Source of the DNA: Arthrobacter sp. UKPF54-2
GTDB taxonomy: Bacteria > Actinomycetota > Actinomycetes > Actinomycetales > Micrococcaceae
Direction: 5' to 3'
NCBI RefSeq assembly: GCF_007858535.1
Contig: NZ_CP040174.1
Coordinates: forward strand, 2,232,001-2,296,000
Length of the DNA stretch: 64,000 bases
Part shown: positions 1-64,000 of the stretch, one piece after another
Layout: each line of letters begins with the position of its first letter
Numbering within the stretch: position 1 is the stretch's first letter
Position numbers and translations under genes: made by a program
Notes under the pieces: generated by a model
The model's input: only the letters and a program-made list of their open reading frames with translations
The model's database searches: none
Told to the model about the DNA's origin: nothing

Positions 1-1
1 C

Positions 2-826
2 GCCATCTTCTTCTCCGACATCGTTATCCCGCTCAAGCTGGCCGGCGTCGGCGTGGACATCGTCCCCGGCGTCGGTCCGGTGCTGGAGAAGCCGGTGCGC
101 ACCGCCGCTGACGCCGCCGCCCTGCCGCAGCTGACCTGGGAGGCCCTGGAACCGATCCGCGAAGCCGTGCGGCTGACCGTGGCCGAACTCGGCAGCACCC
201 CGCTGATCGGTTTCGCCGGCGCGCCGTTCACCCTCGCCGCGTACATGGTCGAGGGCAAGCCCTCCCGCGACCACCTCGGCCCGCGCACCATGATGCACGC
301 CGACCCCGAGACCTGGACCGCGCTGGCCAACTGGGCCGCCGACGCCTCCGGCCTGTTCCTGCGTGCGCAGCTCGAGGCCGGCGCCTCCGCCGGGCAGCTC
401 TTCGACTCCTGGGCCGGCTCCCTCGGCCTGGCCGACTACACCCGCTTTGTGGCCCCCGCGTCCGCCCGCGCCCTGGACCACGTCCGGCACCTCGGCGCCC
501 CGCTGATCCACTTCGGCACCGGCACCTCCGAACTGCTCGTCGCCATGCGCGACGTCGGCGTCGACGTCGTCGGTGTGGACTACCGGCTGCCGCTGGACGA
601 GGCCAACCGCCGGCTCGGCGGCACCGTGCCGCTGCAGGGCAACATCGACCCGGCGCTGCTGTCCGCGCCGTGGGAGATCCTCGAAGCCCATGTCCGTGAG
701 GTCATTGCCGCCGGCGCCTCGGCCCCCGGGCACGTCCTGAACCTCGGCCACGGTGTGCCCCCGGAAACTGACGCGGCGGTCCTGACCCGCGTGGTGGAAC
801 TGATCCACTCCATCTCCCCGGAGTAG
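2..826 (+). CDS. hemE: Uroporphyrinogen decarboxylase (5' truncated by window start)
   Basis: Decarboxylates uroporphyrinogen III to coproporphyrinogen III in the cytoplasm. The reading frame is open from base 2, and the first residues (AIFFSDIVIPLKLAGVGVDI) are an internal HemE segment, so the gene begins before the window. Family signatures follow: the LFDSWAGSL segment, HFGTGTSELL, and the C-terminal NLGHGVPPETD motif near the usual end. The gene stops 6 bases before the ATG of hemY, which indicates co-transcription. It is the first visible member of a haem cluster running to 10.6 kb. The missing N-terminus, with the first substrate-binding arginine motif, cannot be judged here. Confidence 0.95.
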   Translation, partial: AIFFSDIVIPLKLAGVGVDIVPGVGPVLEKPVRTAADAAALPQLTWEALEPIREAVRLTVAELGSTPLIGFAGAPFTLAAYMVEGKPSRDHLGPRTMMHADPETWTALANWAADASGLFLRAQLEAGASAGQLFDSWAGSLGLADYTRFVAPASARALDHVRHLGAPLIHFGTGTSELLVAMRDVGVDVVGVDYRLPLDEANRRLGGTVPLQGNIDPALLSAPWEILEAHVREVIAAGASAPGHVLNLGHGVPPETDAAVLTRVVELIHSISPE

Positions 827-832
827 ACCCCC

Positions 833-2323
833 ATGGCCACCGACCCTGACGCCGCTGGACGTTCCGCGGCCGCCGTTGCGCCGACCGCGGTGGTGGTGGG
901 CGGGGGCATCTCCGGCCTGCTCGCCGCAAGGGAGCTGGCCCGGGCGGGCGTCCGGACCACGGTGCTGGAAGCCTCCGGGGCCTGGGGCGGCTGCGTGGGC
1001 AGCCACGTCGTAGCCGGCCTGACCCTGGACAGCGGCGCCGAATCCTTCGCCACCCGCTCCGCGGCGGTGGCCGGCCTCGCGGGGGAACTGGGCCTCGGCG
1101 CGCGGATCGTCCAGCCGAACCCCGGCGGCGCCTGGGTCCAGCTGCCCGAAGGTCCCCGCGAGCTGCCGAAGACCGGTGTGCTGGGGATCCCGGCCAACCC
1201 CTGGGACCCTGAGGTCCGGCGCTCCCTCGGCCTGATCGGATCCCTGCGCGCCTCGCTCGACGCCCTGCTGCCGGCTTCCGTGGGGACGGCAGCGGACGCC
1301 ACCAGCGTCGCCGACCTGGTCCGGGCCCGGATGGGCAGGCGGGTGCTGGAGCGGCTCGTCGCGCCCGTGGTCGGCGGCGTGCACTCGGCCGACCCCGCCC
1401 TGCTGGACGTGGACATGGTGGCGCCCGGCCTGCGCACCGGCCTCCGCACCCACGGCTCCCTCGCCGCCGCCGTCGCCGCACAGCGCCGCGGCGCCACTGT
1501 CGGCCCGGCCCGCCAGGGCGCCCCGCAGCCGGGACTGCAGAAAGCCGGCTCCGCCGTCGCCGGCCTCCGCGGCGGCATGCACACCCTTGTCAGCGCTCTC
1601 CTGGCCGAACTGCGCGGCCTTGACGTGACCCTGCTCAGCGGCACGCGCGCCGACGCGGTGCAGCGCATCCCGGGCGGCTGGCGCGTCACCGCCGGGGGAG
1701 GACGGTTCGACGCCGGGCGGCTGGTGGTCGCGGTGGAGGGCCCGGCCGCCGTCGGCCTGCTCGCCGGCACCATCCCCGCCCTGGCCGCCCTCCGCCCCGA
1801 CGCCGGTCCCGACGTGCGGCTGGTGACCCTGGTCCTGGACCAACCCGCCCTCGACGCGGCGCCCCGCGGCACGGGCGTGCTGGTGGCCCCGCAGAGCCCC
1901 GGCGTGCGCGCCAAAGCCCTCACCCACGCGACCGCGAAGTGGGCTTGGCTGGCCGAGCGCACGGCACCGGGACGGCATGTGCTCCGCCTGTCCTACGGCC
2001 GCGGTGAGCACCTCCCGGCAAACGGCGCCGCTGCCGCGCCCGAGCCGCGGAGTGACGAGGAACTGTTCGACGCCGCCCTTCAGGACGCCTCCGCGCTGCT
2101 GGGCGTCCCGCTCTCCCGTACAGACGTCGCCGGCTGGGACGTGGTGCGGTGGTCCGGCGCCCTGCCGTTCGCCGCACTCGGCCACAAGCGCCGCGTCGAC
2201 GAGGTCCGGACGCTCTGCGCAGCGGAGGGAAACCTCGCCGTCGTCGGCGGCTGGCTGTCCGGAAACGGGCTCGCCGCGATCGTCGCCGACACACCGAAGC
2301 AAGTGGCGTCCCTGCTCCCCTAG
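833..2323 (+). CDS. hemY: FAD-dependent protoporphyrinogen/coproporphyrinogen III oxidase
   Basis: Six-electron FAD oxidase. In actinobacteria this enzyme (also called CgoX) oxidises coproporphyrinogen III to coproporphyrin III. The 496-residue product has a dinucleotide-binding loop GGGISG at residues 23-28 followed by an acidic strand end (VLEASGAWGG), and a C-terminal FAD-binding segment (VVGGWLSGNGLAAIVADT) typical of the amine-oxidase/HemG family. ATG lies 6 bases after the hemE stop. The presence of hemQ and hemH downstream supports the coproporphyrin-dependent route rather than the protoporphyrin route; that assignment rests on context. Confidence 0.93.
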   Translation: MATDPDAAGRSAAAVAPTAVVVGGGISGLLAARELARAGVRTTVLEASGAWGGCVGSHVVAGLTLDSGAESFATRSAAVAGLAGELGLGARIVQPNPGGAWVQLPEGPRELPKTGVLGIPANPWDPEVRRSLGLIGSLRASLDALLPASVGTAADATSVADLVRARMGRRVLERLVAPVVGGVHSADPALLDVDMVAPGLRTGLRTHGSLAAAVAAQRRGATVGPARQGAPQPGLQKAGSAVAGLRGGMHTLVSALLAELRGLDVTLLSGTRADAVQRIPGGWRVTAGGGRFDAGRLVVAVEGPAAVGLLAGTIPALAALRPDAGPDVRLVTLVLDQPALDAAPRGTGVLVAPQSPGVRAKALTHATAKWAWLAERTAPGRHVLRLSYGRGEHLPANGAAAAPEPRSDEELFDAALQDASALLGVPLSRTDVAGWDVVRWSGALPFAALGHKRRVDEVRTLCAAEGNLAVVGGWLSGNGLAAIVADTPKQVASLLP

Positions 2324-2426
2324 AGCGTGTGCCCGGGCGCGGGCTGCGGGTCCCTTTCCGTGCCTGCTACCCGGAAAGTGGCCGTTTCGGCAAATTTTCC
2401 CCGCCGGCGTTCAGCAGCTAGGGTCG

Positions 2427-3167
2427 ATGACCATGGTTATGCACAGGTCCGAAGTTCCAGAAACGCCGGCCGGTCACCATGGGGGACTTCGACGCGGCAC
2501 AGCGGTGGCGGCGCTCGGAGCGGTACTGGCTCTCACTGCAGGGGTTCCTGCCACCCAGGCGGCCTCGCCGACGCCCAGCCCGGACGCGCCGACGGGCTCG
2601 ATCTCCGTCGGCATCGGCGACGTGATCGGCGGCCTGCTGGGATCCCAGTCCCCGTCTCCCACGCCTTCGCCGTCCTCCGGAAGCACCGCCCCCACCCGCA
2701 GCACGCCGCCGCCGACGTCCACGTCCACCGCGCCGGCTCCGTCGCAGACGCCCGAGCAGCGGGCATCGTCAACTCCCGCCGCGCCCGGGACGCTGGCCCC
2801 GCAGCCGGTCCCGGCGTCGCCGCTGCCGGTAGGCGGCCAGGCCCCCGGCAGCCAGCAGGCGCCGGTCCAGGGACCTGCCCCGGATGCCCCTGCCGCAGAA
2901 GCCCCCGCCGCAGCCGCCCCGGACAGCGCGGCCGGCACCGCGGCCGGCACGCCGTCGGCCACCTCAAGCGGCACCCCCCAGTCCGCCACCACCATGTCCG
3001 CCGCCAAAGCCGCAGCGCCCTCGGCGACCGCATCCTCCGGTGACAAGATGCAGGCCGCCTCCGCCGTCGAACCGTCCGGGCCCTCCGCCCTGGTGGGATG
3101 GGGGATTTGCCTGGTGGCGGTGTCCCTGGGCGCCGGCGCCGTGGCCCTGCGGATGCGCCGGATCTAG
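2427..3167 (+). CDS. Secreted Pro/Ser/Thr/Ala-rich surface protein with C-terminal membrane anchor
   Basis: No enzymatic domain is recognised. A hydrophobic signal-like segment (TAVAALGAVLALTAGVPATQA) lies near residues 24-44. It is followed by about 150 residues of low complexity dominated by Pro, Ser, Thr and Ala (runs such as SPSPTPSPSSG), then a hydrophobic stretch and basic end (VAVSLGAGAVALRMRRI). This is the architecture of a wall-spanning or surface-displayed protein with one C-terminal membrane segment; no LPXTG sorting motif is seen. In-frame ATGs at 2427, 2433 and 2439 make the exact start uncertain. It sits on the same strand between hemY and hemQ but is followed by two hairpins, so it may be a separate unit from hemQ onward. 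Confidence 0.7.
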   Translation: MTMVMHRSEVPETPAGHHGGLRRGTAVAALGAVLALTAGVPATQAASPTPSPDAPTGSISVGIGDVIGGLLGSQSPSPTPSPSSGSTAPTRSTPPPTSTSTAPAPSQTPEQRASSTPAAPGTLAPQPVPASPLPVGGQAPGSQQAPVQGPAPDAPAAEAPAAAAPDSAAGTAAGTPSATSSGTPQSATTMSAAKAAAPSATASSGDKMQAASAVEPSGPSALVGWGICLVAVSLGAGAVALRMRRI

Positions 3168-3190
3168 GCCGGCCGCCGCCGAGGCGTCCC

Positions 3191-3216
3191 GCGGCTCCGG
3201 GCACGCCCGGAGCCGC
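3191..3216 (+). terminator. GC-rich hairpin after the surface-protein gene
   Basis: A perfect 12-bp inverted repeat (GCGGCTCCGGGC at 3191-3202 against 3205-3216) lies 24 bases after the stop codon. No T-run follows directly. It is the first of two hairpins in this gap and may act with the second one. Confidence 0.5.
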
Positions 3217-3229
3217 CCGCTGTGAAATT

Positions 3230-3262
3230 GAGCACTTCTACGCCCTGTAGAAGTGCTCTGTT
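3230..3262 (+). terminator. Rho-independent terminator between surface-protein gene and hemQ
   Basis: Perfect 12-bp stem (GAGCACTTCTAC at 3230-3241 with 3247-3258), a 5-base loop, then TGTTTCG. It would separate transcription of the upstream haem genes and surface protein from hemQ, whose ATG is at 3299. Confidence 0.7.
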
Positions 3263-3298
3263 TCGACTTAGCTCCGGGGAGGGGGCAGACTGGTATCC

Positions 3299-4012
3299 AT
3301 GAGCCACACTTCTGCCGAATCTGTCACTAAAACCGGAACAGCAGCCGAGGAATCCACCGAGCAGTTTTTCACGCTCTGGACGGTCTTCAAGCGCTCCGCC
3401 GACGTCCTGCGCAGCGGCGACGCCGCCGAGGACTTCGAAGCCCTCCTGGGGCGGCTGGCCGGGGACGGCGTCGTCCACCGCGGCAGCTACGACGTCTCCG
3501 CGATGCGGGCAGACGCGGACATCATGATGTGGCTGCACGGCCCGCAGCCCGAGGCGCTGCAGCGGGCCGTGCGCGACATCCGCCGCAGCAAGCTCTTCAC
3601 CGGCACCGAGATCGCCTGGTCCGCCATGGGTGTGCACCGTGAGGCGGAATTCGCCAAGAACCACACCCCAGCGTTCTCCCGCGGTGTGGAACCGGCAGAG
3701 TGGCTCTGCGTCTACCCGTTTGTGCGCTCCTACGAGTGGTATCTGCTGCCGGAAGCCGAACGCGGCGCGATGCTCCGCGACCACGGCCTGCTCGGCCGCG
3801 ACTTCCCGCAGGTCATCTCCAACACCGTGTCCTCCTTCGCCCTCGGCGACTGGGAATGGATCCTGGGCCTCGAAGCTCCGGAACTCGTGGATCTCGTGGA
3901 CCTGATGCGCCACCTGCGCGCCACCGAGGCCCGCCACCATGTCCGGGAGGAAATCCCCTTCTACACCGGCCGCCGCGTCAGCGCCGTCGAAATCGCCGAG
4001 GTGCTCGCATGA
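3299..4012 (+). CDS. hemQ: Coproheme decarboxylase (chlorite-dismutase-like HemQ)
   Basis: Decarboxylates coprohaem III to haem b using peroxide, the last step of the coproporphyrin-dependent pathway (also called ChdC). The 237-residue protein shows the family's conserved core: YPFVRSYEWY at residues 139-148 (active-site tyrosine/arginine segment), FALGDWEWILGLEAPEL, and the C-terminal LMRHLRATEARHHVREEIP block. The ATG at 3299 follows a gggaggggg-type purine stretch. The stop codon overlaps the start of hemH (ATGA), so the two are translationally coupled, as fits enzymes acting on consecutive intermediates. Confidence 0.95.
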   Translation: MSHTSAESVTKTGTAAEESTEQFFTLWTVFKRSADVLRSGDAAEDFEALLGRLAGDGVVHRGSYDVSAMRADADIMMWLHGPQPEALQRAVRDIRRSKLFTGTEIAWSAMGVHREAEFAKNHTPAFSRGVEPAEWLCVYPFVRSYEWYLLPEAERGAMLRDHGLLGRDFPQVISNTVSSFALGDWEWILGLEAPELVDLVDLMRHLRATEARHHVREEIPFYTGRRVSAVEIAEVLA

Positions 4013-5241
4013 GCCCGCTCGATCCGCAGGAAGGTGCCCTCACCGCCGTGAATCCCGTCACCGAAGCCGGCCGCATGGCCCCCAAGGAGTACGACGCCGT
4101 ACTCCTCGCCTCCTTCGGCGGCCCCGAGGGCCAGGACGACGTCATCCCGTTCCTGCGCAACGTCACCCGCGGCCGGGGCATCCCGGACGAACGGCTCGAA
4201 GAGGTCTCGCACCACTACCGCGCCAACGGCGGCATCAGCCCGATCAACGCCCAGAACCGCGCGCTCAAGGCGGCCATGGAGGCCGAGCTCGCCGCCCGCG
4301 GGATCGACCTGCCGGTCTTCTGGGGCAACCGCAACTGGGACCCCTACATCCCGCAGACCCTGCAGGAGATTTACGACGCCGGGCACCGCAAGGTCCTGAT
4401 GATCACCACCAGCGCCTACTCCTGCTACTCCAGCTGCCGGCAGTACCGCGAGGACATCGGCATGGCGCTGACCGAGACCGGGCTGGACGGCAAACTCGAA
4501 GTGGACAAGGTCCGCCAGTACTTCGACCACCCGGGTTTCGTGGAGCCGTTCGTTGAGGGCACCGCCGCCGGCCTCGCCGACGTCCGCGCCCAGCTGGCCG
4601 CGGCCGGAACTCCGGACGCCCCGGTCCACATCCTGTTCGCCACCCACTCCATCCCCACCCGCGACGCCAAGGCAGCCGGCCGCTCCGAGTCCGAACCGCG
4701 CCAGTTCGAGGAAGACTCCGCCTACGTGGCCCAGCACCTCGCGACCGGCACCGAGGTCATCCGCCGGGTCGAAGCCGAGTCCGGCGACACCGCCCCGTGG
4801 TCCCTCGTCTACCAGTCCCGTTCCGGCGCCCCGCATGTGCCGTGGCTGGAACCCGACATCAACGATGCCATCGAGGAACTCGCCGGCCAAGGCGTCAAGG
4901 GCGTCGTGATCGTGCCGCTGGGCTTCGTCAGCGACCACATGGAAGTGGTCTGGGACCTCGACACCGAGGCCCTCGAAACCTGCGGCAAGCTTGGGGTGGC
5001 GGCCACCCGCGTGCCCACGCCCGGGACGCACCGGAAGTTCGTCGCCGGCATCGTGGACCTGATCAGCGAGCGGACCGCCGCCAACAACATCGCCGACCGG
5101 CCGCACCTGACCAAACTCGGCCCCTGGTACGACGTCTGCCGGCCCGGCTGCTGCGCCAACTTCCGCGGCGAAAAGCCCACCATCGCCGGCGCCGACACAA
5201 GCGTCGGCACGGGCCACGACCCCTACCCGGCCGCGCTGTGA
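4009..5241 (+). CDS. hemH: Ferrochelatase (coproporphyrin ferrochelatase)
   Basis: Inserts Fe2+ into the porphyrin; in this pathway the substrate is coproporphyrin III (CpfC). The 410-residue product has the N-terminal AVLLASFGGPEG motif and a C-terminal cysteine cluster, CRPGCC (Cys377, Cys381, Cys382). With an earlier cysteine in SAYSCYSSC this looks like the [2Fe-2S] cluster ligand set known for actinobacterial ferrochelatases. The start at 4009 is set by the ATGA overlap with hemQ; the frame is open further upstream but those residues do not belong to the family. The stop overlaps the GTG of hemC. Confidence 0.94.
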   Translation: MSPLDPQEGALTAVNPVTEAGRMAPKEYDAVLLASFGGPEGQDDVIPFLRNVTRGRGIPDERLEEVSHHYRANGGISPINAQNRALKAAMEAELAARGIDLPVFWGNRNWDPYIPQTLQEIYDAGHRKVLMITTSAYSCYSSCRQYREDIGMALTETGLDGKLEVDKVRQYFDHPGFVEPFVEGTAAGLADVRAQLAAAGTPDAPVHILFATHSIPTRDAKAAGRSESEPRQFEEDSAYVAQHLATGTEVIRRVEAESGDTAPWSLVYQSRSGAPHVPWLEPDINDAIEELAGQGVKGVVIVPLGFVSDHMEVVWDLDTEALETCGKLGVAATRVPTPGTHRKFVAGIVDLISERTAANNIADRPHLTKLGPWYDVCRPGCCANFRGEKPTIAGADTSVGTGHDPYPAAL

Positions 5242-6236
5242 CCGTCCGGATCGGCACCCGGGCCAGTAAGCTCGCCCTGACCCAGACCCAGCAGACCGCG
5301 GACCAGCTGGCCGCCGTCGGCGGATTCCCGGTGGACCTCGTGCACATCCGGACCGACGGCGACGTCCTGACAGGTTCGCTCTCACAGATGGGCGGCACCG
5401 GCGTCTTTGTGGCCGCGCTGCGTGACGCGCTGCTGCAGGACGCGTGCGACGTCGCGGTCCACTCGCTCAAGGACCTGCCCACCGGCCCGGCCCTGGGCCT
5501 GACGCTCGCGGCGACGCCTAAGCGCGTCGACGTCCGCGACGTGCTCTGCGCCCGCGACGGGCTCACCCTCGACGGACTGCCCGCCGGCGCCACCGTGGGA
5601 ACGGGATCCCCGCGGCGGGCCGCGCAGCTGCGGGCCGCCCGCCCCGACCTGGACATCCGGGACATCCGCGGCAACGTGGACACCCGGCTGGGCCGGGTGC
5701 CCGGCCTGCCGGGCAACAGCACCGATGCCGTGGTGGAGGGCAAGTCCTGCGACCTCGACGCCGTGGTCCTCGCCGCCGCCGGACTGCACCGGATCGGCCG
5801 GCTCGACGCCGTTAGCGAGTACCTCGAGACGGCCGTGATGCTCCCCGCCGCCGGGCAGGGATCCCTCGCAATCGAATGCCGCACCGCCGACGCCCCCCGC
5901 AAGGCAGGGTCCACCGAGGGCTCCCAGGGTGTGCTCGCCCAGGCCCTCGCGGCCCTGGACGATCCGGACACCCGGCTGGCCGTCACGGCCGAACGGGCGC
6001 TCCTGGCCCGGCTGGAGGCGGGCTGTGCCGCCCCGGTGGGCGCCTACGCCCACCGCAAGGGCAGCCTGCTGCATCTCGAGGCCGTGGTCTGCGCCGTGGA
6101 CGGCACCGCGACGGTCCGGGACACCAAAGCTACCGACGGGCTGACCGACGTCGGCGCCACCCTGCTGGGCATCGAGCTGGCCGAGGCCCTGCTGGCCGCC
6201 GGCGCCGCCGACATCGCCGACCTGGCCGCCTCCTGA
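5238..6236 (+). CDS. hemC: Porphobilinogen deaminase (hydroxymethylbilane synthase)
   Basis: Condenses four porphobilinogen molecules into hydroxymethylbilane. The 332-residue product begins VTVRIGTRASKLALTQTQQ, has the DVAVHSLKDLP substrate-binding segment, GTGSPRRAAQLR, the DIRGNVDTRL motif, and LEAGCAAPVGAYA whose cysteine carries the dipyrromethane cofactor. The GTG start at 5238 overlaps the hemH stop (GTGA). An extra stretch between RLGRV and DAVVLAAAG (NSTDAVVEGKSC) is slightly longer than in many homologues. It is followed after 20 bases by hemD, which uses its product. Confidence 0.96.
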   Translation: MTVRIGTRASKLALTQTQQTADQLAAVGGFPVDLVHIRTDGDVLTGSLSQMGGTGVFVAALRDALLQDACDVAVHSLKDLPTGPALGLTLAATPKRVDVRDVLCARDGLTLDGLPAGATVGTGSPRRAAQLRAARPDLDIRDIRGNVDTRLGRVPGLPGNSTDAVVEGKSCDLDAVVLAAAGLHRIGRLDAVSEYLETAVMLPAAGQGSLAIECRTADAPRKAGSTEGSQGVLAQALAALDDPDTRLAVTAERALLARLEAGCAAPVGAYAHRKGSLLHLEAVVCAVDGTATVRDTKATDGLTDVGATLLGIELAEALLAAGAADIADLAAS

Positions 6237-6256
6237 GCCGGACGGATTCCGCTCTG

Positions 6257-7195
6257 ATGGGACGCCGCAGCGCCAATGCCCGGCCGGACGGGAACGGGCC
6301 AAGGGTGCTTGAAGGTGCCCGGGTCCTGGTCACCCGGAGCCCGGACCGGGCCGGCGCGCTGGTGTCCGCGCTGCGCGGCACCGGCGCCGAGCCGCTGCTG
6401 CTGCCGCTCATCGACTTTGAAACCGCCTCTGACCAGCACTCCCTGGACGTGGCCTTCGACGCGCTCGGCGCCGGCGCCTACTCCTGGCTGGTGGTCAGCA
6501 GCGTCACCACGGTCCAGGTGCTCGAGGCGAAGGCGGCCGAACGCGGTGCCGCCCTCAGCGCCTGGCTGCCGGGGAACCTGCAGGTCGCCGCCGTCGGGCC
6601 GGCCACGCGCCGCGTCCTCGAAGCCCTCGACATCCCCGTGGATCTCGCCCCCGCCGGACAGCAGTCCGGAGCCGGGCTGCTGGACATCTGGCCGCGCAGC
6701 CAGGGCAGTGTGCTGCTGCCGCAGGCCGACATCGCCGACCCGCGGCTCCGCCGCGGACTGGAGGCGCGCGGCGCCTCGGTCCAGGTTGTCACCGCCTACC
6801 ACACCGTCGACTACCCGGCGGACCCGCGCCGCGGCCTGCCCGGGACCGCCGCGCCCGCGGAGCCGGAGCACGCAGCCGCGGTCCTCACCCCGGCCGAAGC
6901 GAAAGCCGCCGTCGACGCCGGCACCCTGCACGCCGTCGTCGCCGCCTCACCGAGCGCCGCCCGCCGGGTCCATGCCGGGCTCGCGCCGCTGGGGGAGTGC
7001 CGCCTCGTGGCGATCGGGCGGTCGACCGCCGCCGAGGCCCGGACCCTGGGCCTGCCGGTTGCCGCCGTCGCCGAACAACCCACCGTCTCCGGCCTCGTCG
7101 CCGCCGTCATCGCAGCCCTGGACCCGGGCCACCCGGCCCCGGACCGCCAAGCCCACCCTCCCGTCCACCCGCAGACCGTGAAGGACCAGCCATGA
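6257..7195 (+). CDS. hemD: Uroporphyrinogen-III synthase
   Basis: Cyclises hydroxymethylbilane to uroporphyrinogen III with inversion of ring D. The 312-residue protein has the two-domain HemD pattern: N-terminal [14 protein letters not shown], the middle [13 protein letters not shown] segment, [17 protein letters not shown], and a second-domain [16 protein letters not shown] then [22 protein letters not shown] at 6257 is used because homology begins soon after; GTG at 6305 is possible. A Pro/Ala-rich tail of about 25 residues follows the domain. The stop overlaps the hemB ATG by 3 bases. Confidence 0.9.
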
Positions 7196-8175
7196 GCTTC
7201 CCGACCCACCGCCCCCGCCGGCTCCGCACCACGCCCGCCATGCGCCGGCTGACGGCCGAACACCGCCTCGCCGCCGCCGAACTCATCCTCCCGGCGTTCA
7301 TCCGTGAAGGCCTCACCGAGCCGAACCCGATCGCCTCGATGCCGGGCGTGCAGCAGCACACCACCGACTCACTCAAACGCGCCGCCGCCGAGGCCGTGCA
7401 GCTGGGCGTCGGCGGCATCATGCTCTTCGGTGTCCCCGCCGAACGGGACGCCCGCGGCACCGCATCGCTGGACCCCGACGGTGTGCTGAACAAGGCCATC
7501 CGGGACGTCAGGGCCGAGGTCGGCGACGAGCTGGTCATCATGAGCGACGTCTGCCTCGACGAGTTCACCGACCACGGCCACTGCGGCGTCCTGGATAAGC
7601 ACGGCTACGTGGACAACGACGCGACCCTGGAGATCTACGGGCAGATGGCCGTGGCGCAGGCCGAGGCCGGCGCGCACGTGCTGGGGCCCTCCGGCATGAT
7701 GGACGGCCAGGTCGCCGTGATCCGGCAGGCGCTGGAGCAGGCAGGCCACGCCAACACCGCCGTCGTGGCCTACGCCGCCAAGTACGCGTCCGCGTTCTAC
7801 GGCCCGTTCCGCGAGGCTGTCGACTCGCAGCTGACCGGGGACCGGCGCACCTACCAGATGGACGCCGCCAACCGCCGCGAAGCCATCCTTGAGGTGGAAC
7901 TGGACCTCGAGGAAGGCGCCGACATGGTGATGGTGAAACCCGCCATGAGCTACCTCGACATCCTCGCCGACGTCGCCGCCATGAGCCCGGTGCCGGTGGC
8001 CGCCTACCAGATTTCCGGCGAGTACTCGATGATCGAGGCGGCCGCCGCGAACGGCTGGATCGACCGCAGGGCCGCCATCACCGAATCCGTGCTCGGCATC
8101 AAACGGGCCGGCGCCAACATGGTCCTGACCTACTGGGCGAGCGAACTCGCCAGCTGGCTGAAGGAGACCCGGTGA
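7192..8175 (+). CDS. hemB: Delta-aminolevulinic acid dehydratase (porphobilinogen synthase)
   Basis: Condenses two 5-aminolevulinate molecules to porphobilinogen. The 327-residue protein carries both active-site lysines ([13 protein letters not shown] and [13 protein letters not shown]). The metal-site segment reads [17 protein letters not shown], retaining two of the three cysteines of the zinc-type enzyme, with Asp at the middle position. This mixed site leaves the metal dependence open. ATG at 7192 has AAGGA just upstream and overlaps the hemD stop. The stop codon overlaps the GTG of the next gene. Confidence 0.96.
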
Positions 8176-9290
8176 GCGCCCCGGCCCTGCCGGACCCGGC
8201 GTCCGGCGCCAACCCCACCGCCCCCGTGGGCCCTGAGGCGATCCTGCTCGGGCTGAACACCTTCGGCGACGTCGGCCTGTTCCCCGACGGGCACCCCGTC
8301 CCGCACGCGCAGGTGCTGCGGCAGCTCCTGGAGCAGGCCGAGCTCGCCGACGAGGTGGGGCTCCACGCCTTCGGGGTGGGGGAGCACCACCGCCGCGACT
8401 TCGCGGTCTCCGCACCCGAGGTGTTCCTTGCCGCGGCGGCCGCCCGCACCAAGCGCATCCGGCTCGGCTCCGCCGTGACCGTGCTCAGCTCCGATGACCC
8501 GATCCGCGTCTTCCAGCGTTTCGCGACGGTCGATGCCATCTCCAACGGCCGGGCCGAGGTCATGCTGGGCCGCGGCTCGTTCGTGGAGTCCTTCCCGCTG
8601 TTCGGACTGGACCTGGCCGATTACGAGGTCCTGTTCGAGGAAAAGCTCGAGCTCTTCGACAAGGCCCGCGCGCAGAAACCCATCAAATGGGAGGGCCGCA
8701 CGCGCCGCCCCATCAACGGGCTCAGCGTCTACCCGCCGCTGGAACACCACCTGCTCCCGGCCTGGATAGGCGTCGGCGGCACCCCCGAGTCGGTGCTGCG
8801 CTGCGCCGAATACGGCTACCCGATCATCTTCGCCATCATCGGCGGCACACCCCGCTCCTTCGGCCCGCTGGCGGACCTCTACCGCGAGGCCATGGCCAAA
8901 TACGGCCACCCGATGCAGCAGGTCGCCACGCACTCGCCCGGGCACGTCGGCGCCACTGACGAGGACGCGCGGGAGGAGTTCTTCCCGCACTGGCTGGCCC
9001 AGCGCAACCAGATCGGCGCCGAGCGCGGCTGGGGCCCGGGCAACCGCGCCGAATTCGACTACCTGTGCACCCCCGAAGGAGCACTCTACGTCGGCTCACC
9101 CGAAACGGTCGCCGCCAAGATCGCCCTGCTCAAGCGGAACCTGGGCGTGGACCGCTTTGACCTCAAGTACAGCAACGGCACGCTCCCGCACGCCGCCATG
9201 ATGCGCTCCATCGAGCTGTTCGGCACCGAGGTGGCACCGCGGGTGGCCGCCCTGCTGGCCGGTGCGGCGCCGGCACCGGATAAGCACTGA
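8172..9290 (+). CDS. LLM-class (luciferase-like) flavin-dependent oxidoreductase
   Basis: A TIM-barrel, FMN- or F420-dependent oxidoreductase of the bacterial luciferase superfamily, 372 residues. Recognisable blocks are [33 protein letters not shown] (the conserved His-containing strand), [41 protein letters not shown] in consecutive pieces, and [20 protein letters not shown]. The substrate is unknown. The GTG at 8172 overlaps the hemB stop (GTGA), and hemL starts 13 bases after this gene, so it is embedded in the haem operon. A role tied to tetrapyrrole metabolism or oxidative protection is inference from position only. Confidence 0.85.
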
Positions 9291-9303
9291 AAGAATAGGA
9301 ACC

Positions 9304-10635
9304 ATGACTTCCAGCCACCCTCGCAACGAGGAACTTTTCGACCGCGCCCGCCGGCTGATGCCCGGCGGCGTCAACTCGCCGGTCCGGGCCTTCGGCTCGG
9401 TGGGCGGCACCCCGCGCTTTATGGTCTCCGCCAAGGGCCCGTACCTGACCGACGCCGACGGCGCCGAGTACGTCGACCTGGTGTGCTCGTGGGGCCCGGC
9501 CCTGCTGGGGCACGCCCACCCGGCCGTCCTCGCGGCGGTCCACGCCGCCGTCGACCGCGGGCTCTCCTTCGGCGCCTCGACCCCGGATGAGGCCAACCTC
9601 GCCGCGATCGTCCAGGAACGCGTCCCGGCCGCCGAACGCGTCCGGATGGTCTCCACCGGCACCGAGGCCACCATGACCGCCATCCGGCTGGCCCGCGGCT
9701 ACACCGGGCGCAACCTGGTGATCAAGTTCGCCGGCTGCTACCACGGCCACCTCGACGGCCTCCTCGCCGCCGCCGGCTCCGGCCTTGCGACCCTCGCGCT
9801 GCCCGGCTCGGCCGGCGTCACCGCCGCCACGGCCGCCGAGACCCTCGTGCTGCCGTACAACGACCTGGCCGCCGTCGAAGCCGCCTTCGCGGCGCATGGT
9901 CCCAACATTGCCGCGGTCATCACGGAGGCCGCGCCGGCCAACATGGGTGTGGTCACCCCGGGCGAGGGCTTCAACGCCGGCCTGGCCCGGATCACCCGCG
10001 AGCACGGCGCCCTGCTGATCCTCGACGAGGTCCTCACTGGCTTCCGCACCGGCTACTCGGGCTACTGGGGCCTCACCGGCGGGGCGGCCGGCGCCGCCGA
10101 ACCCTGGTCCCCGGATCTGCTCACCTTCGGCAAGGTGATCGGCGGCGGCATGCCGACGGCGGCCCTTGGCGGCCGCGCCGACGTGATGGACTACCTCGCC
10201 CCGGTGGGCCCGGTCTACCAGGCCGGCACCCTCTCCGGGAACCCGGTGGCGATGGCCGCCGGCGTCGCGACCCTGACCCACGCCACGCCCGAGGTCTACT
10301 CGTTCGTCGACGCCCGGTCGCTGGAACTCTCCGGCGCCCTGTCCTCGGCCCTGGACACCGCCGGCGTGGACCACTCCATCCAGCGCGCCGGGAACCTGTT
10401 CTCCGTGGCCTTCGGCACCTCGGCCCGCGGCGTCCACAACTACGACGACGCCCAGGGCCAGGACGTCTTCCGCTACGCGCCGTTCTTCCACTCGATGCTG
10501 GACTCCGGGGTCTACCTGCCGCCGTCGGTGTTTGAGGCCTGGTTCCTCTCCGCCGCGCACGACGACGCGGCGATGAACCGGATCTTCGACGCCCTGCCGG
10601 CCGCGGCGAAGGCCGCGGCGGCCGCGACGGCCTAG
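9304..10635 (+). CDS. hemL: Glutamate-1-semialdehyde 2,1-aminomutase
   Basis: PLP enzyme that converts glutamate-1-semialdehyde to 5-aminolevulinate, the entry of the C5 haem pathway. The 443-residue product begins with [18 protein letters not shown], has the [19 protein letters not shown] segment, the [12 protein letters not shown] motif with the cofactor aspartate, and [12 protein letters not shown] with the PLP-binding lysine. ATG 9304 is preceded by AGGAACC; the upstream in-frame extension overlaps the previous gene and is not conserved sequence. It is the last gene of the cluster and is followed by a strong hairpin. Glutamyl-tRNA reductase (hemA) is not in the window and may lie upstream. 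Confidence 0.95.
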
Positions 10636-10699
10636 GCACACCGGCGGCCACTTGCGGCCGCTTGGTCGTGGGCGCCGCCGCCGTCGTCGTCGTTAAACA

Positions 10700-10731
10700 C
10701 TTTCGGCACCCGCCGCAGCGGGTGCCGAAAG
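10700..10731. terminator. Bidirectional terminator between hemL and metQ
   Basis: A perfect 14-bp stem (CTTTCGGCACCCGC at 10700-10713 with 10718-10731) and a 4-base loop CGCA. It is flanked by AAACA on the left and TTGTTT on the right, so it can end transcripts from both the + strand hemL and the - strand metQ. Confidence 0.85.
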
Positions 10732-10748
10732 TTGTTTAAGGCCGGGGC

Positions 10749-11591
10749 CTAGAAGGCCGGGGTCACGTCGCCGTTGGGCCATTCCTTCGCAATGAAGGCC
10801 TTGACCTCGGGGGAGTGCAGCAGCTCGTCGAGCTTCTTGATCCGGACGTCGTCCTTGGAATCTTCACGCCAGGCCAGGAAGTTGGCGTACGGGTTGTTGT
10901 CCACCGACTCCACGGCCAGGGCGTTCTTGGTGCTCAGGCCGGCCTTGAGGATGAAGTTGCCGTTGATCAGGGCCAGGTCCACGGACGGGTCCTTGAGGTC
11001 GTTGATCAGCAGTTCCGGCTGGTTCTCGGAGAACTTCAGCTTCTTGGGGTTCTGCGCGTCGCTGAGCGTCAGCACCGAGGTGTCGTCCTTGATGTCCTTG
11101 ACCAGGCCGGCGACCTGGAGGACCTTGAGCGCGCGGACCTGGTTGGACGGGTCGTTCGTGATGGCGACCTTGGCTCCGTCCTTGATGTCCTTGATGTTCT
11201 TGACCTTCTCCGAGAACGCGGCGTACGGCTCGATGTGGACACCTCCGCCGTGGCCGAACTTGTAGCCCTTGGTCTTGACCTGGTCCTCGAACCACGGCAG
11301 GTGCTGGTAGAAGTTGGCGTCCAGGGAGCCGTCGCTCAGCGCGGTGTTCGGCGTCTGGTAATCCTCGATTTCCTTGATCTCCAGCTTCAGGCCGGCCTTG
11401 GGGGCGAGCTCCTGGTTGATGAATTCGAGGATCTTGGCGTGCGGGACCGGGCTGGCGCCGACCTTGAGTGTGGCGGGCTTGGCCGGATCCAGGGTCGTGA
11501 CCTGGGCGCTGGGGGTGGACGAACCACCGCAAGCCGTCAGCGCCAGGGCAGTGACAATGCCGGTGGCCAGGAGGGTGAGTGACTTACGCAT
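10749..11591 (-). CDS. metQ: MetQ/NlpA family methionine-binding lipoprotein
   Basis: Extracytoplasmic substrate-binding lipoprotein of a methionine ABC importer. The 280-residue product has a lipobox ending LALTAC with Cys21, then VGASPVPHAKILEFI, the YQTPNTALSDGSLDANFYQH ligand segment, and ITNDPSNQVRALKVLQVAGL, all characteristic of the NlpA family. It follows metI on the same strand with a 104-bp gap. A small inverted repeat (ACGCAT/ATGCGT, 11586-11600) covers the start codon, and AAAGGA upstream is the ribosome site. Gene order metN-metI-metQ is the standard one. Confidence 0.93.
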   Translation of the reverse strand: MRKSLTLLATGIVTALALTACGGSSTPSAQVTTLDPAKPATLKVGASPVPHAKILEFINQELAPKAGLKLEIKEIEDYQTPNTALSDGSLDANFYQHLPWFEDQVKTKGYKFGHGGGVHIEPYAAFSEKVKNIKDIKDGAKVAITNDPSNQVRALKVLQVAGLVKDIKDDTSVLTLSDAQNPKKLKFSENQPELLINDLKDPSVDLALINGNFILKAGLSTKNALAVESVDNNPYANFLAWREDSKDDVRIKKLDELLHSPEVKAFIAKEWPNGDVTPAF

Positions 11592-11600
11592 TCGATGCGT
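11586..11600 (-). promoter_or_regulatory. Small hairpin over the metQ start codon
   Basis: The inverted repeat ACGCAT-TCG-ATGCGT places the metQ ATG in one arm of a 6-bp stem. Just upstream is the palindrome CTTTCGAAAG (11603-11612), which contains the ribosome-binding site. Whether this affects translation is inference. Confidence 0.3.
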
Positions 11601-11695
11601 TCCTTTCGAAAGAGGCGGAGAACCCGACGGCGGGGCCGTGGTCCGCGCAGATGCAGAGGGCGGCTACCCGCTGCAAGGCTGGGAATGGTTTTAGG

Positions 11696-12367
11696 TCAGC
11701 GGTGGTCGAGGCTGCGGGAAATCCGCTCGCCCACGAGTTGGATGACCTGGACGAGGACGACGATCAGGACGATGGTGACGATCATGACCGTGACGTCGAA
11801 GCGCTGGAAGCCGTAGTTGTAGGCCAGCTTGCCGAGGCCGCCGCCGCCGACGAGGCCGGCCATCGCGGAGTAGCCGACGAGGGTCACCACCGTGGTGGTG
11901 GCGGCCGCAACGAGGGCGGGCAGGGATTCGCGCAGCATCACCTTGCTGATGACCTGCATGGTGGTCGACCCCATCACCTGGGCGGCGTCGATTTTGCCGT
12001 GGTGGACATCGCGCAGGCAGGATTCCACCAGCCGGGCGAAGAAGGGGATCGTGCCGATGGAGAGTGAAACCGAGGCCGCGATCGGACCGAGGCTCGTCCC
12101 GGTGAGGGCGCGCGCCAGCGGGATGAGGGCCACCATCAGGATGGCGAACGGGATGGAGCGGGTGATGTTGACGATCACGTCGCTGAGGATCCGGTTGGTG
12201 ACAGGCATCGGGCGCAGGCCGCCGGGGGCCGTGACGTGCAGGAAGACGCCCAGCGGCAGGCCGATGAGGACGGTGAAGAACGCGGAGATGCCGACCATCT
12301 GGAGGGTCTCCACGATCGCGTCCGGCAGGGCCTTGGCCAGGACGGGGTTGCCGAAGATGTCGTTCAT
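11696..12367 (-). CDS. metI: Methionine ABC transporter permease
   Basis: Membrane subunit of the methionine importer, 223 residues, with about five hydrophobic segments (for example ISAFFTVLIGLPLGVFL and VVTLVGYSAMAGLVG). The EAA-type cytoplasmic loop contacting the ATPase reads GSTTMQVISKVMLRESLPALV. The start overlaps the metN stop by one base (TAATG), showing translational coupling. An apparently longer reading frame in this phase is antisense/out-of-frame sequence over metN and is not part of the gene. Confidence 0.93.
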   Translation of the reverse strand: MNDIFGNPVLAKALPDAIVETLQMVGISAFFTVLIGLPLGVFLHVTAPGGLRPMPVTNRILSDVIVNITRSIPFAILMVALIPLARALTGTSLGPIAASVSLSIGTIPFFARLVESCLRDVHHGKIDAAQVMGSTTMQVISKVMLRESLPALVAAATTTVVTLVGYSAMAGLVGGGGLGKLAYNYGFQRFDVTVMIVTIVLIVVLVQVIQLVGERISRSLDHR

Positions 12368-13392
12368 TAGTTCGCTCCTTCTTCCGCCGGAGCCGCAGCG
12401 GCGGCCACGCGCTTGGCGCTGATGCCGCGGTCGTGCAGGTAGCGCAGGACGGCGTCGACGTCGGAACCTTCGGCGAGCTGCACACGGAGGTGGCCGAACT
12501 GCTGGCCGCCGAGCGTCTCGACGCTGCCGGCGAGGACGTTGAAGTCCATGTTGAAGTGCCGTGCGACGCCGGTCAGCACGGGTTCCTTGGCGCTGTCGCC
12601 GGAGAAGAGGATCTCCAGCACCGGCCCGCGCTGCAGCGCCCCGTGCAGGGGTTCCGAGGGCGGCAGCGGCAGCAGGGCGCGGGCGAGCTTGCTGTCCAGC
12701 TCGCCGGCCACGTCCTGCAGGGCGCCGTGTTCGATGATGCGGCCGCGGGAGAGCAGCGAGACGGAGTCGCAGACGCGCTTCACGACGTTCATCTCGTGGG
12801 TGATGATCAGCACCGTGAGCTGCAGCCGCCGGGTGAGGTCCCGGATCAGGTCCAGGATCTCCTCGGTGGTGGCAGGGTCCAGGGCCGAGGTGGGCTCGTC
12901 GCAGAGCAGCACCTCGGGGTCCGAGGCGAGGGCGCGGGCAATGCCGACGCGCTGGCGCTGGCCGCCGGAAAGCTGGGACGGGTACGCGTTCTCGAAGCCC
13001 TCGAGCCCCACCAGCTTGAGCAGCTCGGACACCCGGGCCCGGATCCGGTCCTTCGGGGTCTTGACGAGTTCGAGCGGGTGCGCCACGTTCCCGGCCGCGG
13101 TCCGGGAATCCATCAGGTTCGCATGCTGGAACACCATGCCGATGCGCCGCCGGGCAGCACGGATCTCCGAGTCCCGCACGGAACTGAGCTCGGTGCCGTC
13201 GATGCTGACGGACCCGGAGGTGGGTCGGTCCAGCAGGGTCAGGCAGCGCACCAGCGTCGACTTGCCGGCGCCGGAATGGCCGATGATCCCGTGGATCGAA
13301 GCCTTCGGCACGGCGAGGGTGACGCCGTCGAGTGCCACCACTTCCTTCTTGCCCTGCCGGTAGACCTTGCGAAGGTCGGTAACTGTGATCAT
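12367..13392 (-). CDS. metN: Methionine ABC transporter ATP-binding protein with NIL domain
   Basis: ATPase subunit, 341 residues. Walker A is GHSGAGKST at residues 38-46, the signature is LSGGQRQR, Walker B ends LLCDEPTSALDP, and an ITHE switch histidine follows. The C-terminal ~90 residues (from LEILFSGDSAKEPVLTGVA onward) form a NIL domain, which in MetN proteins binds methionine and inhibits transport. AAGGGA precedes the ATG. It is the first gene of metN-metI-metQ. Confidence 0.95.
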   Translation of the reverse strand: MITVTDLRKVYRQGKKEVVALDGVTLAVPKASIHGIIGHSGAGKSTLVRCLTLLDRPTSGSVSIDGTELSSVRDSEIRAARRRIGMVFQHANLMDSRTAAGNVAHPLELVKTPKDRIRARVSELLKLVGLEGFENAYPSQLSGGQRQRVGIARALASDPEVLLCDEPTSALDPATTEEILDLIRDLTRRLQLTVLIITHEMNVVKRVCDSVSLLSRGRIIEHGALQDVAGELDSKLARALLPLPPSEPLHGALQRGPVLEILFSGDSAKEPVLTGVARHFNMDFNVLAGSVETLGGQQFGHLRVQLAEGSDVDAVLRYLHDRGISAKRVAAAAAPAEEGAN

Positions 13393-13449
13393 TTATCCCT
13401 TGGCGGTCGGGTCTGGGCGCGACATAACACACGCCCTCTTCTGAACTAA

Positions 13450-13478
13450 ATTATGTCAGCGGCGCCAAAAGGCATCCA
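13450..13478 (-). promoter_or_regulatory. Possible metN promoter
   Basis: Read on the - strand there is an extended -10 element TGACATAAT (CATAAT at 13450-13455), 17 bp from a poor -35 TGGATG (13473-13478). This would give a leader of about 50 bases before the metN ATG. The rest of the 273-bp gap holds GC-rich hairpin-forming sequence after the exonuclease stop (13570-13660). Confidence 0.3.
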
Positions 13479-13665
13479 CTCACGCATCACGTTCGTCACA
13501 AAGGGAAAACGGGTGAAGATAATTCTGTTGTGCGGTCCGGCCGTCGGGAATAGCGCCCGGTACGGTTCCGGCGGCGGAATCCCGCACGGCAGGACCGGGC
13601 CGCAGTCCCGGGCGAACCCGCTGTGATCTCCGTCCCAGTGGGTTGCCGGGGAAGCGGGCGCCGGG

Positions 13666-14376
13666 CTAGAAGTCGCCCCGGCTGGCATCCTCGGGCGGCA
13701 GGACCGGCCAGTCGCCCTCGATCACAGCGGCGGGCTTGGTCTTGCGCAGGTAGCTTTGGAAATCGGCGGCCTGGGCGGAGGCCCACTCGACCTGGAGCTG
13801 GTGGAGGTGGCTGGCCGGCATCCGCAGCTTGGGGAATTTTCCGGCCATCGCGTCGAGCACCCGCAGGGTCGCCAGCGCGTCCGCCGCGGAGGTGTGGGCA
13901 TTGTCGAGGCCTACGCCGTACTCCTCGCAGAGCGCGGTCAGCGTCCGCTTGCCCTTGCGGTAGCGGTCCACCTGCTTGTTCATGATGTACGGGTCCAGGA
14001 CCGGAAAGCGGCTCAGCTGGGGAACGCCGTAGCGGGCCGACTCGGCGGCCAGGACGGTGAAGTCGTAGCTGGCGTTGAAGGCAATGACCGGCACCCCGGC
14101 ATCGAACAGCTCCTGCAGGACCGCCGCCAGTTCCCGGGTCACTTCGGCGGCAGGCCGGCCCTCGCGGCGCGCCTGCTCGGTGGTGACGCCGTGGATGTCG
14201 CTGGCCTCGGTGGGGATCTCCACCCCGGGGTCGGCCAGCCACTCGTGTTCCTTGATGACCGAGCCGTCGGCGTCCACCACGGTCACCGAGGCGGTCACGA
14301 TCCTCGCGGAGCGCGAGTTCCGGCCGGTTGTTTCGAGGTCGAATGCTGCGCGGGGAAGGGTGTGCCAGGTGCTCAT
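13666..14376 (-). CDS. DEDDh 3'-5' exonuclease (DnaQ-like)
   Basis: Exonuclease-fold protein of 236 residues. Exo I is AAFDLETTG (Asp and Glu metal ligands), Exo II is FNASYDFTVL (Asp), and Exo III reads HTSAADALATLRVL with the His and Asp of the DEDDh class. The YRKGKRTLTALCEEYGV segment is typical of stand-alone actinobacterial DNA polymerase III epsilon-like nucleases. It is transcribed away from the alkyltransferase-like gene at 14507 across 130 bp. The substrate (DNA proofreading or RNA) cannot be decided from sequence. Confidence 0.88.
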   Translation of the reverse strand: MSTWHTLPRAAFDLETTGRNSRSARIVTASVTVVDADGSVIKEHEWLADPGVEIPTEASDIHGVTTEQARREGRPAAEVTRELAAVLQELFDAGVPVIAFNASYDFTVLAAESARYGVPQLSRFPVLDPYIMNKQVDRYRKGKRTLTALCEEYGVGLDNAHTSAADALATLRVLDAMAGKFPKLRMPASHLHQLQVEWASAQAADFQSYLRKTKPAAVIEGDWPVLPPEDASRGDF

Positions 14377-14506
14377 GCTTCAACGCTACCTGCTGCCGCC
14401 GACAGTTTTGCGCTGCCCCGCAGAGCCCCTACAGAGGGAGTTCCGCCGGTCGGCCGGCGGCGGCCGGCGGCGCCCGGACACCAGTCGGCAACGGTAACCT
14501 TGGTCC

Positions 14507-14923
14507 ATGCGGACGGAGTATGTGGAGGCGGTGCTGGAACTCGCGGCGATGGTGCCGGCGGGTACCGCCGTCGCCTACGGGGACGTGGCCGAACTCCTCG
14601 GTGCCGGCGGCCCCCGCCAGGTCGGCTCGGTGATGAGCCACCACGGCAGCGCCGTGCCCTGGTGGCGGATCCTCAAGGCCAACGGGGACGCCCCGCCCGG
14701 CCACGAACGCGAGGCCTTGGGCCTCTACCTGGCCGAAGGCACCCCGCTGCACGGCAGCTACCTGGCGTACCAGCGCACCGGGGAAGGCCGCTGGCGGGTT
14801 GACCTGGCGGCGGCCCGCTGGGCGCCGACCGAGGAGGAGTTCGAGCAGATCGACGCCCTCGCCGTGCGACTCGAGCGGGAGCTGCGCACATTGTCTGTCC
14901 CCACTGATGAAATGTCCGTGTGA
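14507..14923 (+). CDS. Alkyltransferase-like (ATL) protein, MGMT family without active-site cysteine
   Basis: 138 residues with the DNA-binding MGMT fold: VPAGTAVAYGDVAELLG, then GPRQVGSVMSHHGSAVPWWRILKANG. The catalytic PCHR motif of O6-methylguanine methyltransferase is replaced by PWWR at residues 51-54, so it cannot accept an alkyl group. ATL proteins bind alkylguanines and, in known cases, recruit nucleotide excision repair. The stop overlaps the GTG of adnA (GTGA), coupling a damage-recognition protein to a recombination motor-nuclease. Confidence 0.88.
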   Translation: MRTEYVEAVLELAAMVPAGTAVAYGDVAELLGAGGPRQVGSVMSHHGSAVPWWRILKANGDAPPGHEREALGLYLAEGTPLHGSYLAYQRTGEGRWRVDLAAARWAPTEEEFEQIDALAVRLERELRTLSVPTDEMSV

Positions 14924-17900
14924 GTAGCCCCAGCCCAACCGTTCCCAGCCAGACTGTTCCCAGCCAGACCGTTCCCAGCCAGACCCGTCCCGGCAAGAGC
15001 GCACCGCACCGCGCCGGCCTGCGCCTGCTCCCGCCCCGCACGCAGCACGGTGCCGTCCCGGTCCTGTCCGCGGACCAGCGGGCCGCCGTCGACGTCGCGC
15101 ACGGTTCCGGCCCGGTGCTGGTCCCGGGCGCACCGGGCACCGGAAAGTCCACCGTCCTGGTCGAGGCGGCGGTCCGCCGCGCCCAGCGCGACGGGCTGGA
15201 CCCGGAGCGGATGCTGATCCTGGCCCCCGGCCGGCTCGCCGCGGACGCACTGCGCGACCGCTTCACCGCGCGCCTGGACCGCAGCCTGAGCACGACGCCG
15301 GCGCGCACCTGGGCGTCGTACGCGTTCGATCTGATCCGGCGGGCCAAGGCCGAGGGCATCCTGCCCCTGCCGCGCGCGCCGAAACTCCTCTCCGGCCCCG
15401 AACAGGACCTGATCATCAAGGAACTCCTCGAGGGCCACGCCCAGCCCGGACTGGAGCTGCCCTGGCCGGAGGACCTGGGCGCCGCGCTGCAGACCCGGGG
15501 CTTCCGGCAGGAGGTCCGCCAGCTCTTTGACCGGATCATCGAATCCGGGCGGACCGCCGAGGACCTCGCGGCCCTCGCCCGGCGCTGCGGCCGGCCCGAC
15601 TGGACCGCCGCGGCGGCCCTCTACGCCGAGTACCGCGATGTCCTGGACCTGCGGATGCCCGAATCCTTCGACCCGGCCGGGATCATCACGGCCGCCCGCC
15701 AGATCTTCCAGGACGCCCCGGACTTCCTGGCCGCCGAACGGGACCGGCTCCAGCTGATCCTCGTGGATGACATCCAGGAGGCGAACCCGGCCGTGTTTGA
15801 ACTCCTGGCGGACATCGCCGCGGGAAAGGACGCCATCGTTACGTCCTCCCCGGACACCGTGGTGCAGGGCTTCCGCGGCGCGCGGCCTGACCTGGTGGCC
15901 GAATTACCCCGGCTGCTCGCCCCCGCCGGCGGAGGCGCCGTGCTGGATCGGCCGCTGTGGACCGCGCACCGCCATACCCCCGCCGTCGCGCAGGCCTGGC
16001 AGTCCGTCGCGGAGCGGATCTCGCTGCGCTCCGGCGGCACCTCGGCGCGCCGGCTCGAGCAGCCGGCCCCCGGTCACGACGGCGCCGTCGACGGTGTTGT
16101 TGAGGCGCACCTGCTGCCGTCCCCGGTGCACGAACTGCGCTATGTGGCGCAGCGGATCCTCGAAGCCCAGCTCAACGACGGCCGGGACCTTGGTGAGATC
16201 GCCGTGATCGTGCGCAACGGCGGACAGCTCAGCCAGCTGCAGCGCCACCTGGCCGGCCAAGGCATCCCGGTCCGGATCCCGGTCGCCGAATCCGCGGTCC
16301 GCGACGAGGTGGCCGTCCGCCCGCTGCTGGACGCCTACGCAGTTGCGTTGGACCCGGAGACACTTTCCCCCGAAGCCGCCGTCTCGCTGCTGACCTCCCG
16401 GATCGGCGGCGCCACCTCGATCGAACTGCGCCGGCTCCGCCAGTCCCTGCGGCGGGAGGAACTGCTGGGCGGCGGCGGCCGCACCAGCGACGCGCTGCTG
16501 GTGGAGGCGCTGCTGGAGCCTGGTGCCCTGGCCACCCTGGGCATCGAGGGGCAGTCCGCCCGCCGCGTCGCCCGGATGATCCGGGCCGGCCGGGAGGCCG
16601 CCGAGGCGCCCGGCGGCAACGCCGAAACCGTGCTGTGGGCCCTGTGGCACTCCACCGGGCTGGCCGGCCGCTGGACCGAGGCCGCCCTGGCCGGCGGTGC
16701 GGCCGGGGCCCGCGCGGACCGGGACCTGGACGCCATGATGGCGCTGTTCCACACGGCCGAACGGTACGTGGACCAGCTTCCGGGTTCCGGGCCGGAGCAG
16801 TTCCTCGAGTACCTCCTCAGCCAGGAACTGCCGATGGACACCCTGGCGGCGCGGGCGCAGCTCGAGGACGCGGTGGAGCTGATGACGCCGGCCAGCGCCG
16901 CCGGACGCGAATGGCCGGTGGTGATTGTGCCCGGGCTCCAGGAGGGCGTGTGGCCCAACACCCGGCTCCGCGGCGAACTGCTGGGCAGCACGCTCTTCGC
17001 TGACGCCGTCGAACACGGCGTCGAGTACGCCCTTCAGCTCGATCCGCTGAGCCGGCTCCGCGAGATCCGCTATGACGAGCTGCGCAGCTTCTCGACCGCC
17101 GTCTCCCGGGCCCGGGAGGTGCTGATCTGCACCGCCGTGTCCTCGGAGGACGAACAGCCCTCCTCCTTCCTGGACTACGTCTCGCCCCTGCACCCGGACC
17201 AGGACCGGCGCGGCTTCACCGCGGTGGAGCGGCCGCTGACCCTGCGCGCGCTGGTCGCCGAACTACGCCAGTACGCCCAGCTCGACGGCGGCTCCGCCGA
17301 GGCGGCCGAGGCCGCCGCCGTCCTCGGGGCCCTGGCCGCGGCTGAACCCGCGGTGCCCGGGGCCCACCCCGAGAGCTGGTGGGGCCTCGCGCCGCTGTCC
17401 TCGACCGAGCCCGTGGTGCCGCCCGGCAGCACCGTCTTCGTCTCGCCCTCCAAGGTCGAAACCGTGCACAAGTCGCCGCTGGACTGGTTCGTCCAGGCCG
17501 CCGGCGGCGAGGCCGCGACGGATTTCGCCCGGAGCCTGGGCACCCTGGTCCACGCCATCGCCCAGGACCTCCCGGACGCCTCCGGCGGGGAATACGTGGC
17601 AGAACTGGTCAAACGCTGGCCCTCGCTCGGGATGAAGGACAACTGGGAGGGCAAACTGGACTTCCAGCGGGCCGAGACGATGGTCCGCAAGCTCGCCCAG
17701 TACGTGCTCGTAATGCGCAGCGAAGGGCGGAGCCTGGTGGGCGTCGAGCAGGACTTCGAGGTGAAGCTGCCCGATGTGGCCGCGCCAGATGCCCCCGCCG
17801 GGGACGAAGCCTGGCCGGCCCGTCCTGCCGTGCTCCGCGGCCAGGTTGACCGGCTGGAGATCGACGCCGACGGCCGCCTGGTGATCGTGGACCTCAAGAC

Positions 17901-18258
17901 CGGCAAGCGCCAGCCCGGCAAGGCCGAGCTGGAACGCCATCCGCAGCTCGGCGCGTACCAGGCCGCCGTCCTCGCCGGCGGGTTTACCGGCCCCGACGAC
18001 GGCCCGCCGCCATTGCCCGGCGGCGCCGTGCTGGCCCAGCTGGGCACCAGCACCAAGAGCCCCGGCGTGCAGAGCCAACCGCCGCTGGACCCGGAGGCGA
18101 ACTGGGCGCTGGAGCTGGTGGGCGAGGCCGCGCGCGTCATGTCCGGCAGCACCTTCGAAGCCCGCCACGACCCCGCCAAGGGCGGTCACGGCGGCCACGG
18201 CTGCAGGCTTCCGGAGGTCTGCCCGCTGTGCGCACGCGGAAAGCAGGTCACCGAATGA
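14920..18258 (+). CDS. adnA: AdnA-like ATP-dependent motor/nuclease subunit
   Basis: First subunit of a heterodimeric double-strand-break resection machine of actinobacteria (the AdnAB counterpart of RecBCD/AddAB). The 1112-residue protein has Walker A GAPGTGKS (residues 70-77), a UvrD-like motor with a degenerate DEXX box (VDDIQEANP), and a C-terminal RecB-family nuclease near residue 980 (GQVDRLEI then IVDLKTGK). The end contains three cysteines (HGCRLPEVCPLC) that, with an upstream one, could hold an Fe-S cluster as in AddB/AdnA-type nucleases. The N-terminus has three VPSQT repeats. The stop overlaps the ATG of adnB. The assignment as AdnA is by architecture and order. Confidence 0.88.
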   Translation: MSSPSPTVPSQTVPSQTVPSQTRPGKSAPHRAGLRLLPPRTQHGAVPVLSADQRAAVDVAHGSGPVLVPGAPGTGKSTVLVEAAVRRAQRDGLDPERMLILAPGRLAADALRDRFTARLDRSLSTTPARTWASYAFDLIRRAKAEGILPLPRAPKLLSGPEQDLIIKELLEGHAQPGLELPWPEDLGAALQTRGFRQEVRQLFDRIIESGRTAEDLAALARRCGRPDWTAAAALYAEYRDVLDLRMPESFDPAGIITAARQIFQDAPDFLAAERDRLQLILVDDIQEANPAVFELLADIAAGKDAIVTSSPDTVVQGFRGARPDLVAELPRLLAPAGGGAVLDRPLWTAHRHTPAVAQAWQSVAERISLRSGGTSARRLEQPAPGHDGAVDGVVEAHLLPSPVHELRYVAQRILEAQLNDGRDLGEIAVIVRNGGQLSQLQRHLAGQGIPVRIPVAESAVRDEVAVRPLLDAYAVALDPETLSPEAAVSLLTSRIGGATSIELRRLRQSLRREELLGGGGRTSDALLVEALLEPGALATLGIEGQSARRVARMIRAGREAAEAPGGNAETVLWALWHSTGLAGRWTEAALAGGAAGARADRDLDAMMALFHTAERYVDQLPGSGPEQFLEYLLSQELPMDTLAARAQLEDAVELMTPASAAGREWPVVIVPGLQEGVWPNTRLRGELLGSTLFADAVEHGVEYALQLDPLSRLREIRYDELRSFSTAVSRAREVLICTAVSSEDEQPSSFLDYVSPLHPDQDRRGFTAVERPLTLRALVAELRQYAQLDGGSAEAAEAAAVLGALAAAEPAVPGAHPESWWGLAPLSSTEPVVPPGSTVFVSPSKVETVHKSPLDWFVQAAGGEAATDFARSLGTLVHAIAQDLPDASGGEYVAELVKRWPSLGMKDNWEGKLDFQRAETMVRKLAQYVLVMRSEGRSLVGVEQDFEVKLPDVAAPDAPAGDEAWPARPAVLRGQVDRLEIDADGRLVIVDLKTGKRQPGKAELERHPQLGAYQAAVLAGGFTGPDDGPPPLPGGAVLAQLGTSTKSPGVQSQPPLDPEANWALELVGEAARVMSGSTFEARHDPAKGGHGGHGCRLPEVCPLCARGKQVTE
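14941..14985 (+). repeat. Three tandem 15-bp repeats in adnA encoding VPSQT x3
   Basis: Three consecutive copies of a 15-base unit (GTTCCCAGCCAGACC, with one T/C difference) encode VPSQT-VPSQT-VPSQT at residues 8-22. A fourth, degenerate copy (PSPTVPSQT overlap) may precede it. Copy changes would be in frame. Confidence 0.85.
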
Positions 18259-21200
18259 GCGTCGAGTCCAAGACCCCGGCCAAGACCCCGGCAGAGGCGC
18301 CGGACGCGCTGCCGGCACCGCTGCCTCAACCCCGGTTCAGCCCCGAGGAGCTCTCGGCGATGCTGGGGGAGAAGAACACTCCCACCGCCGAGCAGTCGCT
18401 GATCATCTCCTCGCCGCTGGCACCGCGGCTGGTCATCGCCGGGGCCGGTTCCGGCAAGACCGCCACCATGGCGGACCGGGTGGTGTGGCTGGTCGCCAAC
18501 GGCTGGGTCCGGCCGGAGGAGGTGCTGGGTGTGACCTTCACCCGCAAGGCGGCCGGTGAACTCGCCACCCGGATCCGGGCCAAGCTGGCCGCCTTGGCCC
18601 GGATTGCCGCGGCCGACCCGGAGCACAAGGTCTTCCCGGAAGGGCTGCTGAGCACCGACGCGCTCGAACCCAAGGTCTCGACCTACCATTCCTACGCCAG
18701 CGGCATCGTCTCGGACTACGGGCTGCGGCTCGGCGTCGAACGCGATGTGGTGCTGCTCGGCGGGGCCCAGTCCTTCCAGCTCGCGAGCGAGGTGGTGGAG
18801 GCGTTCGATGGCGACTACCAGCACTTCCGCTCCGCGAAGTCCACCCTGGTCAAAGCCGTTATCCAGCTTGCGGGGGAGTGTGCGGAACACCTGCAGGACC
18901 CCGCCCAGGTCCGCGGCTGGCTGCTGGAGAGGGTGGCCGAGTTCGAGGCGCTCCCGTACGTCGCCACGGCCAAGAAGAACCCCAGCCAGGCCGCGGGGGA
19001 GCTCAGCGCGCTGCTGCGCACCCGCGCCAGCGTCGCGGACATGGTGGGCCGCTACGCGGAGGCCAAAAGGGCCCGCGGCGCCCTGGACTTCGGCGACCTC
19101 GTGGCGCTCGCTGCCCGCGTGGCCAGCGAGATCCCGGTGGCGGCGCAGACCGAACGCCGGCGCTACAAAGTGGTACTGCTGGACGAATTCCAGGACACCT
19201 CGCACGCCCAGCTCGTGCTGTTCTCCCGGCTCTTCGGCGGCGGCCACGCCGTCACCGCGGTGGGCGACCCGAACCAGTCCATCTACGGCTTCCGCGGCGC
19301 ATCCGCGGGCCAGCTCTTCCACTTTGTCCGTGAGTTCCCGGTCCGGGTGGACCAGGCCGACGGCGGCGACGCCGGCGGCCCGCCGAAGTTCGCGGTCGCG
19401 CCGACGTCGTACCTGACCACCGCCTGGCGCAACGGCCGGAACATCCTCGACGCCGCCAACGTGATCTCCGCGCCGCTCAGCAAGGCGGCAGCCCACGCCG
19501 GCGCCGCCGGCGCCCGGGACAGCGCCGGATCCGTGGCGGTCCCGCCGCTGCAGCCCAGCCCGGCCGCGGTCCAGGGCCGCGTGGTGATGGGCCGCTTCGG
19601 CACGGACGAGGACGAGGCGGCGGCGATCGCCGCGGACGTGCTGAAGTTCCGCCGGACCGACTTCGACGCCGGGAAGGCGGAGAACCCCGAACCTCCGGCG
19701 ATGGCGGTGCTGTGCCGGCGCCGCGCCCAGATGGAGTGCGTCCGCCGCGAATTCGAGCTCCGCGGGATTCCCTACGAAATCGTGGGCCTCGGCGGCCTGC
19801 TGGACACCCCCGAAATCGTCGACCTCGTGGCCACCCTCCGGGTGCTGGCGGACCCGGGCCGCTCAGACTCCCTGATGCGGCTGCTCGCCGGCGCCCGCTG
19901 GCGGATCGGCCCCGCGGACCTGATGGCCTTCCGTGACTGGTCGAGCTTCCTGGCGAGGCGCCGCGGCCGCCCCGGGGGCGCGCATGACAGTGACGCCGAC
20001 ACCGACGTGGAGAGTGACACCGCCGGAACCGTCGTCGAAGGGGACCTCACCGACGCCGCGAGCCTCGTCGAGGCGCTGGACTGGCTGCCCCGGCCCGACT
20101 GGACGTCCGCGCACGGCCGCCGCCTGAGCCCCGAAGCCCACCACCGGCTGCAACGGCTCTCGGCCGAGCTCCGGCAGCTGCGCAGCTTTATGGGCGATGA
20201 CCTCAGCACCCTCCTCGGCGAGGTGGAGCGCGCCATGCTGCTGGACATCGAGGTCGCCGCCCGGCCCGGCATCAGTATCCACCAGGCCCGGCGCAACCTG
20301 GACGCCTTCCAGGACGCCGCGGCCGGGTTCCTGCACACCTCGCAGCGGGTGGATGTGCTGGCGTTCCTGGCCTGGCTGGAGGCGGCCGCCGCTGAGGAGA
20401 ACGGGCTTGACGCCGCCGCCCCCGAGGTCAACCACGAAGCCGTCCAGCTGCTGACCGTGCATGCCTCCAAGGGGCTGGAATGGGACGTGGTGTTCGTCCC
20501 GGGACTGAACGCCGGGGCTTTCCCAAGCAGCCGGGATTCCCGCTGGAGCAGCGGCTCGGCCGCGCTGCCGTGGCCGCTGCGCGGGGACCGCGCCGACCTT
20601 CCGCAGTGGGACCTGGAGCACCCGGACCAGAAAGGCTGGCTCGACGCGGAGAAGGACTTCAAGGCCGCGGTCCAGGTCCACGGCGAGGCCGAGGAACGGC
20701 GGCTGGCCTATGTGGCGTACACCCGCGCTAAGCATGTGCTCTGGGTCTCCAGCGCGGCCTGGGTCGGTTCCCGGGCGGGCCTGGCGGAGATGTCGCCGTT
20801 CCTGGCCGAACTCGAGGCAGTGACCGGGGCCGGTGCGGCGGAGATCCACCCGCTCTCCGTCACCGAGGATGCGCTCCCGGAGGAGAGCCCGCTGACGTCC
20901 GAGCTCGAGCTGGCCCTGTGGCCCTACGATCCGCTGGAGGGACCCGTCCACCCGCAGACCGGGGCGCGGCTGCGGCTGGTGCCGGGCCGCCGGGCCGCCA
21001 TGGAAGCCGCCGCCGCACGGGTGCTGGAGCGGCTGGAGCGGCCCGACGCCGGCGAACTGCCTGCACCGGCAGCGGCCGGGGCGCGGCAGCTCCGCGGTCC
21101 GGCCGGCGGCTGGGCGCAGGAGGCGGCCACGCTGCTGGACCGGCGCTCCCGGCGGACCGCCGGCCAGGACGTGCACCTGCCGGGCCACATTTCCGCCTCC

Positions 21201-21782
21201 ACCCTGGTGGACCTCGACGACGACGCGGCCTCCGTGGTGGCCAGGCTGCGGCGGCCCGTGCCGCGCGAACCAGGGATGTCGGCCCGCAAGGGCACCGCCT
21301 TCCACGCCTGGGTCGAGGAGTACTTCGGCACCTCCGGCATGCTGGACCTCGGGGAGGCGGCCGGTTCGGATGACCACATTGACGAGGCCTACGGCCTGGA
21401 CGCCATGGTGGAGACCTTCCGCCGGTCCGAGTGGGCCCACCGGGCGCCCGCGCACGTCGAAGTTCCGGTGGAGACCCGGATTGGTGAGGTGGTGGTCCGC
21501 GGGCGGATCGACGCGGTTTTCCGCGACGCCGACGGCGGCTGGGACCTGGTGGACTGGAAGACCGGACGCCGGCCCTCGGCCGGCCAACTGAAGACCAAGG
21601 CCGTGCAGTTGGCCGTCTACCGGCTGGCCTGGTCCCGCCTCAAAGGCGTCCCGCTCGAGGACGTCCGGGCAGCGTTCTACTACGTGGCCGACAACCAGGT
21701 GGTGCGTCCGCACGATCTGGGGTCGGCGGAACGGCTCGAAGAAATCGTCGCCGCGGCCCTGGGACGGACCGCCACACCCTGA
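18255..21782 (+). CDS. adnB: AdnB-like UvrD-family helicase/nuclease subunit
   Basis: Second subunit of the AdnAB-type resection complex, 1175 residues from ATG 18255 (overlapping the adnA stop, ATGA). Walker A GAGSGKT is at residues 63-69, motif Ia is VTFTRKAAGELATRI, motif II is LLDEFQDTSHAQ, motif III VGDPNQSIYGFRGA, motif V/VI include LTVHASKGLEWDVVF and RLAYVAYTRAK. The C-terminal RecB-like nuclease shows GRIDAVFRDADGGW, then LVDWKTGRRPS and an AVYRLAW segment. Unlike AdnA, all motor motifs are intact. It converges on the phosphotransferase gene with only 9 bp between stops. Confidence 0.92.
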   Translation: MSVESKTPAKTPAEAPDALPAPLPQPRFSPEELSAMLGEKNTPTAEQSLIISSPLAPRLVIAGAGSGKTATMADRVVWLVANGWVRPEEVLGVTFTRKAAGELATRIRAKLAALARIAAADPEHKVFPEGLLSTDALEPKVSTYHSYASGIVSDYGLRLGVERDVVLLGGAQSFQLASEVVEAFDGDYQHFRSAKSTLVKAVIQLAGECAEHLQDPAQVRGWLLERVAEFEALPYVATAKKNPSQAAGELSALLRTRASVADMVGRYAEAKRARGALDFGDLVALAARVASEIPVAAQTERRRYKVVLLDEFQDTSHAQLVLFSRLFGGGHAVTAVGDPNQSIYGFRGASAGQLFHFVREFPVRVDQADGGDAGGPPKFAVAPTSYLTTAWRNGRNILDAANVISAPLSKAAAHAGAAGARDSAGSVAVPPLQPSPAAVQGRVVMGRFGTDEDEAAAIAADVLKFRRTDFDAGKAENPEPPAMAVLCRRRAQMECVRREFELRGIPYEIVGLGGLLDTPEIVDLVATLRVLADPGRSDSLMRLLAGARWRIGPADLMAFRDWSSFLARRRGRPGGAHDSDADTDVESDTAGTVVEGDLTDAASLVEALDWLPRPDWTSAHGRRLSPEAHHRLQRLSAELRQLRSFMGDDLSTLLGEVERAMLLDIEVAARPGISIHQARRNLDAFQDAAAGFLHTSQRVDVLAFLAWLEAAAAEENGLDAAAPEVNHEAVQLLTVHASKGLEWDVVFVPGLNAGAFPSSRDSRWSSGSAALPWPLRGDRADLPQWDLEHPDQKGWLDAEKDFKAAVQVHGEAEERRLAYVAYTRAKHVLWVSSAAWVGSRAGLAEMSPFLAELEAVTGAGAAEIHPLSVTEDALPEESPLTSELELALWPYDPLEGPVHPQTGARLRLVPGRRAAMEAAAARVLERLERPDAGELPAPAAAGARQLRGPAGGWAQEAATLLDRRSRRTAGQDVHLPGHISASTLVDLDDDAASVVARLRRPVPREPGMSARKGTAFHAWVEEYFGTSGMLDLGEAAGSDDHIDEAYGLDAMVETFRRSEWAHRAPAHVEVPVETRIGEVVVRGRIDAVFRDADGGWDLVDWKTGRRPSAGQLKTKAVQLAVYRLAWSRLKGVPLEDVRAAFYYVADNQVVRPHDLGSAERLEEIVAAALGRTATP

Positions 21783-21791
21783 CGGTGTGCC

Positions 21792-22988
21792 TTAGTCCTG
21801 CTTTGCCGGAACCACCGTGAGGGCCGTCGTCGAGGTGTCATCCACCACGGCCGGGCCCCCGGCTGGCCTCTCGCCGGCTGGGCTCGCGCCGGCTGCGCTG
21901 TCTTCGGCTGTGCCGGGGTCCTCGTCAGGGGGGATCGGTGTGACGTGGACGGCCGCCACGGCATTCCCGGCGTTCAGCGGGTCCGGCCCGGGCGCCGCGC
22001 CGTCGGCCTCCGGAACGATGGGCTGTACCGTCACGGCGGGCTGGGGCAGCGGCTCCACGCTGATCGGCTGGCCACCGTGCTCGGCGACGTCCTCGGCCAG
22101 CACCGCCAGCATGGACTCCGCCTCGTCCGTCATCTCCTGGTTTCCGGCCGCGAGCCCCTTGACCAGGTACTGCGCGAGGGCGAACTCCGCGGACAGCGCG
22201 GCGCGGCGCAGCAGGTGGGCGTCGGGCGCCTCCCGGCGGCTGGCGGAGTAGTGCGAGATGACAGTGTCCACAAAGTCCTGGTCGTTGGACGCGACCAGCC
22301 AGGCCATGTCGTCGGCCGGGTCCCCGATGCGCAGGTCCGTCCAGCCGGTCACCGCGGTGACCCGGTCGCCGTCGACCAGGAGGTTGTCCTCATGGAGGTC
22401 GCCGTGCACCACGCTCGGGTTGAAGCGCCACAGCGAGACGTCCTCCAGCGCGTGCTCCCAGCGGCGCAGCAGCAGGGGCGGGATCTTGCCCGTCGTGGCG
22501 GCCTGGTCCAGTTCATTAAGCCGGCGCTGGCGGAACTCGTTCGGCGTGTAGCTGGGCAGATCGGCGTTGCTGACCAGCGAGTGCGGCAGGTCATGGATCG
22601 CCGCGAGGGCGGCACCGACTTCCTTGGCCAGCGCCGCGGAGCCGTCGCTGAGGTCTTCGACGGAACGGGTGGCCCCGGAAAGGTGGGAGTAGACGAACGT
22701 GCTGAGCTCGCCCTGCCGGACGGTGCCGGCCACCGTGGGCATCAGGAAAGGGAGTTCGGCTCGGATGCCGGGGGTGAAGGCACGCAGCACCAGGAACTCG
22801 GTTTCCAGGCGTGCACTCGCCTCGGCGTGCCGGGGTGAACGCACCCGCCAGCGTTTGCCCTCGGTGTCCAGGAGAAGGGCGGAGTCGAAGTCTGCCGGAT
22901 CGTCGGGCGCGGAGCTCACGGCAGTCGGGGTCAGGCCGGGGACTGCCGCAGTTGCTACCGCTGCCAGTTCGATTGGTTTTCTTCTCAC
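21792..22988 (-). CDS. Phosphotransferase (aminoglycoside/macrolide kinase-like fold), possibly catalytically altered
   Basis: Protein-kinase-like fold of the APH/MPH type, 398 residues from GTG 22988 (VRRKPIELAAVA); a GTG at 23033 would add 15 residues. The catalytic loop HGDLHEDNLL (residues 195-204) is intact. The next block reads VTGWTDLRIGDPADD, where the usual metal-binding Asp of the IDW motif is Gly, so activity is uncertain. The last ~90 residues are Ala/Pro/Gly/Glu-rich. The substrate is unknown; resistance should not be assumed. It is downstream of an ArsR-type gene and a 21-base homopolymer. Confidence 0.8.
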   Translation of the reverse strand: MRRKPIELAAVATAAVPGLTPTAVSSAPDDPADFDSALLLDTEGKRWRVRSPRHAEASARLETEFLVLRAFTPGIRAELPFLMPTVAGTVRQGELSTFVYSHLSGATRSVEDLSDGSAALAKEVGAALAAIHDLPHSLVSNADLPSYTPNEFRQRRLNELDQAATTGKIPPLLLRRWEHALEDVSLWRFNPSVVHGDLHEDNLLVDGDRVTAVTGWTDLRIGDPADDMAWLVASNDQDFVDTVISHYSASRREAPDAHLLRRAALSAEFALAQYLVKGLAAGNQEMTDEAESMLAVLAEDVAEHGGQPISVEPLPQPAVTVQPIVPEADGAAPGPDPLNAGNAVAAVHVTPIPPDEDPGTAEDSAAGASPAGERPAGGPAVVDDTSTTALTVVPAKQD

Positions 22989-23066
22989 GCTTCCACGGTA
23001 GATTGAGCCGCGCCCAAGACGGCGATGTATCACGGCGAGTCTGAAAGATCGGCCCGAATTCGCGGC

Positions 23067-23087
23067 GGGGGGGGGGGGGGGGGGGGG
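23067..23087. repeat. Homopolymer of 21 G (C on the coding strand)
   Basis: An uninterrupted run of 21 G lies in the 123-bp gap between the ArsR-type gene (ends 23112) and the phosphotransferase start (22988 or 23033), both on the - strand. No other homopolymer in the window comes close to this length. It could be a slippery contingency tract or an assembly artefact. Confidence 0.95.
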
Positions 23088-23111
23088 TCAGTGCCGCCGA
23101 GGGCCAAAGGC

Positions 23112-23648
23112 CTAGTCCGACGAGCGGTGGAGGACAAAGATGCCGCCGTAGGCGGGCTGCTCCGACCGCTGCCGGTCGCTGGCGGTGTATTCGCTCAGCA
23201 CGGCGTGGATGCGCGTGAGGAGGTCTTCGGCATCGCCCTCGGAGAGGTGCAGGACGAAGCGGGAGAGGCTGGCGAGTGCGTCCGGCCCCGCTTCCGTCAG
23301 CTCTTCCCGAAACGCGTCCACCGGTGCCAGCGGACCGTCCGGACCAGCCTCACCCAGTGCGGTGTCCAGATGCCAGGACCGCCCGGTGGAACGGTACGGC
23401 TTCTCCAGCGCGCCACTTTCTCCAGTGCGGACCGCGGCGGGTTCAAGGAAACCGGTGGCGAGCAGTTGCCGCACGTGATAGAGCATGGTCCCCGGATCCT
23501 GGCCCAGCCGGTCGGCGAGCTGCTTGTTGGTCAGCTCGTGCAACCCGCACAGGCGCAGGATCCGCAAGCGCAGCGGATGGGCCAGGGCCTTGATTTCCCG
23601 GGCGCTTGCAGCCGGCCTCTCTTCCTCCGCGCTTTTGTGCTCTTTCAT
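23112..23648 (-). CDS. ArsR-type winged-helix transcriptional regulator
   Basis: 178 residues with an N-terminal winged helix: EIKALAHPLRLRILRLCGLHELTNKQLADRLGQDPGTMLYHVRQLLATGFLEP. The pattern, split here into helix-turn-helix (NKQLADRLGQDPGTMLYHVR) and wing, matches ArsR/HTH_20 regulators often paired with MFS exporters. The C-terminal half has no metal-binding cysteines and may sense a small molecule. It is divergent from the MFS gene at 23724 across a 75-bp gap, so control of that transporter and of itself is the natural inference. Confidence 0.85.
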   Translation of the reverse strand: MKEHKSAEEERPAASAREIKALAHPLRLRILRLCGLHELTNKQLADRLGQDPGTMLYHVRQLLATGFLEPAAVRTGESGALEKPYRSTGRSWHLDTALGEAGPDGPLAPVDAFREELTEAGPDALASLSRFVLHLSEGDAEDLLTRIHAVLSEYTASDRQRSEQPAYGGIFVLHRSSD

Positions 23649-23658
23649 GGACCCATCC

Positions 23659-23672
23659 TACAAACCGATGTA
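23659..23672. promoter_or_regulatory. Possible operator between the ArsR-type and MFS genes
   Basis: The 14-base sequence TACAAACCGATGTA has TACA/TGTA arms around 6 bases, sits just upstream of the regulator's start and within the divergent promoter region. The arms are short, so this is a weak candidate. Confidence 0.25.
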
Positions 23673-23723
23673 CTGGACTCCAATCCCCTTGAATTTTCTC
23701 AATCGATGCGGAATGGTTCAGCT

Positions 23724-24974
23724 ATGACCGATCAAAGCGCGCTGTTGCTGGAACGGAAGCGTGCGCCCCTGGGCGCGTCCTACTGGAAGCTCTGGACCTC
23801 GTCCGGGTTGTCGAACCTCGCGGACGGGGTCTTCAAGATCGCCCTGCCGCTGCTGGCCATTCAGCTCACGCAGTCACCCACGCTGATTGCCGGGCTGAGC
23901 GTGGCGGCGACCCTTCCCTGGCTTGTCTTCGCTCTGACTGCCGGAGCGCTGGCCGACCGGCTGGACCGGCGCAGGCTTATGCTGTGGGCCAACCTCGGCC
24001 GGGGACTGCTGCCCGCCGCCCTGGTCGCCGCCCTCCTGCTGGATTTCGGCTCCATCTGGGCCCTGTATGTCGTCGCCTTGATGGTCGGGGTGGCCGAAAC
24101 GCTCTACGACACCTCCGCGCAGTCGATCATGCCCCAGGTGGTACACCGGGATCAGCTTTCGCGTGCCAACGGCCGCCTCTACGCCGTCGAGCTCACCGCC
24201 AATCAGTTTGTTGGCCCTCCGCTCGGCGGGCTGCTGGTGGCCGTGGGGGTTGTTGCGGGTCTTGCGGTGCCGGCGGCGCTGTGGCTTGCCGCCGTCGGTT
24301 GCCTGTTCCTGGTCCCCGGGACTTTCCGCATGGAGCGGGAACAAAAGACAACGTTGCGTTTCGATATCGGTGAGGGGCTGCGGTTCCTCTGGCACCAGAA
24401 GATCCTCCGCACGCTCGCGGTCATGACGGGAGTGTTCAACTTCGCATCCAGCGCCGCGTTTGCGGTCCTGGTGCTCTTTGCCGTGGGGCCGACGTCGGAA
24501 ATGAAACTGTCCGAGGCGGGGTTCGGCCTGCTGCTCACGGCGTCCGCCCTCGGCGCCTTCATTGGTTCCTTCAGCTCCGAATGGGCGGAGGCCAGGCTGG
24601 GCCGGTCGAAGTCCCTGATGCTCACGATCTTCGGGAGTGCGCTGGTCGTGGGTGCGCCCGCCCTGACCAGCAACCCTTACGTCCTTTGCCCCATTCTCTT
24701 TGTGGGCGGCATGCTGGTCATGCTGTGGAACATCATCACCGTCTCCCTGCGCCAGCGCATTGTTCCCAACCACCTGCTGGGCAGGGTCAACAGCGCGTAC
24801 CGCCTGCTCGCCTGGGGCACCATGCCGCTCGGTGCGGCAGCGGGTGGCCTGCTGGCCCAGTGGCTGGGGCTTCAGGTCATGTTCGGCATTATGGGGCTGC
24901 TTACCCTCGGGCTGCTCGCGATGATGCCCGTCCTCACCGACAAGGCTATTGCCGCCGCCGACGTCGAATCCTGA
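23724..24974 (+). CDS. MFS transporter
   Basis: Major facilitator superfamily membrane protein, 416 residues, with about 12 hydrophobic segments and the loop motif ALADRLDRRRLMLWANLGRG between segments 2 and 3. The DGVFKIALPLLAIQLTQSPTL beginning is typical of the EntS/DitE-like exporter branch (MFS_3). ATG 23724 (MTDQSALL) is chosen because GGAATGG lies upstream; ATG 23706 would add six residues. Substrate unknown; regulation by the divergent ArsR-type gene is likely. Its local GC is slightly lower than that of its neighbours and it interrupts a DNA-repair block, which hints at insertion. Confidence 0.87.
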   Translation: MTDQSALLLERKRAPLGASYWKLWTSSGLSNLADGVFKIALPLLAIQLTQSPTLIAGLSVAATLPWLVFALTAGALADRLDRRRLMLWANLGRGLLPAALVAALLLDFGSIWALYVVALMVGVAETLYDTSAQSIMPQVVHRDQLSRANGRLYAVELTANQFVGPPLGGLLVAVGVVAGLAVPAALWLAAVGCLFLVPGTFRMEREQKTTLRFDIGEGLRFLWHQKILRTLAVMTGVFNFASSAAFAVLVLFAVGPTSEMKLSEAGFGLLLTASALGAFIGSFSSEWAEARLGRSKSLMLTIFGSALVVGAPALTSNPYVLCPILFVGGMLVMLWNIITVSLRQRIVPNHLLGRVNSAYRLLAWGTMPLGAAAGGLLAQWLGLQVMFGIMGLLTLGLLAMMPVLTDKAIAAADVES

Positions 24975-25049
24975 GTTGGTTCAGAGATCGGGACGCCGGC
25001 CCGGCCCGGGGAAATGTCAATTGTCGGCGGGGGTCGGTACGGTGGGTAC

Positions 25050-26171
25050 ATGAGTCTTGCGGAGTCACCGGAGTCCGGTCCGGGCCAAAGAACCGGCCAA
25101 AGTACCGGCCAAACTGCCGGGCCAAATACGGAAAACATTGAGCGGGCCGCGGTGGCCCACGCCGCAATCGAGAGTCCGCCCGCCAACCGGCTGCGGGACA
25201 CCGTTCTTCCGGTGCGCCCCGCGCTGATCGACCGCGGCTCCGCAGCCAGGATGAAGCCGCACATGCTGGCGGAGCTGCTGGGCTCTAGCGGGGTGCAGGC
25301 CATGCTCCTCTCGCGGCGCCAGGCGCTGGTCAGCGGCGAAGGCCTCGTCTTCCTGGACGCTGCCGGCCTCGCCGCGCGGCTGCAGGGGACCGCCTACGCG
25401 CCGGAACAGGTGGTCTACCTTGGCTCGGCCCTTCCCGGGGCCTCCGCGGCCGCCGGAACCCAGTACGTGCTGTTCATCCTGCCGGAGCAGTTCGAGGTCC
25501 GCGCCGAGCCTTTCGAGCAGCACGTCGAGGGCATCCCGGCCGGGGCGCAGTGGGCCGGCTTCCGCGAGGTCGCGGCGCAGTTGGACCCCACCGACACCGC
25601 CTTGTTCATCGAGGCCAGCGCCATCGCCAACTGGCACGCCACCCACACCCACTGCCCGCGCTGCGGCGCCGCGACCGTGCCGGAGGCCGGGGGCTGGGTC
25701 CGGCGCTGCCCCGCGGACAATTCCGAGCACTACCCCCGCACGGACCCGGCCATCATCGTCACCGTCGTCGGACCGGACGACCGGGTGCTGCTCGGCGGCG
25801 GAGGCCCGCTGGATTCGCGGACCTACTCCACCCTGGCCGGCTTCGTCGAGCCCGGCGAGTCGCTCGAACAAGCCGTCATCCGCGAAATCGGCGAAGAAGT
25901 GGGGGTACGGGTCACCGCGTCGCAGTACCTCGGCTCCCAGTCCTGGCCGTTCCCGGCGTCGCTGATGCTCGGTTTCACCGCGACGACGGCGGACACCGAG
26001 GCAACGCCCGACGGCGTCGAGGTCACCCGGGCCCGCTGGTTCAGCCGTGCCGAACTGCAGGAAGCGGTGCTCAGCGGCGAAATCGTGATCTCCAGCAGGC
26101 TCTCGATCGCCCGCGCCCTGATCGAGCACTGGTACGGGGGCGTCATCCAGGACCGCGCGGACACCGCATGA
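25050..26171 (+). CDS. nudC: NAD+ diphosphatase / NADH pyrophosphatase (Nudix)
   Basis: Hydrolyses NAD(H) to NMN(H) and AMP; NudC also removes NAD caps from RNA in studied bacteria. 373 residues from ATG 25050 (a start at 25014 would add 12). The zinc-ribbon region reads THCPRCGAATV...RRCPAD, with three of the four usual cysteines. The Nudix box GFVEPGESLEQAVIREIGEE starts the EE-x-G-V core, and the NudC array motif SQSWPFPAS follows (SQPWPFPxS in the family). It lies upstream of uvrD2 on the same strand, an order also seen in mycobacteria. Confidence 0.93.
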   Translation: MSLAESPESGPGQRTGQSTGQTAGPNTENIERAAVAHAAIESPPANRLRDTVLPVRPALIDRGSAARMKPHMLAELLGSSGVQAMLLSRRQALVSGEGLVFLDAAGLAARLQGTAYAPEQVVYLGSALPGASAAAGTQYVLFILPEQFEVRAEPFEQHVEGIPAGAQWAGFREVAAQLDPTDTALFIEASAIANWHATHTHCPRCGAATVPEAGGWVRRCPADNSEHYPRTDPAIIVTVVGPDDRVLLGGGGPLDSRTYSTLAGFVEPGESLEQAVIREIGEEVGVRVTASQYLGSQSWPFPASLMLGFTATTADTEATPDGVEVTRARWFSRAELQEAVLSGEIVISSRLSIARALIEHWYGGVIQDRADTA

Positions 26172-26265
26172 GGTCCCCGTGAAACCCCGCCTCGGCACTG
26201 CCACGCCCGCCCGCTCCACCCTGCGGCGCCTCCGCCGCGCACCCTTCAACGACTAAGCAGCAGAC

Positions 26266-28464
26266 GTGAACACAGATATCTTCCAGTCCAGCGCCTTCCC
26301 GGCCGGACAGCCCGACGCCGGGGTACCAGCCCCTGAACCGGCGGCGCCGGACAACCGCTCCCTCGAGGAACGGATCCTGGGCGGCCTCGACGCCGAACAG
26401 CGCGAGGTCGCCAGCACCCTGAACGGGCCCATGTGCGTGCTCGCGGGCGCCGGCACCGGAAAGACCCGCGCCATCACGCACCGCATCGCCTACGGGGTGC
26501 ACTCCGGCGTGTACAGCCCGCAGCGGCTGCTGGCCGTCACCTTCACCGCACGGGCCGCCGCGGAGATGCGCAGCCGGCTCCGCGACCTGGGCGTCGGCAG
26601 CGTGCAGGCGCGCACCTTCCACGCCGCGGCGCTGCGCCAGTTGCAGTTCTTCTGGCCCCAGGCCGTCGGCGGCGCGCTGCCGAACCTGCTCGACCACAAA
26701 GCCCAGATGATCGCCGAGGCCGCCCGCCGGCTGCGGCTCAGCACCGACCGCGCCTCCATCCGGGACCTCGCCTCGGAAATCGAGTGGGCCAAGGTGTCCA
26801 TGCTCACCCCGGCCAACTACCTGGAAAAGGCCCAGGGCCGCGGCACCCCCGGCGGGTTCGACCTGACCGCCGTCGCCCGGGTGTTCCAGTCCTACGAGGA
26901 CGTCAAAACGGACCGGAACGTCATCGACTTCGAGGACGTACTGCTGATCACCGTCGGCATCCTGCAGGAGGACCCCAAGGTCGCCGCCACCGTCCGGGAG
27001 CAGTACCGGCACTTCGTGGTGGACGAATACCAGGACGTGTCGCCGCTGCAGCAGCGGCTCCTGGAGCTGTGGCTGGGCGGCCGGGACGATCTTTGTGTGG
27101 TCGGCGACGCCAGCCAGACCATTTACTCCTTCACTGGCGCCTCGCCCAAGCACCTGCTCGGCTTCAAGGGCCAGTACCCGGACGCCACGGTGGTCAAGCT
27201 GATCCGCGATTACCGGTCCACCCCGCAGGTGGTGAAGCTGGCCAACGAGCTGCTGGCCGGACGGCGCAGCGGCGGACCCGTGGCGGACGCCGCCTGGGCC
27301 GCGCCGCTGCAGCTTGTGGCGCAGCGGCCCGCCGGCCCGGTGCCGCAGTTCACCGAATGTTCCGACGACGAGGCCGAGGCCGCCACGGTGGCCGTGAAGA
27401 TCCGGGCGCTGCTCGACGCGGGGACGCCTGCGAGCCAGATCGCGGTGCTGTTCCGCACCAATGGCCAGTCGGAGGCCTATGAGCAGGCGCTCGCCTCGGC
27501 CGGTATCGGCTACCAGCTCCGCGGCGGCGAGCGGTTCTTCGCCCGGAAGGAAGTCCGGGACGCGATCCTGCAGCTGAGGGCCGCCACCCGCGCCGTTGCC
27601 GAAACCGCGGCGCCGGAGCCGCTCGGTCAGCTGGTCCGCGACATCGTGTCCTCTCTCGGCTACACGGATTCGGCCCCGCACAGCGGCGGCGCCCTCCGGG
27701 AACGCTGGGAATCCCTTGCCGCCCTAGTGGCGCTCGCCGACGAACTGGTGATCAGCAGGGGAGCGGAGTTCAGCCTCGCGGACTTCGTGAACGAACTGCA
27801 GGAACGCTCGCTGGCGCAACACGCCCCGACCGTGCAGGGCGTGACCCTGGCGTCGCTGCACGCAGCCAAAGGCCTGGAATGGGAGGCCGTGTTCCTCGTC
27901 GGCCTCAGCGAGGGCCTGATGCCGATCTCCTTCGCGGACACCCCCGAGGCGGTGGATGAGGAACGGCGACTGCTCTACGTCGGCATCACCCGCGCCAAAG
28001 AGCACCTCTACCTGTCCTGGTCCACCGCCAGGACGCCCGGCGGCCGGGCGAACCGCAAACCCTCGCGCTTCCTGGACGGGCTGCGGCCCGACTCGGTGGC
28101 CAGCTCCTCGGTCCGCGGCAAGGGGGCCGTGCCGCGGCGCAAGGCGGCCGCGCCGGCGTCGTGCCGCGTCTGCGGCAGCATGCTTTCCTCCGGCGCCGAA
28201 CGGAAAGTGGGCCGGTGCAGCCAGTGCCCGCCGAGCTACGAGGAGCAGACCTTCGATGCGCTGCGTCAGTGGCGGAAGACGGTGGCCCTGGAGGCCGACG
28301 TCCCCGCGTTTGTGGTCTTCACCGACGCGACCCTGACCGCGATTGCCGAGGCGCGGCCCGAATCCCTGGAACAGCTCGCCACGCTGCCCGGGGTTGGTGC
28401 CTCGAAGCTGGAAAAATACGGCGAAACCGTGCTGGCGGTCCTGGCTGAAAGCTCTGCGCACTGA
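26266..28464 (+). CDS. uvrD2: UvrD2-type ATP-dependent DNA helicase with HRDC domain
   Basis: SF1 3'-5' helicase, 732 residues from GTG 26266. Walker A GAGTGKT is at residues 61-67, motif II is VVDEYQDVSPLQQ, motif III VGDASQTIYSFTGA, and motif VI RRLLYVGITRAKEHLYLSW. A tetracysteine segment follows (CRVCGSM...GRCSQC), then a C-terminal HRDC domain (ALRQWRKTVALEADVPAFVV). This tetracysteine-plus-HRDC architecture is diagnostic of actinobacterial UvrD2. The stop overlaps the next ATG (TGATG). Confidence 0.94.
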   Translation: MNTDIFQSSAFPAGQPDAGVPAPEPAAPDNRSLEERILGGLDAEQREVASTLNGPMCVLAGAGTGKTRAITHRIAYGVHSGVYSPQRLLAVTFTARAAAEMRSRLRDLGVGSVQARTFHAAALRQLQFFWPQAVGGALPNLLDHKAQMIAEAARRLRLSTDRASIRDLASEIEWAKVSMLTPANYLEKAQGRGTPGGFDLTAVARVFQSYEDVKTDRNVIDFEDVLLITVGILQEDPKVAATVREQYRHFVVDEYQDVSPLQQRLLELWLGGRDDLCVVGDASQTIYSFTGASPKHLLGFKGQYPDATVVKLIRDYRSTPQVVKLANELLAGRRSGGPVADAAWAAPLQLVAQRPAGPVPQFTECSDDEAEAATVAVKIRALLDAGTPASQIAVLFRTNGQSEAYEQALASAGIGYQLRGGERFFARKEVRDAILQLRAATRAVAETAAPEPLGQLVRDIVSSLGYTDSAPHSGGALRERWESLAALVALADELVISRGAEFSLADFVNELQERSLAQHAPTVQGVTLASLHAAKGLEWEAVFLVGLSEGLMPISFADTPEAVDEERRLLYVGITRAKEHLYLSWSTARTPGGRANRKPSRFLDGLRPDSVASSSVRGKGAVPRRKAAAPASCRVCGSMLSSGAERKVGRCSQCPPSYEEQTFDALRQWRKTVALEADVPAFVVFTDATLTAIAEARPESLEQLATLPGVGASKLEKYGETVLAVLAESSAH

Positions 28465-29111
28465 TGGCCGGCGCCGGGAACCGCAGCAGCACCTCGCTGA
28501 CCACCGCCGAGGGCGCACCCGTGGAGGTGCGCCGCTCGGCGCGCCGGCGCCGCACCGTGGCCGCGTTCTGGGAAAACGGCACGGCCGTCGTCGCCATCCC
28601 CGCCCACTTCAGCGGCGCCCAGGAGCGCGAATGGGTGCAGCGGATGCTGGAGAAGCTCCGGGCGCAGGGGACCCGGGGCCGCAAGGCCGCCGGCACGCGC
28701 CGCGCCGGCAGCGACGCGGAGCTGGCGGCGCACGCGTCCGTGCTCTCGGCCAAGTATCTCGGCGGCCGGGCCGTCCCGACCTCGGTCCGCTGGGTGACAA
28801 ACCAGAACTCGCGCTGGGGCTCGGCGACGCCGTCGGAGGGCACCATCAGGCTCTCCCACAAGCTGCAGCCAATGCCGCAGTGGGTCATTGACTACGTGCT
28901 GCTGCACGAACTCGCGCACCTGCTGGTGGCGGCCCACAATGCGGCGTTCTGGCGGCTGCTCGCGGCCTATCCCGAAACCGAACGCGCCAAGGCCTTCCTT
29001 GAGGGTGTTTCCTTTGCCACCGCACGCGGCCTTCCGGCCGGGGTAGACGACGTCGGGAACCCAGCTAACGACGTCGACGCCGCCGGCGAGCTTGAGGACG
29101 CCGCCCGCTAA
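28464..29111 (+). CDS. YgjP/WSS1-type (DUF45) zinc metallopeptidase
   Basis: 215 residues. The DUF45 core is clear: WGSATPSEGTIRLSHKLQ, then VIDYVLLHELAHLLVAAHNAAFW in sequence, giving the zinc motif HELAH at residues 148-152 and the third ligand His158. Related SprT/WSS1-like peptidases act on protein-DNA adducts; whether this one does is unknown, but coupling to the UvrD2 stop (TGATG) makes a DNA-repair role plausible. Converges with the DUF2342 gene, 5 bp between stops. Confidence 0.85.
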   Translation: MAGAGNRSSTSLTTAEGAPVEVRRSARRRRTVAAFWENGTAVVAIPAHFSGAQEREWVQRMLEKLRAQGTRGRKAAGTRRAGSDAELAAHASVLSAKYLGGRAVPTSVRWVTNQNSRWGSATPSEGTIRLSHKLQPMPQWVIDYVLLHELAHLLVAAHNAAFWRLLAAYPETERAKAFLEGVSFATARGLPAGVDDVGNPANDVDAAGELEDAAR

Positions 29112-29116
29112 GGCGG

Positions 29117-30556
29117 TCAGGCCTTCGGACTGCCGCCCTCGTCGTCGGCGTCGGGCTTGCCGTCGGCGGCACCGGGTTCGCTGCCGTCTTCGTCCGCAGC
29201 CGGCGGGGCCGTGTCGAACCCGCCGCTCAGCAGCTTCTGCAGGGCGTCGTCAACTTCGGTGTCGCTCGCCTCGGCCAGCTTGCGGCGTTCGCTGAAGCCC
29301 TTCGGGTCATCCAGGTCCTCTGCGGTGGGCAGCAGGTCGGGGTGCTGCCAGATGGCGTCCCGGCCTTCCACACCGCGTTCTTCCTTGAGCTGGGCCCACA
29401 GGGTGGCGGCCTCGCGCAGCCGGCGGGGCCGCAGCTCAAGGCCGACGAGGGACGAAAACGCGTGCTCGGCCGGGCCGCCGGTGGCGCGCCGGCGCCGGAC
29501 GGTTTCGCGTAGCGCCGCGGCGGAGGGCAGCAGCTTCTCGGTGGCGGCGGCCGTGAGCTCGTCGACCCACCCCTCCACGAGGGCAAGGGCCGTTTCCAGC
29601 TTCTCCAGCGCCTGGTCCTGCGCGGGGGTACGCTGCGGCATAAAGACGCCCTGCGACAAGGCCTCCTGGATGCCCTCGGGGTTGCTCGGATCCAGCTCGC
29701 GGGCCAGCTCCTCGATCTTCGAAGTGTCGATGTGGATGCCGCGGGCGTAGGCCTCGATCGCGCCGAGCAGGTGCCCGCGCAGCCACGGCACCTGGACGAA
29801 GAGCCGGGCGTGGGCGGCTTCGCGGACCGCCAGGAAGAGGCGGATGTCATTCTCCGGCAGGCTCAGGCCCTCGCCGAACTTCGCCACGTTGGCCGGCAGC
29901 AGCGCCATTTCCAGGTCGGCCAGCGGCACACCGATGTCGGTGGAGCTGACCACCTCGGCCGAGAGGGCGCCGATCGCCTGGCCCAGCTGCATACCGAAGA
30001 TCGCCCCGCCCATGTTCTGCAGCATCGAGGACGCGCCGCCCATCATGGACTTCATTTCCTCGGGCATCTGCTCGGTCATCGCCGACGACAGGGCGTTGGC
30101 GATGCTGTTGGCGACCGGCTCGGTCAGCCGTTTCCAGGTGCCGAGGGTTTCCTCCACCCATTCGGCGCGGGACCAGGCCCGGCCGATCAGCCCGGTGGCG
30201 GGAAGCTCGGTGACCTGGTCCAGCCAGAGCTCGGCGAGCCGGAGGGCCTCGTCGACCTCACGGGACTGGGCGGCGGTGACGGACGGGTCGGAGCCGCTGG
30301 CGGCCACCCGGCGGGCGTTCTCGTGGGCCAGCTGCCAGTTCACGGGCCCGTCCGAGGAGGCGCTCATCATGGCCTGGACCTGGGAGAACATCTGGGCAAG
30401 CAGGTTCGGGTCGTCGGGCAGCCCTGCGGCCTTGGCGAGCTCCGCCGGATCGATGTCCCCCATGCCCTTGCCGCCCATCAGGTTCTGCAGCATTTCTGCC
30501 AGCGGATCCTTGGGTTCGTCGTCCCCGTTGGACGGATTGAGTGGGTTAGAGGTCAT
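29117..30556 (-). CDS. DUF2342 zincin-like metallopeptidase
   Basis: 479 residues of the DUF2342 (zinc-dependent metalloprotease-like) family. Supporting segments are the N-terminal DPLAEMLQNLMGGKG, RAWSRAEWVEETL, the helix VREAAHARLFVQVPWLRGHL whose EAAHARLF forms the degenerate zincin motif, and the C-terminal AEHAFSSLVGLELRPRRLREA. The tail is acidic and Gly/Asp-rich. Function is not established; the family neighbours PDZ-Lon and UPF0182 genes in many actinobacteria, as here. Transcribed divergently from the PDZ-Lon gene across 235 bp that hold no recognisable gene. Confidence 0.85.
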   Translation of the reverse strand: MTSNPLNPSNGDDEPKDPLAEMLQNLMGGKGMGDIDPAELAKAAGLPDDPNLLAQMFSQVQAMMSASSDGPVNWQLAHENARRVAASGSDPSVTAAQSREVDEALRLAELWLDQVTELPATGLIGRAWSRAEWVEETLGTWKRLTEPVANSIANALSSAMTEQMPEEMKSMMGGASSMLQNMGGAIFGMQLGQAIGALSAEVVSSTDIGVPLADLEMALLPANVAKFGEGLSLPENDIRLFLAVREAAHARLFVQVPWLRGHLLGAIEAYARGIHIDTSKIEELARELDPSNPEGIQEALSQGVFMPQRTPAQDQALEKLETALALVEGWVDELTAAATEKLLPSAAALRETVRRRRATGGPAEHAFSSLVGLELRPRRLREAATLWAQLKEERGVEGRDAIWQHPDLLPTAEDLDDPKGFSERRKLAEASDTEVDDALQKLLSGGFDTAPPAADEDGSEPGAADGKPDADDEGGSPKA

Positions 30557-30791
30557 GATCCCGCCGATCGTCGGTGTGACTGGTGCTCAAGTTCACGCTA
30601 CCCCTCCGCGTGAGCGGCTGTCTCCCGAAACCCGGCCCCGTTCGCTGTCGGCAAAGAGCCCCGGGCGCCCCCGAGCGCGTAGTGTTAGAGGCTGGAATAT
30701 TTGCAGGCTGCCGAGCCGGTTTCGGCCGCAGCCGCAGCGCCAGATTCCGGCCCCGGAAGGGGCCCAGGCGCCGGCACGGAGAGGTCCTTCA

Positions 30792-31952
30792 TTGACGTTT
30801 ACCCAGGGCGGGCGGCCACCCGGCGAACCCGCGCCCCTCGACGGCGAACCCGCGCCCCGCGGCCGCGGCATTAAGGCCGGGCAAGCCGGCAAGGCCGGGG
30901 GAGGGGACCACCGCTCCTCCACCATGCTCGTCTCCGGCCTGCTGGCGCTGGGACTCGGCCTGGCAGCGATGACGCTTCCCGTGCCCTACGCGATCGAATC
31001 TCCCGGCCCGACGTTTAACACCCTCGGCACGGACAACGGCAAACCCGTCATCGCCGTCTCCGGGCACGAGACGTTCCCGGCCAAGGGCAGCCTGGACCTC
31101 ACCACCGTGTACGTCGACGGCGGCCCCAACGGGCCGGTGACCGTGTTCGAGGCCCTCAATGCCTGGCTCAGTCCCTCCAAGGCGGTGTACCCGGAAGAGC
31201 TGATCTTCCCCAGCGGCGTCACCAAGGAACAGTCGCAGCAGGAAAGCGCCGTCGCCATGACGACATCGCAGGAGAACGCCGTCGCCGCGGCCCTAAAGGA
31301 CCTCGGCATCGCGTTCGAGCAGAAGCTGCAGGTGGCCGGTGTTCCGGACGGCTCGGCGTCCAAGGGCAAAATCCTGGAAGGCGACGTCCTGGTCTCGATC
31401 AACGGCAAACCGATCACGGCCCTGAGCGTTGTCCAGGGCGAACTCGCCGCCGGAAACGGCAAGCCGGTCACGGTCGTCGTCGACCGCAACGGCAGCCAGC
31501 AGCCGCTGACGGTCACGCCGAGCAAGTCCCAGTCCGGGCGCTACCTGCTCGGCATCGCGCTGCAGTACAAGTTCAAGTTCCCGTTCGACGTCAAGATTTC
31601 CCTCGACAAGGTCGGCGGCCCCAGCGCCGGCATGATGTTCGCGCTCGGCATCGTGGACACCGTGACGCCCGGTGACCTGACCGGCGGCAAGCACATCGCC
31701 GGCACCGGCACCATCACCCCCGACGGCGCCGTGGGGGCCATCGGCGGGATCGGGCAGAAGATGGTCGGGGCCAGGGCCGGCGGGGCCACTATGTTCCTCG
31801 CCCCGGCGGCCAACTGCGACGACGTCGTGGGCCACATTCCGGCGGGCCTGCAGGTCGTCAAGGTGGAGAACTTGGCCGAGGCGCGGCGCGCCGTGGAACT
31901 GTCCGCGTCCGACGCCGACACATCCGGACTCCCCACCTGCACCAGCAACTAG
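30792..31952 (+). CDS. Membrane-anchored PDZ-Lon (YlbL-like, S16) protease
   Basis: 386 residues from TTG 30792, which is preceded by GGAGAGG at good distance; the frame is open upstream without homology. A basic, Pro/Gly-rich cytoplasmic tail is followed by one membrane segment (TMLVSGLLALGLGLAAM, residues 44-60), a PDZ-like domain (KILEGDVLVSINGKPI) and a C-terminal S16 Lon-type domain with the serine in GGPSAGMMFALG and the lysine in GQKMVGAR. Together these give the Ser-Lys dyad. Likely faces outward and acts in envelope protein quality control; target unknown. Confidence 0.88.
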   Translation: MTFTQGGRPPGEPAPLDGEPAPRGRGIKAGQAGKAGGGDHRSSTMLVSGLLALGLGLAAMTLPVPYAIESPGPTFNTLGTDNGKPVIAVSGHETFPAKGSLDLTTVYVDGGPNGPVTVFEALNAWLSPSKAVYPEELIFPSGVTKEQSQQESAVAMTTSQENAVAAALKDLGIAFEQKLQVAGVPDGSASKGKILEGDVLVSINGKPITALSVVQGELAAGNGKPVTVVVDRNGSQQPLTVTPSKSQSGRYLLGIALQYKFKFPFDVKISLDKVGGPSAGMMFALGIVDTVTPGDLTGGKHIAGTGTITPDGAVGAIGGIGQKMVGARAGGATMFLAPAANCDDVVGHIPAGLQVVKVENLAEARRAVELSASDADTSGLPTCTSN

Positions 31953-32036
31953 ACTGACCCCGGAACTAAGCTCCACCGCCACTCGTGGCACTAATAACTC
32001 AATCCAGCACTGACGACCAGCTATGAGGTACCGAGT

Positions 32037-35000
32037 TTGTCCCGTCCCAGCACCGTCCCGCCCGGCAGACCGCAGCAACGGCGAGGCGCCCTGACGCCCA
32101 CCCTGATCGTTGTCGCCCTCATCGTGGTCGGCTTCATCTTCTTCGCCAATGTCTGGACGGACGTCCTCTGGTACCAGCAGCTGGGCTTCTTCGAAGTCTT
32201 TATGACCGAGAACCTCGCGCGGATCGCCATCTTCCTGGCCGGCTTCGCCGTCATGTTTGCTGCGATGTTCCTGGCGATCCGGATCGCCTACACGGCCCGC
32301 CCGGTCTACGCGCCGGACTCGGACGTCCGGGACAACCTGAACCGCTACCAGGCCCAGCTTGAGCCGATCCGCCGCGTGGTCATGATCGGCCTGCCGGTGC
32401 TGTTCGGCCTCTTCGCCGGCAGCGCGGCAGCCAGCCAGTGGCAGAAGGTGCTGCTCTTCCTGAACCAGGAGCCATTCGGCCAGAACGACCCGCAGTTCAA
32501 CCTGGACATCAGCTTCTACCTCATGACGCTGCCGTTCCTGGGCTTCATCACCGGTTTCCTGATCAGCGTCGCCGTCGTCGCCGGAATCGCCGGCATCCTC
32601 ACGCACTATCTCTACGGCAGCATCCGGCTGATGGAGCGCGGCGTGTTCACCAGCCGCGCCGCCCAGATCCACCTGGCGGTCACCGGCGCCTCGTTCCTGG
32701 TGCTGCTCGGCGCCAACTTCTGGCTGGACCGCTACTCGGCGGTGCTTAACAACGGCGGCCGCTGGGCCGGTGCGCTCTACACGGACGTAAACGCCGTCAT
32801 CCCCACCAAGGCGATCCTCGCCGTCGCCGCCGGGCTCGTGGCGGTGCTCTTCATCGTCGCCGCCGTGATCGGCAAGTGGCGGCTGCCGGTGATCGGCACC
32901 GCCATGCTGGTCATCACCTCGATCCTGGCCGGCGGCGTCTACCCGTGGGTGATCCAGCAGTTCCAGGTCCGCCCCTCGGAGCAGACCCTGGAGAAGAAGT
33001 ACATCGAGCGCAACATCGCCATGACCCGCGCCGCGTACGGCCTGGATAAAATCCAGGAGAAGCGCTACGAGGCCACCACCAACGCCACCACCGGCGCCCT
33101 GGCCCCGGATGCGCAGACCACAGCCAACATCCGCCTGCTGGACCCGAACCTGATCTCCGACGCGTTCTCCCAGCTGGAGCAGTACCGGCCGTACTACCAG
33201 TTCCCGAGCACGCTGAACGTGGACCGCTACGAGGTCAACGGCAAAATCCAGGACACCGTGATCGCGGTGCGTGAGCTGAACCCGGGCGGCCTCGCCACGA
33301 ACCAGCAGTCATGGCTGAACCGGCACGTGGTCTACACACACGGCTACGGGGTGGTCGCGGCCAAGGGCAACAAGTTCACGGCGGACGGCAAGCCCGAGTT
33401 TCTGCAGTCCGGCATCCCGTCCAATGGCGTGCTGGGGACCGACACGAGCTACCAGCCGCGGATCTACTTCGGCGAAAACTCGCCGGACTACTCGATCGTC
33501 GGCGCCCCCGACGGCGCGGCGCACCGCGAGCAGGACCGCCCGGCGGCCAAGGAAGGCGACGCCGGAACGCAGTACACCTTCACCGGCAACGGCGGCCCGA
33601 ACGTGGGCAGCTTCTTCAACAAGATCCTCTACGCGATCAAATTCCAGTCCTCGGACCTGCTGCTCTCCGACGGCGTCAACGCCGAATCGCAGATCCTCTA
33701 CGACCGGAACCCGAAGGAGCGCGTCGAGAAGGTCGCGCCCTACCTGACCGTGGACGGCAACGCTTACCCCGCCGTCGTCGACGGCCGGGTGAAGTGGATC
33801 GTGGACGGCTACACCACGAGTCCGTACTTCCCGTATTCGCAGCAGGAACAGCTCTCCGACGCGACGCGGGATTCGCAGACCTCGGCGGGCCGCACCACCG
33901 CCCTGCCGAGCAACTCGGTCAACTACATCCGCAACTCGGTCAAGGCGACCGTGGACGCCTACGACGGGTCTGTCACGCTCTACGCCTGGGATGACCAGGA
34001 TCCGGTCCTGAAGGCGTGGCAGAACGTTTTCCCGACCTCGCTGAAGCCCTACACCGAGATGTCCGGGGCCCTGATGAGCCACGTTCGTTACCCCGAGGAC
34101 TTGTTCAAGGTCCAGCGTGAACTCCTCGGCCGTTACCACGTGACCAACCCGGATAACTTCTTCACCAACAACGACGCCTGGAGCGTTCCGAACGATCCGA
34201 CCGTCAAGGAAGAAGGGGTCAAGCAGCCGCCGTTCTACATGTCGCTGCAGATGCCGGACCAGGAGAAGCCCGCGTTCCAGCTCACCTCCTCCTTCATCCC
34301 GCAGGTGGTCAACGGCAACGCCCGCAACGTGCTCTACGGCTTCCTGGCCGCGGACTCCGATGCCGGCAACCAGAAGGGCGTGAAGGCGGAAAGCTACGGG
34401 CAGCTGCGGCTGCTGCAAATCCCGCCGGAGGCCAACGTTCCCGGGCCCGGCCAGGCGCAGAACAAGTTCAACTCCGATCCCACCGTGTCCCAGGCCCTCA
34501 ACCTGCTGCGGCAGGGTGCCTCGGCGGTGCTCAACGGCAACCTGCTGACGCTGCCGGTCGGCGGCGGCCTGCTCTACGTCCAGCCGGTCTACCTGAAGTC
34601 CACCGGTGAAACGTCCTACCCGACGCTGCAGCGTGTCCTGGTCGCCTTTGGTGACAAGATCGGCTTCGCGCCGACCCTGGATGAGGCGTTGAACCAGCTG
34701 TTCGGCGGCAGTTCCGGCGCCACGGCCGGCGACGCGGCCAACAACGGCCAGACGCCTCCCACCCCGGCGCCGGGGACCACCCCGCCTGCCACCGGCGGCA
34801 CCGACGCCAAGGCGGAGCTGAAGGCGGCCCTGGACGAGGCCAACGGCGCGATCAAGGCCGGCCAGGAAGCGCTGGCCAAGGGCGACTTCGCGGCCTACGG
34901 CGAGCAGCAGAAGAAGCTCTCCGCAGCGCTGCAGCGGGCCATCGACGCGGAAGCCAAGATCGCCACGACGACGCCGGCGCCCACCCCGTCGGCCACGCCG

Positions 35001-35057
35001 TCACCGAGCGGCAGCGCGTCGCCGTCGGCCACGCCGTCGCCGTCACCGAGCAAGTAG
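32037..35057 (+). CDS. UPF0182 family large membrane protein
   Basis: 1006 residues from TTG 32037 with GAGG eight bases upstream. About seven transmembrane segments occupy the first ~310 residues (for example [20 protein letters not shown]), followed by a large extracellular region containing the conserved [14 protein letters not shown] block and a C-terminal Pro/Ser/Thr/Ala-rich tail ([20 protein letters not shown]). This matches UPF0182 (Rv3193c-type) proteins in length and layout. Function is unknown. A terminator hairpin follows. Confidence 0.92.
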
Positions 35058-35087
35058 GGGCGCACGGCACACAGCAGGCACCCAAGG

Positions 35088-35122
35088 CCGGAGTCCCCGT
35101 TCCGCTGGAGCGGGGACTCCGG
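35088..35122 (+). terminator. Terminator after the UPF0182 gene
   Basis: 12-bp perfect stem (CCGGAGTCCCCG at 35088-35099 with 35111-35122) around an 11-base loop that can pair further. It separates the membrane-protein gene from the first tRNA. Confidence 0.65.
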
Positions 35123-35236
35123 GCTTCGCCTTGCCCGGCGTCGCCCGGGCCGGCGGGCTTCGAAGCGGGATGGGATGCACATCACGCCGCCCCGATTTGG
35201 CCTCCCGTTCACCGGCAGGTAAAGTTGTTCTTGCGA

Positions 35237-35310
35237 CGCGGGGTGGAGCAGTTCGGTAGCTCGCTGGGCTCATAACCCAGAGGTCACAGGTTCAAATCCT
35301 GTCCCCGCAA
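35237..35310 (+). tRNA. Initiator tRNA-fMet (CAU), copy 1
   Basis: A complete 74-base cloverleaf: acceptor CGCGGGG/CCCCGCA, D arm GAGC-AGTTCGGTA-GCTC, anticodon arm CTGGG-CTCATAA-CCCAG, T arm ACAGG-TTCAAAT-CCTGT. The first pair is C1:A72 (unpaired) and the anticodon stem ends in three G:C pairs, both hallmarks of an initiator tRNA. The 3' CCA is not encoded (ACTGA follows). Confidence 0.95.
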
Positions 35311-35315
35311 CTGAG

Positions 35316-35358
35316 AAGAAGTCCGGAACACTGCAAAGTGTTCCGGACTTCTTGTTTT
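35316..35358 (+). terminator. Terminator after tRNA-fMet copy 1
   Basis: A perfect 17-bp stem (35316-35332 with 35337-35353), loop GCAA, followed by GTTTTAA. One of the strongest hairpins in the window. Confidence 0.9.
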
Positions 35359-35439
35359 AACCGCCGGCCCTGTCCTCCTCGGCTGAACCAGGGGAGTGGT
35401 CAAGGCGGCCGACAAAGTAGGGTAGTGTTGATCAAGCGA

Positions 35440-35516
35440 CGCGGGGTGGAGCAGTTCGGTAGCTCGCTGGGCTCATAACCCAGAGGTCACAGGTTCAAAT
35501 CCTGTCCCCGCAACCA
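35440..35516 (+). tRNA. Initiator tRNA-fMet (CAU), copy 2, CCA encoded
   Basis: Identical to copy 1 over all 74 mature bases (35440-35513), including C1:A72 and the three G:C anticodon-stem pairs, but here the CCA end is encoded at 35514-35516. Spaced 203 bp from copy 1 (start to start). The flanks differ apart from a shared GCGA just upstream. Confidence 0.95.
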
Positions 35517-35527
35517 AAGCGTCAACA

Positions 35528-35566
35528 AATGAAGGCCCGGATCTGATGATCCGGGCCTTCATTGTT
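35528..35566 (+). terminator. Terminator after tRNA-fMet copy 2
   Basis: Perfect 16-bp stem (35528-35543 with 35548-35563), loop TGAT, followed by GTTG. It also faces the - strand hydrolase remnant and could serve both directions. Confidence 0.85.
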
Positions 35567-35587
35567 GCCGGACGGCCCGCGTGCCGT

Positions 35588-36172
35588 TCAGGAGCGGGAA
35601 GCCGCCGACTGGATGGACTGGGCGAGGTCGCGGGGTCGGCTCCACATGGGCCAATGGCCCGTCGGAAGGTCCACGACGTCGAGGCGCTCAATCTTCGCTA
35701 CCTCGGCAAACATGGGATGGCCTGCGCGCGCCAGCTCCAGCACCTGCGCACTCGGGATGGAACAGCACACCAGGGTGGTCCGGACCCTGCGGCGGGCGTC
35801 GTTCGTGAGCCTGACCGGCTGGCGAAGCACGGGCCCCGGTTCAGGGACGGCCCTGTCCCGAAAGCGCTCCAGGACCTCTGCGCTCAGGCCTTCCAGGCTC
35901 GCCTGCTGCGAGAGGGCATCAAAGGACGGTAGCGGAAGCTCCGCCAACTCCTTCGGCAGCTCTGGTGCGAAGGCGCCTCCCGCCGCCGCCGGGCCTGAGT
36001 CGACCCAGACCACTCGATGGACCAGCTCAGGGTGTTGGTCAAGGACGAGGCTGACGGGGGCGTTCGCCCCACTGTGGGCGACGAGAGTTGCGGGTTGATC
36101 CTCGGAGACCCCGAGTTCAGTGATGAGCTTCAGGATCGGTTGGATGGTGCCGACTGCGCAGCGCAATGCGAT
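35588..36172 (-). pseudogene. 5'-truncated alpha/beta hydrolase
   Basis: The - strand frame from about 36172 to the stop at 35588 encodes the C-terminal two thirds of an alpha/beta hydrolase: LKLITELGVSEDQPATLVAHSGANAPVSLVL has the nucleophile elbow (HSGAN), VHRVVWVDSGP follows, and DLPTGHWPMWSRP carries the catalytic-type histidine near the end. The N-terminal ~50-60 residues (first strands and oxyanion region) are missing; the sequence upstream to 36327 shows no hydrolase homology in any frame, and the frame simply runs into antisense photolyase sequence. I read it as a remnant beside the tRNA genes; a short functional form cannot be excluded. Confidence 0.6.
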
Positions 36173-36326
36173 GGTTAACGGTGGCGCGCATCGAGCGGGC
36201 CACCGTCCCCAGGACGGCTTGCAGCGGCCATAGGATCGACGAGGTCGGAGAACCCCCAGCGAACGCCCGGCCGGTTCACGGCCGGCGTCTGGGAGCCCCT
36301 CGGTCAGCCTCTCCGGTCGCTGCCCC

Positions 36327-37751
36327 TTAGCCGTCCTTGAGCCGCTGGTAGGTCTCCAGCGCCCGGGCCCGGGACTCCGGGAGCCCCACGATCGGCTCCG
36401 GGTAGCCGCCGGCCGCGCCGTCGGCTTTCCACGGCTCATGCACCGCCTTGTCGTCCAGCTCCGCCAGTTCCGGGAGGAACGCGCGCAGGTACCGTCCGGC
36501 GGCGTCGTACTTCTTGCTCTGGGTGACCGGGTTGAAGATCCGGAAATAGGGCGACGCGTCCGCTCCAGAGCCGGCCACCCACTGCCAGTTGGCCGGGTTG
36601 CTCGCGGCGTCCGCATCCACGAGGGTGTCCCAGAACCACGCCTCGCCCAGCCGCCAGTCGGCCAGCAGGTTCTTGACCAGGAACGACGCCGCCGCCATCC
36701 GCACGCGGTTGTGCATCCAGCCGGTCTGCCACAGCTGGCGCATCCCGGCATCGACCAGCGGATAACCGGTGCGGCCCTGCTGCCAGGCCTCCAGCTCGGC
36801 GTCCGACGGCGTCTGCCAGGCGAAGTCGTCAAATTCGGGGCGGTAGTTGCGGGTGGCCAGCTGCGGGTTCTCGTAGAGCAGCTGCCAGCAGAATTCCCGC
36901 CAGCCGAGTTCGGAACGAAAGACCCCGACGTCGGCCGGGGCGCCGTGCGGGAAGTGTTCCCGGAGCGCGTGCCAGACCCGGAACGGGCTGATTTCGCCGA
37001 AGCGCAGGTGCGGGGAGAGCCGGCTCGTACCCTCGACGCCAGGCACGTCCCTGCCGGTGCCGTATTCGGATGCCGGCCCGTCCAGGAAGTCTTCCAGCCG
37101 GCGGCGGGCGCCTGCCTCGCCGGGCGTCCATTCCGCGGCCAGCCCGGCGCTCCAGTCCGGGTGCTGGGGGAGCAGGGCCCAGTCTCCCAGTGCCTCGCGG
37201 GCCGGCAGGTCACCGGAGCCGGTCCGCGCGGGTGCCGGGAGCCGGTCCGGGGCGTCAACCGGCTGCCGGGGTTCCGGGGCCTCTAGGCAGGCCCTCCAGA
37301 ACGGGGTGAAGACCTTGTACGGCCCGCCGGCGCCGGTGCGGACCGTCCAGGGCTCGAACATGAGGCTGGCCTGGAAGCTCGAGGCGGCGATGTCCTGCCC
37401 GGAGGCCCACTCCTTGAGGCCGGCGTCGACGGCGCGTTCCGGGCCGCCGTAGCGGCGGTTCCAGAACACGCGGCCGGCACCGGTTTCCGCGGCCAGTGCC
37501 CGGACCACCCGGTCCGCCGGGCCGCGGCGCAGGAGCAGACGCGAACCGGCCGCTTCGAGATCGGTGGCAAGCGCCTCGAGTGAATGGTGCAGCCACCACT
37601 TCACCGCCCCGCCGAGCGGTCGAATCCCCGGGGATTCTTCGTCCAGGATATAGACCACGGTGAGGGGGTCGCCTAGCGCGGCGGCCTCGGCCAGCGCGGG
37701 ATTGTCGTCAAGGCGGAGGTCGTCGCGAAGCCAAACGAGAGTCGAGGACAT
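36327..37751 (-). CDS. phrB: Deoxyribodipyrimidine photolyase (class I CPD photolyase)
   Basis: Light-dependent repair of cyclobutane pyrimidine dimers using FAD. 474 residues: N-terminal antenna-binding Rossmann-like domain (TLVWLRDDLRLDDNPAL) and C-terminal FAD domain with TSRLSPHLRFGEISP, ELGWREFCWQLLYENP, YPLVDAGMRQLWQTGWMHNRVRM and YFRIFNPVTQSKKYDA. These are the canonical photolyase FAD/DNA-contact blocks, and the length is typical. GGAG precedes the ATG. Preceded by a terminator on the PspA side, so likely monocistronic. Confidence 0.96.
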   Translation of the reverse strand: MSSTLVWLRDDLRLDDNPALAEAAALGDPLTVVYILDEESPGIRPLGGAVKWWLHHSLEALATDLEAAGSRLLLRRGPADRVVRALAAETGAGRVFWNRRYGGPERAVDAGLKEWASGQDIAASSFQASLMFEPWTVRTGAGGPYKVFTPFWRACLEAPEPRQPVDAPDRLPAPARTGSGDLPAREALGDWALLPQHPDWSAGLAAEWTPGEAGARRRLEDFLDGPASEYGTGRDVPGVEGTSRLSPHLRFGEISPFRVWHALREHFPHGAPADVGVFRSELGWREFCWQLLYENPQLATRNYRPEFDDFAWQTPSDAELEAWQQGRTGYPLVDAGMRQLWQTGWMHNRVRMAAASFLVKNLLADWRLGEAWFWDTLVDADAASNPANWQWVAGSGADASPYFRIFNPVTQSKKYDAAGRYLRAFLPELAELDDKAVHEPWKADGAAGGYPEPIVGLPESRARALETYQRLKDG

Positions 37752-37800
37752 GGCTCCACGCTACTGGATCGGCGGCACGGGAACGGGCCCGGGCACAGCA

Positions 37801-37830
37801 AGGGCCGGGCACCCCGCGGTGCCCGGCCCT
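37801..37830. terminator. Terminator downstream of the PspA gene
   Basis: Perfect 13-bp stem (AGGGCCGGGCACC at 37801-37813 with 37818-37830) and 4-base loop, lying just after the stop of the - strand PspA gene and before the photolyase start. Confidence 0.7.
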
Positions 37831-37841
37831 GCCTGACGTGG

Positions 37842-38630
37842 TTAGAGCTTGTCGAAGTCGGCTTCGTCCACCGTGCTGCCCGCGGTCGAGCCGTTGCCGG
37901 CGCCGAGGGCCTGGCTGCGGCTGCCGGACTTGAGCGCGGCGAGGCGCGCTTCGATTTCGGTCTGTTCGCCGAGATCCTCCAGGGAGTTGAACTGGGCGTC
38001 CAGGCTGGAGGCGGCGAGTTCCTGCTGGCCGCGGACCTTGGCCTCTTCGCGCCGGATCTTCTCTTCGAAGCGGCCCACCTCGGAGGTCGGGTCCATGATG
38101 TCGATGCTCTTGAGTGCGTCGTGCACCTGGGTCTGCGCGGCGGCGGTCTTGGACCGGGCGACGAGTTCGTTGCGCTTGCTGGTGAGCTCGTTGAGCTTGC
38201 CCTTCATCTGGTCCAGGCCGTGCTTGAGCTTGTCCACCACCTCGGTCTGCGACGCAATGCTCGGCTCGGCCGACTTCGCCTCGTTCTCCGACGAGATCTG
38301 GCGCTGCAGGGCCACCTTGGCGAGGTTGTCGAACTTCTCGGCATCCACCGTGTCTCCCTTGGCACGGTACTCGTCGGCCTTGCGCGAGGCGGCCAGGGCC
38401 TTGTTGCCCCAGTCCTGGGCGTTCTTGACGTCCTCGTTGTAGTCATCCTGGAGCATGCGCAGGTTGCCGATGGTCTGCGCGACAGCCGATTCGGCCTCGG
38501 CAATGTTGTTCGTGTAGTCGCGGACCATCTGGTCCAGCATCTTCTGCGGGTCCTCTGCCTGATCCAGCAAGGAATTGATGTTCGCCTTCGCCAGCTGTGC
38601 CATACGGCCGAAAATGGACTGCTTAACCAT
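37842..38630 (-). CDS. pspA: PspA/IM30 family protein
   Basis: 262 residues, almost wholly coiled coil, beginning VKQSIFGRMAQLAKANINSLLDQAEDPQKMLDQMVRDY, whose halves (IFGRMAQLAKANIN and EDPQKMLDQMVRDY) are the PspA signature. PspA/IM30 proteins bind the inner membrane surface and stabilise it under stress. AAAGG lies seven bases before the ATG. It follows the TPM-domain gene on the same strand after 115 bp, a pairing that supports a membrane-stress role. Confidence 0.93.
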   Translation of the reverse strand: MVKQSIFGRMAQLAKANINSLLDQAEDPQKMLDQMVRDYTNNIAEAESAVAQTIGNLRMLQDDYNEDVKNAQDWGNKALAASRKADEYRAKGDTVDAEKFDNLAKVALQRQISSENEAKSAEPSIASQTEVVDKLKHGLDQMKGKLNELTSKRNELVARSKTAAAQTQVHDALKSIDIMDPTSEVGRFEEKIRREEAKVRGQQELAASSLDAQFNSLEDLGEQTEIEARLAALKSGSRSQALGAGNGSTAGSTVDEADFDKL

Positions 38631-38745
38631 GGTGATGCCTTTCGTCCTATCCAGTGATGGCCACTGGATTCGGTGAACAGTGAATGTACCGCTTCTACCC
38701 GCCGGCCGGAACGAGTCCGCCGGCGCCTAGTCTGTAACCCGTCGG

Positions 38746-40785
38746 CTAGAAGTCGCCCCCGCCGCCGAAATCGCCGCCCCAGCCTCCGCCGGAGTCGCCC
38801 CCGCCGCCGAAACCGCCGCCGGAGTCGCCGCCGCCCCAGCCGCCTCCGCCGCCCCAGCCGCCGCCACCGCCGCCATGGAGGATGGAGTTGATCAGGATGC
38901 CGCCGAGGATGGCGCCGCCGAGGCCGCCGCCTCCGCCGCCGCCGAACATTCCGCCGCGGCCGTAGCCCTGGTTGGCGAAGCCGCCGAACTGGTCCACGTC
39001 GGCCTGCGCCTGCTGCGCCGCCTGGGCGGCGAGGGCGTGGGCCTGCTGGGCGTACTGCAGGGCCGTCACCGGGTCGGTGCGCGAGATGGACAGGGCGTAG
39101 TCGAGGTTGCGCTGCGCCTCCGCGAGCCGGGTGCGCGCCTCGGTGCCCACGCCGCCGCGGCGGGCGGTGATGTAATCCGAGGTGGCGCTGATCTGCGCCT
39201 GGGCGGACATGATGCTCTGCTGCAGCGAGGCCTGCGCCCGGCGGGCTTGTTCCTGCTGGTCGCGGATGCCGGTGAGGGCGGCATCCAGGGACTGGTGGGC
39301 CTTCTCCACCCGCTCCAGCGTGGCGATCGGGTCGATCTTGCCGCCCTGGATCTCTGCCTTGACCTCGGCCAGTGCGGCCTCAACGCCGGCCACCGGTCCG
39401 GCCAGTTCCGGGTGGGCGCCGGACTGGATCATGGCCCGCGCCTGGGCCAGGTCCTGGGAGGTGTCAACGACGGCGGTCTCCAGGCCGCCGCGGGCCTCGT
39501 CCAGATTCGCCGCCACCTTGGTGATGGCGCCGAGCAGCACGTTGGTCTGGTGCAGGCTCTCCTCCGCGGCCCGGACGGCGACGGCGGCGAGGCTGCCCTC
39601 ACCGGCGCTGAGTTTCTCCTGGGCCGTGGCCGAGGCGTTCTGCACAAAGGCCAGCCGCTCCTTGGCCTGGCTGATGTTGTCCGCGACCTGCGTCAGCGCG
39701 CTGTCCGCGTATTTCGCCCGGAGCCCGGTCAGGGACTCCTCGGCTGCGGCGATTTTGGCCTCGGCTTCGGCGGCGCCGGCCCCGACGGCGGCGAGTGCCT
39801 GCGGGGCGTTCTTCTCCAGCTCGCGGAGCGAGTCGAAGTCCGCCTTCTGCTCCTGGAGGGAGGCCAGCGCCGCCTCGGAGCGGCGGATGATCTCGCCCAG
39901 CCAGGTCCGCTGCTGCTCCTCGGTGTCCGGGATGTGGTCGTCGAGCTGCTGCTGCAGCTTGAACGACTCGGACATGTGGGCCTTGGCGTCCTGCAGTGCC
40001 TTGGTGAAGTTCCCGACGGCGGCGTCGCCGTACTGCGCCTGGGCGAAGCCGAGCTCCTGCTCGCTGGACTTGATGGCGTCGTCCGCTTCGATCAGCAGGG
40101 TGCCGCTCTTGCGCCGCAGTTCTTCTACGCTCAGCCCGGCCAGCGGGTCCAGGTCGGCGCCTTGGGGTCCGTAGGCTGTGCCGCCGGCGGCTGCCTTCTT
40201 CCGGCGGTTGCGGAGGTAAAGGTAGGTTCCCACGCCGCCGGCGGCCACAACCCCGACCCCAACGAGGACGCCGTTTCCGGCGCCCGACGGGACCGTGCCG
40301 CTGCCGCCGCCTGCGGCGTCGCCGATGGCTGCGGCCGTGTCGATGGCAGCCTTGGCGTAGTCGCCGTTCCGCAGTTGCGGGTCCACCGCGTTCTTGATGA
40401 TGTTGTCGCGCTGGGCGTTGGTGATCTTGCTGTTGACCGGTTTGCTCAGCTGGTATTTGCGGGCGTCCGTCGCCACGGCGAGAACCAGGGAGTTTGAGCC
40501 CAGATTGGCTTTCTGCGCCACGGCCTGCGCCCACTGACCGCTGTCCGTCGGGTTCTGGAAGGTCTTGACGTAAACCACGTAGAGATTCATCTGGTGGTCG
40601 GTGCCGAGTTTCTTGATGGCGGCATCAACATCCGACTTTTTCCCGCCAAGGACTCCGGCCGTGTCGACAATCTTGTTGGCCGGATCCAGAGTCACCGGGT
40701 CTTCGGCGAGCGCGGGAGCGGCGGGGAGGGCCAGCAGTCCGGCGACGCCGAGAACGGCGAGGAATCGTTTCATCATTGACCGCAT
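38746..40785 (-). CDS. TPM-domain membrane protein with long coiled coil and Gly-rich tail
   Basis: 679 residues. A signal peptide (LAVLGVAGLLALPAAPALA) precedes a TPM domain (residues ~30-150: NKIVDTAGVLGGKKSDVDAA, LVLAVATDARKYQLSK). One membrane segment follows (GVLVGVGVVAAGGVGTYLYL, ~170-190), then about 400 residues of predicted coiled coil with many Ala/Glu/Gln heptads, and a final ~70 residues that are nearly all Gly with Trp, Ser and Asp. AAGGG precedes ATG 40785. TPM proteins have been linked to membrane protein quality control or phosphatase folds. The adjacent pspA suggests a shared envelope-stress function; this is inference. Confidence 0.87.
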   Translation of the reverse strand: MRSMMKRFLAVLGVAGLLALPAAPALAEDPVTLDPANKIVDTAGVLGGKKSDVDAAIKKLGTDHQMNLYVVYVKTFQNPTDSGQWAQAVAQKANLGSNSLVLAVATDARKYQLSKPVNSKITNAQRDNIIKNAVDPQLRNGDYAKAAIDTAAAIGDAAGGGSGTVPSGAGNGVLVGVGVVAAGGVGTYLYLRNRRKKAAAGGTAYGPQGADLDPLAGLSVEELRRKSGTLLIEADDAIKSSEQELGFAQAQYGDAAVGNFTKALQDAKAHMSESFKLQQQLDDHIPDTEEQQRTWLGEIIRRSEAALASLQEQKADFDSLRELEKNAPQALAAVGAGAAEAEAKIAAAEESLTGLRAKYADSALTQVADNISQAKERLAFVQNASATAQEKLSAGEGSLAAVAVRAAEESLHQTNVLLGAITKVAANLDEARGGLETAVVDTSQDLAQARAMIQSGAHPELAGPVAGVEAALAEVKAEIQGGKIDPIATLERVEKAHQSLDAALTGIRDQQEQARRAQASLQQSIMSAQAQISATSDYITARRGGVGTEARTRLAEAQRNLDYALSISRTDPVTALQYAQQAHALAAQAAQQAQADVDQFGGFANQGYGRGGMFGGGGGGGLGGAILGGILINSILHGGGGGGWGGGGGWGGGDSGGGFGGGGDSGGGWGGDFGGGGDF

Positions 40786-41091
40786 CGGTAACCCTTCAGC
40801 ACTTCTGTGACCGGATCAAGCCGAACCGGTCGTCTCAGAACGCAGCAGCGCCCCCACGCAGGTGTAAAGCCGCAGGTCGCTGTGGCAATTCCATTTGATT
40901 CTATGGTGCACCCCGGAGGCCGTCCACCGCCGGGAATATGCCACCAGCGAAACGCGCTGAACCCAGCGGGACGGCCGTCAACTGTGCCTGTCACAGAGGC
41001 GCTGGCGTTCAGGAACCTCCCAGCAAATGTTCGCTTTTGCACCAGCCTGGGCGAGCATACTTATCTGCAGACGAGGATGAAAGGAAGTCCC
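40786..41091. other. Divergent intergenic region between TPM and HtrA genes
   Basis: 306 bp without a gene. It must contain both divergent promoters. The only repeat seen is a 5-bp inverted repeat CTGTG/CACAG at 40982-40996; no riboswitch or RNA gene is recognisable. Confidence 0.5.
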
Positions 41092-42630
41092 ATGACTGAG
41101 AACCCAATGCAGGGCGCGTCACCGGATCCATCAATGAAGAACCGGGACCCGCTTGGGCCGGGTGAGAGTGGTGCCGCGGCTCCGCACGCCGCGCCCGCTG
41201 AGGACTCAGCTCAGGAGAACCCGACCATGAGGCTGGACCGGCCGGCGGGCGAGGCGCCGCGGCCGGTGTACCCCCAGCGCCCCCCGGCCTACGGCCAGTC
41301 TTCGGACACCGACACCCAGCAGTTCGGTGCGCCGTACTCCCAGACCCCCGGCGCCTACGGCAACCAGCCGCCAGCGGGACCGCCGCCTTACAACTCGTTC
41401 AACCACCCCGGCAACGCGCCGAAGCGCAAGGCCGCCTTCGGCGTTCCCACCCTTGTCGCCAGCATCCTCGCCGCTGGCCTCGTGGGCGGCGGCGTTGTGG
41501 CCGGCAGCAGCGCCCTGATGGGCAACCGCCCGGTGGCCGCCACCGGCAGCACCAGCCAGTCCGGCACCGTGATCGTCAACAACAAGGACGACGTCAACGC
41601 CATCACCGCCGCCGCCCAGAAGGCCTCACCCAGCGTTGTGACCATCAAGGCCACGAGCGGCAGCGACGGCGGAACCGGCTCCGGCATCATCCTCGACGGC
41701 GACGGGCATGTCCTCACCAACACCCACGTCGTCACCCTGGACGGCAAGACGGCCAAGGCCGCCGTCGAAGTCCGCACCAGCGACGGCAAGGTCTTCAGCG
41801 CGAAGATCGTCGGCACCGACCCGCTCTCCGACCTCGCCGTGATCAAGATCGACAACCCGAGCGGGCTTGTCCCGGCCACCCTCGGCGACTCCAGCAAGCT
41901 CAACGTCGGCGACACCGCCGTCGCGATCGGCTCCCCGCTGGGCCTGACCGGCACCGTGACCGACGGCATCGTCTCGACGCTCAACCGCACCATCAGCGTG
42001 GCGTCTTCGGCGGCACCCAAGGACGGCGCGGACAACTCCCAGGGCGGCGACCAGGGCTTCCAGTTCGCGCCTCCCGGCGGCGGGCAGGCGCCGAGCACCG
42101 CCAACCAGGGCAGTATCTCGATCAACGTCATCCAGACCGACGCGGCGATCAACCCGGGCAACTCCGGTGGTGCGCTGGTCAACAGCAAGGGTGAAATCAT
42201 TGGCGTCAACGTCGCGATCGCCTCCGCCGGCGGGGACGCCAGCGGCAGCAGCAGCGGCAACATCGGCGTCGGCTTCAGCATCCCGATCAACCACGCCAAG
42301 CGGGTGGCCCAGGAAATCATTACTAACGGCAAGGCCAGCCACGGCCAGCTCGGGGTCAGCGTCAAGTCCAAGGCGGCAGGCAGCTCGTCCTCCGGCTTCT
42401 CGGTCGGCGCCGATGTGGCCACGGTCGAGCCGGGCTCGGCGGCGGACAAGGCCGGGATCAAGGTCGGCGACGTCGTCACGAAGTTCCAGGACCGCTCCAT
42501 CAGCGATCCGAACCAGCTCACGGCGGCCGTGCGGGAGCAGGCCGCGGGCGCCACGGTCAAGGTGACCGTCCTGCGGGGCGGCCAGGAGAAGGAACTCGAC
42601 GTGACCCTCGGGGCCGCAGCCGAACAGTAA
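41092..42630 (+). CDS. HtrA/DegP-like membrane-anchored serine protease with PDZ domain
   Basis: 512 residues from ATG 41092 (AAAGGAAG upstream). A Pro/Gln-rich cytoplasmic N-terminus of ~110 residues leads to one membrane segment (FGVPTLVASILAAGLVGGGVV, here residues 116-136). The trypsin-like domain has the triad His in LTNTHVV, Asp in LSDLAVIKI, and Ser in NPGNSGGAL; a C-terminal PDZ domain includes VATVEPGSAADKAGIKVGD. This is the layout of actinobacterial PepD/HtrA proteins of envelope stress. A terminator follows at 42664. Opposite strand to, and divergent from, the TPM gene. Confidence 0.95.
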   Translation: MTENPMQGASPDPSMKNRDPLGPGESGAAAPHAAPAEDSAQENPTMRLDRPAGEAPRPVYPQRPPAYGQSSDTDTQQFGAPYSQTPGAYGNQPPAGPPPYNSFNHPGNAPKRKAAFGVPTLVASILAAGLVGGGVVAGSSALMGNRPVAATGSTSQSGTVIVNNKDDVNAITAAAQKASPSVVTIKATSGSDGGTGSGIILDGDGHVLTNTHVVTLDGKTAKAAVEVRTSDGKVFSAKIVGTDPLSDLAVIKIDNPSGLVPATLGDSSKLNVGDTAVAIGSPLGLTGTVTDGIVSTLNRTISVASSAAPKDGADNSQGGDQGFQFAPPGGGQAPSTANQGSISINVIQTDAAINPGNSGGALVNSKGEIIGVNVAIASAGGDASGSSSGNIGVGFSIPINHAKRVAQEIITNGKASHGQLGVSVKSKAAGSSSSGFSVGADVATVEPGSAADKAGIKVGDVVTKFQDRSISDPNQLTAAVREQAAGATVKVTVLRGGQEKELDVTLGAAAEQ

Positions 42631-42663
42631 CCACCGGTGCAGCAGTGCACCATCGAAGGAAAG

Positions 42664-42704
42664 GCCGGCCGGCACCTTGGGGGTGCCGGCCGGCACTGTT
42701 TTTC
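42664..42704 (+). terminator. Terminator after the HtrA gene
   Basis: Perfect 13-bp stem (GCCGGCCGGCACC at 42664-42676 with 42682-42694), 5-base loop, then ACTGTTTTTCG. Confidence 0.9.
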
Positions 42705-42908
42705 GCGGACCCTTTTCCGCCGGGCAGCAGGGACGGGCAGCCACCCCGCCGCACGCCGTCCGTCCGGTCCTGACACAGGCGTTAACCCGGCCCGCGCCGG
42801 GGGCGCGCTATATGGTTAGCTAGGAGAAACCGCGGCGCCCCCGGGCGCCCCCTGGCCACGACCCACCCGGCTGGCCGCCCACCCGCATGGAAGGCTGCTG
42901 TAGACACA

Positions 42909-43721
42909 GTGGAAGAGACCCTGAAGATCATCGTGCTGGTCAAGCACGTACCGGACGCGCAGTTCGACCGCCACCTCACCGGCGGGGACAACACCACGGA
43001 CCGCTCCGAAAGCATCCTGTCGGAGCTGGACGAATACGCCCTCGAAGCCGCGCTGCAGCTGATCGAGGCCCGCGGCGGCGAGGCCGCCGGCAACAAGGTC
43101 ATCGCCCTGAGCATGGGCCCGGCCGGCGCCGTCAACGCGGTCAAGAAGTCGCTCCAGATCGGCGCGACCGAAGGCGTGCACCTCAGCGACGATGCGCTCG
43201 CCGGTTCGGACGCGGCAGCCACCTCGCTCGCCCTGGCGGCCGCGATCCGGCACCTTGGGGCCGACGCCCCCGCCGACCTGGTGTTGACCGGCATGGCCTC
43301 CACCGACGGCGAGACCTCCCTGGTTCCGGCCCAGCTGGCAGAGCGCCTGGGCCTGCCGCAGGTGACCTTTGCCGCCTCGCTCGACGTCGACGGCGGCAAG
43401 CTCACCGCCCGCCGCGACGGGGACTCGCACGCGGACACGATCGAGGCCACCCTGCCTGCGCTGGTCTCCGTGACGGACCAGATCAACGACCCCCGCTACC
43501 CGAATTTCAAGGGCATCATGGCGGCCAAGAAGAAGACCATCACCACTCTGACGCTGGCCGACATCGGCGTCGACCCCGCCTCGGTGGGGCTGGCAGGGTC
43601 CTGGACCGCCGTCGAGACCGCCGAGGTCCGCCCGCCACGGACGGCCGGCACCATCATCACCGACGAGGGCGACGCCGGCATCAAGCTGGTCGAGTTCCTG
43701 GCCGCGCAGAAGCTGCTCTAA
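42909..43721 (+). CDS. etfB: Electron transfer flavoprotein beta subunit
   Basis: Beta subunit of the ETF heterodimer, which passes electrons from acyl-CoA and related dehydrogenases to ETF-quinone oxidoreductase. 270 residues from GTG 42909: KIIVLVKHVPDAQ start, DEYALEAALQL, and the ETF-beta signature VSVTDQINDPRYPNFKGIM with following AKKK. The gene lies 14 bases upstream of etfA. The 278-bp upstream gap holds the HtrA terminator and GC-rich sequence with a CTATAT element that may belong to its promoter. Confidence 0.94.
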   Translation: MEETLKIIVLVKHVPDAQFDRHLTGGDNTTDRSESILSELDEYALEAALQLIEARGGEAAGNKVIALSMGPAGAVNAVKKSLQIGATEGVHLSDDALAGSDAAATSLALAAAIRHLGADAPADLVLTGMASTDGETSLVPAQLAERLGLPQVTFAASLDVDGGKLTARRDGDSHADTIEATLPALVSVTDQINDPRYPNFKGIMAAKKKTITTLTLADIGVDPASVGLAGSWTAVETAEVRPPRTAGTIITDEGDAGIKLVEFLAAQKLL

Positions 43722-43735
43722 GGGGAGAACCGGAC

Positions 43736-44695
43736 ATGGCAAAAGTACTTGTATTCATTGACACCCCCGGGGCCGCGCTGAAGAAGTCCAGCCTGGAGCT
43801 CCTCACCATCGCCCGCTCTTTGGGCGAGCCGGCCGTGGCCTTCAACGGCGAACTGCAGGACGACGTCGCCGCTGACCTCGCCGCGTACGGCGCGGAGGAG
43901 CTCTACGTCCCCGCCGCGGCGGACCTCAACGACTACCTCGTCGGGCCGAAGGCCGCGTTCCTCGCCGCCGCCGCGCAGGCCTCCGGGGCTACCGTGGTGC
44001 TGGCCGAGAACTCGGCCGAGGGCAAGGAGATCGCGGCGCGGCTGGGCATCAAGCTCGGCGCCGGCGTGATCACCGACGTCGTCGCGGTGGACCCGGACGG
44101 CACGGCGCACAAGTCGGTGCTTGCCGGCTCGTACACCACCACGGCGAAGGCCACCACCCCCGTGGCCGTCTTGACCGTCAAGTCCAACAGCGTTGAGCCG
44201 GAGCCGGCCGCCGCGGCGACCGCCCCGCAGCCCGTCACCGTGGAACTGCCGGCCGATGCCACGGCCGGGGCCGCGCGCGTGACCGCCCGGAGCGACAAGG
44301 CCGCCAGCGGCCGCCCCGACCTGTCCGAGGCCCGGATCGTGGTGGCCGGCGGCCGCGGCGTGGACGGCAACTTCGGGCCCCTCGAGGAGCTGGCAGACGC
44401 CCTGGGCGCGGCCATCGGCGCCTCGCGCGCGGCCACGGACGCCGGCTGGATCGGCCACGACGCCCAGATCGGCCAGACCGGCAAGACCGTCTCGCCGCAG
44501 CTCTACATCTCCGCCGGCATTTCCGGAGCCATCCAGCAGAAGGCCGGCATGCAGACCGCCAAGGTGATTGTGGCCGTCAACAAGGACGCCGAGTCGCCGG
44601 TGTTCGAGATCGCCGACTTCGGCATCGTCGGCGACCTCTTCCAGGTGCTGCCCCAGGCCACCGAGGAAATCAAGAAGCGCAAGGCCGGCCAGTGA
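43736..44695 (+). CDS. etfA: Electron transfer flavoprotein alpha subunit
   Basis: Alpha subunit of ETF, 319 residues from ATG 43736 with AGGGGAG upstream. The N-terminal domain begins AKVLVFIDTPGAALKKSSLE; the C-terminal FAD-binding domain has GRGVDGNFGPLEELADALG, RAATDAGWIGHDAQIGQTG, VSPQLYISAGISGAIQ and VAVNKDAESPVFEIADFG, the standard FAD contacts. The stop overlaps the GTG of the PIG-L gene by 4 bases (GTGA). Confidence 0.95.
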   Translation: MAKVLVFIDTPGAALKKSSLELLTIARSLGEPAVAFNGELQDDVAADLAAYGAEELYVPAAADLNDYLVGPKAAFLAAAAQASGATVVLAENSAEGKEIAARLGIKLGAGVITDVVAVDPDGTAHKSVLAGSYTTTAKATTPVAVLTVKSNSVEPEPAAAATAPQPVTVELPADATAGAARVTARSDKAASGRPDLSEARIVVAGGRGVDGNFGPLEELADALGAAIGASRAATDAGWIGHDAQIGQTGKTVSPQLYISAGISGAIQQKAGMQTAKVIVAVNKDAESPVFEIADFGIVGDLFQVLPQATEEIKKRKAGQ

Positions 44696-45471
44696 GCAGC
44701 CACGCCCCCGCGGCACAGAGCCCGTTCGATCCGGAGCACCACCGGATCGAGCGGGTGCTTTGTTTCACCGCCCACCCGGACGACGTCGATTTCGGCGCCG
44801 CGGGCACCATCGCCGCCTGGACCGCCGCCGGGGTCCAGGTCAGCTACTGCATCATGACCGACGGCGACGCCGGCGGCTTCGACCCGGCGCAGCGCGACGA
44901 AATCGTGCGGCTGCGGACCGAGGAGCAGCAGCGCGCCGCCGCCCTTGTGGGCGTCACCGACATCCACTACCTCCACCAGCGCGACGGCTACCTCGAGGCC
45001 TCCCACGAGGTCATGCGCGAGGTGGTGCGCCTGATCCGCCAACTCCGCCCCGACGTCGTGCTGGCCATGCATCCCGAGCGCAACTGGAACCGCATCCAGA
45101 AGAGCCACCCGGACCACCTGGCCGTGGGCGAGGCGGTGACGCGGGCGGTGTACCCGGCGCTGGAGAACCCATTCGCCTACCCGGAGCTGGCCGAGGCCGG
45201 GCTGGACGCCTACAAACTGCCCTGGCTCTGGCTGTTCGCCGGACCGGAGGAACGCGAAAACCACTTCGTCGATGTCAGCGCGCACGTCGAGTCCAAACTC
45301 GCCGCCATCCACATCCACGTCAGCCAGCACCCGGATGTCGAGGCCATGGAACGCACCGTCCGGGCCCTGATGCTGGGCACCGCGGAACGCGGCGGGCTGG
45401 CCGAGGGCCGCAGCGCCGAGGCGTTCCACGTGGTGGCCGTCAACGGTCCCGGCACCATCGCCGGTTTCTAG
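44692..45471 (+). CDS. PIG-L/LmbE family deacetylase
   Basis: 259 residues from GTG 44692. The zinc-site motif is FTAHPDDVDFG (His, Asp, Asp), with the downstream SHPDHLAVGEAV histidine segment. Members deacetylate GlcNAc-type substrates or thiol conjugates (MshB, Mca, BshB); the substrate here is not defined, though a mycothiol-related role is possible in an actinobacterium. It is translationally coupled to etfA, which is an unexpected partner. Confidence 0.88.
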   Translation: MSSHAPAAQSPFDPEHHRIERVLCFTAHPDDVDFGAAGTIAAWTAAGVQVSYCIMTDGDAGGFDPAQRDEIVRLRTEEQQRAAALVGVTDIHYLHQRDGYLEASHEVMREVVRLIRQLRPDVVLAMHPERNWNRIQKSHPDHLAVGEAVTRAVYPALENPFAYPELAEAGLDAYKLPWLWLFAGPEERENHFVDVSAHVESKLAAIHIHVSQHPDVEAMERTVRALMLGTAERGGLAEGRSAEAFHVVAVNGPGTIAGF

Positions 45472-45501
45472 TGTTGCCCGCGGGGGAGCGCTGCCATATG
45501 C

Positions 45502-45529
45502 TTGCCATTGTTTAAATCATATTTATTGA
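45502..45529 (+). promoter_or_regulatory. Possible gntK promoter
   Basis: TTGCCA (45502-45507) and TATTGA (45524-45529) are spaced by 16 bp in an unusually AT-rich stretch (TTTAAATCATATTTATT) for this genome, 17 bases before the gntK ATG, with GGAAGG as ribosome site. A short leader is implied. Confidence 0.35.
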
Positions 45530-45545
45530 TGGAAGGCAGACTTTA

Positions 45546-46079
45546 ATGGCGAAGACTGCGCAGCACCCCGTTCTGGTCATCATGGGCGTCTCCGGCTCGG
45601 GCAAATCCACCGTGGCCGGCCTGCTGGCCGGCCGGCTCGGCTGGGAACTCGCCGAAGGCGACGACCTGCACCCCGCCTCCAACGTGGCCAAAATGCACGC
45701 CGGCCAGCCGCTGACGGACGAAGACCGCTGGCCGTGGCTGGACAGCATCGCCGCCTGGATCCGGGCGCACACGGCGTCCGGGACCCCCGGCGTCGTGACC
45801 TGCTCAGCCCTGAAGAAGCGGTACCGGGACGTGCTGCGCGGAGAGGGTGTTGTCTTCGTGTTCCTCGAAGGCAGCAAGGACCGGATCTCGGACCGGCTCG
45901 CCTCCCGGCACGGCCACTTTATGCCGCCGGCCCTGCTGGAGTCCCAGTTCGAGGCCCTTGAGGCCCCCACCGGGGACGAAAACTCCATCACCCTCTCCGT
46001 CGGTGCAACCCCGGCCGAAGAGGCGCAGGAAATCATTGACCGGCTCCACCTCGAGGCCGCCGGCGCCGGCACGCACTGA
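45546..46079 (+). CDS. gntK: Gluconokinase
   Basis: Phosphorylates D-gluconate to 6-phosphogluconate for the pentose phosphate or Entner-Doudoroff routes. 177 residues, the usual length. P-loop MGVSGSGKSTVAG, then the substrate block EGDDLHPASNVAKMHAGQPL and TDEDRWPWLDSIAAW, and TCSALKKRYRD. A GntP-family permease follows after 40 bp, so uptake and phosphorylation are encoded together. No GntR-type regulator is adjacent. Confidence 0.95.
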   Translation: MAKTAQHPVLVIMGVSGSGKSTVAGLLAGRLGWELAEGDDLHPASNVAKMHAGQPLTDEDRWPWLDSIAAWIRAHTASGTPGVVTCSALKKRYRDVLRGEGVVFVFLEGSKDRISDRLASRHGHFMPPALLESQFEALEAPTGDENSITLSVGATPAEEAQEIIDRLHLEAAGAGTH

Positions 46080-46119
46080 CCGCTCGCCGGCCCCCCTTCA
46101 TTCCCAGCTAGGAACACCT

Positions 46120-47532
46120 TTGAATCCTCTTGCAGCACTGCAGCTTCCGGCTGCCGTCGAGGCCTGGACCGGCCACGACACCCGACTCCTGGTAGTCGCC
46201 GCCGTCGGCATCGCACTGATCGTGGTGCTGATCGCCAAGTTTAAGCTCCACCCCTTCCTCGCCCTGGTGCTCGGCTCGGCCTTCGTCGGCCTGGCCTCGG
46301 GGGTGGAGCTGGCGAAGATCATCACCAACTTCGAGGACGGGGTCGGCGGCGTCCTGAAGGAGGTCGGCCTGCTGATCGCCCTCGGCGCCATGCTGGGCAA
46401 GCTCCTGGCGGACTCCGGCGGCGCCAACCGGGTGGTGGACACCCTCCTGGCCAAGGCCAGCGGCAACCGCATGGTCTGGTCCATCACCCTCGTCGCCGTG
46501 ATCATCGGCCTGCCGATGTTCTTCGAAATCGGCCTGGTGCTGCTGCTGCCGGTGATCGTCCTGGTCACCCAGCGCTCCAGGATGCCGCTGATGCGCATCG
46601 CCATCCCCGCCCTGGCCGGGCTGTCGGTGCTGCACGGCCTGGTGCCGCCGCACCCGGGGCCGCTGATCGCGATTAGCGCCGTCAAGGCCGAACTCGGCAC
46701 CACGCTCGCGCTCGGGCTCTTGGTCGCCATCCCCACGGTCATCATCTGCGGACCGTTGTTTTCCCGGCTCGCCGCCCGCTGGGTTCCCGTGGGGGCGCCC
46801 GCCGTCGCGGGCGGCATCGACACCGAGCACGGGGCGGACCTGGAGGGCGTCAAACGCCAGCCGAGCTTCCTGGTGACACTCCTGACCATCATCTTCCCGG
46901 TGGTGCTGATGCTGCTCAAAGCCGTCGTGGACATCATCTGGCCGGACGCCAAGACGGCGCCGTGGATCCGGGTCTTCTTCGACTTCGTGGGCCAGCCGCT
47001 GGTGGCCATGACCCTGGCCGTGCTCCTGGCGATCGGCACCTTCGGCTACGCCGTGGGCTTCACCGGCAACAAGATCACCACCAAGATCGGCGCGAGCCTC
47101 GGCCCGATTGCCGCGATCCTGCTGATCGTCGGTGCGGGCGGCGGCTTCAAGCAGACCCTGATCGGCGCCGGCGTCGGCGACGCGGTCAAGAAGTGGGCCG
47201 AGGGCGCCAACATGTCCGTGCTGGTGCTCGGTTTCCTCGTGGCGGTCGCGCTGCGCCTGGCCACTGGTTCCGCCACCGTGGCCACGGTGACGGCGGCCGG
47301 CATCGTCGCCCCGCTGGCCAGCTCGCTCTCGCCGACCCACGCCGCCCTGCTGGCCCTCGCGATCGGCGCCGGCTCGCTGTTCCTCTCGCACGTCAACGAC
47401 GCCGGCTTCTGGCTGGTGAAGGAACTGTTCGGCCTCAGCGTCGGCCAGACCTTCAAGACCTGGTCCGTGATGGAAACGCTGATCTCGGTGGTGGGCTTCG
47501 GCTTCGTGATGCTGCTCTCGCTGGTCATTTAG
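46120..47532 (+). CDS. gntT: GntP family gluconate permease
   Basis: Gluconate:H+ symporter-type membrane protein, 470 residues, 12 or more hydrophobic segments. Family blocks include KFKLHPFLALVLGSAFVGL, GLPMFFEIGLVLLLPVI, GLVPPHPGPLIAI and LSHVNDAGFWLVKELFGL. TTG 46120 is chosen because AGGAAC lies six bases upstream and the protein matches from there; the frame extends further upstream antiparallel to gntK sequence. Followed by a bidirectional terminator. Confidence 0.93.
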   Translation: MNPLAALQLPAAVEAWTGHDTRLLVVAAVGIALIVVLIAKFKLHPFLALVLGSAFVGLASGVELAKIITNFEDGVGGVLKEVGLLIALGAMLGKLLADSGGANRVVDTLLAKASGNRMVWSITLVAVIIGLPMFFEIGLVLLLPVIVLVTQRSRMPLMRIAIPALAGLSVLHGLVPPHPGPLIAISAVKAELGTTLALGLLVAIPTVIICGPLFSRLAARWVPVGAPAVAGGIDTEHGADLEGVKRQPSFLVTLLTIIFPVVLMLLKAVVDIIWPDAKTAPWIRVFFDFVGQPLVAMTLAVLLAIGTFGYAVGFTGNKITTKIGASLGPIAAILLIVGAGGGFKQTLIGAGVGDAVKKWAEGANMSVLVLGFLVAVALRLATGSATVATVTAAGIVAPLASSLSPTHAALLALAIGAGSLFLSHVNDAGFWLVKELFGLSVGQTFKTWSVMETLISVVGFGFVMLLSLVI

Positions 47533-47561
47533 CGCCGCAGGACAACACCAACCGGAACAAC

Positions 47562-47602
47562 AAAGCCGCGCAGTCCCCGGTGACCGGGTGCTGCGCGGCT
47601 TT
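47562..47602. terminator. Bidirectional terminator between gntT and rskA
   Basis: 12-bp outer stem (AAAGCCGCGCAG at 47562-47573 with 47591-47602) enclosing an inner CCCGG/CCGGG hairpin. The ends are AAA and TTT, so it can serve both convergent genes. Confidence 0.8.
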
Positions 47603-47616
47603 GGTGTATTCGGGGA

Positions 47617-48495
47617 CTAGGCGCCCAGCGGGGCCGAGGCCACGGTCGGCAAGGTGGGTGACTTCGAGCCGCCCGCAGGCTCCACCGTGATGCCCAGGGC
47701 GGCGGCGGAACCGATGCCCGTGACGACGGCAGGCTTGGACAGTGCTTCCGCGTCCATCAGGCCCTTGGAGACCGGGGCCGAGCCGTCCTTGGGAATCAGC
47801 CACATCTGGTAGACCTTGCCCGACGGCGGGGCCGGAACGCCGTTCATCTTGACCACGGCGGCATCCTTCGAGGAGGACAGGGTCAGCGAGGCCGTACCGC
47901 CGCCGATCACCTCGACCGTGGCTTGGCGCACGTCGCCGGCCTGGAGCACCTGGTTGAGCGGGTCGTTCTGGTTCGCGACATACGCGCCCACCCCGACGCC
48001 GCCCACGGCGATCGCTGCGGCCGCGGCGACGCCGACCAGCCAGGCGCGGGTGCCCTGCGGCCGCCGACGCTCCTCGCGGCGCTGGCGGGCGGCTCCGAGC
48101 TCGTCCGTGACCGGACGCTCGGGATTCTCCCGGACCGGCCGGGCGATGACCGGGGCAGCGCCGGCGGACTGCGCGCCGGAGGCCGGTGCGGCATTTTGTG
48201 CCGGAAGGGCGGCGACGATGCGGTCGAAGAGTCCGGCCGGTGGTTCCTCCTCGGCGCTGAAGCTCCGGGCCAGGGTCTCGCGGGCCTGCCGGAGGCGCTG
48301 TTCGAATTCGGCGCGCTCGGCCGGCGGTGCGTCGGCGAGGTAGCGGTCGACGGCGTCGCGTTCGGCGTCGTCGAGGGCGTGCAGCGCGTAGACCTCGGCG
48401 AGGTCAACAGCGTGGCCGGAGCTGAGGTCGCCGGCGATATCGGGGGAGAAGCTGCCGGGCGTGCGGGCGCTGTCCTGTGGATTCATGTCGTTCAT
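47617..48495 (-). CDS. rskA: Anti-sigma-K factor RskA-like
   Basis: 292 residues (a start at 48486 would give 289). The N-terminal cytoplasmic anti-sigma domain includes LAEVYALHALDDAERDAVDRYL; a single membrane segment (WLVGVAAAAAIAVGGVGVGA, ~150-170) leads to an extracellular RskA domain (KMNGVPAPPSGKVYQMWLIP and VEPAGGSKSPTLP). RskA binds SigK and releases it on regulated proteolysis. The start lies one base after the sigK stop, so the pair is translationally linked. Confidence 0.92.
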   Translation of the reverse strand: MNDMNPQDSARTPGSFSPDIAGDLSSGHAVDLAEVYALHALDDAERDAVDRYLADAPPAERAEFEQRLRQARETLARSFSAEEEPPAGLFDRIVAALPAQNAAPASGAQSAGAAPVIARPVRENPERPVTDELGAARQRREERRRPQGTRAWLVGVAAAAAIAVGGVGVGAYVANQNDPLNQVLQAGDVRQATVEVIGGGTASLTLSSSKDAAVVKMNGVPAPPSGKVYQMWLIPKDGSAPVSKGLMDAEALSKPAVVTGIGSAAALGITVEPAGGSKSPTLPTVASAPLGA

Positions 48496-48496
48496 C

Positions 48497-49102
48497 TCAA
48501 CTCACCCCCAAACAGGTCTTCAGGCGGATTAGTCCATCGCGGATGCGGGACTTGATGGTGGGAACGGCCGCGTTGAGTTTCTCGGCGACTTCCCGGTAGG
48601 TCAGCCCGCCGTAGTAGGCGAGCCGGACGGATTCCTGCTGTGTGTCGGTCAGCGTGTCCAGGCAGCGGACCACGGCCTCGGCTTCAAGCCGGCTGCCGAC
48701 CTCGTCGGAGACGGAGTCGTGGTCGATCTCCTGGCTGCTGGCGCCGTAGCGTGATTCCCGGTCGGTGGAGGACTGGGAGGAACGGACCTTGTCCACGGCC
48801 CGGCGGTGCGAAATCGTCATCAGCCAAGCGAGCGGGCTGCCGGCGTCGGCGTTGAACTTCGCCGCGTTCTGCCAGACCTGCAGGAAAACCTCCTGGGTGG
48901 TGTCCTCGCTCAGCTCCGGGTCGATCAGGACCCGCCGCGCCATGCCGAAAACGCGGCGCGAGGTGAGCTGGTAGAACTCGGCGAAAGCAGCCTGGTCCCC
49001 GCCGGCGATCTGCCCCAGCAGTCCTGCCAGCCGGCGGTTCAGGTCGGCTGGGGCGCTGGGGGGAGCGGCGGCCTCGGGGTTCGGGGCATTCGGAGTGTCC
49101 AT
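48497..49102 (-). CDS. sigK: ECF RNA polymerase sigma factor SigK-like
   Basis: 201 residues from ATG 49102; the frame is open up to 49270 but the extra 56 residues lack sigma-factor homology. Region 2 is AFAEFYQLTSRRVFGMARRVL with DTTQEVFLQVWQNAAKF and PLAWLMTISHRRAVDKVRS; region 4 reads QQESVRLAYYGGLTYREVAEKL then AAVPTIKSRIRDGLIRL. Pairing with rskA supports the SigK assignment. The 232 bp upstream (49103-49334) show no gene and presumably carry its promoter. Confidence 0.93.
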   Translation of the reverse strand: MDTPNAPNPEAAAPPSAPADLNRRLAGLLGQIAGGDQAAFAEFYQLTSRRVFGMARRVLIDPELSEDTTQEVFLQVWQNAAKFNADAGSPLAWLMTISHRRAVDKVRSSQSSTDRESRYGASSQEIDHDSVSDEVGSRLEAEAVVRCLDTLTDTQQESVRLAYYGGLTYREVAEKLNAAVPTIKSRIRDGLIRLKTCLGVS

Positions 49103-49334
49103 CGCCTTCAAGCATAAGGCGCCGGCCGCGGATCGCGGGCCAGGACGGGCGTCGACCGCACCGTGGTTGCCCGCAGCCTGGGGGGCCGGGCGTCTATCCA
49201 CCTGCATTGTGCTCACCTGCCGCTCCTCGCTCCCTTCGACGTTTACCGCGGACGGTCTCTCAAAAAGCATTCGGAGCGGCGGGCGGCCCGGATGGGGCTG
49301 TCTTCAGGGAGGCGGGACGGGTGGCGGGGCGCTG

Positions 49335-49802
49335 CTAGAGCTTCGCTCCGGCGAAGCCGTGCTGGCGCCAGGCCTCGTAGACGGCGATCGAGGCCGCGTT
49401 GGCCAGGTTCAGCGAGCGCAGGGCCGGCAGCATCGGCAGCCGCACGCGGGACGTCACATGCGGGTCGTTTTTCAGTTCCTCGGACAGCCCCACGGATTCG
49501 GGGCCGAACATCAGGACGTCGCCGGGGAGGTAGCCGATGTCCGTGTAGGAAGTTTCGCCGTCGGACGTGAACGCAAACACCCGCGCCGGCGCGAGTGCCT
49601 CCCACGCGGCGTCGATGTCCCGGTGCACGGTGACGACGGCGAGGTCATGGTAGTCCAGGCCGGCGCGGCGGAGTTTGGCATCGGAAAAATCAAAGCCCAG
49701 CGGCTCAACGAGGTGAAGCTCGGCCCCTGTGATGGCGGCGAGCCGGATGGCGTTGCCGGTATTGCCGGGAATTTCGGGGCTGTGGAAGAGGATGCGGAAC
49801 AC
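49335..49802 (-). CDS. trmL: tRNA (cytidine(34)-2'-O)-methyltransferase, SPOUT family
   Basis: 155 residues, standard TrmL/YibK length. The knot-forming motifs are present: FHSPEIPGNTGNAIRLAA at the N-terminus, DVLMFGPESVGLSEEL, and RLPMLPALRSLNLANAASIAVYEAW (split as RLPMLPALRSLNLAN and ASIAVYEAWRQ). It methylates the wobble ribose of certain leucine tRNAs using S-adenosylmethionine. Separated from the J-domain gene upstream by 38 bp on the same strand. Confidence 0.92.
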   Translation of the reverse strand: MFRILFHSPEIPGNTGNAIRLAAITGAELHLVEPLGFDFSDAKLRRAGLDYHDLAVVTVHRDIDAAWEALAPARVFAFTSDGETSYTDIGYLPGDVLMFGPESVGLSEELKNDPHVTSRVRLPMLPALRSLNLANAASIAVYEAWRQHGFAGAKL

Positions 49803-49840
49803 GCTTCCATCCTAGCGACCGGCCCGGGGCATCCGGGACG

Positions 49841-50812
49841 CTAGTGCATTCCGCGCAGCAGCCGGGCGAGCACCGGAACGTTGACCGTGTTCGGGGCCGG
49901 CCCGGAGCTGAGGAACTGCTTGAGGCCGCGGGCCAGGCCGGCGGCGTTGACCACCTGCACGGTTTCGTGGCTGTCGCCCCGGCCCCGGGAGCGTCCGTGC
50001 CGGTCGATCACGGGTTCGTGCAGGTTGCCGTCGGTGCTGTGCACCACCGTCCAACCGGTGACGTTCAGTTCCGGGAAGATGTCCTGCATCCGGCGCACCA
50101 CGTGGGCCAGCTGCGGCGGGGCGATGGAGCGGCCGCCGTGGTTCAGGGTGCTGCCGTTCCAGGCATAGGCGCCCGGCGGCAGGAGCATGGAACCGATGAT
50201 GGCCAGCCGGTAGCCGGAGAGCAGCGCATGGTCGATGTGGCTGTTGTCCGCGGGGGACTGCAGGCCGTTGACCAGGCGGGCAGCTGGAATCGCGGGCAGG
50301 ATCTGCCGGGTGATCAGCTGCACCGTGCGCATCTCGCGCTGGATGCGGGCCTCCGCGCCGAAGAGCCCGCGCTTGCGGGGCATACCGTGGACCTGCTGGC
50401 GGGCCACCGGCTCCGGGATCAGCGGCACCTCGCCGCCCGCGGCCACCTCCTCGAAGGAGGGCACGTACACCGGGGCGTCCGCGGCCGTGTTCCGCGGTGT
50501 GTTGGGCCTGCGGACATGCGCGGAAGCCCGGCTGCCGGCGGCGGGCGCGTCGAAGTGCGCCCCTTCCTCGGCCGGGGCCGTCCGGCTCGAGAATGCGGTG
50601 CCGCTGCCGTACGAGCGGTCGTAGTCGGCGCGGCGCTTGGCATCGATGAGCGTCTCGTAGGCGAGGGTGACCCGGCGGAACGTGGCGGCATCGCCACCGT
50701 GGTCGGGGTGCGCCGTGCGGGCAGCCTTCCGGTAGGCCACCTTGATGTCCTTGTCCGTTGCCGTGACAGGAATCCGGAGGACCTGGTAGTGCGAGCTGCT
50801 GCCCTGCGTCAA
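49841..50812 (-). CDS. J-domain protein with C-terminal NERD-like region
   Basis: 323 residues. The J domain spans residues 8-68 with the HPD motif at 35-37 (AARTAHPDHGGD) and a LIDAKRRADYDRSYG end. A ~70-residue linker follows. Residues ~150-235 (GLFGAEARIQREM, NSHIDHALLSGYRLAIIG, YAWNGSTLNHGGR) resemble the nuclease-related NERD domain, although the IDSK-type catalytic motif reads IGSM. No Gly/Phe or zinc-finger region of classical DnaJ is present. The function is unknown; a J-domain cofactor recruiting Hsp70 to nucleic acid is conceivable but speculative. Confidence 0.78.
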   Translation of the reverse strand: MTQGSSSHYQVLRIPVTATDKDIKVAYRKAARTAHPDHGGDAATFRRVTLAYETLIDAKRRADYDRSYGSGTAFSSRTAPAEEGAHFDAPAAGSRASAHVRRPNTPRNTAADAPVYVPSFEEVAAGGEVPLIPEPVARQQVHGMPRKRGLFGAEARIQREMRTVQLITRQILPAIPAARLVNGLQSPADNSHIDHALLSGYRLAIIGSMLLPPGAYAWNGSTLNHGGRSIAPPQLAHVVRRMQDIFPELNVTGWTVVHSTDGNLHEPVIDRHGRSRGRGDSHETVQVVNAAGLARGLKQFLSSGPAPNTVNVPVLARLLRGMH

Positions 50813-50937
50813 GCAAAAATCCTTTGCGTCGGTGGAGCGGGTCCGGCCGGGACCTCCGGCGTGGCCAGTTTAACCGGCTGGGGGAATAACGAGCGCGCGG
50901 CCGCGGATGGTTCCCGGCGGCTGGCATAATTCAGCCC

Positions 50938-51840
50938 ATGAAGATCGCCCTCGCCGTCAACCCGCGCGCCTCCTTCGGCCGCGGACGGCATGCCGGCCAG
51001 GAAGCGGCGGACTGCTTCCGCGCGGCCGGGGTGCAGGTGCAGTTGCTGTGCGAGGACAGCTACGAGCTGCTGTCCCGGGCGGTGGACAAGGCGCTGGCCG
51101 ACGGGGTGGATGCGCTGGTGGTGGCCGGCGGTGACGGGATGGTGCACCTCGGCGTCAACGCGCTCGCCGGGTCGGGCGCGGCCTACGGCTCGACGCCGCT
51201 GGGCATCATTCCGAGCGGCACGGGCAATGACATGGCCCGTGCGCTCGGACTGCCGCGGCACAATATTCCCGCCGCCGCCGCCCGCGTCCTCGCGGCCCTG
51301 CCCGCGGGCGGGCGGGTAATCGACGCCGGCCGGGTGCGCTCCGGGGACCGGACGTCCTGGTTTGCCGGCGTCCTCTCGGCCGGCTTCGACGCGGCGGTCA
51401 ACGAACGCGCCAATGCCTGGCGCTGGCCCCGGGGCCGGTCCCGGTACAACCTGGCCATGCTGCGCGAACTGGCCACCTTCGGCGCCATCGAGTACACCGT
51501 GACGGCCGACGGCGAGCGCTGGCAGCAGGGGGCCATGCTGATCTCGGTGGCCAACGGGCAGTCAATCGGCGGCGGCATGAACGTGGTGCCTGACGCCGTG
51601 CTCGACGACGGGTACCTTGACCTGTTCATCGTCCGGCCGCTGTCCCGCGCGGGTTTCCTCGCGGTCTTCCCCAAGGTGTTTTCGGGCCGGCACGTAGGCC
51701 ACCCGGCGGTCGAAATCCGCCGCGTCCGGGAGGTCGAACTGGAAGCCGCCGGCGTCGTCGCCTACGCGGACGGCGAACGGATCGGGCCGCTGCCGCTGGC
51801 CATCGACGTCGTGCCCCGCGCCCTTCGGGTGCTGGCCTAG
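50938..51840 (+). CDS. Diacylglycerol kinase-family lipid kinase
   Basis: 300 residues of the DAGK/YegS catalytic family. N-terminal KIALAVNPRASFGRG, the nucleotide-binding VVAGGDGMVHLGVNAL, and GIIPSGTGNDMARALGLP are diagnostic. In actinobacteria these enzymes recycle diacylglycerol or make phosphatidic acid or phosphatidylinositol-mannoside precursors; the acceptor cannot be fixed here. The stop overlaps the GTG of the lipoprotein gene (TAGTG). Confidence 0.9.
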   Translation: MKIALAVNPRASFGRGRHAGQEAADCFRAAGVQVQLLCEDSYELLSRAVDKALADGVDALVVAGGDGMVHLGVNALAGSGAAYGSTPLGIIPSGTGNDMARALGLPRHNIPAAAARVLAALPAGGRVIDAGRVRSGDRTSWFAGVLSAGFDAAVNERANAWRWPRGRSRYNLAMLRELATFGAIEYTVTADGERWQQGAMLISVANGQSIGGGMNVVPDAVLDDGYLDLFIVRPLSRAGFLAVFPKVFSGRHVGHPAVEIRRVREVELEAAGVVAYADGERIGPLPLAIDVVPRALRVLA

Positions 51841-52547
51841 TGGTGGCCGGGCTTAACGCCGCCGCCCGGCCGGCCCGGCTGCGGCGCGCCCGGCTGCGGC
51901 GCGCCAGCGCGTTGCTGGCGCTGGCATCCCTGCTGGCCGGCTGCAGCGTGGGCGTCCCGGACCCTGCGGCGCCGAAACCGGCCAACAGCGCGGCCGGCCC
52001 CGCCGCCCCGACCGTGACGCCCGGCCACGACGCCGAGGCCGTGGCCGCACGGGATCTGCCGTTCGCGGCCGGGGACAGCCTCGCCGCCGGGGTGCCCGTC
52101 CGGCTTTCCGACGGGCTGCGCGGCGCTCCCGGCTGGACGCCCGGAAGCCAGGACGTGGCCGGCGCCAGCGAGTACCGCAAGGCGGACGGCTGCCAGGCCA
52201 CTGCCAGGGTCCGGGTCAACCAGTGGCCGCTCGTGGTCCCGGGCGATGACAAGGTGTCCACGGAGGCGCTGTTCCGCTACCTCGACCCCAGCATCCTGCC
52301 GTCCTACCTCACGCCCGAGACCCTGCGCTGGGGCGGCGAGCCGGACAAGCCTGGACCGAGGGTGGAGGTGCTGGTGCTCGACGGCGCCGACAAGGCCGGA
52401 ACCCGGGCGAGCGCCAGCTACGCCCGGCTGTTCGCCAACGCCGGCTCCTCCGTGTACATCTCCGTGTCCTGCCCCGACCGGGCAGCGCTCGCCGCGGCCC
52501 GCGCTGACGTTGCCGCCCGGCTGGCCGTGCTGCCGCCGTCGTCCTGA
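51840..52547 (+). CDS. Hypothetical lipoprotein
   Basis: 235 residues from GTG 51840 (or GTG 51843). Arg-rich N-terminus, hydrophobic segment and lipobox LLAGC (ALASLLAGCSVG) mark an exported lipoprotein of ~200 mature residues. No domain is recognised; the mature part has two cysteines (DGCQATARV and VSVSC-like VYISVSCPDR) that could form a disulfide. Coupled to the lipid-kinase gene, so a link to membrane lipid metabolism is possible. Confidence 0.72.
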   Translation: MVAGLNAAARPARLRRARLRRASALLALASLLAGCSVGVPDPAAPKPANSAAGPAAPTVTPGHDAEAVAARDLPFAAGDSLAAGVPVRLSDGLRGAPGWTPGSQDVAGASEYRKADGCQATARVRVNQWPLVVPGDDKVSTEALFRYLDPSILPSYLTPETLRWGGEPDKPGPRVEVLVLDGADKAGTRASASYARLFANAGSSVYISVSCPDRAALAAARADVAARLAVLPPSS

Positions 52548-52596
52548 CGCCCCAAGACCCAGCCCGGAGCCTACCGCCCGGCGGCGGCAGCGGACG

Positions 52597-53010
52597 CTAG
52601 CTTGCCCGGGCCGGCGAGAGCCGGTTCAGGGCGAGCGCGCCGACCAGCAGGCCGAAATCGCGCAGCGCCACGTCGAAGAAGCTGCCCAGGACCAGCAGGT
52701 TGATGATGATGCCAAGCAGCCAGACGGCGACCAGCGCTGAGCCGAAGCGGGGCCGCAGCGCAACCGCGAGGCCGGCCACGACTTCCACGACCCCGACGAT
52801 GTACATCAAGGTCTGCGCCGGCAGGTGGACAACCGACGTGGCCACAGGGGCCAGGTACATCGTCCAGTCGGTGAGCAGGTTGGTGAACTTATCCAGGCCG
52901 AACACGATCGGCGCCACGGTGAAGACCGTGCGCAGGAGCAGGAAGGCCTGCCGCTGGGCGCCGGCCGCGACCGCCGGGGTGGGTGCTGCCAGGGCTGTTG
53001 AAGATTTCAT
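52597..53010 (-). CDS. DoxX-like membrane protein
   Basis: 137 residues with four hydrophobic segments, including LLRTVFTVAPIVFGLDKF and MYIVGVVEVVAGLAVAL, and the charged FDVALRDFGLLVGALALNRL end, typical of the DoxX/DUF4870-like small membrane family. DoxX proteins in mycobacteria have been linked to redox protection with thiosulfotransferases; no such partner is adjacent here. AAGGAG precedes the ATG, and an AT-rich palindrome (53021-53049) lies immediately upstream, divergent from a SufR-like regulator. Confidence 0.82.
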   Translation of the reverse strand: MKSSTALAAPTPAVAAGAQRQAFLLLRTVFTVAPIVFGLDKFTNLLTDWTMYLAPVATSVVHLPAQTLMYIVGVVEVVAGLAVALRPRFGSALVAVWLLGIIINLLVLGSFFDVALRDFGLLVGALALNRLSPARAS

Positions 53011-53020
53011 TGTGCACTCC

Positions 53021-53049
53021 TTCTAAAAATAGATATTTCGATTTTAGAA
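53021..53049. promoter_or_regulatory. Candidate operator: AT-rich palindrome between doxX and the regulator
   Basis: Perfect 8-bp arms TTCTAAAA (53021-53028) and TTTTAGAA (53042-53049) around 13 bases, with an inner AAATA-GA-TATTT repeat (53027-53038). It is very AT-rich for this genome and sits between the divergent starts at 53010 and 53101. This is the expected place for the regulator's binding site. Confidence 0.6.
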
Positions 53050-53100
53050 TGGGAGTGCAGGTTAAGCAATGGATCTTGTCTTTAGAGCTAGGCTGGTGTG

Positions 53101-53796
53101 ATGAACCCGTTTCCGCGGAACCGCAGGCTCGCCGCCGTCGCCTCGCTGGGCGATGAGAACCGACGGCGGCTCTTCCGCTTTGTCGCCGGCGCGCACGGCG
53201 CGGTCAGCCGCGACGATGCGGCCGGGGCGCTGGGGCTGGCGCGCAGCACGGCGTCGTTCCAGCTGGACCGCCTGGTCCATGACGGCCTGCTGGCGGTGGA
53301 ATTCCGCAAGGTCGGCGGCAAGGAGGGCCCGGGCTCGGGCCGCCCGGCCAAGCTCTACCGGGCCGCCGTGCAGGAAATTTCCGCATCGGTCCCCGAGCGC
53401 AGCTACGACCTGGCCGCCGAACTGCTGGTGACGGCCATTGAAGAGTCTGCGGCCAGCGGGGGATCCGCCCGGGCGGCGCTGCTGCGGGCGGCCCGGGCGC
53501 GCGGCGGGCAAGCGGCGGAGTCCTCCGGCGGCGACTTTGCCGCCGTGCTCGCCGGCGAGGGGTACCTTCCCGCGGACGACGGCGCCGGCGGCTTGGTGTT
53601 GCTCAACTGCCCCTTCCACCGGGTGGCCCAGGGCCATTCCGGCGTGGTCTGCGCCATGAACGGCGCGTTCCTGGCCGGCGCCGCCGAGGGCTGCGGCCTG
53701 GCCCCGGACCGGGTGGAAGCGCTCGACATCGAGGAGGTCAGGGCACAGGATGCCGCCGCGGCAACCCAGTGCTGCGCCCGGATAAGGCCGGGCTGA
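53101..53796 (+). CDS. SufR-like winged-helix regulator with C-terminal cysteine cluster
   Basis: 231 residues from ATG 53101 (GTG 53098 is directly in front). Winged helix: GDENRRRLFRFVAGAHGAVSRDDAAGALGLARSTASFQLDRLVHDGLL, shown here by its parts GAVSRDDAAGALGLARSTAS and QLDRLVHDGLLAVEF. The C-terminal domain has Cys170-Pro-Phe-His173, Cys184, Cys198 and Cys224-Cys225. This resembles the [Fe-S]-binding region of SufR (Rv1460-type) regulators. Unlike SufR, no suf operon is adjacent; the divergent gene is doxX. The last 59 bp overlap the 3' end of the EamA gene on the other strand. Confidence 0.8.
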   Translation: MNPFPRNRRLAAVASLGDENRRRLFRFVAGAHGAVSRDDAAGALGLARSTASFQLDRLVHDGLLAVEFRKVGGKEGPGSGRPAKLYRAAVQEISASVPERSYDLAAELLVTAIEESAASGGSARAALLRAARARGGQAAESSGGDFAAVLAGEGYLPADDGAGGLVLLNCPFHRVAQGHSGVVCAMNGAFLAGAAEGCGLAPDRVEALDIEEVRAQDAAAATQCCARIRPG

Positions 53797-54658
53797 GCCT
53801 GGCCTGCCCCTTCAGGCCGGTCAGCAGGACACCGGCGACCACCATGAGCCCGCCGACTACCTGGACGAGGGACAACGGCGTGCCCAGGGCCACCGTGATG
53901 ATGGCCGTGAACACCACCATCAGGTTCAGGTAGTTTCCCGCGGTGCCCGGCGGGGTGGTCTTCAGCGCCAGGTTCCACAAGAGGTAAGCGCCCAGCGACG
54001 GGAAGACGGCGATGTAGGCCAGCGACCAGCCTTCGGCCGGGGTCTCCGGGAAGCGCACGTTCAGGGCGAGGGCGCACGGGGCCAAGGTCACGGTAGCGAT
54101 CGCCACCTGCGCGGCGGTGGCGGCAATGGCGGGAATGTCCAGCCGGCGGGCGATGATCGTATAGCTGGCCCAGACCACGACGGCGCCGGTCATCATCAGT
54201 TCGCCGGTATTGATCGAGAGGCTGAACACCCGCTGCAGTTCCCCGCGGGTCAGGACCAGCAGCACCCCCAGCAGCCCCAGGCCAATACCGAGCCAGCCGA
54301 GCCGCGTGGTCTTCTCGCCGAGCAGGAAGATCGCCATCACCACAATCAGGGCCGGGTTGGCGGCCGTGATCAGGGAGGCGTTCATGGCGGAGGTGTAGCC
54401 CAGCGCGCCGTAGAGCAGCAGGGTGTAGCCGCTCATCCCGAGCACGCTCAGCAGCAGCAGCACCGGCCAGCGGCGCAGCACCGCGCGCCAGTCCGGCTTT
54501 TCGACGAAGTGGGCCAGGGCCAGCAGCGGCAGCGCAGCCAGGGTCCAGCGCCAGAAGGTCAGGTCCAGCGGGGTCATCGAGGCGACCGCGGCCTGGCCGA
54601 CGACGAAGTTTCCGGACCAGAACAGGGTGGCCAGGACGAGGTACAGGGACGCCTTCAC
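53738..54658 (-). CDS. EamA/DMT family transporter
   Basis: 306 residues with ten hydrophobic segments arranged as two EamA repeats (first YLVLATLFWSGNFVVGQAAV, second TGAVVVWASYTIIARRLDI). Drug/metabolite transporter superfamily; likely an exporter of metabolites, substrate unknown. The C-terminal ~20 residues (LSGRSTGLPRRHPVP) are encoded within the 3' end of the SufR-like gene, an unusual 59-bp convergent overlap. Confidence 0.88.
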   Translation of the reverse strand: MKASLYLVLATLFWSGNFVVGQAAVASMTPLDLTFWRWTLAALPLLALAHFVEKPDWRAVLRRWPVLLLLSVLGMSGYTLLLYGALGYTSAMNASLITAANPALIVVMAIFLLGEKTTRLGWLGIGLGLLGVLLVLTRGELQRVFSLSINTGELMMTGAVVVWASYTIIARRLDIPAIAATAAQVAIATVTLAPCALALNVRFPETPAEGWSLAYIAVFPSLGAYLLWNLALKTTPPGTAGNYLNLMVVFTAIITVALGTPLSLVQVVGGLMVVAGVLLTGLKGQARLSPALSGRSTGLPRRHPVP

Positions 54659-54698
54659 CGCTCGAATCTACACCAGCACGCGACGGTAGAATTGGCCT

Positions 54699-55922
54699 GT
54701 GCCCGTTTACCTAGACCACGCCGCCACCACGCCGCTCGCCGCCGAGGCGCTCGCCGCGCTGACGCGTGAGCTGTCCCGCACCGGCAACCCCTCCTCGCTC
54801 CACGGTTCCGGCCGCCGCGCGCGCCGTGCCGTCGAGGATGCCCGCGAGGCGCTGGCCGCCGCGGCCGGGGCGCACCCTTCGGAGGTCATCTTCACCTCCG
54901 GCGGCACGGAAGCCGACAACCTCGCCGTCAAGGGCCTCTACTGGGCCCGCCGCGCCGAGGACCCCCGCCGGACCCGTATCCTGTGCTCCACCATCGAACA
55001 CCACGCGGTGCTGGATACGGTTGAATGGCTGGAACGGCATGAGGGCGCCGACGTGTGCTGGCTGCCGGTCGACGCCGAGGGCGTGCTGGATCTGGCCGCG
55101 CTCGAGGCCGAACTGGCAGACGACCCGGCCTCGATCGCCCTGGTCACCGTGATGTGGGCCAACAACGAGGTGGGCAGCATCCAGCCCGTCGCCGACGTTG
55201 TGCGCCTGGCGCACGCCGCCGGCGTGCCGGTGCACTCCGACGCCGTTCAGGCCTTCGGCTCGGTGCCGGTGGATTTCCGCGGGACCGCCCTGGACGCCAT
55301 GTCCGTCTCCGGGCACAAGATCGGCGGCCCGGTGGGCGTCGGCGCCCTGCTCCTGGGCCGCGCCGTCAAGCTGACGCCGGTCCAGCACGGCGGGGGACAG
55401 GAGCGAGACGTGCGCTCCGGAACGCTGGACACCGCCTCAATCGCGGCCTTCGCGGCGGCGGCGAAGGCCGTCACCGGCAACCTGGAGGGGGAGTCCGCGC
55501 GGATCGCCGGGCTGCGGGACCGCCTGATCGGGGGCGTCCGCTCCGCCGTGCCGGAAGCCGTGCTGCGCGGCGCACCCGGGCCCGGCCGGCTGCCGGGCAA
55601 CGCGCACTTCACCTTCCCCGGCTGCGAGGGCGACTCACTGCTGTTCCTGCTCGACCTTGCCGGCGTGGAGTCCTCCACCGGTTCCGCCTGCACCGCCGGC
55701 GTGCCCCGGCCCTCGCATGTGCTCCTCGCGATGGGACTGGACGAGGACACCGCCCGCGGCGCCCAGCGCTTCACCCTGGGCCACACGTCCACGGACGCCG
55801 ACGTCGACGCCCTGCTGGCCGCCCTGCCGGGGGCGTATGCCCGCGCCCGCCAGGCCGGCATGGCCGGGCACGAATCCAGCATCCAGACCGCCGGAACGCT
55901 CGCCCGCCACGCCGCCGGCTAG
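54699..55922 (+). CDS. Cysteine desulfurase (NifS/IscS family)
   Basis: PLP enzyme releasing sulfur from cysteine as an enzyme persulfide. 407 residues from GTG 54699: [17 protein letters not shown] start, [31 protein letters not shown] with the PLP lysine, [13 protein letters not shown], and the active-site cysteine in [17 protein letters not shown]. The nearby mnmA suggests it supplies sulfur for tRNA 2-thiouridine, as IscS-type enzymes do; no iscU or suf gene is present. The stop overlaps the convergent FAD oxidoreductase by 4 bases. Confidence 0.93.
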
Positions 55923-57163
55923 GGCTCCGGCAGCAGCTGCTCCAGCGTAACGTCCGGATCCGCCAGGGCCGCCGGGTTCACCGGGGACTGAGCGGCGATC
56001 AGCGCCTTGATGGCCTTCTGCGGCTTGGCGGAGCGGGGCCAGTTGACGTTCATCCCGGCCACCACGCGGCCGCCGCGCTGCCAGAACGCCAGGAACTCCC
56101 CGGCCTCCAGCGAGCCCCGGATCACGGGCGGCCCCTCGATGAGCGTCGGGAAACCGGAATACTCCATGCTGACGTCGTACTGGTCCGTGTAGAAGTACGG
56201 GATGGTGTCCAGCACGGCGTCCCGGCCGAGCATCGCCCGTCCGGCGACCTTGCCGCCGTTAAGCGCGTTGGACCAGTGCTCGCTGCGGTGGTGCCGGCCG
56301 GTGAAGGGGTGCAGGGCGTTGGCGACGTCGCCGGCGGCAAAGACCCCTGGGGCGGAGGTCCGCAGCGACGCGTCGGTGAGGATCCCGTTGTCCAGCTCGA
56401 TGCCGGCCGCCGCGGCGAGCGAGGTTTCGGGCACGACGCCGACGGCCACGACGACGAGGTCGGCGGCCAGGACGTCGCCGTCGTCGGTGCGGACGCCGGT
56501 GACCCGCCCGGCGTCGCCCGCGATCCCTGCGGCCGACGACGGCAGCCGGAACCGCACGCCGCGGGACTCATGGAGCGAGCGGAAAAAGCTTCCCAGTTCG
56601 GGGCCGATCGCCGCCGCGAGCGGCACCTGCTCCAGCCCCAGCAGTGTGACGGTGTTGCCGTAGGACGTGGCGGCCGCGGCCAGTTCCATCCCGATCCAGC
56701 CCGAGCCGACCAGGACCACGTTCCGGCCGCCGCCGGCCAGGGCATCCCGGAGCCGGCGGCTGTCCTCGACCGTCCGGAACGTCATCACCCCGTCGAGGTC
56801 GCTGCCGGGCAGCGGAATGGGGCGGGGACGTGCGCCCGTGGCCAGCAGGAGCGCGGAATAGCGCAGCCGGGTGCCGTCGGCGAGATCCACCATGCGGGCA
56901 CCCGGATCCAGCGCGGCGGCAGGCACGCCGAGGCGCAGCTCGACGTCGTTCTCCGTGTACCAGCCGGCCGGCACCACCGGGAGGGCGTCCTCGCCCTCCT
57001 TGCCGAGGAGGTATTCCTTGGACAGCGGGGGCCGCAGGTAGGGGGCCTGCGGCTCCTCGGCGAGCAGGGTCAGCGGACCCTTGTAGCCTTCCGCCCGCAG
57101 CGTCTTGGCGGCGGTGGCCCCGGCCAGCCCGCCGCCCACGATCACGATGTTGTCCTCAGTCAT
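55919..57163 (-). CDS. FAD-dependent pyridine nucleotide-disulfide oxidoreductase (ferredoxin reductase type)
   Basis: 414 residues from ATG 57163 (a TTG at 57202 would add 13). FAD-binding [17 protein letters not shown] at the N-terminus, [17 protein letters not shown], the NAD(P)H-binding [16 protein letters not shown], the second FAD contact [10 protein letters not shown], and a C-terminal reductase domain ([19 protein letters not shown]). This is the layout of rubredoxin/ferredoxin reductases of oxygenase systems; no ferredoxin or P450 is nearby. Divergent from mnmA across ~210 bp. Confidence 0.9.
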
Positions 57164-57374
57164 CTCAGTGGGTCCCGTCTGCGCTGGTATTGGGATCTGC
57201 AAGAGCAGGCCGCTCTAAAACCGCATATCTTGACGCTAGAAGCAGGACGCGGGGACGTCAAGGCTTTTTGGGGCAGGAATCGGCGTGGCGATAGAATGGG
57301 CAGGCGGACCATGTGTTAGCTCCAGCGCCTTGGGGCCACCGCCCGCAAACCCCCGATCCCCACAGAAAGCCAGC

Positions 57375-58499
57375 ATGCGAGTTCTTGCAGCCATGAGCGG
57401 CGGCGTCGATTCCGCCGTCGCCGCAGCCCGTGCCGTCGAGGCCGGCCACGACGTCGTCGGGGTCCACCTCGCCCTCTCCCGCATGCCCGGGACGCTGCGC
57501 ACCGGCAGCCGTGGCTGCTGCACCATCGAGGACTCCCGCGACGCCTGGCGGGCCTGCGACGTGCTCGGCATCCCGTACTACGTCTGGGACTTCTCCGAGC
57601 GGTTCAAGGAGGATGTCGTCCAGGACTTCATCGACGAGTACGCCGCCGGCCGCACCCCCAACCCGTGCATGCGCTGCAACGAGCGGATCAAGTTCGCTGC
57701 CCTGCTGGAGAAGGCGATCGCGCTGGGGTTTGACGCGGTCTGCACGGGCCACTACGCCAAGGTGATCACCGACGCCGACGGCAACCCGGAACTGCACCGC
57801 GCCGCGGACTGGGCGAAGGACCAAAGCTACGTGCTGGGCGTGCTGACCCACGAGCAGCTCCGGCACTCGATGTTCCCGCTCGCCGACACCCCGTCCAAGG
57901 CGGAGGTCCGTGCCGAGGCGGAGCGGCGCGGCCTGTCGGTCGCGAACAAGCCCGACAGCCACGACATCTGCTTCATCCCCGACGGCGACACCGCCGGCTG
58001 GCTGGCCGAGAAGATCGAGATGACCACCGGCGACATCGTGGACGAATCCGGCGCCAAGATCGGTGAGCACCCCGGCGCCAACGCCTTCACCGTCGGCCAG
58101 CGCCGCGGCCTGAAGCTGGGCACCCCGGCCGCCGACGGCAAGCCGCGCTTTGTGCTGGAGATCCGGCCCAAGGAAAACAAGGTGGTGGTGGGTCCCGAGG
58201 CCCTGCTGGCCATCGACGAAATCCGGGGCATCAAGGTCTCCTGGGCCGGGCTGCCGATCGCCGAGATCGCCACCGGCGCGGAGTTCGACTGCCACGCCCA
58301 GGTCCGCGCCCACGGCGACCCCGTCCCGGCAACCGCCCGGATGGAGCACGCCGCGGGTTCGGGCGACCTGGTGGTCACGCTGGCGGAGCCGCTGCGCGGC
58401 GTCGCCCCGGGCCAGACCGTGGTGCTGTACCAGGGCAGCCGGGTCCTGGGCCAGGCGACCATCGACGCCGCCCGGTCGAGGCAGCGCGCGGCCCTGTAG
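57375..58499 (+). CDS. mnmA: tRNA-specific 2-thiouridylase MnmA
   Basis: Adenylates and thiolates U34 of Lys, Glu and Gln tRNAs. 374 residues from ATG 57375; the longer frame to 57285 lacks homology. P-loop [13 protein letters not shown], the catalytic cysteine in [14 protein letters not shown], the second catalytic cysteine in [18 protein letters not shown] and the DQSYVLGVL motif are all present. The sulfur source is probably the cysteine desulfurase at 54699. Its 3' side runs directly into the hairpin repeat array. Confidence 0.96.
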
Positions 58500-58533
58500 C
58501 GCCCTTCCCGGTTTTCGACGCCCCGCGCCGGAG

Positions 58534-58572
58534 GGACATGCCCGTTTTTCGGCCCGGGCGAAGGGCATGTCC
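58534..58572. repeat. Hairpin module A1 of the array
   Basis: Perfect 10-bp inverted repeat GGACATGCCC / GGGCATGTCC around a 19-base loop that itself contains CGGCCCGGGCG. Module A3 (58857-58895) has the same perfect arms; A2 (58695-58733) has one arm changed to GGACATGTCC. Confidence 0.9.
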
Positions 58573-58593
58573 GCCGGCGGGTGCCTGGCGGAG

Positions 58594-58672
58594 GGACATG
58601 CCCATTCTTCGCGGCCACGAGTGGGCATATGGGGATTATGTCCATTCCTAGGTCCGCGCGAAGAGTATGTCC
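58594..58672. repeat. Compound module B1 of the array
   Basis: 79 bp, the same length as B2 and B3. It contains two hairpin-like halves sharing a centre GGGCATATGGGGATTATGTCC (21 bases apart from the leading T), flanked by CATTCTTCGCGGCC on the left and, in B2/B3, ATTCTTCGGCCCGGGC on the right. B1 is the most diverged copy (CCTAGGTCCGCGCG, right arm AGTATGTCC). Confidence 0.85.
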
Positions 58673-58995
58673 GCTTGCCGGAATCTCCTCGGAGGGACAT
58701 GTCCATTCTTCGGCCGGGGTAAAGGGCATGTCCGCTGCGGGTGCGTGGGGCGGAAGGGCATGTCCATTCTTCGCGGCAACGAGTGGGCATATGGGGATTA
58801 TGTCCATTCTTCGGCCCGGGCAAAGGGCATGTCCGCCTGCCGGAATCTCCTCGGAGGGACATGCCCATTTTTCGGCCCGGGCGAAGGGCATGTCCGCCCG
58901 CGGTGCCAGGGCCCAAGGGCATGTCCATTCTTCGCGGCCAGGAGTGGGCATATGGGGATTATGTCCATTCTTCGGCCCGGGCAAAGGGCATGTCC

Positions 58996-59216
58996 GTCGA
59001 AGATCCCCGCCGCAGAGAGTGCCGAAGATCCGGCCCATATCCTGCAGAAAACGCTGAGTTCCTTCGGATCGTGTAAATTTTGTGTCTCAACTCACAAGAT
59101 TTGACGATGCACCCCACGGTCTTCTGGTTGAATCTAGGAATCAGGACAGTGAGCTGCCCCACGAGTCAAGCTACCTCGGGCAGCGGACTAGTACTCATCG
59201 AACAGAAAGTTCACAG
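58996..59216 (+). other. Leader region of the peptide transporter operon
   Basis: 221 bp without a gene between the repeat array and the binding-protein start. It is more AT-rich than the surroundings around 59071-59105 and has a 5-bp inverted repeat TTGTG/CACAA (59080-59097). The operon promoter must be here or in the array; no confident -35/-10 pair was found. Confidence 0.4.
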
Positions 59217-60851
59217 ATGGCAATGAACAAAAAAGCCCTGCAGAGCGCCATCGCGCTCGCCGGGGTTTCCGCCTTTGCATTGACGGCCTGCACCGGCCCT
59301 TCCGGGGGCGGAACGTCCTCCGGCAGCGCCGCAGGCGGAGGCACCATTACGTACGGCACCACTGACAAGGTGGTCACCCTTGATCCAGCCGGCTCCTACG
59401 ACGCCGGCTCCTTTATGGTGATGAACCAGATCTACCCGTTCCTGATGAACTCGAAGCCCGGAACGGCCGATTCCAGCCCGGACATCGCCGAGTCCGCTTC
59501 CTTCACGAGCCCGACCGAGTACACCGTCAAGCTCAAGTCCGGCCTGAAGTTCGCCAATGGCCACGCCCTGACGTCCTCCGACGTGAAGTTCTCGATCGAC
59601 CGCGTCGTGAAGATCAACGACGACAACGGCCCCGCCTCCCTGCTGGGCAACCTCGCCTCGGTGGAAGTCAAAGACGACTCCACCGTGGTGTTCAAGCTCA
59701 AGGAAGGCAACGACCAGGTCTTCCCGGGCGTCCTCGCCGCCAACGCCGGCCCGATCGTCGACGAAGAGGTCTTCCCGGCCGACAAGCTGATGAGCGACGA
59801 CGAGATCGTCAAGGGCAAGCCCTTCGCCGGCCAGTACACGATCGAGAGCTACAAGAAGAACGAGCTCATCAGCCTCAAGGCCAACCCGGACTACAAGGGC
59901 ATGCTCGGCAAGCCCGCGAACGACAGCGCCACGATCAAGTACTACGCGGACTCCAACAACCTCAAGCTCGATGTCCAGCAGGGCAACATCGACGTCGCCG
60001 GCCGCAGCCTGACCGCGACCGACGCCGCCGACCTCGAGAAGGACTCCAAGGTCAAGGTCCACAAGGGCCCCGGTGGCGAACTGCGCTACATCGTCTTCAA
60101 CTTCGACACCATGCCGTTCGGTGCCAAGACCCCCGAGGCCGACCCGGCCAAGGCCCTGGCCGTCCGCCAGGCGATGGCCAGCGTCGTCGACCGCGATGCG
60201 ATCGCCAGCCAGGTCTACAAGGGCACCTACCTGCCGGCGTACTCCGTGGTCCCCGACGGCTTCGTCGGCGCCATCAAGCCGCTCAAGGACATGTACGGCG
60301 ACGGCAACGGCAAGCCCAGCCTCGACAAGGCCAAGAAGGCCTTCAGCGACGCCGGCGTCACCGCCCCGGTCACCCTGAAGCTGCAGTACAACCCGGACCA
60401 CTACGGCAAGTCCTCCGGCGACGAGTACGCCATGATCAAGGAGCAGCTGGAGAAGTCGGGCCTGTTCAAGGTCGACCTGCAGTCCACCGAGTGGGTCACC
60501 TACAACAAGGACCGCACCAAGGACGTCTACCCGGTCTACCAGCTCGGCTGGTTCCCGGACTACTCCGACGCCGACAACTACCTGACCCCGTTCTTCATCC
60601 CGGGCAACTTCCTCAAGAACCACTACGAGAACGCCTCCGTGACGGACCTGATTAAGAAGCAGCTCACCACCGTTGACAAGAGCGCACGCGAAAAGGTGCT
60701 CGGTGACGCCCAGACGGCCGTCGCCAAGGACCTCTCCACGCTGCCGCTGCTGCAGGGCGCCCAGCTGATGGTCGCCGGCAAGGATGTCCAGGGGGTCGAC
60801 AAGACCCTCGACGCTTCCTTCAAGACCCGTCTTGGAGTAATTTCCAAGTAG
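59217..60851 (+). CDS. Peptide ABC transporter substrate-binding lipoprotein (SBP family 5)
   Basis: 544 residues from ATG 59217 (ATG 59223 also possible), AGAAAG upstream. Lipobox FALTAC with Cys25. The SBP_bac_5 domain shows TLDPAGSYDAGSFMVMNQIYPFL near the N-terminus, YTVKLKSGLKFANGHALTSSDVKFSIDR, and VRQAMASVVDRDAI. It captures dipeptides, oligopeptides or related ligands for the permeases at 60983 and 62076. Codon use is strongly biased, consistent with high expression. A hairpin separates it from the permease genes. Confidence 0.94.
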   Translation: MAMNKKALQSAIALAGVSAFALTACTGPSGGGTSSGSAAGGGTITYGTTDKVVTLDPAGSYDAGSFMVMNQIYPFLMNSKPGTADSSPDIAESASFTSPTEYTVKLKSGLKFANGHALTSSDVKFSIDRVVKINDDNGPASLLGNLASVEVKDDSTVVFKLKEGNDQVFPGVLAANAGPIVDEEVFPADKLMSDDEIVKGKPFAGQYTIESYKKNELISLKANPDYKGMLGKPANDSATIKYYADSNNLKLDVQQGNIDVAGRSLTATDAADLEKDSKVKVHKGPGGELRYIVFNFDTMPFGAKTPEADPAKALAVRQAMASVVDRDAIASQVYKGTYLPAYSVVPDGFVGAIKPLKDMYGDGNGKPSLDKAKKAFSDAGVTAPVTLKLQYNPDHYGKSSGDEYAMIKEQLEKSGLFKVDLQSTEWVTYNKDRTKDVYPVYQLGWFPDYSDADNYLTPFFIPGNFLKNHYENASVTDLIKKQLTTVDKSAREKVLGDAQTAVAKDLSTLPLLQGAQLMVAGKDVQGVDKTLDASFKTRLGVISK

Positions 60852-60880
60852 GTCCATTCCCCATCCGGTCCTGACCAGTC

Positions 60881-60918
60881 AAGAGGCGGGGCGCCTGCGC
60901 GGCGTCCCGCCTCTTGTG
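60881..60918 (+). terminator. Intra-operon hairpin (attenuator) after the binding-protein gene
   Basis: 15-bp stem with one G-T pair (60881-60895 with 60901-60915), loop TGCGC, followed by GTG. Such hairpins often allow a high ratio of binding protein to permease by partial termination or RNA stabilisation. Confidence 0.7.
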
Positions 60919-60982
60919 CTGAGGGCAGGACAACCGATTCCGGAAGCCCACGAGGCCGACGGAAACACAAATTTAGGTACCA

Positions 60983-62074
60983 ATGACAACACTTATTGAG
61001 GCGCCGCCTTCCGACGCCGACGGCCTATTGCCGACAAAGAAAAAGTCGTCCGGTGGGGGACTGGGCCAGTACATCCTGATCAGGTTCCTACTGATCTTCC
61101 CGACCATTTTTATCCTGGTCACACTCGTGTTCTTCCTGATGCGGATCACGGGCGACCCGATCACGGCCGCCCTCGGCGGCCGGCTCCCGCCCGAGCAGCT
61201 GGCTGACCGTATCCACGCTGCCGGCTACGACAGGCCCATCTTCGTGCAGTACTTCGAATACCTCGGCCAGCTCATCACCGGAAACTTCGGGACCACGCTC
61301 TCGGACAACCGGCAGGTGTCCGAGATGCTGACCACCTACGGGTCGGCGACCCTCGAGCTGTCCATCAACGCCCTGCTTGTGGCCCTTCTCGTGGGCATCC
61401 CGCTGGGCATGATTGCCGCGCACCGCCGCGACAAGGCGCCCGACGCCGTGCTGCGCATCTTCGCCATCCTCTGCTACGCCACGCCGGTGTTCTTCGCCGG
61501 CATGCTGCTCAAGCTGACCTTCTCGGTCTGGCTCGGCTGGCTTCCGGTGGCCGGGCGGGCCAAGACCTCGACGGAACTGGCCCTCACCGCGCTGCAGGCA
61601 CCCACCGGCGTCTACTGGCTCGACGCGCTCCGCAGCGGCAACATGGCCGCGCTGGGCGATGTCACGGCGCACGCCGTGTTGCCCGCCCTCGCCCTGGGCC
61701 TGCTGACCGCCGGCATCTTCCTGCGCCTGGTCCGCACCAACGTGATCGGCACCCTCGGCAAGGACTACGTGGAGGCCGGACGCTCACGCGGCGTCAGCGA
61801 ATTCCGCCTGGTCACCAAGCACGCCTACAAGCCGGCCCTGATCCCCATCATCACCGTGATGGGCCTGCAGATTGCGGTGATGCTCGGCGGTGCCGTCCTG
61901 ACCGAGACCACCTTTGAATGGAAAGGCCTGGGCTTCCAGCTCGCCACCTACCTGACGGCCCGCGACTTCGTGGCCGTGCAGGGCATCGTGGTGCTGCTCG
62001 CCGTGATCGTGGCCGTGACCAACTTCATCGTGGACATCGTCGCCGCGCTGATCGACCCCCGCGTGAGGTACTGA
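60983..62074 (+). CDS. Peptide ABC transporter permease (DppB type)
   Basis: 363 residues with six main membrane segments (first ILIRFLLIFPTIFILVTLVFFL). The BPD_transp_1 EAA loop reads YVEAGRSRGVSEFRLVTKHAYKPALIP (key EAGRSRGVSE). The DppB-specific N-terminal periplasmic block is GDPITAALGGRLPPEQL. The N-terminus is about 25 residues longer than usual. The stop is separated from the next ATG by one base. Confidence 0.94.
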   Translation: MTTLIEAPPSDADGLLPTKKKSSGGGLGQYILIRFLLIFPTIFILVTLVFFLMRITGDPITAALGGRLPPEQLADRIHAAGYDRPIFVQYFEYLGQLITGNFGTTLSDNRQVSEMLTTYGSATLELSINALLVALLVGIPLGMIAAHRRDKAPDAVLRIFAILCYATPVFFAGMLLKLTFSVWLGWLPVAGRAKTSTELALTALQAPTGVYWLDALRSGNMAALGDVTAHAVLPALALGLLTAGIFLRLVRTNVIGTLGKDYVEAGRSRGVSEFRLVTKHAYKPALIPIITVMGLQIAVMLGGAVLTETTFEWKGLGFQLATYLTARDFVAVQGIVVLLAVIVAVTNFIVDIVAALIDPRVRY

Positions 62075-62075
62075 C

Positions 62076-63104
62076 ATGAGCATCGAACCCACCATTGCCG
62101 CAGAAAACCGCCGGGACCCCTGGTTCCGGCGGCTGCCGGTCGTTTCCCACTTCAACAAGAGCGTCGGCCTGCAACGGGGGATGCTCGTCGCCGGGCTCAT
62201 CCTGACCGCGCTGTTCCTGCTGACCGCGATCTTCGCTCCGCTGATCGCGCCATACGGCTTCTCGCAGATCTCCGACGCCGAGGGCAGCTTCCCCGCGCAG
62301 CAGGCCCCCGGCGGCCGGCACCTGCTCGGCACCACCGTCGGCGGCTACGACGTGTTCTCCAGGGTCGTCTGGGGCGCCCAAACCGCCGTGATGGTGATCG
62401 TGGTCGCCGTGATCATGTCCATCTTCATCGGCGTGATCCTCGGCCTGGTCAGCGGCTACATCGGCGGCTGGCTGGACCGGATCCTCGTCGTGATCGCCGA
62501 CGCCGTCTACGCCTTCCCGTCCCTGCTGGTGGCCATCGTCATGGCGATCGTGATCAGCGGCGGGCGTTCCAACCTCTGGGGCGGCATCCTGGCTGCGGCG
62601 ATCTCCATCACCGTGGTCTTCATCCCGCAGTACTTCCGCGTCATCCGCGCCGAAACCATCCGGCTCAAGGCCGAGCCCTTCGTCGAATCCGCCAAGGTGG
62701 TGGGCGCCTCCAACATCCGGATCATGACCCGCCACATCTACAAGAACGCCACCCGCACGCTGCCGTTGATCTTCACGCTGAACGCCTCCGAAGCCATCCT
62801 CACCCTCGCGGGCCTGGGCTTCCTCGGGTTCGGCATCGAACCGACGTCGGCCGCCGAATGGGGCTTCGACCTCAACAAGGCACTGGCGGACACCACCTCC
62901 GGCATCTGGTGGACCGGTGTCTTCCCGGGCCTGGCCATTGTCCTCACCGTGGTGGGGCTGACCCTGGTCGGCGAAAGCATCAACGACCTCAACGACCCGC
63001 GCCTGCGCGGACGCAAGAAGGCTGCCTCTGGCAAAGCCGGACCCGACGCCGCTGGCTCCGCCGGCGCGCAGGCAGCGCTCTCAGACGAAGTGAGAAGTTC
63101 ATGA
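62076..63104 (+). CDS. Peptide ABC transporter permease (DppC type)
   Basis: 342 residues, with an N-terminal OppC_N segment (GMLVAGLILTALFLLTAIFAPLI) and the typical APGGRHLLGTTVGGYDVFSRVVWG block. The EAA loop is FVESAKVVGASNIRIMTRHI. Forms the membrane channel with the DppB-type protein. The tail is Ala/Gly-rich. The stop overlaps the ATG of the ATPase gene (ATGA). Confidence 0.94.
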   Translation: MSIEPTIAAENRRDPWFRRLPVVSHFNKSVGLQRGMLVAGLILTALFLLTAIFAPLIAPYGFSQISDAEGSFPAQQAPGGRHLLGTTVGGYDVFSRVVWGAQTAVMVIVVAVIMSIFIGVILGLVSGYIGGWLDRILVVIADAVYAFPSLLVAIVMAIVISGGRSNLWGGILAAAISITVVFIPQYFRVIRAETIRLKAEPFVESAKVVGASNIRIMTRHIYKNATRTLPLIFTLNASEAILTLAGLGFLGFGIEPTSAAEWGFDLNKALADTTSGIWWTGVFPGLAIVLTVVGLTLVGESINDLNDPRLRGRKKAASGKAGPDAAGSAGAQAALSDEVRSS

Positions 63105-64000
63105 GCACCAATATCGGCTCCGTTTCAGACCAGCACGCCCGCGGTACCGGGCCCGTGCTGGACATCAACAACCTCAAGGTCACCTTCGCCACGGACGCCG
63201 GGGACGTCTATGCCGTGAAGGATGTCAGCCTCGAGGTCAACCCCGGCGAGGTTGTCGCCATCGTGGGCGAATCCGGCTCCGGCAAGACCGTCACCGCCAA
63301 GACCATCCTGGGGCTGCTGCCGGAGACCGCCATCAGCTCCGGCGCCGTGCTGATCAACGGCAACAACGTGATCAGTGTCAGCGCGTCCAAGCTGCGGGAA
63401 ATCCGCGGCCGCGACGTGGCCATGGTGTTCCAGGAGCCCTCCACCGCGCTAAACCCCGTCTTCACCGTGGGTTGGCAGATCGCCGAGGGCATCCGTGCCC
63501 ACGCCGGCCACGGCCGGGTCAGCGCCAAGGACGCCAAGGCGCGGGCCATCGATGCCCTGCGCAAGGTCGGCATCCCGGACCCGGAAACCCGGGTCAACTA
63601 CTACCCGCACCAGTTCTCCGGCGGGCAGAAGCAGCGCGTTGTCATTGCCGCGGCACTGGCGCTCAACCCGGGGCTGATCGTCGCCGACGAACCGACCACC
63701 GCGCTGGATGTCACGGTGCAGGCGGAGATCCTGGAACTCCTGCGCGAGCTCAGGGACCAGTACGGCACCTCGATTGTGCTCATCACTCACAACATGGGCG
63801 TCGTGGCCGACCTCGCCGACCGCGTCGTCGTGATGTACCAGGGCGACGTCGTCGAAGAGGCCAGCTCGCGGGTGCTCTTCGCGGAACCGAAGCAGGACTA
63901 CACGAAGAAGCTCCTGGCGGCCGTCCCGCACCTGGGCCGGAACTCCGCCTCGGCGGGCATGACCGAACGCGCGCACCAGGGCGGCAAGGTCCTGGTCGAG
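63101..64000 (+). CDS. Peptide ABC transporter ATP-binding protein (3' truncated by window end)
   Basis: Open from ATG 63101 to the window end (300 codons). Walker A is GESGSGKT in VVAIVGESGSGKTVTAKTIL, Q-loop VFQEPSTALNP, signature FSGGQKQRVVIAAAL, Walker B LIVADEPTTALDVTVQ, and switch ITHNMGVVADLADRVVVMYQGDVVE in parts. The DppD-type C-terminal block (PKQDYTKKLLAAVPHLG) follows. Because the frame continues past the usual first-ATPase end without a stop, it may be a fused DppD-DppF protein, as is common in actinobacteria; the remainder lies outside. Confidence 0.93.
   Translation, partial: MSTNIGSVSDQHARGTGPVLDINNLKVTFATDAGDVYAVKDVSLEVNPGEVVAIVGESGSGKTVTAKTILGLLPETAISSGAVLINGNNVISVSASKLREIRGRDVAMVFQEPSTALNPVFTVGWQIAEGIRAHAGHGRVSAKDAKARAIDALRKVGIPDPETRVNYYPHQFSGGQKQRVVIAAALALNPGLIVADEPTTALDVTVQAEILELLRELRDQYGTSIVLITHNMGVVADLADRVVVMYQGDVVEEASSRVLFAEPKQDYTKKLLAAVPHLGRNSASAGMTERAHQGGKVLVE

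Follow-up and report, generated by a model that had tools for sequence, protein, structure and literature searches.

The array of palindromes that follows mnmA in the window (the whole 64,000-nucleotide stretch analyzed, G000:C1:2232001-2296000) is one of 23 array loci, together holding 34 B modules (>=40 bits), in the 3.5-Mb genome of Arthrobacter sp. UKPF54-2 (G000; a single contig of 3,517,818 bases). On balance, we consider it to be one array of dispersed, lineage-specific double-stranded DNA sites that constitute the cis half of a system in two parts, whose trans half is most likely an AbiEi-like/Vsr-like nuclease. A preliminary description had treated the array as a local feature; it is real and exact, but it is one member of a genome-wide set.

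The array after mnmA

The modules of the window array follow the order A-B-A-B-A-B (Table 1), with A of 39 bp (39/39/39) and B of 79 bp (79/79/79) throughout and units spaced 162 and 161 bp apart. The tandem array, its coordinates, these lengths, and the perfect 10-bp arms of A1 and A3 all hold as first described. The term "near-identical" for the units is backed by the 87% matches obtained with TRF (score 720, the top of 19 rows in the window) and is a little strong for a set in which A2 has a mismatch and B1 carries a degenerate right box. The box sequence GGGCATGTCC (<=1 mismatch) had 22 matches in the window compared to 9.3 +/- 3.2 in shuffles; none of the 100 shuffles reached 22, and one got to 21. 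The likeness of the three units is what a local duplication or an assembly product would also give, a reading that we regard as hardly credible and that is refuted by the presence of the family in many independent assemblies. These assemblies and the further copies in G000 also exclude the outcome, raised in the preliminary description, of a sequence found nowhere else.

At 59074-59100 in the window, upstream of the peptide-importer gene, lies a TTGTGTCTCAACTCACAA-like palindrome with an operator-like look, which is kept in many of the relatives listed, array-bearing or not. A perfect hairpin (GGGCATGCCCGCCGTTC-ACTGC-GAACGGCGGGCATGCCC) lies 0.8 kb beyond the right end of the window, at G000:C1:2296834-2296872; its ends are array boxes, it has no core, and it is possibly a terminator or a single A module.

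Table 1. Modules and flanking genes of the array after mnmA (window positions)
Feature	Position	Strand	Remarks
mnmA, upstream flank	57393..58499	+	Named by eye and in the preliminary description; array begins 34 bp past the stop codon
A1 module	58534..58572	.	Two inward-facing boxes, GGACATGCCC-N19-GGGCATGTCC; arms perfect, 10 bp
B1 module	58594..58672	.	Box-19-core(GGGCATA-N7-TATGTCC)-19-box; right box degenerate (GAGTATGTCC); R1 profile 64.4 bits
B1 core (central palindrome)	58622..58644	.	TGGGCATA-N7-TATGTCCA
A2 module	58695..58733	.	One arm mismatch
B2 module	58756..58834	.	R1 profile 71.1 bits
B2 core	58784..58806	.	
A3 module	58857..58895	.	Perfect 10-bp arms
B3 module	58917..58995	.	R1 profile 71.4 bits
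B3 core	58945..58967	.	
Peptide importer, first gene (solute-binding protein), downstream flank	59223..60851	+	Named by eye and in the preliminary description

Architecture of the repeat family

The 34 B modules of G000 were counted by hand from a sequence-only profile (R1) built on 21 of them, and one of the 23 loci, at 3049-3050 kb, extends across a small gene and thus occupies two gaps. In an A module, two GGRCATGYCC boxes face inward across 19 bp, and a B module reads box-19-GGACATA-N7-TATGTCC-19-box, with its two boxes 69 bp apart; the half-site approximates CCRnK-GGRCATGYCC-WnYSYTnG-nnnCnRSSRnT-GGACATA. The box is also a half-site of the human p53 consensus, which we take to be a coincidence. 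Pattern searches of G000 returned 48 matches to the box plus extension (<=2 mismatches) and 33 places with box-N19-box (<=1 mismatch), compared to 0 for the reversed control in each case, and 35 places with the core (<=3 mismatches) compared to 7 in the control. Two of the 15 pattern places inspected (L032 and L044) held a chance match only. Outside the array loci, box-N19-box occurs at just two places, 2296834 and 3513199 (a pair of boxes close to the end of the contig), and the core likewise at two, both with three mismatches.

The loci gathered contained 257 distinct B modules, or 121 once those with spacers >=70% identical were removed. The boxes of B face the core in 130/143 cases on the left and 129/142 on the right, as scored with a profile built from an overlapping set. 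Palindromic box repeats follow mostly at 29- to 32-bp steps, and the most frequent box steps were 69 (130), 29 (105), and 32 (70), indicating that most of an array is made of A and B modules following one another, joined by linkers of about 22 bp; in some runs, the boxes all point in one direction. The two 19-bp spacers within one B module resemble each other less than expected by chance (z -3.1), and modules share one orientation within an array in 28 of 30 pairs, suggesting that B has a weak hidden polarity.

Distribution among genomes

Exact modules were present in 9 of 59 genomes (G000 included), all within the genus, and in none of the 22 genomes of other families. R1 matches (E <=1e-9) occurred in 44 of 150 genus members, G000 included, and in none of the other 106, so the further copies that the preliminary description proposed to look for exist within the genome and across the genus. 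At least 25 matches (at most 31 were scored) were found in 39 of these 44 members, and 1-17 in the remaining five. A scan of GTDB genomes yielded at least 120 stretches, and the 80 listed comprise 75 from Arthrobacter, 4 from Pseudarthrobacter oxydans CC185, and 1 from a Ramlibacter MAG; the contig filed under this MAG (L235) carries an exact B module and is possibly a mis-binned Arthrobacter contig. Viral contigs, plasmids, and phages were searched for the repeat family with no match, and phages and plasmids were rejected as array carriers on that ground. In a tree of mnmA from 31 genomes, 25 of them array-positive and 6 array-negative, the array label needs two changes, and the array-negative G018 is nested among positives (moderate support, from one gene only). 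The repeat family is lineage-specific and confined to one Arthrobacter branch in the genomes examined. The preliminary description knew of no named family with this consensus, and the accessible portions of the literature on Arthrobacter repeats, RAYT/REPIN, and the box sequence held neither a named family nor an earlier description; the available part of the RepRanger report gives only table figures for Arthrobacter livingstonensis (PMC12306157).

Placement relative to genes

All 34 G000 B modules are in intergenic gaps (codon-usage gene caller, compared by hand); a few G000 clusters are stretched by a chance box inside a neighboring gene. The gaps of 84 array loci (the first 80 of at least 120 stretches listed, plus the G000 loci) were convergent in 31 cases, tandem in 48, and divergent in 5, and in 41 of the 48 tandem gaps the array was closer to the upstream stop (medians of 70.5 versus 200.5 bp). 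The copies are therefore intergenic and mostly 3' of genes, the placement that the preliminary description had asked about. With a stricter caller, divergent gaps made up 5 of 76 array gaps compared to 68 of 179 other gaps (p = 6e-8), the control gaps being 150-1500 bp long and taken from the same stretches. Many of the array flanks resemble core genes (names by eye).

Positions are also shared between genomes. In a sample of 109 loci (23 from G000 and 86 from at most 30 other assemblies, from 80 of the at least 120 stretches), both flanking families were common to 116 of 5513 between-genome pairs, 17 of 61 array positions were found in at least two genomes (and in as many as 8), and 12 of the 23 G000 loci recurred in other assemblies, a small sample. 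Eight of the nine loci of the VOC-rpsP group were entered for comparison, and the six that could be cut out all keep the core and boxes; the number, order, and spacers vary. An array follows mnmA in G066, G100, G024, and G108 as well as in G000 and in none of the other array-positive genomes among those listed, and the mnmA position is thus not universal. A distribution linked to the origin or terminus was rejected, given that dnaA lies at 1183 kb with one array 49 kb away, which also makes a gap seen by eye in the chromosomal distribution meaningless. Collectively, the 3' placement and the shared positions suggest a boundary role.

Sites in double-stranded DNA or RNA hairpins

The predicted folds of the window array are strong (z -2.9 to -6.1), and together with the 3' placement they are what would be expected if the modules acted in RNA, as mRNA 3'-end hairpins that terminate transcription or stabilize transcripts. 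Strong predicted folds can, however, follow from palindromic boxes alone. Pairing across the dyad in the 21 G000 B modules equaled that of shuffles (72.2% versus 73.1%). Over the 121 pooled modules, the spacers showed no covariation (885 versus 882.6) and the core covaried (904 versus 893 +/- 3.2); the boxes paired slightly above shuffles (1062 versus 1051 +/- 5.9, without a within-genome control), a point in favor of hairpins. When shuffling was done within genomes (102 modules from 17 genomes, drawn from 80 of the at least 120 stretches listed plus the G000 loci), the outer boxes did not covary (z -0.1), the spacers (11-23) anti-covaried (z -3.1), and the inner arms (24-36) covaried (z +2.8). 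For 62 modules lying in tandem gene pairs, G-U outnumbered A-C by 69 to 53 on the sense strand, which was not significant. The outer boxes thus lack within-genome covariation and a clear wobble bias, which favors the boxes behaving as sites in double-stranded DNA, judging from sequence. Among the options in the preliminary description, a protein-binding array is plausible on sequence grounds, and an mRNA 3'-end stabilizer is unsupported for the boxes. The covariation of the inner 13-bp arms is not predicted by the DNA-site reading alone and is in line with RNA hairpins; the inner 13-7-13 palindrome of B may need real complementarity.

A few modules look like terminators, and canonical terminators were as common at array ends (12/99) as at other ends (12/120, p 0.67). 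The mnmA locus, where several of the array-free relatives listed have a stem and T-run after the gene (by eye), had suggested that arrays replace intrinsic terminators, a proposal that these counts show not to be general. A T-run stands at the end of one locus, in G000 (L100) as well as in G018, which is again consistent with hairpins. An Rfam scan of window 57800-59800 returned nothing above threshold. The arrays are nearly symmetric, and their orientation relative to transcription is weakly biased (25:12 arrays, p 0.047, with rows not independent); after collapsing to 9 groups, the split was 3 versus 4, which is uninformative because nearly everything merged. Weighing these points, we consider an RNA-level element unlikely.

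Comparison with REP, BIME, and REPIN repeats

The arrays resemble REP/BIME and REPIN-RAYT repeats in being extragenic palindromes set in regular arrays 3' of genes, a layout in which the preliminary description had rightly recognized a REP/BIME-like look. REP/BIME repeats are bound by IHF and Pol I. Here, by contrast with REP/BIME, the units are 10-bp boxes at a fixed 19-bp spacing along with a special 79-bp module, and, unlike REP/REPIN repeats, many of the Arthrobacter positions are common to several species. The further proposal that a RAYT (Y1) transposase moves the element fared poorly. The GTAG tag was found at 3/242 module ends compared to 4/242 in a control stretch, and CGTC at 16/242 compared to 8 in the control, too rare for a tag. 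PF01797, the Y1/RAYT transposase family, has no match in G000; it is present in 3 of 59 genomes and in 1 of the 37 genus members searched (G000 included), this carrier being the array-positive G032, with two matches that speak for a RAYT, and no other array-positive member of the searched set has one. With no Y1 enzyme in G000, the Arthrobacter repeat is not a REPIN-RAYT system, and we regard a RAYT-moved REP/REPIN family as very improbable. Dispersed REP-like palindromes without a RAYT do exist, as outlined in PMC3733652; the Arthrobacter repeat shares this condition with them (CGTC-tagged or untagged) and differs in that a candidate non-RAYT partner can be named.

A candidate partner gene between typA and fdxA

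The candidate partner gene lies outside the window at G000 2190836-2191654, about 97 kb from mnmA, in the order typA, 98-aa protein, partner gene, fdxA, and a pair of arrays brackets it, as also recurs in other assemblies. Its 272-aa product is predicted to be a fusion of an AbiEi-like winged-helix part and a Vsr/homing-endonuclease-like part. The G000 protein matches AbiEi_4 at 25.2 bits (barely above the cut-off of 25) and the PF18741 nuclease at 27.9 bits (below the cut-off of 38.2); at E 0.001, PF18741 was found in 41/41 aligned homologues and AbiEi_4 in 38/41. In fold comparisons with matches near the noise level of the tool, residues 2-167 of the predicted structure resembled 6y8q (a two-domain AbiEi) and residues 170-270 resembled Vsr 1cw0 and I-Bth0305I 3r3p, a fold of the EDxHD class. 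The acidic/histidine set of the nuclease part is invariant among homologues. PADLOC gave weak AbiEi models and one Hhe match, NCBIfam gave one match far under its cut-off, and a search of PDB chains by sequence up to E 1 gave none. Among 255 homologues found, 120 were listed; P0001-P0105 have >=62% identity over most of their length and carry source names of Arthrobacter or Pseudarthrobacter, plus one unplaced bacterium, and those listed beyond P0105 are at about 52% identity or are fragments.

We examined typA-fdxA in 13 array-positive and 6 array-negative genomes, including G000 and G018, and located it in 12 of the positives (not G147) and in all of the negatives. In all 12 located positives, the gene is open, at 74-100% identity, and bracketed by arrays; each side has at least one core, accompanied by 3-11 boxes 5' of the gene and 4-9 boxes 3' of it. 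Boxes occurred in the last 300 bp upstream of the gene in 7/7 genomes listed. None of the six negatives, in which presence was judged at typA-fdxA only, has an orthologue there: the gene is absent from this place in G018, G020, and G026, with other genes occupying the gap in G018; the homologues in G006 and G016 are distant and broken; and the one in G001 is open, at 49.6% identity, and without arrays. No arrays were found when the surroundings of the G001, G006, and G016 homologues were scanned for repeats. The lenient patterns had chance matches in some negatives, the core pattern one each in G006 and G016 and the box pattern one each in G001 and G016 and two in G018. The co-occurrence of gene and arrays gave a Fisher p of 5.4e-5, or 7e-4 with G001 counted as present; four of the six negatives form one tree group, and the contrasts thus amount to about three independent ones. 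This co-occurrence and the bracketing make the protein the most likely trans half. The open gene in G001 indicates that the protein family can exist without these arrays, and typA-fdxA could be just a favored array position, in which case the bracketing would be coincidental.

Two other candidates were tested and rejected. For an extra ParB, each of 17 genomes has one strong match (119-125 bits), with extra weak matches (44-47 bits) only in G024, G100, and G114; for a dedicated tyrosine recombinase, PF00589 has two matches in the array-positive G010, the same as in the array-negative G001. These rejections bear on the possibility that the arrays are sites for another chromosome-organizing or boundary protein, or for gyrase, which in E. 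coli binds and cleaves BIME-2 according to the available part of PMC6379681, with the AbiEi-nuclease gene as a neighbor or passenger. Such a protein would fit the 3' placement, the avoidance of divergent gaps, the shared positions, and the regular 29/32-bp steps, but it leaves the joint loss in G018 and the 12/12 bracketing unexplained, and we view it as possible but rather unlikely.

Array loss in G018 and drift in G114

With relaxed E-values, G018 has R1 matches at two places (31.9 and 23.4 bits), which are decayed modules where G000 has its loci at 666 kb and 457 kb. Six more G000 loci could be placed in G018: at 498, 777, and 2584 kb, the flanks are continuous and just 11-55 bases replace the array; at 2142 kb, the deletion exceeds the array; and at 782 and 2190-2192 kb, the surroundings are rearranged or occupied by other genes. 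At the same relaxed E-values, a single chance-level R1 match was seen in each of G020 and G016. At the 666 kb locus, a B module followed by a T-run occupies the same place in G000 (L100 3559-3643) and G018 (L308), and the module may have turned into an intrinsic terminator. A long inverted repeat in G018 (L312, ~9500-9556), built on sequence that recurs in other species, sits where other species carry the VOC-rpsP array (by eye).

G114 has 38 weak R1 matches, representing a drifted version of the repeat family. Its partner protein is 70% identical; the gene has box-like sites to either side and, on the 3' side, a match to the core. The winged-helix part of this protein is its least conserved region (31/56 identical), and boxes such as GAGCATGTCC and cores such as TGGACATGGC..ATGCCCA were seen in L300-L307.

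A near-complete loss, like the dispersed and clade-restricted distribution and the absence from some relatives, would also be expected of an old mobile element whose remains decay slowly and have no present function. Decay should blur all columns alike, but the boxes and core are sharp and the spacers differ widely at the same positions; this sharpness is partly ascertainment because modules were found by motif. We consider mere decay quite improbable.

Discussion

We favor, as stated at the outset, arrays that act as DNA sites together with the AbiEi-nuclease protein. What we infer for the partner and arrays comprises binding, nuclease activity, and a benefit to the host. The AbiEi part would bind inward-facing box pairs, as expected from the AbiEi antitoxin and Rv2827c. 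Bound arrays would regulate the partner gene itself and mark gene ends elsewhere. The nuclease part would rarely nick or cut the arrays, and repair would copy from neighboring modules, duplicating and homogenizing them in place, which is the role that RAYT has for REPINs. Without the partner gene, arrays would be lost, as in G018.

Parts of this scheme have precedents. Inverted repeats in pairs are what the AbiEi antitoxin and Rv2827c bind, as described in the accessible part of PMC7319586. The Arthrobacter protein is predicted to share their two-domain AbiEi fold and would be expected to bind at inverted-repeat pairs; it differs in a predicted extra nuclease domain and in facing about 23 loci instead of one promoter. 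Unlike in type IV toxin-antitoxin AbiE, no AbiEii-type (DUF1814) toxin gene was recognizable next door, where the 98-aa neighbor has no Pfam match, and the protein is therefore not part of an AbiE toxin-antitoxin pair. Residues 170-270 may share the fold of Vsr and the EDxHD homing endonucleases and carry an invariant acidic/histidine set; in contrast to these enzymes, the domain is fused to AbiEi, has many potential targets in its own genome, and, as far as the locus shows, is not in an intron or intein. The best-known inherited bacterial repeat population with one dedicated enzyme is that of REPINs and RAYT, as presented in the available part of PMC8049555. There, too, a single-copy enzyme gene is flanked by the same repeats, as is the AbiEi-nuclease gene in the 12/12 located positives, but the enzyme in Arthrobacter is AbiEi-Vsr-like and not a Y1 HUH transposase. 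By this analogy, we read the arrays and the nuclease gene as a system that would work like a REPtron with an unrelated enzyme.

In summary, our analysis points to what may be a second, unrelated repeat-plus-enzyme partnership in bacteria. G018, which has apparently lost the gene as well as the arrays, is a natural knock-out, and G114 offers a natural example of how site and protein may evolve together. A second case with a toxin-antitoxin-derived DNA-binding nuclease would allow us to ask what repeat populations have in common and whether the host benefits from them. More speculatively, and in our view rather improbably, AbiEi winged-helix/Vsr-like proteins could be a second, non-RAYT class of repeat-tending enzymes that keep dyad-box arrays at fixed positions and amplify and homogenize them in place by nick-and-repair, with the host dependent on the arrays as gene-end boundaries. 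If so, a repeat family would be hidden behind each relative that now bears only a toxin-antitoxin annotation. The arrays provide a testable target sequence for proteins named only "AbiEi family antitoxin domain-containing protein."
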